From assembly GCA_009843635.1 (NCBI GenBank), contig VYDB01000012.1, positions 1-36,324 on the forward strand: a stretch of DNA of 36,324 nt, given 5' to 3'. The position numbers and the translations under genes are program-made. This DNA comes from Gammaproteobacteria bacterium (GTDB taxonomy: Bacteria > Pseudomonadota > Gammaproteobacteria > Pseudomonadales > Azotimanducaceae). Positions 1 through 36,324 of this stretch are shown here, piece after piece (the stretch's first letter is position 1; each line of letters opens with the position of its first letter). The notes beneath the pieces were generated by a model. The model made no database searches and was not told the DNA's origin. It saw only the letters and a list, made by a program, of their open reading frames with translations.

Positions 1-101
1 TCTCCAAAAACCCGACCGATCAACGGCAAATCAAGGACTTTTGAATAGGCCTGGAACAGCGGGTAGGAAGTGAGCATCTTCATGTGATTTCCGGTTAGCA
101 T
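1..101 (-). CDS. Partial hypothetical protein, N-terminal end only
   Basis: An open frame starts at an ATG at 101 (in-frame alternatives at 83 and 77) and runs off the left edge of the window. It gives about 33 residues ending in QAYSKVLDLPLIGRVFG. The last 17 residues lie in the 52-bp inverted repeat and are identical to the partial protein at the right edge, whereas the upstream residues (about MKMLTSYPLF) differ. I do not recognise the family. The gene is divergent from the SDR gene at 147, with about 45 bp between the starts. The identical continuation at the other end suggests two paralogues. Confidence 0.45.
   Translation of the reverse strand, partial: MLTGNHMKMLTSYPLFQAYSKVLDLPLIGRVFG
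2..53. repeat. 52-bp terminal inverted repeat, left copy
   Basis: The 52 bases here are the exact reverse complement of the last 52 bases of the window (36273-36324). The match stops abruptly at position 54. In both copies the repeat lies inside an outward-reading open frame and encodes the same 17 residues starting QAYSKVLDLPL. Because both ends run outward into the same sequence, the likeliest explanation is that the contig stops at each side where two distinct 5' regions join one shared sequence in an assembly graph. Real gene duplication in the genome would produce this. Confidence 0.9.
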
Positions 102-146
102 GGGCGAAATTTCAAGTTAACATCAATCGACAAGGAGGACACCACC

Positions 147-827
147 ATGGCAACAGTTTTGGTCACCGGCGCCAGCCGGGGCATCGGTTCGGAACTCGTC
201 AAACAGTATTTGGCGGACGGGGCGGAGGTCATCGCCTGCGTGCGGGACACTGCTGCGGCACCGGGCCTCGATGGCGTCAACGGCAACGTGCGCGTCGTGC
301 AGATGGACACCGGCAGTCCGGAGTCCATCGCCGCTGCGGCTGCGGAAGTGGGCGACCAAGCCCTCGACGTGGTCATCAACAATGCGGGCTACGTCGGCGG
401 CGCCAAGCAGGGTATCGACGATGTGGATTTGGACGAGTGGCACCGCACGTTGGACATCAACACCATCGGCCCGCTGCTCATCGCCCGCGCCTTCAAGGCC
501 AACTTGGCCGCATCGGGCGATGGCAAGCTGATGAACGTCACCAGCCAGTTGGCGGCTTCCACTTGGCCCTTCGGCGGCATGCTGGTCTATTCCTCCACCA
601 AGGCGGCGCTTTCCAAGGTGGCGCAAATCCTGGCGCTCGACTGGAAGGAGGATCCGATTACCGTCGCGCTGGTGCATCCGGGTTGGGTGCGCACCGACAT
701 GGGTGGCCCCAATGCGGAGATTTCCGCCGAGGAAAGCGCCTCGGGTATCCGCGCACTGATTGCCGGCATGACCAAGGCGGACTCCGGCAAGTTCTACAAG
801 TGGAACGGCGACATCCACCCTTGGTAG
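147..827 (+). CDS. Short-chain dehydrogenase/reductase, sniffer-like carbonyl reductase type
   Basis: A 226-residue classical SDR, predicted to be a cytosolic NAD(P)(H)-dependent alcohol or carbonyl oxidoreductase. The Rossmann motif TGASRGIG is at residues 7-14, NNAG at 78-81, the catalytic serine region VTSQ near 131-134, and the catalytic Y148-x3-K152 pair in YSSTK. The length and the PGWVRTDMGG segment resemble the short carbonyl reductase (sniffer/CsgA-like) SDRs rather than the 250-residue FabG type. The start is supported by AAGGAGG placed about 9 bases before the ATG. It lies upstream of an alpha/beta hydrolase in the same direction. The substrate is unknown. Confidence 0.85.
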   Translation: MATVLVTGASRGIGSELVKQYLADGAEVIACVRDTAAAPGLDGVNGNVRVVQMDTGSPESIAAAAAEVGDQALDVVINNAGYVGGAKQGIDDVDLDEWHRTLDINTIGPLLIARAFKANLAASGDGKLMNVTSQLAASTWPFGGMLVYSSTKAALSKVAQILALDWKEDPITVALVHPGWVRTDMGGPNAEISAEESASGIRALIAGMTKADSGKFYKWNGDIHPW

Positions 828-868
828 TGCCCAATCCGGCGTTCTGAATCGCCGCGCTTCACAATCCC

Positions 869-1648
869 GTGGAAACCTGGCTTCGGCTGGCGGCGGTCGC
901 GCTAGCCGCCTACGTTGGCGTTTGCCTGCTGCTCTACCTGCTGCAGGATTGGATGATCTTCTTTCCGCGATCGTTGGCGAACGAGCCGACCGGGGCGCAT
1001 GTCGAGCGCACATCGCTCCAGCGTGGCGACGTGACCTTGCGCGGGTGGGTGGTCAATCGCCACTCCGAAGGGCCGTTGCTGTTCTATTTTGGCGGCAACG
1101 CCGAGGAAGTGTCGGGGTTGGTGGATGTGTTTGCCCGTCTCGATGCCGTCACGGTGCTAGTGAATTACCGGGGCTACGGCACAAGTGAGGGCAAACCGTC
1201 GGCGGCCCGTCTGATCGAGGATGCGGCGGCAGTGGTGGGCGGCCTCCGCCACCGCTTCGGCGCAGACCGACCGGTGGTCCTTTTCGGACGCAGCTTGGGC
1301 AGCGGCATTGCCGCCCTGGCCGCCCGGGCCGAGAGCATAGACGGCCTCATCCTGCTCAGCCCCTACCGCAGCATCGAGCGCATCGCCAAGCGCCGCTTCC
1401 CGTTCGCGCCGGTGGGCTGGCTGCTGCGGCACAACATCGACGCGACACTGGCTATCGACGCGTTGCCCGAACGCATCCTGGTGCTCTACGCCACGTCGGA
1501 TTCGGTGGTGCCGACCGACGAGTCCCGGGCTTTCCTCCGCGAACTCAAATCCGACCCCCAGGTCGTGACGTTCGACGGCCCCCACAACGTCCCGCTGGAG
1601 GCGCCGCAACTCTGGCGAGCGATCGAGGGCTTCCTGCGTCAGATCTGA
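869..1648 (+). CDS. Membrane-anchored alpha/beta hydrolase
   Basis: A 259-residue serine hydrolase of the alpha/beta fold, similar in build to the YfhR/ABHD13-17 group. One N-terminal hydrophobic helix (residues about 5-25) probably anchors it to the inner membrane. The nucleophile elbow GRSLG places the serine at S142. The acid is likely D211 in TSDSVVP and the base H239 in GPHNV, so the triad is complete. The oxyanion region is FGGNAEE near residue 74. The start taken is a GTG with no clear ribosome site. The gene follows the SDR by 41 bp and may be cotranscribed with it. It ends just before a strong hairpin. Confidence 0.8.
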   Translation: METWLRLAAVALAAYVGVCLLLYLLQDWMIFFPRSLANEPTGAHVERTSLQRGDVTLRGWVVNRHSEGPLLFYFGGNAEEVSGLVDVFARLDAVTVLVNYRGYGTSEGKPSAARLIEDAAAVVGGLRHRFGADRPVVLFGRSLGSGIAALAARAESIDGLILLSPYRSIERIAKRRFPFAPVGWLLRHNIDATLAIDALPERILVLYATSDSVVPTDESRAFLRELKSDPQVVTFDGPHNVPLEAPQLWRAIEGFLRQI

Positions 1649-1659
1649 TTGCCACCGGC

Positions 1660-1705
1660 CAACAGGTGCGGAGTATCGCGTCCGCGAAAGCGGGCGCGCC
1701 TGTTG
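1660..1705. terminator. Two-part hairpin with GAAA tetraloop
   Basis: An inner 9-bp stem (1677-1685 with 1690-1698, one G-U pair) closes a GAAA loop. An outer perfect 7-bp stem pairs 1660-1666 with 1699-1705, leaving about 10 unpaired bases on the left side. It stands 12 bp after the hydrolase stop codon, where a terminator would be expected, but no T-run follows. The right arm overlaps the -35 box of the next promoter. It could be a weak terminator, an RNA-stabilising hairpin or a palindromic repeat. Confidence 0.45.
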
Positions 1706-1731
1706 TCAATGCTCTGACGCGTCCCTATGAT
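1703..1731 (+). promoter_or_regulatory. Sigma-70 type promoter for the SGNH hydrolase gene
   Basis: TTGTCA (1703-1708) and TATGAT (1726-1731) are separated by exactly 17 bp, each box differing from consensus at one position. Transcription would start near 1738, giving a leader of about 40 bases with the ribosome site GGGAGG just before the ATG at 1778. The -35 box begins inside the right arm of the hairpin at 1660-1705. Confidence 0.65.
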
Positions 1732-1777
1732 CGAAGGTTCGCTCATTCGAGCGGGTTAACCAAGGGAGGAATGTTTG

Positions 1778-3088
1778 ATGACCGGAAAAATCACTGAACC
1801 TGTGCGCCGACCGGGTTGGCGGGCCACCTTCAGCGGATTCATCGTGGGGCTGGCGCTGTTGGCGACGCCCTTTACCGTTGCCGTGGCGGACCATCCTCCG
1901 CACTGGGCGGCAACTTGGGCAACGGCGTCCAAGACCATCACGCCTTTCGATGCGCCCTTGCCGGCCATTAACGACACCACCATCCGCCAGGTGGTTCGCA
2001 TCAGCATGGGCGGCTCCTGGTTCCGAGTTTGGCTAACCAACGAATTCGGCACGGAGCCGTTGAACGTTGGGGAGGCGCGCCTCGCTCGGCGAGAGGCCGG
2101 ATCGGCGGTTCGCTCGGGCACGGACCGGCAACTCATGTTTGGCGGCCAGACCTCCGTGGTCATTCCGCCTGGAGCGCGCGTAGTCAGCGACCCGGTTGAA
2201 CTGTTTGCCGGGCACCTATCGGACTTGATCGTCAGCGTGCATCTCCCCGATGACATCTCCATGTCCGAATCGCCCGTGAGCTATCACGTTCGGGCGTTGC
2301 AGACCAACTACCTGGCGGATGGCAACCAGACGGCGGCGGCGGACCTTGATGCGCCGACCATGGTGCCGTCCTGGTTCTACCTGTCGGCCATTGACGTCGG
2401 CAGGGACCGTCCCGTGGATGTGGTCGCCGCCCTGGGCGATTCCATCACCGACGGCGACCAGACGCAGCCTGAGCCAGTGGACCAGAATGCCCGCTACACC
2501 AATTTTCTCGCCGAGTACATTCTTCGAGCCAACGACCTGCATCCCAACGGCTACCGGTACGCCACGGTCGTGAATCTGGGCATTTCAGGCAACCAGGTGA
2601 ACAGCGACTTCCTGGGCGAGAGCGCCCAGGCGCGGTTGAACCGGGATGTGCTCTCGCAAACCGGCGTTACCCATGTGATAGCGCTCGGAGGCATCAATGA
2701 CATCGGGTTGCCGGTGCTGCTCGGTGCCCCGGCGGGTGCGTCGGCGGCGCAGTTGATAGCCGCCCATCAGCAGATTGCCGCCCGCGCCGGAGTGGCCGGG
2801 TTGACCACCATCGGCTTGACCCTGCCGCCGTCCGGCGGCTCGTTTCTGCCAGGTTACGGGATGGGCGCGGTTGAAGCGGCTCGCCAAGGCTTGAATGCAT
2901 GGATGCGCACCAGCGGCGCCTATGACATCGTGGTGGACATCGATGCGGTCCTTAGGGATCCGGATGACGCTACGCTCATGCGCCGGTCGTTGACGGCTGA
3001 TGGGCTGCATCCCAATGCAGCCGGCTATCGGGAGATGGCCAAGGCGATTTACCTGGCCCTCTCGAACCGGCCAAACCGGTCCCGCTGA
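1778..3088 (+). CDS. Secreted SGNH/GDSL-family esterase
   Basis: A 436-residue hydrolase with an N-terminal export signal (basic start, hydrophobic stretch about residues 19-36, likely cut near AVA-DH). All SGNH blocks are visible: GDSITDG with nucleophile S222, glycine and asparagine in GISGN near 268-272, GGIND with N307, and DGLHPN with D408 and H411. The region before block I (about 40-205) is a beta-rich accessory part seen in the larger carbohydrate-esterase-like GDSL proteins. It probably removes acyl groups from a sugar or ester in the periplasm or outside the cell. The start codon ATG at 1778 is chosen for its AAGGGAGG ribosome site. The acyl-CoA dehydrogenase gene follows immediately. 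Confidence 0.85.
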   Translation: MTGKITEPVRRPGWRATFSGFIVGLALLATPFTVAVADHPPHWAATWATASKTITPFDAPLPAINDTTIRQVVRISMGGSWFRVWLTNEFGTEPLNVGEARLARREAGSAVRSGTDRQLMFGGQTSVVIPPGARVVSDPVELFAGHLSDLIVSVHLPDDISMSESPVSYHVRALQTNYLADGNQTAAADLDAPTMVPSWFYLSAIDVGRDRPVDVVAALGDSITDGDQTQPEPVDQNARYTNFLAEYILRANDLHPNGYRYATVVNLGISGNQVNSDFLGESAQARLNRDVLSQTGVTHVIALGGINDIGLPVLLGAPAGASAAQLIAAHQQIAARAGVAGLTTIGLTLPPSGGSFLPGYGMGAVEAARQGLNAWMRTSGAYDIVVDIDAVLRDPDDATLMRRSLTADGLHPNAAGYREMAKAIYLALSNRPNRSR

Positions 3089-3089
3089 C

Positions 3090-4346
3090 ATGGCAATGAA
3101 CGTAAGGCCCGTGCCCACTCTCGATGCGGAGGTCAACCATATCCGGCTGGCCACGGCCGAAATCGTCAACGAGGACATCCTGCCGGCGGAGGACAAGCTG
3201 TGGGGCTGGATGGCGGAGGGCGCGAGAGCGCCCAAGACGGTGGTTGACGAGGCCCGGGAACTCCGTCACGGCATCCAGAACAAGGTCAAGGACTTAGGCC
3301 TCTGGGCGCCGCACTTGCCGCGCGAGTTCGGCGGCATGGGCCTCACGTTCATGCAGCACGCCTTCATGAACGAGGTGCTCGCCTACAGCCCCGGTGCTGC
3401 TTCGCTGTTCGGCGTGGTGGCGCCCAATTCGGGCAATCAGAAGATCCTCGTCAAGTACGGCACCCCGGAACAGCATGATAAGTGGCTCAAACCGCTCACC
3501 GAAGGCCGCATGCAGTCAGCCTTCTCCATGACCGAGCCCCACAACCCGGGCTCCGACCCGCGCTCCCTCACCACCCGTGCCGAACTCGATGGCGATGAAT
3601 GGGTGATCAACGGCCACAAGTGGTTCACCTCCAACGGCCATGCCGCCGACTTCTACATCGTCATGTGCCGCACGTCGGAGCCGGACGAGTCCGGCGGGCG
3701 CAACGAGAAGATGACCCAGATCATCGTGCCCAAGGACACGCCCGGGGTGAACATCGTGCGTGGCGTGCCCGTATGGGGACGCGGCTCCAGCCACTGCGAG
3801 ATCGTCTATGACAACGTGCGGGTGCCTCGGGAGAATCAACTCGGGCGCACCGGCACCGGGCATGCCGCCGCCCAAGACCGATTGGGTGCGGGCCGGGTGT
3901 ACCATTGCATGAACTCCATCGGCGCCATGTGGCGGGCTTTCGACCTCATGGTGGAGCGCATCATGAGCCGCGAGGTGCATGGCGGCGAAAAGCTGGAGGA
4001 GAAACAGTTCATGCAGGGCTTCATCGCCGACAGCTACATGGACATCCAGAGCGCTCGGCTCATGACCATTCACTGCGCCGAGAAGATGGAGAGCGGCGCC
4101 GACCCCCGCACCGACATCTCCGCCATCAAGGTGTTCGTGCCGCTGGCCTACCATCGGGTGGTGGACCGCGCCATCCAGGTCTGGGGCGCGGCCGGCGTCT
4201 CCGGCGACCTGCCCCTGGCGGGCATGTACCAGGGCGCCCGCACCCTGCGCATCGCCGACGGCCCGGACGAGGTGCATCGCATCCTCATTGCCAAGAACGT
4301 GCTGCGCCGCTACCACGCCGGCGAGTCCTGGGACTTCGGCAACTAG
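3090..4346 (+). CDS. Acyl-CoA dehydrogenase, ACAD10/11-like
   Basis: A 418-residue flavoprotein covering the three acyl-CoA dehydrogenase domains: an N-terminal helical domain to about 150, the beta domain with FSMTEP and INGHKWFTSNG, and the C-terminal helical domain. The signature MTEPHNPGSDPRSL matches the FAD-binding region. Near the C-terminus DGPDEVHR occupies the place of the usual YEGTxxIxR segment with the catalytic base, a variant typical of the ACAD10/11-like group. It should desaturate an acyl-CoA at alpha-beta and pass electrons to ETF. The ATG at 3090 lies 1 bp after the esterase stop, and ATG 3096 is an alternative. The PNPOx-like gene follows after 11 bp, so esterase, dehydrogenase and PNPOx form a likely operon. 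Confidence 0.88.
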   Translation: MAMNVRPVPTLDAEVNHIRLATAEIVNEDILPAEDKLWGWMAEGARAPKTVVDEARELRHGIQNKVKDLGLWAPHLPREFGGMGLTFMQHAFMNEVLAYSPGAASLFGVVAPNSGNQKILVKYGTPEQHDKWLKPLTEGRMQSAFSMTEPHNPGSDPRSLTTRAELDGDEWVINGHKWFTSNGHAADFYIVMCRTSEPDESGGRNEKMTQIIVPKDTPGVNIVRGVPVWGRGSSHCEIVYDNVRVPRENQLGRTGTGHAAAQDRLGAGRVYHCMNSIGAMWRAFDLMVERIMSREVHGGEKLEEKQFMQGFIADSYMDIQSARLMTIHCAEKMESGADPRTDISAIKVFVPLAYHRVVDRAIQVWGAAGVSGDLPLAGMYQGARTLRIADGPDEVHRILIAKNVLRRYHAGESWDFGN

Positions 4347-4357
4347 GAAGCCGTTTC

Positions 4358-4867
4358 ATGCCCAAGCTGACTGAGACTGAAGTCGATCGATTCCTTGCCG
4401 AACCCGGTGTGCTGATGCGGGTGGCCGTGGTGCGTGAGGATGGCAGCCCCTTGGTCACGCCCATCTGGTTCCTGCACGAGGACGGGGCCATCCACTTCAC
4501 GCCGCGCAAGCGCTCGGAGTGGTTCGCCTGCCTGCGCCGGGATGCCAGGGTGGCGCTCTGCATCGATGAGCAATCGCTGCCGTACCGCAAGGTGCTGGTC
4601 GAAGGGGAGGCCGAACTGCTCCATGACATCGGTGAGGACGATGTCTGGCGCGACCTCTATCGGCGCATCGCGGAGCGCTACGTGCCGCCCGAAGGAGCGG
4701 ACGCCTACATCCGCAACACCATCAATCAGCCGCGGGGGCTTTACCGGCTGCCGCTGGAGCGGGCGCGGGTCACCACCTGGCGGATGCCCTTGGAAGGCGA
4801 AGCGGGAGAGGGCATCTGGCACCACCGCTACTACGAGGAAGGCACGGCGTTCAGAAACCAAGTTTGA
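4358..4867 (+). CDS. Pyridoxamine 5'-phosphate oxidase-fold flavin/F420-binding protein
   Basis: A 169-residue split-barrel protein. The N-terminal pattern (FLAEPGVLMRVAVVREDG, then PLVTPIWFLHEDGAIHFTPR) is typical of PNPOx-like proteins that bind FMN, F420 or heme. The protein is too short and lacks the C-terminal block of true PdxH, so it is unlikely to make vitamin B6. It probably performs or supports a redox step in the pathway of the acyl-CoA dehydrogenase just upstream. The presence of luciferase-like proteins in the window makes FMN or F420 use plausible. It ends 39 bp before the convergent acyl-CoA ligase gene. Confidence 0.75.
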   Translation: MPKLTETEVDRFLAEPGVLMRVAVVREDGSPLVTPIWFLHEDGAIHFTPRKRSEWFACLRRDARVALCIDEQSLPYRKVLVEGEAELLHDIGEDDVWRDLYRRIAERYVPPEGADAYIRNTINQPRGLYRLPLERARVTTWRMPLEGEAGEGIWHHRYYEEGTAFRNQV

Positions 4868-4906
4868 GGGGCGTGACCGTTAAGTCCCAGCGGGCGATGC
4901 CGCTGT

Positions 4907-6361
4907 TCAGTTGCCGATGCGCTCTGCCCTAAGCTGCTTGCGGCGCAGCTTGCCGGCATCGTCGCGCAGGGGTAGGTCGGTGAATTCGAAGCTGCGCGGG
5001 AGCTTGTAGCGCACCAGCCGTTCGGTGAGATGAACCAGCAAGGCCTCTTCGTTGATGCCGCCGTTGGGAGCATCCACGATGGCATGCACGATGTTGCCCA
5101 TATCGGCGTCCGGCAGGCCGATGACGGCGCATGAACGCACCCCTGGAAAGGACTCGACCGCACCCTCCACTTCCGCCGGATAGATGTTGGCGCCCCCGGA
5201 GAGGATCATGTCCGTTTGCCGATCGGTGAGGTAGAGATAGCCGTCCTCGTCCATGTAGCCTAGGTCGCCCAAGCTTTCCCAGCCGCCTTCGATGGCCTTG
5301 GGTTCGGCGCCAATGTAGCGGTAGGTGCTGCCTTGGCCGGTGTCCGGCAGGATGAATATCTCACCGACTTCGCCGGCCGGCAGGGCCTCGCCCGCTTCAT
5401 TGACGATCTTCATTTGGCAGCCGGGGTTCGGCTTGCCGACGCTGCCTCGGTGGGCAAGCCACTCGGGTCCCGTGATGACCGTCCCGCCCTGGCCCTCGGT
5501 GCCGCCGTAGAGCTCCCAGATCACCTCGGCGCCGAGCCAGTCGATGAAGGCCTCCTTCAGCCAAGGCGGGCAGGGCGCGGCCAAGTGCCAGAGCACCTTG
5601 AGGGAGCCCAGGGCGTAGCGGTGGCGCACGGCTTCCGGCAGGCTCCAGATACGCTGCATCATGGTGGGCACCAAGTACAGCAGCTCGACTTGCTGCTCCT
5701 CGATCAGGCGCAGCGTGTTCTCGGCGTCGAAGCGCGTGGTGATGGTCACGCGGTTGCCCTTGAACAGGGCGATCATGGCCCACATGAACGGCCCGTTGTG
5801 GTAGAGCGGACCGGGGACCAGCACTGACCCGCCAATCGGCATCTGCAGGAAGTCCTGATCGGGATTCCAAATGGCGGGCGTTGCCGAGACGATGAGCTTG
5901 GGCCGGCCGGTGCTGCCCCCGGAGGTCATGGCCTTGAACGATGCTGCGGGCGCGGCTGCAATGGGCTCGCTCGACTCGGCATCGGCCCTGAAGCCCGCCG
6001 CCACGCACGCAAAGCCGGGATGCTCGTTCTCAGCCACGCCGACCGCCAGGCTCGGCTGGGCGAGGTCGATGATCTGGTCACGCTCGAGTTTCGGCAGCTT
6101 GGCGGATACCGGCTGCGGCGTGGCACCGCACTTCCAGACGGCAAAGCAGGCGATGAAGAACTCGATGCCGTTCGGCAAGGCGACGGTCACGAAGTCGTTT
6201 TCCCGCACCCCGAGCCTCCGATAGGCGCGGGCCAGCCGGTTGGAGGCGGCATCCAGCTCCGCCCAGGTCAGGCGCTCATCGTCATGCACCAAGGCGATGG
6301 CTTCGCCGCCGAGGGCGTCGGCCCAATGGGCGAGAAGTTTGTCTATGGGAGTCTCGGTCAT
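4907..6361 (-). CDS. Acyl-CoA synthetase / AMP-dependent ligase
   Basis: A 484-residue ANL-superfamily adenylate-forming enzyme that activates a carboxylic acid with ATP and loads it on CoA. Visible core motifs are the P-loop SGGSTGRPK (A3), YGGTEGQGG (A5), the LGDLGYMDEDGYLYLTDR hinge (A7-A8), GGANIYPAEVE, and the C-terminal lysine region DDAGKLRRKQL (A10). It is compact, near the short end of the family, and matches the aromatic or bile-acid type ligases more than long-chain FadD. The ATG at 6361 is preferred over upstream TTG because AAAGGA sits about 9 bases before it. It is the second gene of a minus-strand pair, 13 bp after the SDR. Confidence 0.87.
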   Translation of the reverse strand: MTETPIDKLLAHWADALGGEAIALVHDDERLTWAELDAASNRLARAYRRLGVRENDFVTVALPNGIEFFIACFAVWKCGATPQPVSAKLPKLERDQIIDLAQPSLAVGVAENEHPGFACVAAGFRADAESSEPIAAAPAASFKAMTSGGSTGRPKLIVSATPAIWNPDQDFLQMPIGGSVLVPGPLYHNGPFMWAMIALFKGNRVTITTRFDAENTLRLIEEQQVELLYLVPTMMQRIWSLPEAVRHRYALGSLKVLWHLAAPCPPWLKEAFIDWLGAEVIWELYGGTEGQGGTVITGPEWLAHRGSVGKPNPGCQMKIVNEAGEALPAGEVGEIFILPDTGQGSTYRYIGAEPKAIEGGWESLGDLGYMDEDGYLYLTDRQTDMILSGGANIYPAEVEGAVESFPGVRSCAVIGLPDADMGNIVHAIVDAPNGGINEEALLVHLTERLVRYKLPRSFEFTDLPLRDDAGKLRRKQLRAERIGN

Positions 6362-6374
6362 CGTTTGCAATCCT

Positions 6375-7235
6375 TTAGCACTTCACCATGCCGCCATCGA
6401 CCATCAGGGACTGTCCGGTGATGTTCTTGGCCGCCTCGGAGGCTAGGAACACGGCTGCGTTGCCCATATCCTCCACGGTCTGTTCGCGCTTGAGCGGCGT
6501 TCGGTCGAAGATCTCCGGATAGTCGCCTCGGGCGATGCCTTCGAACCACTGGCGGGGGTCCTGTCCCTTGAACTCCGGCATGTGGCTGACGGCGCGCTGG
6601 GCATTGCCCGCCCAGGCGTCGGTGTAGACGATCCCCGGGCAGATGGCATTGACGTTGATGTTGTGCGGGCCGAGCTGCTCGGCGAGTGTTTGGGTGTAGT
6701 TGACCAGCGCTGCCTTCATGGCGCTGTAGGATGGATGCACGAAGTGGTCGAGCATTTTCGCGGACAACGAAGCGCGACCGGCGATGGAGGATAGGTTGAT
6801 GATCTTGCCGCCGCTCTGACGTTTGAGGTGGGGGATCAAGGCCTCGCACATCAGCACCACGGGCTTGAGGTTTTGGGCATAGAGGGCATCCCAGATGGCG
6901 GCTGGCCCTGCCAAGGGGCCGGCATCTGGCTCGATGGCCGACTTGGGCGCGGCGCCAACATTGTTGATCAAGATGTCAATGCGCCCAAAGCGCTTAAGCC
7001 CCGCATCGACGCAGTCGATGATGATTGCCGGGTCGGTGATGTCGCCGGGAAACGCCAGCGCCTCCCGGCCCAGCGCCCGCACGGCCTCGGCGGTGCCCGC
7101 CGTCGTCTCCTCGGCAAAGGAGTTGACAATCAGATTGGCACCGGCTTCAGCCAGCGCCAAGGTGATGCCGCGCCCAATCCCCCGTCCCGCCGCCGAAACA
7201 AGGGCGGTTTTTCCCTCTAGCTGCGTGTTGGCCAT
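6375..7235 (-). CDS. SDR family oxidoreductase
   Basis: A 286-residue classical SDR. The cofactor motif is AAGRGIGRG near residues 15-23, NNVG replaces NNAG, NLSS gives the catalytic serine area, and YSAMK supplies the Y-x3-K pair. The C-terminus GQSLMVDGGM is the normal SDR end. An insert between NNVG and the active site (AAPKSAIEPDAGPLAGPAA) makes it about 35 residues longer than FabG-type proteins. The start follows AAGGGAA. It is divergent from the SDR at 7292 across 56 bp and cotranscribed with the acyl-CoA ligase downstream, suggesting a beta-oxidation-like role on a CoA-bound intermediate. Confidence 0.85.
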   Translation of the reverse strand: MANTQLEGKTALVSAAGRGIGRGITLALAEAGANLIVNSFAEETTAGTAEAVRALGREALAFPGDITDPAIIIDCVDAGLKRFGRIDILINNVGAAPKSAIEPDAGPLAGPAAIWDALYAQNLKPVVLMCEALIPHLKRQSGGKIINLSSIAGRASLSAKMLDHFVHPSYSAMKAALVNYTQTLAEQLGPHNINVNAICPGIVYTDAWAGNAQRAVSHMPEFKGQDPRQWFEGIARGDYPEIFDRTPLKREQTVEDMGNAAVFLASEAAKNITGQSLMVDGGMVKC

Positions 7236-7291
7236 TGGGCTGTTCCCTTGGTTGGATCTAGAGGTAGCATACTCGACACTATGGAGGTGAC

Positions 7292-8083
7292 ATGCAAGCA
7301 GCGGATTGGATCGACTTAAGTGGCAAGACGGCCCATGTGACCGGCGCTGGGCACGGCATTGGCGCCGCCATCGCGCGAGCGCTTGCCTTGGCCGGCGCGA
7401 AGGTGGCGGTGAGTGACATTGACGCGGCCGGCGCTGAAGAGACCGCCGCAGCGGTGGGCGGCGTCGGCATGGCACTCGACGTCAGCGACCGGGAGGCGGT
7501 GGATGCGGCGTTGGCCGCCACGGTCGATCGGTTGGGCGGCCTGGACATCATGGTCAACAACGCGGGCGTGTACCAGGATTTGATCGGGCCGGTTCGGGAC
7601 ATCAGCGACGCGATGTGGCGCAAGCTTTGGTCGGTCAACGTCGATGGGGTGTTCTATTGCTGCCGGGCGGCGGCGCGGATCATGATCGAGGCGGGCCGCG
7701 GCGGGCGCATCATCAACGTCAGTTCCACCCAGGCGGTGACGCCGGGCTTGGGGGTCACCTATGACGGCTCCAAGGCCGCGGTGGCGCAGATCACCAAGGC
7801 ACTGGCCTTGGAATTGGCGCCGCACCGCATCAACGTCAATGCCTTGGCGCCAGGGCCGACTTGGGTGCAGGGCGGCGATCCGCCACCGGTTGACGGCCAA
7901 CCGCCGCCGCCGACCGGCGATCCCTTGGCGGACACCGTAGCCGACCGCATCGCCCGACTGCCAGCGGGCCATTGGGCCGATCCCATGGAGCAAGGCAAAG
8001 CGGCGGTGTTTCTGGCCTCGGCGATGAGCGATTTCGTCACCGGCGCATACCTGCCGGTTGACGGCGGCTGGCTCACGCTATGA
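7292..8083 (+). CDS. SDR family oxidoreductase
   Basis: A 263-residue NAD(P)-dependent SDR. It shows TGAGHGIG (about 17-24), a D-x-D acidic pair after beta-2 (SDID) that favours NAD over NADP, NNAG, NVSS and the catalytic YDGSK. There is a proline-rich stretch (DPPPVDGQPPPP) in the substrate-binding loop before the C-terminal VDGGW. The ribosome site GGAGG is close to the ATG. The stop overlaps the start of the following LLM oxidoreductase (ATGA), so the two are translationally coupled and probably act in the same pathway. Confidence 0.87.
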   Translation: MQAADWIDLSGKTAHVTGAGHGIGAAIARALALAGAKVAVSDIDAAGAEETAAAVGGVGMALDVSDREAVDAALAATVDRLGGLDIMVNNAGVYQDLIGPVRDISDAMWRKLWSVNVDGVFYCCRAAARIMIEAGRGGRIINVSSTQAVTPGLGVTYDGSKAAVAQITKALALELAPHRINVNALAPGPTWVQGGDPPPVDGQPPPPTGDPLADTVADRIARLPAGHWADPMEQGKAAVFLASAMSDFVTGAYLPVDGGWLTL

Positions 8084-8835
8084 GGCTGGGCGCGCTGTTG
8101 GGGCCGGTGACCGGCGAATCGGCGCCCGACCGGCTGGCCGAGCAGGCTCGAACCTACGCGGGGGAAGGGTTCGAGAGCCTGTGGTCGGCGCACGCCTTGG
8201 GCCGTGGCTTCATGCTGACCGAGCCCTTCATCGCGCTCAGCGTCGCGGCCACGGCGGCGGAGAACGTGGAGGTCGGAACGGCCGTGCTGCAAGCGCCGCT
8301 CTACCACCCGGTGGACTTGGCGCTGCGCATCTTCTCCCTACATCAGGTCTGCGGCGAGCGCCTCGTGATTGGCCTAGGAGCCGGCTCGACGCCAAGTGAC
8401 TTCGCCGCCTTGGACCGTCCCTTCGAAACCCGGTTTGTCGAGTTGCCGTCGATGATCGAGGTTCTGCGGGAGATTCTCCGCAGCGGCCGGCATGAGGGTG
8501 TTGACGTCACGCCGTGGCCCACCGTTCGCGGCGGGCCGCCGCTCTTCTTGGGTACTTGGGGGCAGGGTGTCGAGCGGGCGGCAACCGAATTCGATGGCTG
8601 GATCGCCTCGGCGCACTACCGGTCCGCGGATCAGGTCATCGCCGCTTTAGGCCGCTATCGACAAGCGGGCGGTGGACGGGCCGTGGTGTCCACCATTCAA
8701 TTGCCGCCGGGCACGGACCTCGGCGAACTCAAAGCCAAGCTCGACCGCTTTGCCGAAGCGGGTTTTGATGATGCCGTGGTGCTTATCCTGCCGGGCGGTC
8801 CTAGTCCCGAGTCAGTGCGTCAATTGGTGGATTGA
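8080..8835 (+). CDS. Luciferase-like (LLM class) flavin/F420-dependent oxidoreductase
   Basis: A 251-residue TIM-barrel protein of the bacterial luciferase-like family. The N-terminus MRLGALLGP, the VEVGTAVLQAPLYHPVDLA strand-loop and GERLVIGLGAGSTPSDFAAL are characteristic of the family. It is shorter than the usual 280-350 residues, mainly through a compact middle insertion region. Members are FMN-dependent monooxygenases or F420-dependent dehydrogenases, and the sequence does not settle which. It overlaps the upstream SDR by 4 bp, and its 3' end overlaps the convergent LLM gene at 8820 by 16 bp. Confidence 0.8.
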   Translation: MRLGALLGPVTGESAPDRLAEQARTYAGEGFESLWSAHALGRGFMLTEPFIALSVAATAAENVEVGTAVLQAPLYHPVDLALRIFSLHQVCGERLVIGLGAGSTPSDFAALDRPFETRFVELPSMIEVLREILRSGRHEGVDVTPWPTVRGGPPLFLGTWGQGVERAATEFDGWIASAHYRSADQVIAALGRYRQAGGGRAVVSTIQLPPGTDLGELKAKLDRFAEAGFDDAVVLILPGGPSPESVRQLVD

Positions 8836-9668
8836 AGGCCACCCGGAACCTCGTTCGCCGCACTCTTGAGCGTTTCGATGTGTTCGACGGCGTTGAGGCC
8901 GCCGCCGAGGGTGCGCAGGCACAGGTGGGTTAGACCCATTGCCCGCCAGCCCGACACGCGGTCCTGCCATTCGGCTTGGCGGGGGCCCACCACCGCCACG
9001 CCAGCCTCGGTGCCGATGGCTGTGGGGCTGCGGCCCGCTCTTTTGGCGGCATCGTCGATGGCGCCTTTAACAGTGGGGAAGTCCTCCGGCGAGCAGAGCA
9101 CGAACCAGCCGTTGGCGTGGGCGCCAATGCGGCGGGTAACGGCTGGCCCCGGCGTTCCCCGACCGCCGATCCAGACTGGGATGGGGCGTTGCACCGGCAG
9201 CGGACTGAGCCCCGCGCTGCTGACGCGGTCCCAGCGCCCCTGAAAGTCCACCGTATCCTCGGTCCACAGCCGCTTGAGCAGTTCAAGCTGCTCATCGCAG
9301 CGCCGCCCCCGGCTGGTGAAGTCTTGGCCTAGAGCCTCGTACTCGTCGGCGCTGCCGCCGACGCCGATGCCGAGCCGCAGGCGTCCGCCGGAGAGCCGGT
9401 CAAGCTCCGCGGCCTGCTTGGCGAACAGCGCTGTCTGCCGTGATGGCAAGACGATGACGGAGGGCACCAACTCGATCGTTTCGGTGGCTGCGGCGACCCA
9501 AGCGAGCAGCATCATGGGTTCATGCAGGTGCTTGTTGCCTTTGCGCAGCACTTGGTCGGGGACCCGCAGATGGGTGTAGCCGAGCGCCTCGGCGGTCTGG
9601 GCGAAGTCCTTGATGGCTCCGAGGTCATCCTCGAGTTCGCGCACGGGGAGGGATACGCCGATTCTCAT
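8820..9668 (-). CDS. Luciferase-like (LLM class) oxidoreductase, F420-type
   Basis: A 282-residue TIM-barrel oxidoreductase. MRIGVSLPVRELE, the LVPSVIVLPSRQTALFAKQAAELDRLS block, GGRLRLGIGVGGSADEYEALG and PVWIGGRGTP are typical of LLM proteins annotated as F420-dependent. It belongs to a minus-strand pair with the aminotransferase gene: that gene's TAA overlaps this ATG by one base (TAATG). It is not a close copy of the LLM protein encoded opposite at 8080. Confidence 0.83.
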   Translation of the reverse strand: MRIGVSLPVRELEDDLGAIKDFAQTAEALGYTHLRVPDQVLRKGNKHLHEPMMLLAWVAAATETIELVPSVIVLPSRQTALFAKQAAELDRLSGGRLRLGIGVGGSADEYEALGQDFTSRGRRCDEQLELLKRLWTEDTVDFQGRWDRVSSAGLSPLPVQRPIPVWIGGRGTPGPAVTRRIGAHANGWFVLCSPEDFPTVKGAIDDAAKRAGRSPTAIGTEAGVAVVGPRQAEWQDRVSGWRAMGLTHLCLRTLGGGLNAVEHIETLKSAANEVPGGLQSTN

Positions 9669-10843
9669 TACGCAGGTTCCTTGTCTTGCAGCCGAAACAG
9701 TGAATCAAAGCTGATCGCTTCGTTGCTGGTCCGGGCTTCGCGGATGCAACGGGCGAGGATGGGCACGCCCTCGTTGATCTGCGTTTCCGTGAGGTGACCG
9801 AAGGCTAGCCGCAGATAGGGGACGTCGGCACCCTGGTAGTGGAAGGCCGCTCCGGGCAGATAGCTTAAGCCCCGGCTGTGCGCCAGCTTGGCCAGCCGCG
9901 CCCGATCCACGTCATCGGGCAAACGCACCCAGATGAAGAGCCCGCCGACCGGGTTTGACCAGACGCAGAGGTCCGTTGCGGTCTCCTCAAGCCGTTGGCA
10001 GGTGAGGTCGCGCTTGCGCCGCAGCGGCGGGGTGGTGACCGCGGCGTGGCCGGCGATGCCGTTGCGGTAGAACTCGGCCACCACCGCAGCGGCGAAGCTG
10101 TTGCCGCCGGCGTCGTGGCGGCGGGCCAGTATGCGATCCAGCATCGGCGGCTTGGCGTATATGTAGCCAAGGCGGAAGCCTGGGGCGAGGATCTTTGAAA
10201 GGGAGCAGAGATAGATTTGGTTGGCCCCGTCGTCCAAGGCATACATCGCCGGTTCGACCGGGCCCTCGTAGTGGACATCCCCGTAACAGTTGTCCTCGAT
10301 GACCGGCACGCCGAAGCGGCGGGCGAGTTGGATCAGTTGCAGGCGCCGCTGCTTGGGCATGACGAAGCCGGTCGGGTTCTGGTAGGTGGAGATGGCGTAG
10401 ATGAACTTCGCGGTTCGGCCAGCCGCTTGCAGGCGAGTCAGAGCGTCCTCCACAGCGTCCAGCCGCATGCCGCCTTCGTCCAAGGGAATGCCCACTAAGT
10501 CCAGCTTCAGCGAACGGTAGGCGGACAGTGTGCCGGGGTAGGAGTACTCCTCAAGCAACACGGCGTCGCCGGGCTCGGTGAGCGCTTCGGCGGTAAGCGT
10601 CACCGCCTGCATCGAGCCGTTGGTGATAACGAGGTGGTCGGGATCGACTGCCACGCCTTCGCGCTCGGCCTCGCGCGCTGCCATCGCTTGGCGGAAGCCC
10701 GGATGGCCCAGCTTGCCGGGATAATCGCTTAAATGATCGCCTTCCCGTTCGATGACCTGTGCCGCCGCCGTCTTCAGGCCTTCGGTAGGGAACGTGGCCG
10801 GGTCGGATCGGCCCGTGCCGAAGTCGTACGGAATGCTGGACAT
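9668..10843 (-). CDS. PLP-dependent aminotransferase, class I/II (MocR/LysN-type domain)
   Basis: A 391-residue fold-type I PLP enzyme. Cofactor residues visible are N156 in YQNPTG, D184 and Y187 in EDNCYGD, the Schiff-base lysine K217 in SLSKILAPGFR, and R224 for a phosphate or carboxylate. The pattern resembles the alpha-aminoadipate/LysN and MocR aminotransferase domain, but there is no N-terminal DNA-binding domain in this frame. The ATG at 10843 is chosen because the sequence before it is not conserved-looking and contains repeat DNA. It is the first gene of a two-gene unit with the LLM oxidoreductase. Confidence 0.85.
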   Translation of the reverse strand: MSSIPYDFGTGRSDPATFPTEGLKTAAAQVIEREGDHLSDYPGKLGHPGFRQAMAAREAEREGVAVDPDHLVITNGSMQAVTLTAEALTEPGDAVLLEEYSYPGTLSAYRSLKLDLVGIPLDEGGMRLDAVEDALTRLQAAGRTAKFIYAISTYQNPTGFVMPKQRRLQLIQLARRFGVPVIEDNCYGDVHYEGPVEPAMYALDDGANQIYLCSLSKILAPGFRLGYIYAKPPMLDRILARRHDAGGNSFAAAVVAEFYRNGIAGHAAVTTPPLRRKRDLTCQRLEETATDLCVWSNPVGGLFIWVRLPDDVDRARLAKLAHSRGLSYLPGAAFHYQGADVPYLRLAFGHLTETQINEGVPILARCIREARTSNEAISFDSLFRLQDKEPA

Positions 10844-10886
10844 GCGCTGGCGGGTTCTCTTTGGGGCGGCGCAATTGTAGCGCACC

Positions 10887-10955
10887 GAGTTGCGGAGCAA
10901 CTCGAACGCGAACTTGCTCGCGCAGGTGCGGAGCAACTCGAACGTGCGCGCGCAC
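10887..10955. repeat. Palindromic intergenic repeats, two units
   Basis: A perfect palindromic unit GAGTTGCGGAGCAACTC lies at 10887-10903 (7-bp arms around GGA), followed by GAACG. A second unit sharing TGCGGAGCAACTCGAACG with it lies at 10927-10944, and a perfect 12-base palindrome GTGCGCGCGCAC follows at 10944-10955. The same 17-base palindrome recurs at 12904. They sit between the divergent aminotransferase and metallo-hydrolase genes and look like REP-type interspersed repeats. Confidence 0.75.
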
Positions 10956-11016
10956 TCGTGCTGCTAGGGCGATTCGGTTAACCTTTCGCCACGACACTAC
11001 TTTGGGGGAGACCAAC

Positions 11017-11961
11017 ATGCGGAGCACCATCTCCATGGCGTTGCTGTTAGCCGGTTTGGCGATTGCGCCGTCCCAGGCTCAAGCTCATGACCTGATGACG
11101 CTTGATGAGTTGATGGGCGCCTTTGGCTGGGACTTTGACAGCGCGGAGATCACCGCCGAGCAGCACGGCGATGGCCTATACGTTCTGTTCGGCCTAGGCG
11201 GCAACATCGCCGTCAGCATCGGCGAAGATGGCGTGTTGATCGTAGACGACCAGTTTCCGCAGCTAGTGCCCAAGATCGAGGCCAAGATTGCCGAACTCGG
11301 TGGCGGCGCTGTGGATTTCGCCATCAACACCCACTGGCACTTCGACCATGCGGAGGGCAACCTGGCCTTGGGCCCGCAGGGCAGTTGGCTGGTGGCCCAA
11401 GCCAATTCACGGCGGATGATGGCGGATGCCCACATCATCAACATGGTGGCGATGCAGTACGAGCAGCAGGCCTATCCGCAGGACGCCCGGCCGGCGATCA
11501 CCTTCCATGAGACGATGCAGTTCCACTTCAACGGCGAGCAAATTGACTTGCTCCACTTCGGCCCGGCGCACACCACCGGCGATACGGCGGTGATCTTCCG
11601 AGGCCGCAACGCCGTCCACTTGGGCGATGTGTTCAACAATTCGGGCTATCCCTTCATCGACGCGGACAATGGCGGCGACCTCGACGGCATGATTCACTTC
11701 TGCGCTTCGGTGCTCGCGGAAATCGACGAGGACACCACCGTCATTCCCGGCCACGGCCCGGTGACCGACTATCAGGCGCTGGTGGACTACATCCACATGC
11801 TTGAAACGGTGCGCGCGACCATCATGGACCTAATGGCGGAGGGTGCGGACCTTGAAGCGGTCTTGGAGGCCAAGCCGACGGCGCCGTTCGATGAAGCCTT
11901 CGGCGACCCGTCCGGCTTCGTCAACCGCGCCTACACCAGCTTGCAAAAGGCGGGCGGCTAA
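11017..11961 (+). CDS. Periplasmic metallo-beta-lactamase-fold hydrolase
   Basis: A 314-residue MBL-fold protein with a signal peptide (residues 1-23, ending SQAQA). The zinc ligands are clear: H106, H108, D110 and H111 in HWHFDH, then H185 in AHTTGD, D204 in HLGDVF, and H246 in PGHGP. The pattern fits the non-beta-lactamase periplasmic hydrolase/cyclase group. The substrate is unknown. The ATG at 11017 has a strong GGGGGAG ribosome site 7 bases upstream and is followed by a proper export signal. The frame stays open further upstream but only through repeat DNA. An EthD-domain gene follows after 104 bp. Confidence 0.87.
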   Translation: MRSTISMALLLAGLAIAPSQAQAHDLMTLDELMGAFGWDFDSAEITAEQHGDGLYVLFGLGGNIAVSIGEDGVLIVDDQFPQLVPKIEAKIAELGGGAVDFAINTHWHFDHAEGNLALGPQGSWLVAQANSRRMMADAHIINMVAMQYEQQAYPQDARPAITFHETMQFHFNGEQIDLLHFGPAHTTGDTAVIFRGRNAVHLGDVFNNSGYPFIDADNGGDLDGMIHFCASVLAEIDEDTTVIPGHGPVTDYQALVDYIHMLETVRATIMDLMAEGADLEAVLEAKPTAPFDEAFGDPSGFVNRAYTSLQKAGG

Positions 11962-12065
11962 CGAGGCGTTGTCCCAGGCCAGCGAGCGGACGGTCGGCGG
12001 GCGCAACAGGCCGCAAGGCCGTTGACTCAAGTGATAACCTCATCCCGCGATCAAGGAATGTAGAG

Positions 12066-12854
12066 ATGCTGCGCCTCACCTTTCTGCTGCGCAAGCAGCC
12101 GAACCTGAGCCACGACGAGTTTTACCGGTATTGGCTGGAGGAGCATGGCCCCTTGGTGGCCAGCCATGCCCGGCGGTTGGGTGTGCTGCGCTACGTGCAG
12201 GTGCATACGCTGCGTGACGAGGCGGCGCTCACCGCCGCCGCGGGCATGGCGAAGGCGCGTGGCGGCATGGAGCCGATTTATGACGGCGTTGCGGAAGCTT
12301 GGTTCGAAAGCCGCGCCGCGCTCATGGCGGCATCCTCCCCGGCTGGCCGCGCCGCCGCTGCCGCCTTGGTGGCCGATGAGGCCAAATTCATCGACCTGCC
12401 CAATTCGCCGCTATGGCTCTGTCATGAGTTTCCGCAGGTCAATCCCACACCTGAGAACCTAGTCGCCACGCCCCGCAGCGGTTTGGTCAAGCTCTACTTT
12501 CCGTTGCGCATGAGAACCGACCTGGCGCTTAGCGAGGCCCACGAGTACTGGTACGCCAGCCACGGCCCGCTGATCCGCCGCCAAGCAGCCGGATCCGGCA
12601 TTCTGCGCTACGTGCAGGTCCATCGAGTGCGCGATGAACGGCTCGACGCCGCCTTTACCAGAGCTCGGGGAACGGCGGTCGAGGCCTACGACGGCCATGC
12701 CGAACTCTGGTTCGAGCGCGCTGCCCTAGCTGGATCAACGCCGGAGCAGGTCGCGGCCGGGCGGCGGGCGGTGGCCGACGAGGCCCATTTCATCGACTTC
12801 AAGCGCTCCACCATCTGGCTCGCCAAGGAGCATGTCTTCGTCGATCACCTATAA
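12066..12854 (+). CDS. Tandem EthD-domain protein
   Basis: A 262-residue protein made of two dimeric-alpha/beta-barrel EthD domains fused head to tail (about 1-120 and 135-255). Each repeats the same landmarks: a first strand (RLTFLLRK / KLYFPLRM), then YWLEEHGPLV / YWYASHGPLI, then LRYVQVH twice, a YDG...WFE segment, a DEA(K/H)FID segment, and a final LW/IW motif. EthD proteins usually work as dimers of single domains, so the fusion probably makes a one-chain barrel pair. They often accompany oxidative degradation systems. The ribosome site AAGGAATG lies before the ATG. Confidence 0.82.
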   Translation: MLRLTFLLRKQPNLSHDEFYRYWLEEHGPLVASHARRLGVLRYVQVHTLRDEAALTAAAGMAKARGGMEPIYDGVAEAWFESRAALMAASSPAGRAAAAALVADEAKFIDLPNSPLWLCHEFPQVNPTPENLVATPRSGLVKLYFPLRMRTDLALSEAHEYWYASHGPLIRRQAAGSGILRYVQVHRVRDERLDAAFTRARGTAVEAYDGHAELWFERAALAGSTPEQVAAGRRAVADEAHFIDFKRSTIWLAKEHVFVDHL

Positions 12855-12903
12855 TCGAGATGATTGTCTTTGCGGAGATGACTTGCATGTTGCCCTTCGC
12901 GCC

Positions 12904-12944
12904 GAGTTGCGGAGCAACTCGAACGCTTCGCCGAAGGCGAAGCG
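12904..12944. repeat. Compound palindromic repeat
   Basis: This holds a third copy of the palindrome GAGTTGCGGAGCAACTC (12904-12920), continuing with GAACG as at 10887. It is fused to a second perfect hairpin at 12924-12944 (9-bp arms CGCTTCGCC and GGCGAAGCG around GAA). It is intergenic, between the EthD gene and the selenoprotein gene, about 58 bp before the latter's start. Confidence 0.75.
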
Positions 12945-13001
12945 CGTGTTGCGAACCCAAGACCCAATCTGGAAACTATGCCGACCCAAAGGGAGAAACC
13001 C

Positions 13002-13391
13002 ATGACTGCACCGACGGTTGATTGGTACTACTACCGTAGCGGCTGAACGAGCTGTGCGCGAGCCTCCAAGTTTTTGGAGGCAAGAGGCATCGAAATTGCC
13101 GAAACCGTGCCCGCCAGCCGCAAGCTGCAGCGCGCCGACGCATTGGATTTGTTGAAGAAGGCCAGCCGGGTGGCGGTCGCCAAGGGCCGCAAGCTGACCG
13201 AATTCAGCGGCGACAACATCGCCTCCGATGAAGCCGCAACCGCCATGCTGGGCACGACGGGCAATCTGCGCGCGCCGACCTTGGTGGTTGGGCGGGAGCC
13301 CTCAGCCGGGGAGCGCGAGGGGCTTGCCCCTCGCAAGAAAACACTGTTGGTGGGGTTCAACGAAGCGCTCTATTCCGAGGTTTTCGGCTAG
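13002..13391 (+). CDS. ArsC/Spx-fold selenoprotein (in-frame TGA read as selenocysteine)
   Basis: A 129-residue thioredoxin-fold protein of the ArsC-like family, predicted to be a cytosolic thiol/selenol redox enzyme. The ATG at 13002 has the ribosome site GGGAG. Codon 15 is TGA (13044-13046), placed exactly where the first cysteine of the CxxC motif belongs: RSG-U15-T-S-C18-ARASKFLEARG. The frame then stays open for 114 codons and keeps family landmarks (GNLRAPTLVVG and KTLLVGFNEALY). A SECIS-like hairpin follows the TGA. A 15-residue insert (about 98-112) encoded by a palindromic element splits the expected VVGKTLLVGF. Standard gene calling would miss the first 24 codons and the active site. 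A decayed gene with a nonsense mutation is the alternative, judged less likely. Confidence 0.82.
13062..13081 (+). promoter_or_regulatory. Bacterial SECIS element
   Basis: A perfect 8-bp hairpin: GCCTCCAA (13062-13069), loop GTTT (13070-13073), TTGGAGGC (13074-13081). The loop begins 23 nt after the TGA at 13044-13046, within the 16-37 nt spacing known for bacterial SECIS elements. The required G is in the first loop position, followed by T (U in the mRNA) as in E. coli fdhF. It lies within the coding region, as bacterial SECIS elements do, and would recruit SelB with Sec-tRNA. Confidence 0.82.
13295..13334 (-). repeat. In-frame palindromic element inside the selenoprotein gene
   Basis: A 40-bp element on the minus strand: an 8-bp perfect stem GCGAGGGG/CCCCTCGC with a 4-base loop, followed by a 20-base arm. 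It matches the element in pilW (24720-24758) at all stem bases and 19 of 20 arm bases. The loops differ (CAAG against TTC on the element strand). Here it is read antisense and adds about 15 residues (REPSAGEREGLAPRK) without breaking the frame. Confidence 0.85.
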
Positions 13392-13398
13392 TGAGGCA

Positions 13399-14178
13399 AT
13401 GACGGGAAACCGCTTGAAGGGCTGCGTCGCCATCGTCACCGGCGGCAGCACCGGCATCGGCTACGGATGCGCCAAGGCGCTCGGCGGCGCCGGTGTGCGG
13501 GTGGTCATCACCGCCCGCACCGAAGCCGACGGTCACCAAGCCGAAGCGGATTTCACCGAATTGGGCTTCGACGTGGCCTACATGCCACAGGACGTGGGCT
13601 CCGAGGCTGATTGGGAACGCATCACCGGTGAGACCCTCAAGCGCTTCGGGCGCCTCGACTTCCTAGTCAACAATGCGGGCATCTCCCATTTGAGCCCCAT
13701 TGAGGAAACCCCTGCCGAGACCCTGATGTCGCTGGTGCGGGTCAACCTGATCGGCGCTTACTACGGGCTCAAGCACTGCGTGCCGCTCATTGCTGATTCC
13801 TACGGCAAGCGCGGCTTCCCAGGCATGGCGGTCAATGTCTCCTCGGTCTTGAGCCGTACCGGCCAGGATGGCGCGAGCGCCTACTGCGCGACCAAGGGGG
13901 GCATGGCTGGCCTCAACCGGGCCTACGAGCGGATGCTCGCCGCACAGGCGCACCGGGTGCAGGTCAAGAGCCTGCTGCCGGGCTACACGATGACGCCGCA
14001 GGTGGACAAGGCCATTGGCCGCGATTCGCCGCTCGTCAATCAGCTCGCCGAGACCATCCCTCTGCGGCGTTGGGCCGAACCCGAGGAGATCGGCGACACA
14101 TTGCTGATGATGCTCGATCCTGCCATTCGACTCGAAGACCGGGAGGTGCTCGCCGATGGCGGATTCCTCGCCAGTTGA
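13399..14178 (+). CDS. SDR family oxidoreductase
   Basis: A 259-residue classical SDR: TGGSTGIG cofactor motif (about 14-21), NNAG, NVSS serine region, YCATK catalytic pair, and a PGYTMTP substrate loop before ADGG at the C-terminus. The start ATG lies 7 bp after the selenoprotein stop, with GTGAGG nearby, so the two are likely cotranscribed. Its last 23 bases overlap the start of a second SDR-like gene, suggesting translational coupling and possibly a hetero-oligomer. Confidence 0.87.
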   Translation: MTGNRLKGCVAIVTGGSTGIGYGCAKALGGAGVRVVITARTEADGHQAEADFTELGFDVAYMPQDVGSEADWERITGETLKRFGRLDFLVNNAGISHLSPIEETPAETLMSLVRVNLIGAYYGLKHCVPLIADSYGKRGFPGMAVNVSSVLSRTGQDGASAYCATKGGMAGLNRAYERMLAAQAHRVQVKSLLPGYTMTPQVDKAIGRDSPLVNQLAETIPLRRWAEPEEIGDTLLMMLDPAIRLEDREVLADGGFLAS

Positions 14179-14773
14179 CCTCCTTGGTGGCCGTACCGTT
14201 GTCCTCGCGGGAGAGCCAGGATCGCTAAATGATCAGGCGGAAGCTTGCCTTGCCGCGCTAGGCGCGCGCATCGTCAGCGTTGCCATGGACGGCGCGGTCG
14301 GCCCCGCTGTCGCTGACCTCAAGGCGGAGGTCCGAGTCCAAGCGGCACTCGAGCGGGTGGCAGCGTTCGTTGGCAGCGCCGACGCCCTCGTCTTCGTGGG
14401 CCGCGACCTGCGGGATGGCGAGGGGATCGCTGACTTCATCGAGGAGAGCATCGCCAGCTATCACTTCCACTTGAAACTGGCCAAACGCCTGCGCGTCCAA
14501 GCAGCAACCGATGTGGTGGCTCTGGCCTGGTCATCAGCTACCGGCGAGGAAGCCGCTCTAGCCGCCGACATCCGCAACGGCGCGCTACGGCAGATGAGCT
14601 TGGTCGCGGCGTCGGAAGGGGGGCCGCTCAAGCCACCGCTGCTCGCCAACGCAGTGACCGTTTCTGGCCAGCCGACCGATGAGCCATCGGCTAGCCTCAT
14701 CGCTTTGCTGGCTCGCCTACTCGCCCGGCCCCAAGGCTATGTGACGGGCACCTCGTTGGCTGTTGCGCTCTAA
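14156..14773 (+). CDS. Degenerate SDR-like protein without active site
   Basis: A 205-residue protein with an SDR-like outline. The first strand and turn (RTVVLAGEPGSLNDQAEACLAALGARIVSV) align with the Rossmann start but lack the TGxxxGxG glycines. No Y-x3-K or NNAG motif is present, and the C-terminus (LLARPQGYVTGTSLAVAL) resembles the usual YVTG-x-x-L-x-VDGG end with the last glycines lost. It probably cannot act as a dehydrogenase alone. The 23-bp overlap with the intact SDR upstream suggests a partner or regulatory subunit. The family call is inferred from outline similarity only. Confidence 0.6.
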   Translation: MADSSPVDLLGGRTVVLAGEPGSLNDQAEACLAALGARIVSVAMDGAVGPAVADLKAEVRVQAALERVAAFVGSADALVFVGRDLRDGEGIADFIEESIASYHFHLKLAKRLRVQAATDVVALAWSSATGEEAALAADIRNGALRQMSLVAASEGGPLKPPLLANAVTVSGQPTDEPSASLIALLARLLARPQGYVTGTSLAVAL

Positions 14774-15843
14774 GCCATCCGCGCTTGGGCGAATTCGGTG
14801 AATGCGCCAAGCGCCTCGCGGTACTCGTTGTTCGGCAGGACTTCCAAGCATTGCATCGCCCGCTGGCTGTGCCGCAAAGCGGCGGCGCGGGTGTAGTCGA
14901 GCGCGCCGCAGGCCTTGACGACGCCGAGCACATCGTCGAGCCGGGCAGCGGAGCGGGTGATGAGGCTTTCGCGCACCAAATCGACTTGGGCGCTTGCGCC
15001 GTTGGCGAGCGTGAAAATGAGGGGCAGCGTGAGCTTGCCCTCCGCGAGGTCGTCGCCGGCGTTCTTGCCCATGAACTTAGCGTCGCCAGCGTAGTCGAGC
15101 CAGTCGTCCACGAGCTGATAGGCCATGCCGAATTCCAAGCCGAAGTTGCGCAGCGCCGCCACCTGTTCCGGGTTGCCCCCACCCAGCACGGCGCCGCTTT
15201 GCGCGGCTGCCTGAAAGAGCAGGGCGGACTTGCAGCGAATGACTTCCATGTAGCGCTCCTCAGTGATGCTGAGGTTGCCGACATCGGAAAATTGCATGAC
15301 CTCGCCTTGGGCGATCAGGTTGGTCGCGTCGGCCAGAATGGATAGCACGGGCTTGTTGTCCAGCTCAACCATGAGTTGAAAGGCACGGGAATAGAGGAAG
15401 TCGCCCACCAGCACGGAGGGTGCGTTGCCCCACAGCGAGTTAGCTGTCGGCCTCCCGCGGCGCAGCTTAGACCGGTCAACCACGTCGTCATGCAGCAGGG
15501 TGGCCGTGTGCAGATACTCGATGATGGTAGCCAAGGCGATGTGGCGCTTGCCGTCGTACTCGCAGCACCGCGCGGCGAGCAGCACCAGCGCCGGCCGCAG
15601 CCGCTTGCCGCCGGACTCGATGAGGTAGCGGCCAATTTCCTTCACCAGCGCGGCTTTTGAGGTCAACTGGTTGGCGATCAGGCAGTTGACTGCCGCGAAG
15701 TCATCCTCGATCAAGGCCAAGACGGGGGTTAGCGCATCGACGCCCGCCGATTGCAGCGCCGACCGTTCGCTGACCGGCACCGCAGTCGGGGCAAGACTTA
15801 GCGCCATTGCGGCCGCGCCGCCCCCGTCTCGTTGTAATTCCAT
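14770..15843 (-). CDS. ispB: Octaprenyl/polyprenyl diphosphate synthase
   Basis: A trans-polyprenyl synthase that builds the long isoprenoid side chain of ubiquinone. The two aspartate-rich motifs are the first, LLHDDVVD (D119, D120, D123), and the second, VDDWLDY (D246, D247, D250); GGKRLRP (78-84) binds pyrophosphate. The 357-residue form has about 35 extra N-terminal residues relative to typical IspB, so ATG codons further in (residue 13) may be the true start. The position, divergent from rplU-rpmA, is the conserved gammaproteobacterial one and supports ispB over other polyprenyl synthases. Its 3' end overlaps the SDR-like gene by 4 bp. Confidence 0.93.
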   Translation of the reverse strand: MELQRDGGGAAAMALSLAPTAVPVSERSALQSAGVDALTPVLALIEDDFAAVNCLIANQLTSKAALVKEIGRYLIESGGKRLRPALVLLAARCCEYDGKRHIALATIIEYLHTATLLHDDVVDRSKLRRGRPTANSLWGNAPSVLVGDFLYSRAFQLMVELDNKPVLSILADATNLIAQGEVMQFSDVGNLSITEERYMEVIRCKSALLFQAAAQSGAVLGGGNPEQVAALRNFGLEFGMAYQLVDDWLDYAGDAKFMGKNAGDDLAEGKLTLPLIFTLANGASAQVDLVRESLITRSAARLDDVLGVVKACGALDYTRAAALRHSQRAMQCLEVLPNNEYREALGAFTEFAQARMA

Positions 15844-15939
15844 GTCTTCGCCTCTAGAATACGCGGCCTTTCGGGCCCAGGGCTTGCCGGCGCCAATTGG
15901 GCTATTTTACACAAGCGCCGACACGAACGGAGTAGGAAA

Positions 15940-16263
15940 ATGTTTGCGGTGATTATGAGCGGCGGCAAGCAGCATCGGGTCACGGAGGGCGAAAGGCTTC
16001 GGCTTGAGCGTCTTGATGCGGGGCTGGGCGATGAAGTGGTTTTCGATCAGGTGCTGATGGTTGGCAGCGAGGATGGCGTTCAAGTTGGCCAGCCGCTGTT
16101 GGCGGGGGGGCGGGTCACCGCCGAGGTGATCGCCCAAGGCCGCGGCAAGAAAATCCGCGTCATCAAGTTCAAGCGGCGCAAGGGCTACATGCGCCGGCAA
16201 GGCCATCGCCAAGCCTACACCGAGGTTCGGGTCACGGGCATCGAAGTGGCCTCGGCCGCTTGA
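15940..16263 (+). CDS. rplU: 50S ribosomal protein L21
   Basis: A 107-residue L21 of normal length. The N-terminus MFAVIMSGGKQHRVTEG and the KFKRRKGYMRRQGHRQ block (23S rRNA contact) are diagnostic. It is the first gene of the rplU-rpmA-obgE-proB series, preceded by GGAGTAGGA as ribosome site and by a 96-bp divergent intergenic region shared with ispB, which must hold its promoter. I could not place convincing -35 and -10 boxes there. Confidence 0.97.
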   Translation: MFAVIMSGGKQHRVTEGERLRLERLDAGLGDEVVFDQVLMVGSEDGVQVGQPLLAGGRVTAEVIAQGRGKKIRVIKFKRRKGYMRRQGHRQAYTEVRVTGIEVASAA

Positions 16264-16302
16264 TTGGGTTTCGGCATTCGCTAGGGAATAGGAGGCACAG
16301 TC

Positions 16303-17734
<1,432 letters not shown>

Positions 17735-17736
17735 AC

Positions 17737-18894
17737 ATGGCCCGTTTGGATGAGAATCAAGCGGGCGCGGAGCGAGCGGCGCGGCGCAAGGTTGCCGCCG
17801 CGGGCCTCACGGTGATCAAGATCGGCAGCTCGCTGCTGACGGATCCCCAAGCTGGCACCGCGCACGAGAACATCCGTCATTGGTGTGGCGAAATCGTCGC
17901 CGAGTTGGACCGGGGGCGGAGGCTGCTGCTGGTCTCTTCCGGTGCTGTTGCGGACGGTGTGGCCCGATTGGGATGGCGCCGTCCGCCGTCCGACCTACCC
18001 AATCTGCAGGCCGCCGCTGCGGTGGGGCAAATGGGCTTGGTGGGCGCCTACGAAAGTGCCTTCGCTGAACATGGCCGGCACACCGCCCTCGTGCTCCTGA
18101 CCCATGAGGACCTAGCCGATCGCCGCCGGTATCTAAATGCGCGAACCACCTTGAATCGCCTGCTCGACATGGGTGTGGTGCCCGTGGTCAACGAGAATGA
18201 CACTGTGGCCACCGACGAGATCCGTTTCGGCGACAACGACACCTTGGCGGCATTGGTGGCGAGCCTGTTGGCGGCGGACGCGTTGATCGTGCTCACCGAT
18301 GTGGATGGCGTCCACAGCGCGGACCCGCGCATCCACCCCCAAGCGGCGCGCATCACCTATGCCCAGGCTGGCGATCCGAGCTTGGATGCAGGCGCGGGTT
18401 CGGGCGGGGAGCTCGGTCGCGGGGGCATGGTGACCAAGATCGAGGCAGCCCGGATTGCGGCGCGCTCCGGCGCCCATACCCTGATTGCCGATGGCCGTCG
18501 CCCCGGCGTGCTTAGCGACGCATTTGCCGCCCGGTCCGTGGGCACCCTGCTGGGAGCGGGCATTGGGCCTCTCGCCGCCCGTAAGCGCTGGATTGCCGGG
18601 CAGCAGCGGCCCAAGGGGGAGTTGGTGCTTGACGCCGGCGCTGCCAAGGCGCTGCGCGAACGGGGCGTGAGCCTGCTGCCGGTGGGGGTGGCGGCAGTTC
18701 GCGGCGAATTCAACCGGGGCGCCTTGGTCCGCTGCGTCAACGCCGCGGGCGATCTCATCGCGCAAGGATTGGTGAACTACTCCAGCGCCGAGACCCTTAA
18801 GATCTGCGGCGCGGCCAGCACTGACATCCATTCACGGTTGGGCTATTGCCTTGAGCCGGAACTGATGCACCGGGACAATCTAGTCTTGATTTGA
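17737..18894 (+). CDS. proB: Glutamate 5-kinase
   Basis: A 385-residue enzyme catalysing the ATP-dependent first step of proline synthesis. The amino-acid kinase domain (about 20-270) shows VIKIGSSLL, VSSGAVADG, NENDTVATDEIRFGDND and LTDVDGVHSADPR. The C-terminal PUA domain (about 290-385) includes KGELVLDAGAAKAL. The N-terminus carries about 20 extra residues relative to E. coli ProB. The start is 2 bp after the obgE stop, so it is in the same operon, as in many gammaproteobacteria. It converges with rpsT with 13 bp between the two stop codons. Confidence 0.95.
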   Translation: MARLDENQAGAERAARRKVAAAGLTVIKIGSSLLTDPQAGTAHENIRHWCGEIVAELDRGRRLLLVSSGAVADGVARLGWRRPPSDLPNLQAAAAVGQMGLVGAYESAFAEHGRHTALVLLTHEDLADRRRYLNARTTLNRLLDMGVVPVVNENDTVATDEIRFGDNDTLAALVASLLAADALIVLTDVDGVHSADPRIHPQAARITYAQAGDPSLDAGAGSGGELGRGGMVTKIEAARIAARSGAHTLIADGRRPGVLSDAFAARSVGTLLGAGIGPLAARKRWIAGQQRPKGELVLDAGAAKALRERGVSLLPVGVAAVRGEFNRGALVRCVNAAGDLIAQGLVNYSSAETLKICGAASTDIHSRLGYCLEPELMHRDNLVLI

Positions 18895-18907
18895 CCGGCT
18901 TGGCGGC

Positions 18908-19189
18908 TCAGTCCGAATTCTGATCCCGCGTGATGTTCCGGATGCCGGCGCTGAGCCGGGATTTGTGGCGGGCCGCTTGGTTCGGGTGCATGATGCCGCG
19001 GTTGGCCATGCGGTCGATGACGGGCACCGCCGCATCAAGCGCCTCAGCGGCGGCTTTGGCGTCGCCGTCGGCGATGGCGCCCCGCACCTTCTTGATGCTG
19101 GTGCGCACCATCGACCGTTGGCTGGCGTTGCGTCGACGTCGGGTTTCCGCTTGGCGGGCGCGCTTTCGGGATTGCGGACTGTTGGCCAA
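18908..19189 (-). CDS. rpsT: 30S ribosomal protein S20
   Basis: A 93-residue basic helical protein that binds 16S rRNA. The N-terminus (M)ANSPQSRKRARQAETRRRRNAS and the C-terminal HPNQAARHKSRLSAGI segment are typical. The start codon is TTG at 19189, supported by AAGGAG 6 bases upstream and the conserved length. E. coli rpsT also starts with UUG, where the weak start takes part in autoregulation, so the same control may operate here. It is divergent from murJ. Confidence 0.93.
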   Translation of the reverse strand: MANSPQSRKRARQAETRRRRNASQRSMVRTSIKKVRGAIADGDAKAAAEALDAAVPVIDRMANRGIMHPNQAARHKSRLSAGIRNITRDQNSD

Positions 19190-19228
19190 TGGACGCTCCT
19201 TGAGGGTAGGGCTTGGAGAAGGCGCGGT

Positions 19229-19257
19229 AATATGCCGATGAGGATGGGCCATGTCAA
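19229..19257 (-). promoter_or_regulatory. Sigma-70 type promoter for rpsT
   Basis: On the minus strand a perfect -35 TTGACA (19257-19252) is followed 17 bp later by CATATT (19234-19229; four of six consensus bases). It would start transcription around 19222, about 33 bases before the rpsT TTG. The -35 box lies inside the first codons of murJ on the other strand. Confidence 0.6.
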
Positions 19258-20819
19258 CTGATAGCAACGCTCGCGCGGTGCCGGAAACGGTCAGCGTCAC
19301 CGCCCAGGGTGCGGTGGTGAGCGGCATGACGCTGCTGTCGCGCATCTCCGGCTTTGCCCGCGACCTGCTGCTGTCGCACTTCCTTGGGGCCAGCACCGCC
19401 GCAGACGCCTTTCTGGTCGCTTTCCGCATCCCCAACTTTTTCCGCCGCCTGTTTGCGGAAGGGGCTTTCAGCCAAGCCTTCGTCCCGGTTCTGGCGCGCT
19501 ACCGCGCCCTGGGGCTTACCGAACTCAAGGGCTTCGTCGCCGTGATCGGCGGCAACCTTGGATTGGCGCTCATGCTCGTGGTCATCCTGGGCGTTTTGTG
19601 TGCCGAAGGCTTGACACTCGTCTTTGCGCCCGGCTTTTGGCGCGAACCCGCCCAGTTGGACCTGACGGCGGAATTGGTGCGCGTGACCTTCCCTTATTTG
19701 GGATTCATTTCCCTGACCGCCTTCGCCGCTGCCATCCTCAACGCCCACGAGCGCTACGCGGCACCGGCCTTCACCCCGGTGCTGCTGAACTTATGCCTGA
19801 TGCTGGCCATGACCTTTGCCGCCCACACCGGCGCCCGCATGGCCCCCGCGCTCGCCTGGGGGGTATTGGCGGCGGGCGTCGTTCAATTGGCCTTTCTGGC
19901 ACCACAGGTCGCTCGTTTCGGCGTTGCTGCGGCACCTCGGCTGAGCGTGCGGCACGAGGGCGCCCGGGAGGTGGGGCGGTTGTTGGTGCCCGCCCTGCTG
20001 GCGTCCTCGGCTGGGCAGTTGAACGCCCTGATTGACACCATTCTCGCGTCCATGCTGCTCACGGGCAGCATCGCTTGGCTGTACTATGCGGACCGCCTGC
20101 TGGAGTTGCCCATTGGCTTGGTGGCGGTGGCCTTGGGCACCGTGTTGTTGCCGAGCCTGTCGAAACTGGCGGGCCAGGACCAGCGGGCCGCGTTCAGCCG
20201 AACGTTGGATTGGGGGCTGCGCATGGGGATCCTGCTCGGCCTGCCGGCATCGATGGCCTTGGCATTGTTGGCGGAGTCGCTGATCGCCACCATCTTCCTG
20301 CACGGCGAGATGACCGCCATCGACGCGGCCATGGCCTCGCTGGCCCTGCGCGCCTTCGCCTGCGGCGCGCTGCCGCTGGTGCTGGTCAAGATACTCGCCC
20401 CGGCCTTTTTTGCGGACAAGGACACCCGCACGCCTTTGAAGTTCGCGCTGACCGCCATCAGCGTCAACGTGGCGCTCAACCTCTCCCTCTTCTGGTGGTT
20501 CGGCCATGTGGGGCTGGCCTTGGCCACCGCCGCAGCCGGCTGGGTGCATTTCTGGCTGTTGTGGCGCGGGGTTCATGCCGCGGGCTACTACCATGCGACG
20601 CCGGCCTTGGCCCGCACCGGTGCCCGGGCACTGGGGGCCAGCGTGCTGATGGGCGCGGTCTTGGCAGCGTTGTCGCCGAGTGCCGAGTTTTGGTTCGCGG
20701 TGCCCGCTTGGCATCGAGTGCCGTGGCTGGCGGGCCTGGTAGTGGCGGGCAGTCTCACCTACGCTGCCGCCCTGTGGGTAAGCGGATTGCGCTTGGCACA
20801 GCTGCAGCATCGCATCTGA
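19251..20819 (+). CDS. murJ: Lipid II flippase MurJ
   Basis: A 522-residue polytopic inner-membrane protein of the MOP superfamily with about 14 membrane segments, which flips lipid II to the periplasm for peptidoglycan synthesis. Diagnostic are GMTLLSRISGFARDLLLSHF with its conserved arginines, RIPNFFRRLFAEGAFSQAFVP, and PALLASSAGQLNALIDTILAS. The ATG at 19251 has GAGGA upstream. Position next to rpsT and before ribF is the standard gammaproteobacterial order. Confidence 0.95.
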   Translation: MSTDSNARAVPETVSVTAQGAVVSGMTLLSRISGFARDLLLSHFLGASTAADAFLVAFRIPNFFRRLFAEGAFSQAFVPVLARYRALGLTELKGFVAVIGGNLGLALMLVVILGVLCAEGLTLVFAPGFWREPAQLDLTAELVRVTFPYLGFISLTAFAAAILNAHERYAAPAFTPVLLNLCLMLAMTFAAHTGARMAPALAWGVLAAGVVQLAFLAPQVARFGVAAAPRLSVRHEGAREVGRLLVPALLASSAGQLNALIDTILASMLLTGSIAWLYYADRLLELPIGLVAVALGTVLLPSLSKLAGQDQRAAFSRTLDWGLRMGILLGLPASMALALLAESLIATIFLHGEMTAIDAAMASLALRAFACGALPLVLVKILAPAFFADKDTRTPLKFALTAISVNVALNLSLFWWFGHVGLALATAAAGWVHFWLLWRGVHAAGYYHATPALARTGARALGASVLMGAVLAALSPSAEFWFAVPAWHRVPWLAGLVVAGSLTYAAALWVSGLRLAQLQHRI

Positions 20820-20880
20820 AGACGCCCTTCATCCGGCGATCGGGGGCATTGTCCAAGTGGGATTAGGCTATGATTGTGTT

Positions 20881-21822
20881 ATGGAAGTCGTTGTTGGCCT
20901 GCACAACCTCGAGCCTCGCCACCGGGGCGGCGTCGTCACGATCGGCAGCTTCGATGGCGTTCACCAAGCCCACCAGATGCTGCTCTCCCACGTCTGCGCC
21001 AAGGCCCGGGAACTTGGCGTGGCCAGCACCTTGGTGACCTTCGAGCCGACGCCCAGGGAGTTCTTCAAGGCGGCGGTGCCCGCTCGCCTGACCCGTTTTC
21101 GGGAGAAAATCACCCTGCTCAGGCACACCGGGCTCGACCGGGTGCTGTGCCTGCCGTTCAATGCCCGCACCAGCAGCACGCCCGCCGAGTGGGTGGTGGA
21201 CGACTTCCTGCATGGCCTGCTAGGTGCCGCCTATGTCGTGGTGGGCGACGATTTCCGTTTCGGCAAGGGCCGAACCGGTGACTACGCCATGCTCAAGGAG
21301 GCCGGCGACCGCTTCGGCTACGAAGTCAGCCTCCTCGGCACACTTACCTTGGGACACGACCGGGTCTCCAGCAGCCGGGTGCGCCAAGCGCTGTCGGAGG
21401 GCGACCTGCGCTTGGCGGAAAAGCTGCTTGGCCATCCCTACTTCATCATGGGCCGGGTGGTGTACGGACGCCAACTCGGTCGTCAATTGGGTGTGCCGAC
21501 GGCCAACATTCGCCTGCAGCGGTACCGCGCCGCCTTGGAGGGCGTCTTCGCGGTCACCGTGGACGCGGGCCTCGACCGCCCCTATCAGGGCATCGCCAAC
21601 ATCGGCATTCGCCCCACCGTGGACGGCAAGGAGCCTTTGCTGGAGGTCCATGTCTTCGACTTCGATGAGGACATCTACGGACGGCTGCTAACGGTGACCT
21701 TCAAGCACAAGATTCGCGACGAGCGGGCCTTTGAATCCATCGAGGCGCTCAAGGCGCAAATCGGTTACGACATCGAGGCGGCGCGCGCCTGGTTCCGGTA
21801 CGATCGCTTGGCCAACCGCTGA
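20881..21822 (+). CDS. ribF: Bifunctional riboflavin kinase / FAD synthetase
   Basis: A 313-residue enzyme making FMN and then FAD. The N-terminal adenylyltransferase domain (about 1-180) has TIGSFDGVHQAHQ (alanine in place of the usual second glycine before HQ) and SSSRVRQAL. The C-terminal flavokinase domain (about 185-310) has GVPTANI and GIANIGIRPTV. ATG 20881 is used, with in-frame GTG codons just upstream and no strong ribosome site for any of them. Its stop overlaps the lspA start (TGATG), so ribF and lspA are translationally coupled. Confidence 0.95.
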   Translation: MEVVVGLHNLEPRHRGGVVTIGSFDGVHQAHQMLLSHVCAKARELGVASTLVTFEPTPREFFKAAVPARLTRFREKITLLRHTGLDRVLCLPFNARTSSTPAEWVVDDFLHGLLGAAYVVVGDDFRFGKGRTGDYAMLKEAGDRFGYEVSLLGTLTLGHDRVSSSRVRQALSEGDLRLAEKLLGHPYFIMGRVVYGRQLGRQLGVPTANIRLQRYRAALEGVFAVTVDAGLDRPYQGIANIGIRPTVDGKEPLLEVHVFDFDEDIYGRLLTVTFKHKIRDERAFESIEALKAQIGYDIEAARAWFRYDRLANR

Positions 21823-22346
21823 TGCCTCCGGCGTCCGCTTTGAATGGGCAAGGCCTGAAGGGCTTCAAGTGGATGGCCGTGGCTGGGTTGGTGATGGCCC
21901 TCGACCAAGCCAGCAAGTGGTTGGCGAGTGCCGAACTCGCCTATGGCGAGCGGGTTGCCGTGCTGCCCTTTTTCAGTTGGGTGCTTTGGCATAACGACGG
22001 GGCCGCTTTCTCGTTCATGTCCGGGCTTGGCGGTTGGCAGCGTTGGTTCTTTGTTGCCTTGGCTGGCGGCTTCTCGGTCTTCATCGTCTATGAATTGCGG
22101 CGGTTGAGAGTCGGCGATTGGCCTCAGGGCCTCGCCTACGGAATGATCTTGGGCGGCGCGCTGGGCAACATGATCGACCGCCTGATCAGCGGCTACGTTG
22201 TGGACTTCGTCCTGTTCCACTATGGCTCGTGGTACTTCCCGGCCTTCAATCTCGCCGATGCCGCGCTGACTTGCGGCGCCGCGCTGTGGATTCTATGCAT
22301 GATCCGCGACGCCCGCGCTTCGCCTTCGGCGCGGGCCGGCGAATGA
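21822..22346 (+). CDS. lspA: Lipoprotein signal peptidase (signal peptidase II)
   Basis: A 174-residue inner-membrane aspartyl protease with four membrane helices that removes signal peptides from prolipoproteins. Conserved boxes are LDQASKW, NDGAAFSF, GGALGNMIDRL, and the two catalytic aspartates in GYVVDFV and FNLADAAL. It directly follows ribF with overlapping stop and start. In most gammaproteobacteria ileS lies between these two genes, and it is absent here. The fkpB and ispH genes that usually follow are also missing. Confidence 0.95.
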   Translation: MPPASALNGQGLKGFKWMAVAGLVMALDQASKWLASAELAYGERVAVLPFFSWVLWHNDGAAFSFMSGLGGWQRWFFVALAGGFSVFIVYELRRLRVGDWPQGLAYGMILGGALGNMIDRLISGYVVDFVLFHYGSWYFPAFNLADAALTCGAALWILCMIRDARASPSARAGE

Positions 22347-22799
22347 TTGATGTTTGGTTCTGGCGAGCATTGGCGTGGCGCAATCGGTGAGCGAGCAAAC
22401 GGGCTGGTTGTGCTTGGGTGGCCGTCCCGGAGCGGTGGCCAGCCGACGCTTGCTAGCGTGATTGAGGATGCCCATAATAGGGCGTAGAGGGCGTTAGTCT
22501 CTTCCTCAGTCCCCCGGTAGGGCTTTCGGGTCTATCCCCCGATTCCCTGCCGGGGGCCACGCTCCAAGAGCGCCCGAATTCGTGAATAGCGGCGGTCAAC
22601 GCTCCCACCGGCAATCAAGCCAATCCAACAGGTTCCATGCGACCGTCTGAATTGAATTAGCTCCGCTGAACTGCGATCAAATGGTATCCCAGCCCTGCGC
22701 GGGCGCACGCTCGCAACCGCCCGCTTGTCGGCCCGTTGGTGCCGTTCGTCGGATACTGGCTGATCCTGGCTGAATCCAGGCCTAAGGTAGGGCGCGTCT
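22347..22799. other. Intergenic region of about 450 bp between lspA and pilE
   Basis: I see no convincing gene here on either strand: the open frames are short, have no ribosome site and show no family resemblance, and no tRNA is recognisable. It contains one strong hairpin (22511-22556). In related genomes fkpB and ispH occupy this place, but no residue-level remnant of either was found. A promoter for the pilus operon is expected in its right half but was not located with confidence. Confidence 0.6.
22511..22556. terminator. Long hairpin, possible terminator or repeat
   Basis: CCCCCGGTAGGG (22511-22522) pairs with CCCTGCCGGGGG (22545-22556) over 12 bp with one T-G wobble. Within the loop TCGGG (22526-22530) can pair with CCCGA (22538-22542). 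No T-run follows. It stands about 165 bp after lspA, so it is a weak candidate terminator for the murJ-ribF-lspA unit or an unrelated repeat. Confidence 0.4.
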
Positions 22800-22817
22800 G
22801 TGCAGGAGATGCGCCGG

Positions 22818-23276
22818 ATGTGGCGATTCAACGGGCTGACGCTCATCGAGGTTCTGGTGGCCGTGGTGATTCTGGCCGTGCTGGCGGGGCTCGGCCTGCC
22901 GGCGCTGAACGCCTATTCAGACCGAGCCTACCGTGCTGAAGCCCAAGGGGATTTGGTGGCCTGCGCACTCGCCCTGGAGCGTTGGGCGGGCGTTCGCTTC
23001 ACCTACCAAGGCACCGCCGACACCGATGCCGATGGTGCGGGGGACGCAGACGACGGCCCCATCGCAACTGAGGTCTGCGCGTCCCGTTCGGTTGCCGAGG
23101 GCCGCTATCGGATCCGCATCGCCGCCAGCGCGGAGGGCTTTGCGCTCACTGCTTATCCCGAAGCGGGCAGCCCGATGGTTGGAGATGGCTTCTTGACCTT
23201 GGATGAAGCAGGCAACCGGGGATGGGATCGCAACGACGACGGTGAACTGGTCGCGGAAGAAAATGGCTGGGAATAA
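22818..23276 (+). CDS. pilE: Type IV minor pilin, PilE-like
   Basis: A 152-residue prepilin. The leader MWRFNG is followed by the cut site and LTLIEVLVAVVILAVLAGLG, with E5 of the mature protein present. YSDRAYRAEAQGDLVACALALERWA and the late GDGFLTLDEAGNRGW match the PilE/minor-pilin pattern. A canonical EF-hand-like loop, DRNDDGELVAEE, lies at residues 137-148 (23226-23261), and a second acidic run DTDADGAGDADD sits mid-protein. The ATG at 22818 is preferred because CAGGAG is 9 bases upstream; ATG 22809 and GTG 22800 are in frame. It is the first gene of the pilus operon. Confidence 0.85.
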   Translation: MWRFNGLTLIEVLVAVVILAVLAGLGLPALNAYSDRAYRAEAQGDLVACALALERWAGVRFTYQGTADTDADGAGDADDGPIATEVCASRSVAEGRYRIRIAASAEGFALTAYPEAGSPMVGDGFLTLDEAGNRGWDRNDDGELVAEENGWE

Positions 23277-23287
23277 TGGCTGGGAAT
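23262..23287 (+). repeat. 13-bp tandem duplication at the pilE/pilV junction
   Basis: AATGGCTGGGAAT occurs twice in direct succession (23262-23274 and 23275-23287). The duplication creates the TAATG that ends pilE and starts pilV. A single copy would leave pilE ending two codons later at TGA and pilV still with an ATG, so the event is probably neutral. Confidence 0.85.
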
Positions 23288-23764
23288 ATTGAGGCGAAAC
23301 GCCGCAAGGCCCGCCAAGGGGGTTTCTCGATGCTCGAGCTTTTGGTGGCCCTGTTGGTCACCAGCGTTGGCGTGCTGGGCATTGCTGGGCTGACCACCCT
23401 GAACGCCCAGCATCGACGGTCGGCGGCTGCCCACGCCGAAGCGGTCAGGCTGGCCGAGGACATCATCGAGCGCATTCGCGCCAATCCCGCTGGCTTGCAG
23501 GCAGGAAGCTATGCAGTGAGCGGGGATGCGGTTGGGGGACCGGATTGCCACGCCAGCCAGTGCGCTGCGGCGGAAATGGCGGCATTTGACCTGGCGCAAT
23601 GGCGTTGCGCCTTGGGCGCATCCACGACGGACCAGGATTGCCGCGGGCCGCTCCATGCCACCGGAACCGTTGCCACCGACATCTCGGCCGGTTCGGTACG
23701 CATCACCATCCAATGGCGGGACCAAGGCGAAAACCGAACACTGACGGTTGACAGCGGGGTTTGA
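23276..23764 (+). CDS. pilV: Type IV pilus modification/minor pilin PilV
   Basis: A 162-residue prepilin with leader ending RQGG before FSMLELLVALLVTSVGVLGI, which is the PilV signature, followed by AEAVRLAEDIIERIRANPAG, also typical of PilV. It belongs to the minor-pilin complex that primes pilus assembly and sits at the tip with PilY1. Its ATG overlaps the pilE stop by one base. Confidence 0.9.
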   Translation: MAGNIEAKRRKARQGGFSMLELLVALLVTSVGVLGIAGLTTLNAQHRRSAAAHAEAVRLAEDIIERIRANPAGLQAGSYAVSGDAVGGPDCHASQCAAAEMAAFDLAQWRCALGASTTDQDCRGPLHATGTVATDISAGSVRITIQWRDQGENRTLTVDSGV

Positions 23765-23765
23765 A

Positions 23766-24866
23766 GTGCGCCGTGCGCCAAGCCAAGGCCTGTCGTTGGT
23801 TGAATTGCTCCTGGCCTTGGCGTTGGGATTGGTCGTGACCTTGGGATTGGCGCAACAGTACGCTGGAGGGCAGGCCGCGGCCTCGAGCCTCATGGGGCAG
23901 GCTGACGCACAGGACAGCGGGCGCTATGCCCTGGCCTTTCTGCGCCAGTCCGCGGCTGCGGCGGGCAATCTCGGGTGCAATGGCCGCGCCACCCACTTGA
24001 TGAGCGTCCTGAACGGTGACTGGGACGATCTGTTCGAATTCGACCTTTCCCGTCCGGTGCAGGGGTTTGACTACCAGGGCGATGGCGCTTCCGCGGCCCT
24101 TGACGACTGGACGCCGAGCTTGGCGCCCTTGCCCCGACAGGCCAGTGGCGGCACGGTCAACGCCTTGGCCAGTGGTACGGGCATCCGGCTTGAACGTTTG
24201 GCGCCCGGAGCTGACATCATTGTTTTTCGCCGCCTGAAGCAGCCGGCCTTTGCCTTGGCGGCCGGATTGGCTCCGGACGGCGACCCGGTCGTTCAAAACT
24301 CGGCGGGCGGCCGTCTTCGAGCGGGCGATATGGCCCTGGTCAGCGATTGCGAACAGGCAGCGATGTTCCGCATCACCCGCGTCGCTGCGGCGGGCCTAGG
24401 CCAATCCCTGCTAAGGCGCGCCCCAGGCAGCGGGCCGTACGACAACGACGGTGGCCGCAGCCTGTCGGAGTCCGGCCAGCGATACGGCGGCGCTACCCAT
24501 GGCGAGGGTGCGCAGGTCGCTCAGGTCGTGACCGAGATTTACTTTGTCGGCCATGGCGCGGATAGCCGGGAAGCGGGCCTTTGGCGGCGCTCCGGTGCTT
24601 CGCGACCCGTGGAGTTGGTGGCGGGCATCGTTGACTTGCAGGTTTGGGCAGGCGTCGATGGGGACCGCCATGACGGTTTCAATGGCCCCAATCGCTACCT
24701 GCCGTTCAGCGTTCTTCCTGCGAGGGGTTCCCCCTCGCGCTCCCCGGCTGAAGGCTCCTTGGCTGACGATCCGGTGATTCGGTCGATTTCCGTGGCGGTG
24801 ACCGCCACCAGCGGGGATGCCACCCAGCGCTTTGTGCAGACATTGAGCTTGAGAAATGCGGGGTAG
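23766..24866 (+). CDS. pilW: Type IV minor pilin PilW, carrying an inserted palindromic element
   Basis: A 366-residue PilW. The prepilin motif is SQG before LSLVELLLALALGLVVTLGLAQQ. The mid-region (DDLFEFDLSRPVQGFDYQGD, GADIIVFRRL, MALVSDCEQAAMF) and late DPVIRSISVAV match PilW. Codons 319-331 (ARGSPSRSPAEGS) are encoded by the palindromic element at 24720-24758 and interrupt what looks like an ancestral LPxDDPVIRSISV. The GTG at 23766, one base after the pilV stop, is preferred; TTG 23748 is in frame. The 3' end overlaps pilX by 11 bp. Confidence 0.87.
   Translation: MRRAPSQGLSLVELLLALALGLVVTLGLAQQYAGGQAAASSLMGQADAQDSGRYALAFLRQSAAAAGNLGCNGRATHLMSVLNGDWDDLFEFDLSRPVQGFDYQGDGASAALDDWTPSLAPLPRQASGGTVNALASGTGIRLERLAPGADIIVFRRLKQPAFALAAGLAPDGDPVVQNSAGGRLRAGDMALVSDCEQAAMFRITRVAAAGLGQSLLRRAPGSGPYDNDGGRSLSESGQRYGGATHGEGAQVAQVVTEIYFVGHGADSREAGLWRRSGASRPVELVAGIVDLQVWAGVDGDRHDGFNGPNRYLPFSVLPARGSPSRSPAEGSLADDPVIRSISVAVTATSGDATQRFVQTLSLRNAG
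24720..24758 (+). repeat. In-frame palindromic element inside pilW
   Basis: A 39-bp element on the plus strand: the stem GCGAGGGG (24720-24727), loop TTC, stem CCCCTCGC (24731-24738), then a 20-base arm. It matches the inverted copy in the selenoprotein gene (13295-13334) except for the loop and one arm base. Read in this direction it encodes ARGSPSRSPAEGS. The frame of pilW is kept. Confidence 0.87.
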
Positions 24867-25407
24867 CAGGCAGCATGGCATCGCCCTGTTCATCAGCCTA
24901 GTCATATTGATGCTGCTGACCATCGCCGGCGTGGCGGCGGTGCAGACCACTCAGTTGCAGGCGCGTGTGGCCCGCAACGCCCATGACAACTTGGTTGCCT
25001 TGCAGGCGGCGGAGCAGGCGCTGGGGGAGGGCGAGCGCTTTTTGATGGCCTCAAGGCCGGACGCGGCCCGCTATACCTCGGCGGGCACCGATGGCCTCTG
25101 GCGCCCGGCGGACTTCGGCCAAGATCCGGTATGGCAGGCCGAGGCTGTCTGGGCGGCCGGTGGGAGCGGCAGCCGCCAGGCCAGGCCGGCTAGCGGCGCG
25201 ATTGCCGCGCCGCGCTATCTGATCGAATGGCTGACGACCCTGACCGGGCCGGACAATCCCCACTTGCTTGAGCAGTCCACCGTCGCCAGTGTGCCACGAA
25301 CGGCCATTTTTCGGGTCACCGCCCGCGGTTTCGGCGCCACGCGCTATTCCCGGGCGCAACTGCAAAGCACCTTCGCCGTGCGTTTGCCGCCGGAGAACAG
25401 TCCATGA
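24856..25407 (+). CDS. pilX: Type IV minor pilin PilX
   Basis: A 183-residue PilX. The N-terminus is RQHG before IALFISLVILMLLTIAGVAA, with no glutamate at mature position 5, as is usual for PilX-type (GspK-like) pilins. NAHDNLVALQAAEQALGEGE is the conserved segment after the helix. It caps the minor-pilin complex and works with PilV, PilW and PilY1. The ATG at 24856 lies inside the end of pilW, and its stop overlaps the pilY1 start (ATGA). Confidence 0.88.
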   Translation: MRGSRQHGIALFISLVILMLLTIAGVAAVQTTQLQARVARNAHDNLVALQAAEQALGEGERFLMASRPDAARYTSAGTDGLWRPADFGQDPVWQAEAVWAAGGSGSRQARPASGAIAAPRYLIEWLTTLTGPDNPHLLEQSTVASVPRTAIFRVTARGFGATRYSRAQLQSTFAVRLPPENSP

Positions 25408-27500
25408 ACCGTTTCATTGGCACCCTGGTTGGGATGAGTCTCACCACGGCCGCCGGCCTGATCGAAGCGGACGCTTCTGAGGCGCTGGCTGCCCTGGTCT
25501 TCGATCCCCGAGCGTCCGGCGACGGCAGCGTTGAATATCGAGCTTTCCACGACCTTCATGCGGCGACCGGCGATCTTCACGCCGTCCGCTTCGATGGAGT
25601 CGGATTCCGCGTGCTGTGGCGAGCTGCGGAGCGGCTTGAGCGCGCTTCGGCGGACGAACGAATCATCGTCACCCTGGATCGAGTTGCTTGGGCTGGCCTG
25701 CCGTTCGAGCACGGCCGCCTCAATGCGAGCCAGAGAGCCGTCCTGGATGAAGACCATGTCAACTGGCTGCGCGGCGAGGGCAACACCCGGCGGCTGGGGC
25801 CGATTGTCGGTTCGGAGCCGGTGATTGTGGGGGCGCCCCAAGCCGTGCGCCGTGATCACGCACCCTATCCCGTCACTCGCGGCGAAACCTATTCGGAGTT
25901 TGCGGCGGATTGGGCGCGCCGCCCAGGAATGGTTTACGTCAGTTCGAACGACGGACTGCTGCACGCCTTTGACGTTGGCGATGGTGATGAGGCGTTTGCC
26001 TATGTGCCAAATCAGTTGATCGACGGCGATCAGCGATTCGTCACGCGGCTTGATGCCCGCAGCTCGGGTTCGGACCGCCATCATTCCTTGCGGCTCCCCA
26101 CGCCTACTGTGGAGGATGCGTTTGTGAGGCTGGCGCCCGCAAGTGCGCGCAAGGCCTGGCGGACGTTGCTGATCGGCGGGCTGGGCGAACGCGGCAAGGG
26201 CTATTTCGCTCTTGACGTCACGGATCCTGAAACGAGCGCCGACACCGCCGAAGCAGCAGCAGGGATGGCGCTTTGGGAGTTCACGGATGCCGACGACGTC
26301 CCACCGATCAATGCGGACGGCCAGCCGGTCACTGATTTGGACGAGGACGGGGTGCCGGTCAAGGATCTGGGCTTTGCCACCAGCCAGGCGCGTCTCGCCA
26401 TGAGCAACGTGCGCGATGCGCAGGGTGGCCGGAAGTGGGCGGCCGTTTTCGGCAACGGCGATGGCAGCACAGCGGGGCGCGCTGTTTTATTCGTGTTGTT
26501 GGTCGATGAAGGGCTTGACGGCTGGACGGCGGACGACTTCGTCAAGCTGCCGGCCGGTGTCGCTTCCGGGCTGGGCGAACCGGCTTTGGTGGACTTGGAT
26601 CTGAACGGCACGGTGGATCGGGCCTATGCGGGGGACCTTGAGGGCAACTTGCACCGCTTCGATCTGTCTGGCCAGGAGCCAACGAGTTGGAGCGTAACGC
26701 ACCTGTTTCAAGCACGGTATGGAAGCGGGCAGGGCGTTCCGCAGTCTATCACCGCTCGCCCCTTGGTCTTCAAGCACCCCAGCCAACCCGGCTTCATGGT
26801 CGTCTTCGCCACGGGAGTTCCCTTGAGCCCCGGCCAACCTGGCGATGCCGCCGTTCAGTCCTTGTACGGCATTTGGGATGCGGGCGGGGTGGCGGACGGT
26901 GTGGTGGATCCCAACTCGCTGGTGACGCAGAGAATGAGCAACATCCGAACCGTCGGCGATGGCCGGGCGCGACTTCACCGCGTCGTTGTCGGCCGGCCCG
27001 TGAACTATCGGCCACCCGGCACTTCCCCGTCGGCCGTGCGCGGTTGGCGCATCGACCTCGATGCCCCCCGAGCCGGAAGCGATTCCGGCACCGCCCAACA
27101 CCTTGGCGAGCGCTCCCTGCCACGCTTGACGGTTTGGGGCGACCTGCTGGTGGTGACCACCCAGATGCCGAATGGGGCGGATGGCGGTGCAATCGGTGCC
27201 GTTGTGCCGATCAACTGGGCCACGGGCGGCAGCCCCAGCCGCCCGGTTCTGGACCTGAACGGCGACGGCCTTGTGGATGCCAATGACCTGCTGCCTGCGG
27301 GGGAGGGAGACCGCGCCCCAGGCATGGTCTTCGACGAGCGCAACTTCGGCGGTTCGTTAGCTGCGCCTCGGGTGCTGCCGAACTTTAGTGGCGGGCAGTT
27401 GGTCTTGGCCGGTGGCCTCAGCCGCAGCTCCCAAGCCATCGCCCCACCCGTTCACCAGTTGGCTGGACGACTCTCTTGGCGGGAGTTTACGGAGTTTTAG
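25404..27500 (+). CDS. pilY1: Short PilY1-like pilus tip/biogenesis protein (propeller domain only)
   Basis: A 698-residue protein with a weak N-terminal export signal followed almost at once by the PilY1/PilC C-terminal beta-propeller. Landmarks are ALVFDPRASGDGSVEYRAF near the start, PGMVYVSSNDGLLHAFDVGDG, RTLLIGGLGERGKGYFALDVTDP, and VDLDLNGTVDRAYAGDLEGNLHRFDL, which holds the calcium-loop position of PilY1. A dockerin-like loop DLNGDGLVDAND lies at 27252-27287. Typical PilY1 is about 1000-1150 residues with an N-terminal von Willebrand A-like region, which is entirely missing. It is the last gene of the pilus operon, and its stop overlaps the stop of the convergent fimT. Confidence 0.88.
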   Translation: MNRFIGTLVGMSLTTAAGLIEADASEALAALVFDPRASGDGSVEYRAFHDLHAATGDLHAVRFDGVGFRVLWRAAERLERASADERIIVTLDRVAWAGLPFEHGRLNASQRAVLDEDHVNWLRGEGNTRRLGPIVGSEPVIVGAPQAVRRDHAPYPVTRGETYSEFAADWARRPGMVYVSSNDGLLHAFDVGDGDEAFAYVPNQLIDGDQRFVTRLDARSSGSDRHHSLRLPTPTVEDAFVRLAPASARKAWRTLLIGGLGERGKGYFALDVTDPETSADTAEAAAGMALWEFTDADDVPPINADGQPVTDLDEDGVPVKDLGFATSQARLAMSNVRDAQGGRKWAAVFGNGDGSTAGRAVLFVLLVDEGLDGWTADDFVKLPAGVASGLGEPALVDLDLNGTVDRAYAGDLEGNLHRFDLSGQEPTSWSVTHLFQARYGSGQGVPQSITARPLVFKHPSQPGFMVVFATGVPLSPGQPGDAAVQSLYGIWDAGGVADGVVDPNSLVTQRMSNIRTVGDGRARLHRVVVGRPVNYRPPGTSPSAVRGWRIDLDAPRAGSDSGTAQHLGERSLPRLTVWGDLLVVTTQMPNGADGGAIGAVVPINWATGGSPSRPVLDLNGDGLVDANDLLPAGEGDRAPGMVFDERNFGGSLAAPRVLPNFSGGQLVLAGGLSRSSQAIAPPVHQLAGRLSWREFTEF

Positions 27501-28108
27501 CACTCAAGCGGTCGGCCCGCGGCGTCCTCCCGGATGCCGTCGCCGTCCGCGTCGATGGCCCGGCGCGCCCGGCCTTGGGCGTTCAGAATGATCTGGCGGG
27601 CGAATCGGGCATCGCTGTCCGCGGGGCAGTATTGGAAGTTGCCGCTCTGCCAGTCCGTCAAACCGGACCCGTGAATGAGCAGGTAGCTGCGGTTGCGGAA
27701 TGAACGCCAGCGGATGCGTTCGCCTTCCGCCAAGGGGGGCATCCGGAGACCCACGAACTCGCCCTCGTCGATGCGCCGGTCCCGGTCGTGGTCCAGGAAC
27801 ACGACGGCGCCTTCATGCCAACGGTTCGCGCCTAGGCATCGTGGTCCTTGGCCGGGGCACAGGGTGGCTGGCGCGTTGTGGGCGATGGCCAGATGACGGG
27901 TGGCGCGCACCGCGCCGAGCATGGCATTGATCCGCGCTGCAGCGCGGTGGTCGGCACCGAGCTCAACAAAGGCGGGCAGGGCGGCGCCCATCAGCACGCC
28001 GGCAACCGCCAGGGTGACAAGCAGTTCAAGCAATGACGCTCCGCGGCAACCGAAACCATGTGTCGCTTGACGCCCATTGGCGGTATGGTGCGGTTGCTGG
28101 ACCTTCAT
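27497..28108 (-). CDS. fimT: GspH/FimT-family pseudopilin
   Basis: A 203-residue prepilin (209 if the upstream ATG at 28126 is used; neither has a good ribosome site). The leader ends GFGCRG before ASLLELLVTLAVAGVLMGAALPAF, with the glutamate at mature position 5. The rest (INAMLGAVRATRHLAIAHN, then CLGANRWHEGAVVFLDHDRD, RWRSFRNRSYLLIHGSG, DARFARQIILNAQGRARR) is the FimT/FimU pattern. An EF-hand-like loop DHDRDRRIDEGE lies at 27758-27793, and another acidic run DADGDGIREDA is near the C-terminus. In Pseudomonas fimU starts the minor-pilin operon; here the gene is inverted at its far end, sharing three bases of stop codon with pilY1. Confidence 0.85.
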   Translation of the reverse strand: MKVQQPHHTANGRQATHGFGCRGASLLELLVTLAVAGVLMGAALPAFVELGADHRAAARINAMLGAVRATRHLAIAHNAPATLCPGQGPRCLGANRWHEGAVVFLDHDRDRRIDEGEFVGLRMPPLAEGERIRWRSFRNRSYLLIHGSGLTDWQSGNFQYCPADSDARFARQIILNAQGRARRAIDADGDGIREDAAGRPLEC

Positions 28109-28194
28109 GGCGAGGAGACTACGCATTTTCTCAATCGGCAGCCAAGAGCCATTCTCCCAAAGCGGTGTAGGAGATTGGCCCCGAAAATTCCGCA

Positions 28195-28223
28195 ATGACA
28201 CCACTACCGGCTTGCACTAAAAT
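28195..28223 (+). promoter_or_regulatory. Sigma-70 type promoter for the TonB receptor gene
   Basis: ATGACA (28195-28200) and TAAAAT (28218-28223) are separated by 17 bp, each with five of six consensus bases. The predicted start near 28230 gives a leader of about 70 bases before the ATG at 28302, which has GAGGGGAAA as ribosome site. Confidence 0.65.
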
Positions 28224-28301
28224 GGGCGATTGGTTCAGCTTGTCCGCTTGGCCTGCTTCGCCAGCGGTTGCGCATCGCTATCTTGAAGAGGGGAAATCTA
28301 G

Positions 28302-30704
28302 ATGAGAGCCAATTCAATTTTGGGTTTTGCTATTGGGAGGCTTGGCTCGGCGGGTGCCTTGGCGCTGCTGGCCTTCGGCTTCACCTTGGCCGTGCAGGCG
28401 CCCTCCGGGGTGGCTGCGGAGCAGGATGGGTCCGGCCTGATCGAGGAGATCGTGGTCACTTCCCGACGCCGCCAGGAATCCCAGCAGGACGTGCCGCTTT
28501 CGGTGACCGCCTTCGGCGCGGAGCAGATCGAACAGGTCAAGCCGCAGACCCTACGGGACTTTGACGGCTTCATCCCGAACATGTACATCGGCATGAACAC
28601 CGCCGGCCCCGGCGCCAGCGCCCTGTACATCCGCGGCGTCGGTTACGCGGACATCGAAAAAACCCAGAGCCCGCAGGTCGGCGTCATCGTCGATGGCATC
28701 CAGATGGGCTCCAGCACCGGCCAGTTGATCGACACCTTCGATGTGGAGAGCATCGAGGTTAACCGGGGTCCCCAGGGCGTGCTGTTCGGCAAGAACACCA
28801 TCGGCGGCAACGTGGTCGTCAACCGGGTGCGGCCGCAGTTCAACGAGGTCGGGGCGCGGCTGTCGGCCGAGATCGGCAACTTCGACTCCCGAATCATCAA
28901 GGGCCGGGTCAACATTCCGCTGATCGACGACACCTTGGCGCTCAAGGTGGGCGCCATTTCCCGGGAACGCGACGGCTTCTACCACAACGTCACGTTGGAC
29001 GATTCGGCTGGCGACATCGATTTCGCCTCCTACACGGCGGCGTTGCGCTGGGCGCCAACGGACAGCTTCGATGCCATCCTTACTTACGACCGCCTTCGCG
29101 ACCGGGGCCAGATTCCGCCCCAGGACCCGCGCTTCAACGGCGACGATCCCTTCGAGAACCTTGCGGACAAGAAGGAGCCGGTCAGGTACGACGTGGACCA
29201 AGTGGGGCTCAGGGCCGAATGGGAGCTCGGCAACGGCTACGTCATCAACTCGATCACCGGCTACCATTCCGGCGACGACAAGGTTAACCAGGACTTCGAC
29301 GGCGCCGCCATCGACGGCGGGGCATCGCCGTTCGCCCAACTGCATACCCTGCGCGACCAGCAGTACGACGTCTTCACCCAGGAAGTGCGCCTTTCCGGAG
29401 ACTTCACGGACTCCGTGGACTTCATGGCGGGCATCTACTACTTCGATTCGGAACTGGAATTCCAGCAGAACACCAACAACGTGCTGCAAATACCATTTGG
29501 CCTGCCGCCAGGCGTGCCCTGTGCCGCTGTCATTCCGATACTGCGGGACAACCCTAGCCTCGGCAATGTGCTCTGCCAGTTCCCGAATGCGCGCAGCATT
29601 CAACGGGCGGGTGAGGACGTGCAATCGGTGGCGGTGTTCGGGGCGGTCAATTGGCGCCCAGTGGAGAATTTGGAACTCAGCTTCGGGGCTCGTTACATCG
29701 ACGAGGAGAAGGACGCCTTCAACTCCTACTTCGACTATTCGACGGGCACCTTTGACACCGGCCCGATCAGCCAAGAACATAATTTTGCCGGGCTGCCGGA
29801 GCGGCCTGGGGCGGCCTACGAAGGCAGCGATTCCTGGGATGACGTCATCCTGCTGGGCTCCGCCACCTGGGCCATCACCGACGTCAACACCGCCTACGTC
29901 AGCTACTCGGAAGGCTTTCGCAGCGGCGGCTTTAGCATTCGCTCAGCCCGCGCTGCCAGCGAAGCACCCTTTGATCCGGAGGATGCGTTCCAGATTGAGG
30001 TGGGCCTAAAGAACGAGTTTTTCGACCGCCGGCTGCGCCTCAACCTCGCCTACTTCCACTTGGAGCGGGATGGTGCCCAATTCAGTTCCATTATCCCGTT
30101 GCCGCCGGGCTCCATCCCAGGCACCACCACCATCATCAACAACGGCGGCACCACCGAGTACTCGGGGGTGGAGCTGGAGTCGCAGTGGCTCATCAACGAG
30201 GACTTCACCCTAGTGGTCAACGGCGGCATTTTGGACGTTAAGAACCAAGAGTTCACCATCGACTGCGGCATCTTGGACGGCTGCGCCACTGGCGTCCCTG
30301 GAGTGACGGATCCCCCGGGCACCTTGCGCACCTTGGGCGGCAACTCGGATTCCCGGCAGCCCGAATGGAACGTCAGCGTTACGCTGGCCTTTGCCCGGCA
30401 GATGGGTCCCGGCACGTTCGCGGCCAATGTCGGTTGGAAGAAGGTGGGCGACTTCCTGCTGGTCAACACCGGCGGCGGCGCCGATCAGCGCCTCTATGAA
30501 GGCGGCTACTTCGGTCTCGATGCCCGAGTGGCCTACGAGTGGACCCTGGACAACGGCAACACGCTGGCCATTTCAGCCTTCGGCAAGAACCTGACCGACG
30601 AAGAGTGGCGCGAGCAGGCCCTGTTCCTCGGCGGCTTCCGGACCGGCTTCCAAGGTTGGGGCGCCCCGCAAACCTACGCGGTTGAGCTGTCGTACTCAAT
30701 GTAG
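28302..30704 (+). CDS. TonB-dependent outer-membrane receptor
   Basis: An 800-residue receptor: signal peptide to about residue 39 (SGVAA), TonB box EEIVVTS (48-54), plug domain with RRRQESQQDVPLSVTAF and the VEVNRGPQG-like segment IEVNRGPQGVLFGKNTIGG, then a 22-strand barrel. The barrel segment WAITDVNTAYVSYSEGFRSGGF is typical of the CirA/FyuA-like receptors abundant in catabolic marine and sphingomonad-type genomes. The last residue is methionine (VELSYSM) rather than the usual phenylalanine needed for efficient BAM recognition. It precedes two transporter genes and an LLM oxidoreductase, so it probably imports their organic substrate rather than a siderophore. The ligand is unknown. Confidence 0.92.
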   Translation: MRANSILGFAIGRLGSAGALALLAFGFTLAVQAPSGVAAEQDGSGLIEEIVVTSRRRQESQQDVPLSVTAFGAEQIEQVKPQTLRDFDGFIPNMYIGMNTAGPGASALYIRGVGYADIEKTQSPQVGVIVDGIQMGSSTGQLIDTFDVESIEVNRGPQGVLFGKNTIGGNVVVNRVRPQFNEVGARLSAEIGNFDSRIIKGRVNIPLIDDTLALKVGAISRERDGFYHNVTLDDSAGDIDFASYTAALRWAPTDSFDAILTYDRLRDRGQIPPQDPRFNGDDPFENLADKKEPVRYDVDQVGLRAEWELGNGYVINSITGYHSGDDKVNQDFDGAAIDGGASPFAQLHTLRDQQYDVFTQEVRLSGDFTDSVDFMAGIYYFDSELEFQQNTNNVLQIPFGLPPGVPCAAVIPILRDNPSLGNVLCQFPNARSIQRAGEDVQSVAVFGAVNWRPVENLELSFGARYIDEEKDAFNSYFDYSTGTFDTGPISQEHNFAGLPERPGAAYEGSDSWDDVILLGSATWAITDVNTAYVSYSEGFRSGGFSIRSARAASEAPFDPEDAFQIEVGLKNEFFDRRLRLNLAYFHLERDGAQFSSIIPLPPGSIPGTTTIINNGGTTEYSGVELESQWLINEDFTLVVNGGILDVKNQEFTIDCGILDGCATGVPGVTDPPGTLRTLGGNSDSRQPEWNVSVTLAFARQMGPGTFAANVGWKKVGDFLLVNTGGGADQRLYEGGYFGLDARVAYEWTLDNGNTLAISAFGKNLTDEEWREQALFLGGFRTGFQGWGAPQTYAVELSYSM

Positions 30705-30776
30705 GTTGGGGCAGCGCGCCCCTTCGGCAAACCGCCCAGTTCGCGCCGTTGACGACGTGCGCGGACTAACGCCTTG

Positions 30777-32108
30777 GTGAGCAATTCCCTCAGCGGCCGC
30801 GCCGAGGAAGCTTGGCCGAGCCGCACTTACGCTTGGCTGGTGGTCGCGGCGCTGGTCGTGGCGGCGCTGGTTGCCTTCATCGACCGCCAAGTGGTGGCCA
30901 TCGTGGTCGATCCGATGAAGGCGGACTTGGGCGTCAATGACGCCCAGATCGGCTGGCTGTACGGTGTCTTTGCGGTGTTCTACGCCGTCGCGGCCTTGCC
31001 GATCGCTTGGTTGGCGGATCGCCGGAGCCGCAAGCTCATCATCGCTGCGGGCATCTTCTTCTGGTCGCTGATGACCATGGCCTGCGGTGTCTCGCGGACC
31101 TTCTGGCAGGTTTTGCTGGCGCGCATCGGCGTTGGCGTCGGCGAAGCAACCCTCAGCCCCGCCACCACCTCCTTGGTGGGCGATTTCTTTCCCCGGGAGC
31201 AGGTGCCGGTGGCGATGTCGGTGTACCAGGCCGGCCCCATCATGGGCTCCGGGGTTGCCTTCATCATCGGCGGCTACGTGCTCGGCTTGGTGCAGGATGC
31301 GCCACCGTTGGTGCTGCCGGTGTTCGGTGAACTGGCCCCTTGGCAGCAGACCTTCGTGTACGTCGGTGCGCCGGGTCTGCTCTTGGCCCTCGTCTTTCTT
31401 TTCTTGCGCGAGCCGGCGCGCCGGGGGGGTGGCCAAGGCCGGGGCGGCTCCTTAAGCGAGCTGGCGGACTTCTATCGGCAGAACTTCAAGGCGTTAGCGA
31501 TGCACCATCTTGGCTTTCTGGCGCTGGTGCTGGCGGGCTACGCCTTCGTCTTTTGGAGCGTGTCGTTCTTCGTGCGCGTGCATGGCCTTGAAGCCTCCGA
31601 GGCCTCGCTGACCTTCGGCTGGATTTTCCTCATCGCCGGGCCGCTCGGGCCGGTGGTTGTGGCCGTGTTGGCCCGGCACTTGAGTGCCCGAGGCGCCAAG
31701 GACGCCAACATCGTTGCCGGCATGGTTGGCGGCTTTCTCGCCATCGTCAACATCGTCGTCATTCAATTTGCGCCGAGCGCTTTTTGGGCATTCGCGCTCT
31801 ACGTTCCGGCCATGCTGTTGATCAACTCGCCGTTCGGCATCGCCGCCGGTGCCTTGCCCGTGATTACGCCGCCCAACCTGCGCGCCCAAGTCGCGGCGGT
31901 GTACCTGTTCGTCTCAGCCTTGGGCATGATGCTGGGGCCGCCCATCGCCGGTGCCTTCAACGAATACGTCTTTCCCGATGCCGATGGTGTGCGCTACTCC
32001 TTGGTCACGGTGTCCAGCGTCTTCGGGCTGTTGGGCGTTGTCCTGCTGCAATTCGGACGCAAGCCCTATGCGGTGAGCCTTGAAGCAGCGGACCGGCGCG
32101 ACGGATGA
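30777..32108 (+). CDS. MFS transporter, Spinster-like
   Basis: A 443-residue major-facilitator protein with 12 predicted membrane helices. The first helix leads into AFIDRQVVAIVVDPMKADL, then DAQIGWLYGVFAVFYAVAALPIAWLADRRSRK (helix 2-3 with the MFS motif DRRSRK) and RIGVGVGEATLSPATTSLVGD in helix 4-5, the latter typical of the Spinster/anion-cation symporter type. It probably moves a small organic acid or lipid-like solute across the inner membrane. GTG 30777 or TTG 30774 may be the start, and neither has a clear ribosome site. The stop overlaps the next gene's ATG (ATGA). Confidence 0.85.
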   Translation: MSNSLSGRAEEAWPSRTYAWLVVAALVVAALVAFIDRQVVAIVVDPMKADLGVNDAQIGWLYGVFAVFYAVAALPIAWLADRRSRKLIIAAGIFFWSLMTMACGVSRTFWQVLLARIGVGVGEATLSPATTSLVGDFFPREQVPVAMSVYQAGPIMGSGVAFIIGGYVLGLVQDAPPLVLPVFGELAPWQQTFVYVGAPGLLLALVFLFLREPARRGGGQGRGGSLSELADFYRQNFKALAMHHLGFLALVLAGYAFVFWSVSFFVRVHGLEASEASLTFGWIFLIAGPLGPVVVAVLARHLSARGAKDANIVAGMVGGFLAIVNIVVIQFAPSAFWAFALYVPAMLLINSPFGIAAGALPVITPPNLRAQVAAVYLFVSALGMMLGPPIAGAFNEYVFPDADGVRYSLVTVSSVFGLLGVVLLQFGRKPYAVSLEAADRRDG

Positions 32109-33436
32109 ACGGCTCACCTGAACGGCTAACGCCGACGCAGCGGATTGGCTACGGGGTCGGCGACTTCGGCATCAACCTGTTCTTCATTTCGACGCTGACC
32201 TACCTGCTGTACTTCTACACGGATGTGTTTGGCTTGTCGGCCGCCGCCGCCGGAGGCGTGATGCTGGTAGCGCGCGTCGTCGATGCGGTCACCGATCCGC
32301 TGATGGGCGCCATCGCGGAGCGCACCCGCAGCCGTTGGGGGCGCTTGCGGCCCTACATTCTGTTTGGTGCCTTGCCGTTGGGCGCCTCAGCCGTGCTGAC
32401 CTTTGCCAGCCCGGCGTTCAGTGATTCGGGCAAGCTCTGGTGGGCGTACCTGACCTACATCGCCTTTAGCATCGCTTTCACGGTGGTCTCGGTCCCCTAT
32501 TCGGCCCTGACTGCCTCGCTGACCGCTGACTACCAGGAGCGCACGGTGCTTTCGACCATACGCATGGCCTGCGCCTTTGGCGGCGGCTTGGCGATATCCG
32601 TGGGCATGCCGATCCTGGTGGGCACCTTCGATACCGAGGCCGAGGGCTATTTGTGGTCGATGCTGATCTTTGCCGCGTTGGCGACACCCTTGCTCGCGCT
32701 GACGTTCGCGCAAACCGAGGAGCGCATTCAACCCCCAGCCGCGCAGCGGCTGGCGATTCGTGACAGCTTGAGGGCGGTGTTCATCAATCCACCGCTGCTG
32801 GTGGTCATGGTGATGTTCTCCTGCGGCATGCTGTCGTTCACGGTGCGTCAGGCCGTCGCCATCTACTACTTCAAGTACAACCTCGGGCGTCCCGACCTGA
32901 TCGAAACCTGGTTTTTGGCAACCCTCTCGATCATGTTCGTGGGGCTTGTCTTCACGCCCAAGTTGGCTGATCAATACGGCAAGCCGGGCGGGATCCTTAT
33001 CGGTGCCGTGGTCACGATTGCCGCGGCATTGGGCCTGTACTTCACCCCTTACGATCAGATCGAGCTGATCTTCCTGTGGGGCTGCCTGCTGGCCTTAGGC
33101 GGCACGCCGATCGCCGTGCTCGGCTGGGCGATGATTCCAGACACGGTGGACTATGCCCAAGCGCGCTTCGGCGTGCGCGCCGACGGTTCCGTGTTCGCGA
33201 TGTCGAGCTTCTTCCAGAAGTTGGCCAAGGCGCTGGGCGGGGCTGGCGTCGCCGCCGTTCTCGCGTTGGCCGGCTACGTGGCCAACGCCGAACAGACCGC
33301 AGCGTCGTTGGATGCCATTCGCAGCCTCATGACCCTGGCACCCGCGGCCATCATGGTCGTCATGATCGTCGCGGCCCTAAGTTATCCTTTAAGCCGCCAA
33401 GCCCATGCGGCGTTGGTTTCGCAACTTAAGACTTGA
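32105..33436 (+). CDS. GPH-family cation symporter (MelB-like MFS)
   Basis: A 443-residue 12-helix transporter of the glycoside-pentoside-hexuronide:cation symporter family. Signatures are GYGVGDFGINLFF, LYFYTDVFGLSAAAAG, DAVTDPLMGAIAERTRSRWGRLRPY and, in the second half, GWAMIPDTVDYAQARFGVRADGS. It is coupled to the preceding MFS gene by a 4-bp overlap. Despite the family name, members carry diverse solutes, and the context with TonB receptor and LLM oxidoreductase argues for a catabolic substrate. Confidence 0.88.
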   Translation: MNGSPERLTPTQRIGYGVGDFGINLFFISTLTYLLYFYTDVFGLSAAAAGGVMLVARVVDAVTDPLMGAIAERTRSRWGRLRPYILFGALPLGASAVLTFASPAFSDSGKLWWAYLTYIAFSIAFTVVSVPYSALTASLTADYQERTVLSTIRMACAFGGGLAISVGMPILVGTFDTEAEGYLWSMLIFAALATPLLALTFAQTEERIQPPAAQRLAIRDSLRAVFINPPLLVVMVMFSCGMLSFTVRQAVAIYYFKYNLGRPDLIETWFLATLSIMFVGLVFTPKLADQYGKPGGILIGAVVTIAAALGLYFTPYDQIELIFLWGCLLALGGTPIAVLGWAMIPDTVDYAQARFGVRADGSVFAMSSFFQKLAKALGGAGVAAVLALAGYVANAEQTAASLDAIRSLMTLAPAAIMVVMIVAALSYPLSRQAHAALVSQLKT

Positions 33437-33495
33437 GACAAGGAAACGCAGCATGAGATTCGGCCAAGCCATGGACAGATGGCGCGGAGCACCGC

Positions 33496-34641
33496 TTGGT
33501 CCACGAAGCCGTCGAGCAGGTGCAACTGGCCGACCGCCTGGGCATCGACTACGCCTGGGCGGTGGAGCACCACTTCCTGGATGAGTACTCGCATTGCTCG
33601 GCGTCGGACGTGTTCCTGTCCGCCTTGGCTGCGAAGACCAATAACATCCGCGTGGGTTTCGGGATTCGTCAGGTTATCGCCAACTACAATCACCCTTCCC
33701 GAACCGCCGAATCCATTGCCATGCTCGACCTGCTCTCCAATGGCCGCGTGGAATTCGGCATCGGTGAAGGCGCCACCCGCCTTGAGCTGCATGGCTACGG
33801 CATCCCGGCAAAGGAAAAGCGGGCCATGTCTTTCGAGGCGGCCGAGCAGATTGCCAACATGATGGTCATGGACCCCTATCCCGGATTTCAGGGGACCAGT
33901 TTCTCCATGCCTTGCCGAAACGTCCTGCCCAAACCGTTGCAAAAGCCACACCCGCCCATGTGGCTGGCGTGCACCAACCGCAAAACCATTGAGGTGGCTG
34001 CTCGGAATGGCCTAGGTGCGCTGGCCTTTACCTTTGTCGATTCCGAGGAAGCGCGCTCCTGGGCGGATACGTACTACGCCATCATCAAGTCGGACGAGTG
34101 CGTGCCCTTGGGGCACCAGGTCAACGCCAACATCGCCGTCGTTGCAGGATTTTCTCTGCACGAGGATGCGGACGAAGCGCTCCGCCGCGGCGCCGACGGC
34201 TTCGCATTCTTCCGCTATGCCATCAACGCCTTGGTGGCGAACGACACCAAACCCGGGCGCACGACGCTATGGGAGGAGTATCTCGCCTTGCGCGACAGGG
34301 ACCTGCCCATGATCGCCGCGCCGGGCATCGGCACGCCGGCGCAGATTTCCGATCACATTCAGGACTTCCAGACCGCGGGCGTTGACCAGATCATCTTCCT
34401 GCAGCAGGGCGGCAAGAACCGCCACGAGCACATCTGCGAGGGGCTGGAGTTGTTCGCCGACCAGGTTCTGCCGCAGTTCATGGAAGGCCGAGAGCGGCGT
34501 GAAGCCGAGAAGGCAGAGGAACTCGAACCCTTCCTGAGCGCCGCACTGGCAAGAAAGGAGTGGATGCCGGACCTGTCCGACGAGGCCATACCCGTCGTGT
34601 CCGCATCCCGTGAGCGGGAGGCTTTTTACCACAAGGACTAG
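33496..34641 (+). CDS. LLM class flavin-dependent oxidoreductase with damaged 5' end
   Basis: A 381-residue reading from TTG 33496 of a luciferase-like TIM-barrel oxidoreductase: VHEAVEQVQLADRLGIDY, WAVEHHFLDEYSHCSASDVFLSA, RTAESIAMLDLLSNGRVEFGIGEG, and PPMWLACTNRKTIEVAARNG. The natural start appears to be ATG 33453, which has AAGGAAA and encodes MRFG. That frame then goes wrong, while the +1 frame reads AKPWTDGAEHRLVHEA, as family members do. A deletion of about 20-23 bases just after MRFG would explain both the missing residues and the frameshift. It may be inactive, initiate at TTG, or reflect a sequencing error. It follows the GPH transporter by 16 bp. Confidence 0.8.
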   Translation: MVHEAVEQVQLADRLGIDYAWAVEHHFLDEYSHCSASDVFLSALAAKTNNIRVGFGIRQVIANYNHPSRTAESIAMLDLLSNGRVEFGIGEGATRLELHGYGIPAKEKRAMSFEAAEQIANMMVMDPYPGFQGTSFSMPCRNVLPKPLQKPHPPMWLACTNRKTIEVAARNGLGALAFTFVDSEEARSWADTYYAIIKSDECVPLGHQVNANIAVVAGFSLHEDADEALRRGADGFAFFRYAINALVANDTKPGRTTLWEEYLALRDRDLPMIAAPGIGTPAQISDHIQDFQTAGVDQIIFLQQGGKNRHEHICEGLELFADQVLPQFMEGRERREAEKAEELEPFLSAALARKEWMPDLSDEAIPVVSASREREAFYHKD

Positions 34642-34649
34642 AAGAATGC

Positions 34650-35141
34650 CTATGAGCGAGGGTTTCGCAGTTGCCAGTCTTCATTCGGTTGCAGCACAAA
34701 GTCGGGCGCTTCACCCTTTAGGCGTGCGATGAGGCCGGTGGTCATGTTCCCCAACGCCACTTCCAGGGCACGGCCGACCGCCCCTTCATCCAAGCTTGAA
34801 TCGGCCGTCATTCGGCCCGACCAACAGATTGCGCAACCACCCTCGTCGGTGGGCGCAACGGTGGCTACGACGACGTAGTCCTGCATGCCGATGGGCTTTC
34901 CCGCCGTCAGTTCGTAGGACAGCGTCCGCCGCTCGTCGTCCAGAACCAAAAGCCGATGCTGCACTGGACCTTGGGTGGCCAACTGCAGATCGCGAATGGC
35001 GCCGACCCCCTCGCCGTGGACGGTGATGCTGCTTTGGTCCCCGCCAGGGATCCAATGCAACACGCGGTCGAAGTGCCGCAACTCCTCCCACACCACATGC
35101 GGGGAAAGGTCTGTATCGCGCCAATGCTCGATTTCGATCAT
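34650..35141 (-). CDS. SRPBCC (START-like) family protein
   Basis: A 163-residue protein of the polyketide-cyclase/START-like fold. IEIEHWRDTDLSPHVVWEEL at the N-terminus, HWIPGGDQSS, GVGAIRDLQL, and the late helix EGAVGRALEVALGNMTTGLIARLK match the SRPBCC outline with a cavity for a hydrophobic ligand. The ATG at 35141 follows GAGG. It lies 20 bp after the phosphotransferase gene and is probably cotranscribed with it. The role is unknown; a ligand carrier or cyclase is possible. Confidence 0.78.
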   Translation of the reverse strand: MIEIEHWRDTDLSPHVVWEELRHFDRVLHWIPGGDQSSITVHGEGVGAIRDLQLATQGPVQHRLLVLDDERRTLSYELTAGKPIGMQDYVVVATVAPTDEGGCAICWSGRMTADSSLDEGAVGRALEVALGNMTTGLIARLKGEAPDFVLQPNEDWQLRNPRS

Positions 35142-35161
35142 GCTGTTTGCCTCGGGTCCGC

Positions 35162-36199
35162 CTATGGGAAGTTGGATGCGAACGTGAAGGCGCCCATCTC
35201 GTCGAGGGCGCTCATGGCGTTGCCGAGCAGGGTGCGGCCGAGGGCTTGGCCACGCTCGTTGCCGAGGTCCAGGGTGCCGGCGATGATGACCGCGTAGCAG
35301 AGCAGGTACAGCGAGGCGACAACGAAGCGCTCGCGGCAGCGTTCGATGGGGTAGTCGATGCCTCTTGCGGTGAGGGATGCGTGATAGTGGGCCAGCCAGT
35401 CCTCTTCGGCGCGCACCTTGGGCGGGAGGCTTTGGGTGACGAAGTAGGCCAGATCCTGCTCCGGGGCGGAGACGCACACCGACTGCCAATCGACCAGCAC
35501 GATTTCGTCCTTGCCGAAGAAGATGTTGTCCAAGCGCACGTCGGCGTGGGCTAGGCAGGTGGGTTCCGCGCACAGGCGGTCCAGCAGCGGCGCGACCAGG
35601 TCGGGGATCCGCTCGCCAACCGGCAGCGCGGCCTCGGGTATGAGATCGCCGAAGTGCTCGAGCACCGCCGGCCAGCCGGCCCGAAAGCCGCCGATCATGC
35701 CGTCCCTCTGCATGGGATTGTTGTGGGAGATGACGGCGGGCGCGCCGGCGCCCCAGCCGCTGCTGTGCAGTTCGGCGATGGCGTCGATCACCGCCAAGGC
35801 CTCCTGACGGGTGCAGCCTACCACTTGGTCGCCGATGCGCAGTCCCTGCAGATCTTCGATGAGCAGAACGAAGTCGTTGGTGTCTGGATCGAATTCCGCA
35901 TATTGGCAAGCGGGGGTGCGCAGATGGATTGCTTCCGCGATCTGCTGGTAGAAGTGAACCTCACGCCCGTACATGTTGTAGAGCTGAGCGACTGCCCGGT
36001 TCTCCGCTGCCGGTGAAGGAAACTTGGCAATCAGGGAATCAGGGCCCTGGTCTGCCTCAAGATGCAGGCGGGTTACCAAGGCCATGACGCCAGCACCTTC
36101 GCTGAAGTGGCTGACGCGAAAGCCGCGCACCGAATAGCCAAGCGCCTTAGAGAGCCAAGCGGCGGTGAGAACGTCGGGAGACGTGGGGAATGATGCCAT
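35162..36199 (-). CDS. APH/ecdysteroid-kinase-like phosphotransferase
   Basis: A 345-residue protein-kinase-like-fold phosphotransferase. N-lobe features are GAGVMALVTRLHLE and SLIAKFPS (ATP-binding lysine). The catalytic loop is HADVRLDNIFF (Brenner-type HxDxxxxN), and the metal site is VLVDWQS. The C-terminal part (QDLAYFVTQSLPP) matches the EcKinase/DUF1679 and ACAD10-associated group rather than true antibiotic-resistance APHs. These proteins often sit in acyl-CoA or steroid catabolic clusters, and this one probably phosphorylates a hydroxylated small molecule. Its start overlaps the outward partial gene by 2 bp if ATG 36198 is used for the latter. Confidence 0.85.
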   Translation of the reverse strand: MASFPTSPDVLTAAWLSKALGYSVRGFRVSHFSEGAGVMALVTRLHLEADQGPDSLIAKFPSPAAENRAVAQLYNMYGREVHFYQQIAEAIHLRTPACQYAEFDPDTNDFVLLIEDLQGLRIGDQVVGCTRQEALAVIDAIAELHSSGWGAGAPAVISHNNPMQRDGMIGGFRAGWPAVLEHFGDLIPEAALPVGERIPDLVAPLLDRLCAEPTCLAHADVRLDNIFFGKDEIVLVDWQSVCVSAPEQDLAYFVTQSLPPKVRAEEDWLAHYHASLTARGIDYPIERCRERFVVASLYLLCYAVIIAGTLDLGNERGQALGRTLLGNAMSALDEMGAFTFASNFP

Positions 36200-36324
36200 G
36201 GCCGTGCGTCGTCGAAAGCGCCAAACTATGGATGATGCGCTCGCCGAAGTCTATGCGTCCCTTGGCCCCTTGCAGGCCTATTCAAAAGTCCTTGATTTGC
36301 CGTTGATCGGTCGGGTTTTTGGAG
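36198..36324 (+). CDS. Partial hypothetical protein, N-terminal end only
   Basis: An open frame from ATG 36198 (or ATG 36228, MDDALAEVY) runs off the right edge, giving about 42 residues that end QAYSKVLDLPLIGRVFG. The last 17 residues are identical to the partial protein at the left edge, being within the 52-bp repeat; the preceding residues share only a loose S-x-PL-x pattern. Family not recognised. It is divergent from the phosphotransferase gene. Confidence 0.45.
   Translation, partial: MAVRRRKRQTMDDALAEVYASLGPLQAYSKVLDLPLIGRVFG
36273..36324. repeat. 52-bp terminal inverted repeat, right copy
   Basis: Exact reverse complement of positions 2-53. It lies inside an outward-reading open frame, in the same reading frame as the left copy. 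See the left copy for interpretation. Confidence 0.9.

Follow-up and report, generated by a model that had tools for sequence, protein, structure and literature searches.

A predicted selenoprotein gene of the NF041106 family with an in-frame palindromic repeat in a gammaproteobacterial genome

Gene structure at the locus

The window analysed here is a stretch of 36,324 nucleotides from the genome of a gammaproteobacterium (contig VYDB01000012.1). It contains a frame that runs from an ATG at 13002 to a TAG at 13389-13391, in which a single in-frame TGA occupies codon 15 (Table 1). The sequence AGGGAG ends 6 nt upstream of the ATG, and a GGAG-like 4-mer is located 4-16 nt 5' of the chosen start in 39 of the 44 aligned members of the family described below. 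Ordinary ORF listing splits the gene, and the sole remnant that is listed comprises 105 residues from TTG 13074.

Downstream of the TGA, arms at 13062-13069 and 13074-13081 form eight perfect pairs around a GTTT loop, with a spacing of 23 nt between the TGA and the loop. The earlier note had described both the ATG frame with its ribosome site and TGA and this perfect 8-bp hairpin, and sequence and translation confirmed them. The bSECIS rules quoted in a 2026 review (PMC13188914) are a loop of 3-9 nt, a stem of 4-16 bp, a spacing of 16-37 nt, a G among the first two loop bases and an MFE <= -7.5 kcal/mol. All of these are found here: a loop of 4 nt, a stem of 8 bp, G as the first loop base, 23 nt of spacing and -13.9 kcal/mol for the 27-nt segment. 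By comparison, 300 synonymous recodings of this segment had a mean of -6.3 kcal/mol, and 11 of the 300 were as stable.

Table 1. Features of the selenoprotein locus, with positions in the window
Feature	Position	Strand	Basis
Upstream neighbour, EthD-domain protein	12066..12854	+	Pfam PF07110
AGGGAG, likely ribosome-binding site	12990..12995	+	Sequence
Predicted selenoprotein gene, NF041106 (ArsC_rel_Se_1) family, 129 residues, Sec15	13002..13391	+	Sequence, translation, NCBIfam
Predicted Sec codon TGA (U15)	13044..13046	+	TGA=U translation, homologues
Cys18 codon, proposed resolving cysteine of U-T-S-C	13053..13055	+	Column invariant in 44 aligned members
Predicted bSECIS hairpin, 8-bp stem, loop GTTT at 13070-13073	13062..13081	+	Sequence, folding, bSECIS rules
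45-bp in-frame palindromic repeat insertion (boundaries +/- a few bases)	13292..13336	+	Congener alignment
Downstream neighbour, short-chain dehydrogenase (SDR)	13399..14178	+	Pfam PF00106

Family membership and distribution

The window protein scored 96.1 bits against the NCBIfam model NF041106, 'ArsC family (seleno)protein' (cut-off 85), and the Sec/Cys position that opens the UxxC motif is filled as U15-T-S-C18. All 44 aligned members matched this model at E <= 0.01, with Sec in the first UxxC column in 43 of them and Cys in one. Across 145 genomes, i.e. the window's own and its relatives, 50 places in 49 genomes scored over the cut-off; 49 of these matches had exactly one in-frame TGA, and one (in genome G041) was stop-free. 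Stop-free matches below the cut-off in 23 more genomes were taken as ordinary ArsC/Spx relatives and not counted, and no match over the cut-off occurred in 14 control genomes. The stop-free gene of G041 (L052) has TGT and reads C-P-A-C, with one extra residue ahead of the motif; it is a natural homologue with cysteine at the Sec position, of the kind that the earlier note had proposed to look for.

Reading of the homologous genes revealed TGA in 44 of 45. The tblastn search covered 51 loci, of which the distant L058-L062 and L064 gave no hit and L063 proved to be an ordinary relative with a weak match; L039, which has the TGA, was excluded from the alignment because its start codon was not recognised. 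TGA was also present in 80 of 80 named loci, which are the best 80 of 551 relatives and hence biased towards close, Sec-bearing ones. In two of these (L090 and L140) the TGA column is off register, although their translations nonetheless show U. Many named loci represent the same genomes as the loci from the genome set, and identical 30-mers were counted once. The genome profile search found selA, but no family member, in the congeners G001 and G006. In one genome (G082, locus L068) the selenoprotein gene occurs twice on the same strand, at a distance of about 2.2 kb, and both copies have the TGA.

According to their record titles, which may mislead since these loci come from metagenome bins, about 60 of the best 80 of 551 loci belong to Gammaproteobacteria or groups within them. 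Other titles name Deltaproteobacteria (4), Acidobacteria (2), Myxococcota (2), Planctomycetes (1) and Marinimicrobia (1), and the remaining ones read just Proteobacteria or bacterium. Of 114 aligned residues, the Planctomycetes protein shares 104 and the Marinimicrobia protein 111 with gammaproteobacterial ones. Within this set of 80, the closest loci are L072-L075, and the record of L074 is titled Candidatus Azophilus lithoversatilis.

The family is already in print. In the 2026 review (PMC13188914), NF041106 appears as 'Arsenate reductase-like protein, UxxC', credited to the Global Ocean Sampling study of 2008 (PMC2398784), where a table lists 'Arsenate reductase 2, cd03032, UxxC' with 42 sequences. 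ArsC-like selenoproteins, unspecified as to family, were tabulated as early as 2006 (PMC1794560, table entry). The gene is therefore a further member of a known selenoprotein family rather than a new kind, and the novelty implied in the earlier note was overstated. A literature search by title found no functional study of the NF041106 family.

Conservation of the hairpin

Codon choice in the hairpin was strongly skewed compared with the rest of the same 43 TGA-containing genes. Ser was encoded by TCC in 32 of 32 cases (13% in the rest of the genes), Lys by AAG in 41 of 41 (50%), Phe by TTT in 34 of 40 (34%) and Leu by TTG in 37 of 43 (14%). Judged from these frequencies, the inner-stem codons are almost fixed even though synonyms are possible.

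All 43 segments were more stable than the mean of their own synonymous recodings, whereas only 8 of the 43 individually beat 95% of these recodings, and only 16 of the 43 reached -7.5 kcal/mol on the short 27-nt segment. Among 84 distinct 30-mers from 123 sequences, standard pairs made up 87.9% of the hairpin cells. Column shuffles, which ignore relatedness, gave 82.7% pairing, with 0 of 1000 reaching 87.9%, while sliding the hairpin out of register reduced pairing to 20-47%. Compensatory changes, in which both sides changed and a standard pair was kept, were detected at five of the eight pairs. The third pair was standard in just 35 of the 84 sequences and A-A in 39. When the longest contiguous-stem hairpin was selected by the rules, its loop started 22-23 nt after the TGA in 104 of the 123 sequences, and in the other 19 a longer hairpin was situated elsewhere. 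The recurrence of both the TGA and the hairpin across the family points to more than chance. For the NF041106 family, a deep alignment of Sec-containing members with a strongly constrained SECIS is now available.

Decoding of the TGA codon

The earlier note had proposed a search of the same genome for selA, selB, selC and selD, and all four are present. Matches over the cut-off were obtained for selA (504.6 bits), selB (419.7), tRNA-Sec (75.2) and selD (255), and ARAGORN assigned the anticodon TCA to the tRNA-Sec. The first three lie together on contig C116, and selD is on C129. In certain Alphaproteobacteria, selC is nested inside selB, as described in PMC9312934. This arrangement was rejected here, with selC located about 0.6 kb past the selB stop. 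In the 14 control genomes, matches over the cut-off numbered two for selB, one for selA, five for tRNA-Sec and two for selD.

A selA match was found in 47 of the 48 genomes with a TGA-containing member (over the cut-off in 44; the three sub-cut-off matches are partial, at 90 to 263 bits) and in 40 of the 97 genomes without one (37 over the cut-off). The exception, G084, is 87% complete and has a TGA member but no selA match. Over all 145 genomes the association was highly significant (P=1.6e-12). Within the taxonomic family of the window, the co-occurrence was weak because selA is nearly universal there: 47 of 48 versus 34 of 42 genomes (P=0.011), or 44 of 48 versus 31 of 42 for matches over the cut-off (P=0.045).

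Other readings of the TGA were considered. Sequencing error was rejected as an explanation for the family, since the TGA recurs in 49 of the 50 matches. If the TGA were a true stop, the locus would hold a pseudogene, or a 105-residue protein that starts at the downstream TTG 13074. An ORF from this TTG does exist, but the TTG falls within the hairpin, and the recurrence of the TGA in 49 of 50 matches speaks against a stop. Moreover, W8, Y10, R12, the UxxC columns and much else are invariant across the 44 aligned members, and the frame 3' of the TGA is under purifying selection, with dN/dS of about 0.11 to 0.30 against five same-genus genes when the insert is excluded. Given these invariant columns, the recurrent TGA and the purifying selection, we rejected the pseudogene and the TTG start, which we regard as very unlikely. 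Reassignment of TGA to another residue in this organism is more improbable still: we found no support for it, the tRNA-Sec with anticodon TCA is at odds with it, and TGA terminates 9 of the 16 Pfam-supported window genes checked. TGA is thus an ordinary stop in these genes and not reassigned, and this reading was also rejected.

On these sequence comparisons, the in-frame TGA of the gene very probably encodes selenocysteine, and the product would be a selenoprotein. The host SelA, SelB, SelC and SelD would decode the UGA at codon 15 as selenocysteine, and the bSECIS hairpin 23 nt downstream, within the coding sequence, would direct the insertion. Although ordinary ORF listing splits this Sec gene, it is intact by the sequence tests applied here.

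An in-frame palindromic repeat

Compared with the same-genus loci L053 and L054, the gene contains 45 extra bases at about 13292-13336, which add 15 residues (98-112) that the earlier note had overlooked. Among the 44 aligned members, the insertion occurs in the window gene only, and the window protein has 129 residues versus 109 to 116 in the other 43. The insertion is placed at a beta-hairpin turn, between two beta strands. The NF041106 HMM match stops at residue 99 of the window protein owing to these 15 residues, which are coded by a dispersed palindromic repeat.

A 20-base palindrome in the insertion had 8 exact matches in the genome, and 14 at <=1 mismatch. With <=3 mismatches, a 28-base core of the repeat had 43 matches in the window's genome and was present in eight of the nine genomes of the genus, the window's own among them. 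Copies are 44-46 bases apart in places, and by the lengths used no ORF spans 5 of the 43. A second copy in the window (about 24711-24755) adds 15 residues to a PilW-like ORF that spans it and is absent in the two same-genus orthologues compared. This ORF lies within a pilin gene cluster, and its PilW match is below the cut-off (22.5 bits versus 26).

The repeat is also found in frame within protein genes at other loci of the window's genome (L210, L212, L215, L218, L225 and L226). Nineteen copy-spanning ORFs were picked for length, which needs to be read against long open frames being common at this G+C, and ten of them were scanned with Pfam. Six of these ten had a domain across the copy or domains on either side: DNA polymerase III alpha, an MFS transporter, an ABC permease, a TonB receptor, a KshA-like Rieske protein and an amine oxidase; the congener comparison covers one of the six, DNA polymerase III alpha. 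In the remaining four, the assignment was ambiguous or the copy probably precedes the true start codon.

The DNA polymerase III alpha of the genus (L210 on contig C47 of the window's genome, and L239-L246) has a stretch of variable length in its helix-hairpin-helix region. The window's genome has the repeat within this stretch, whereas the whole stretch is absent from G003 and G005. Another palindromic stretch, at 12906-12945 just 5' of the selenoprotein gene, is present in L053 and missing in L054.

We take this repeat to resemble the Rickettsia palindromic elements. It is probable that a repeat of about 45 bp, which is divisible by three and free of stops in most frames, spreads in frame into protein genes of this genus much as those elements do, and that one copy has added 15 residues to a surface turn of the selenoenzyme while leaving it intact. 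Insertions of this kind are seen in the selenoprotein and a minor pilin, and apparently also in further protein genes; they would bear on the origin of new peptide segments in bacterial proteins outside the Rickettsiales.

Neighbouring genes

The genes that flank the selenoprotein gene showed little conservation. Among the best 80 of 551 loci, the EthD query was found near the selenoprotein gene in three and the SDR query was matched in eight, and an operon partner was rejected on these counts. The SDR is directly downstream at 90-97% identity in four loci (L072-L075); the four further matches (L113, L143, L146 and L148) have 24-28% identity, that of L146 lying 345 bases on, on the same strand. 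The same-genus loci L076 and L106 have neither an EthD nor an SDR match, which indicates that the neighbourhood is not conserved even across the genus. Clustering of the ORFs around the gene in the best 80 of 551 loci likewise revealed no widely conserved neighbour.

A nitroreductase ORF (Pfam PF00881) occurs near the gene in 19 of the 80 named loci, e.g. L114, with 17 cluster members within 1.2 kb. Its proximity was taken for shared ancestry of related lineages. No nitroreductase was found among the window ORFs scanned.

Structural model and proposed function

The sequence of L053 served as an insert-free model (mean pLDDT 93, pTM 0.85). In a Foldseek search of the PDB, its top matches were seven Spx chains, the first being 6gho (E 8.3e-5, probability 1.00, TM 0.55 by query), followed by a glutaredoxin, ArsC-related proteins and YffB. 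The model of the window protein itself had a pLDDT of 84, and of about 53 in the block with most of the insertion; it had no PDB match at E <= 0.001, and its best match was again 6gho (E 3.7e-3). A profile search of solved structures ranked 2m46, which was deposited under the name 'Arsenate reductase, putative', first (E 3.2e-8), and Spx after it (1.3e-6). In the profile alignment, U15-T-S-C18 falls on C-T-S-C of Spx with U15 on the first cysteine, in agreement with the earlier note, whose proposal of an ArsC/Spx fold was borne out by profile and structure comparison. The models and alignments thus support a thioredoxin fold of the ArsC/Spx type for the product, and Sec15 would replace the first Cys of C-T-S-C.

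Ala91 is found directly before the conserved Pro, with R90 one residue ahead of it, whereas Spx and 2m46 have Arg at the position of Ala91. In ArsC, an Arg directly before the conserved Pro is arsenate-binding. The family name suggests a selenoenzyme dedicated to arsenate reduction, and such a function would fit the ArsC fold, the name given to 2m46 and the term arsenate reductase-like in the family entry of PMC13188914. It is not readily reconciled with Ala91, arsenate reductases proper rank lower among the fold matches (3f0i, E 0.023), and a Pfam scan of 20 window ORFs found no ars-type family. We consider this function unlikely. Only slightly less doubtful is a redox-sensing regulator similar to Spx, in which Sec would make the switch more reactive. 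Spx provides the top fold matches and shares the x-T-S-C motif, but the match to the Spx/MgsR model TIGR01617 reached 23.1 bits against a cut-off of 75.05, and family invariants such as K41, K61, G62 and T86-G87-N88 would be left unexplained.

By analogy with related proteins, we lean towards a general thiol oxidoreductase of the YffB/ArsC-related type, most likely a selenolate/thiol oxidoreductase that would form a Se-S bond with Cys18. The Sec selenolate may attack an oxidised substrate, which could be a disulfide, a peroxide, a sulfenic acid or a glutathione adduct. Cys18 may resolve the intermediate by forming a selenenylsulfide, and re-reduction by a thiol donor may follow, which would make the protein a fast thiol oxidoreductase.

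Comparison with known systems

The window protein shares its general fold with classical ArsC. Like Spx (6gho, 1z3e) and the YffB/ArsC-related 1rw1, 2kok and 2m46, it is predicted to adopt the ArsC/Spx thioredoxin fold. It has the x-T-S-C at the start of helix 1 in common with Spx, and the conserved Pro and a VGFNE-like strand in common with both Spx and the YffB/ArsC-related proteins. In contrast to Spx, it would carry Sec in place of the first Cys, and unlike Spx and 2m46 it has Ala rather than Arg directly before the Pro. Its own invariants, A38-S39-x-K41-L42, K61-G62 and T86-G87-N88, set it apart from the Spx/YffB group. The arsenate reductase selenoproteins of form 1 (pfam03960), as tabulated in PMC2398784, have the general fold and Sec at the catalytic position in common with this protein, but their motif is UxxS instead of UxxC. 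Compared with other NF041106 members, the window protein passes the same cut-off and has the same UxxC motif and the same place of the TGA.
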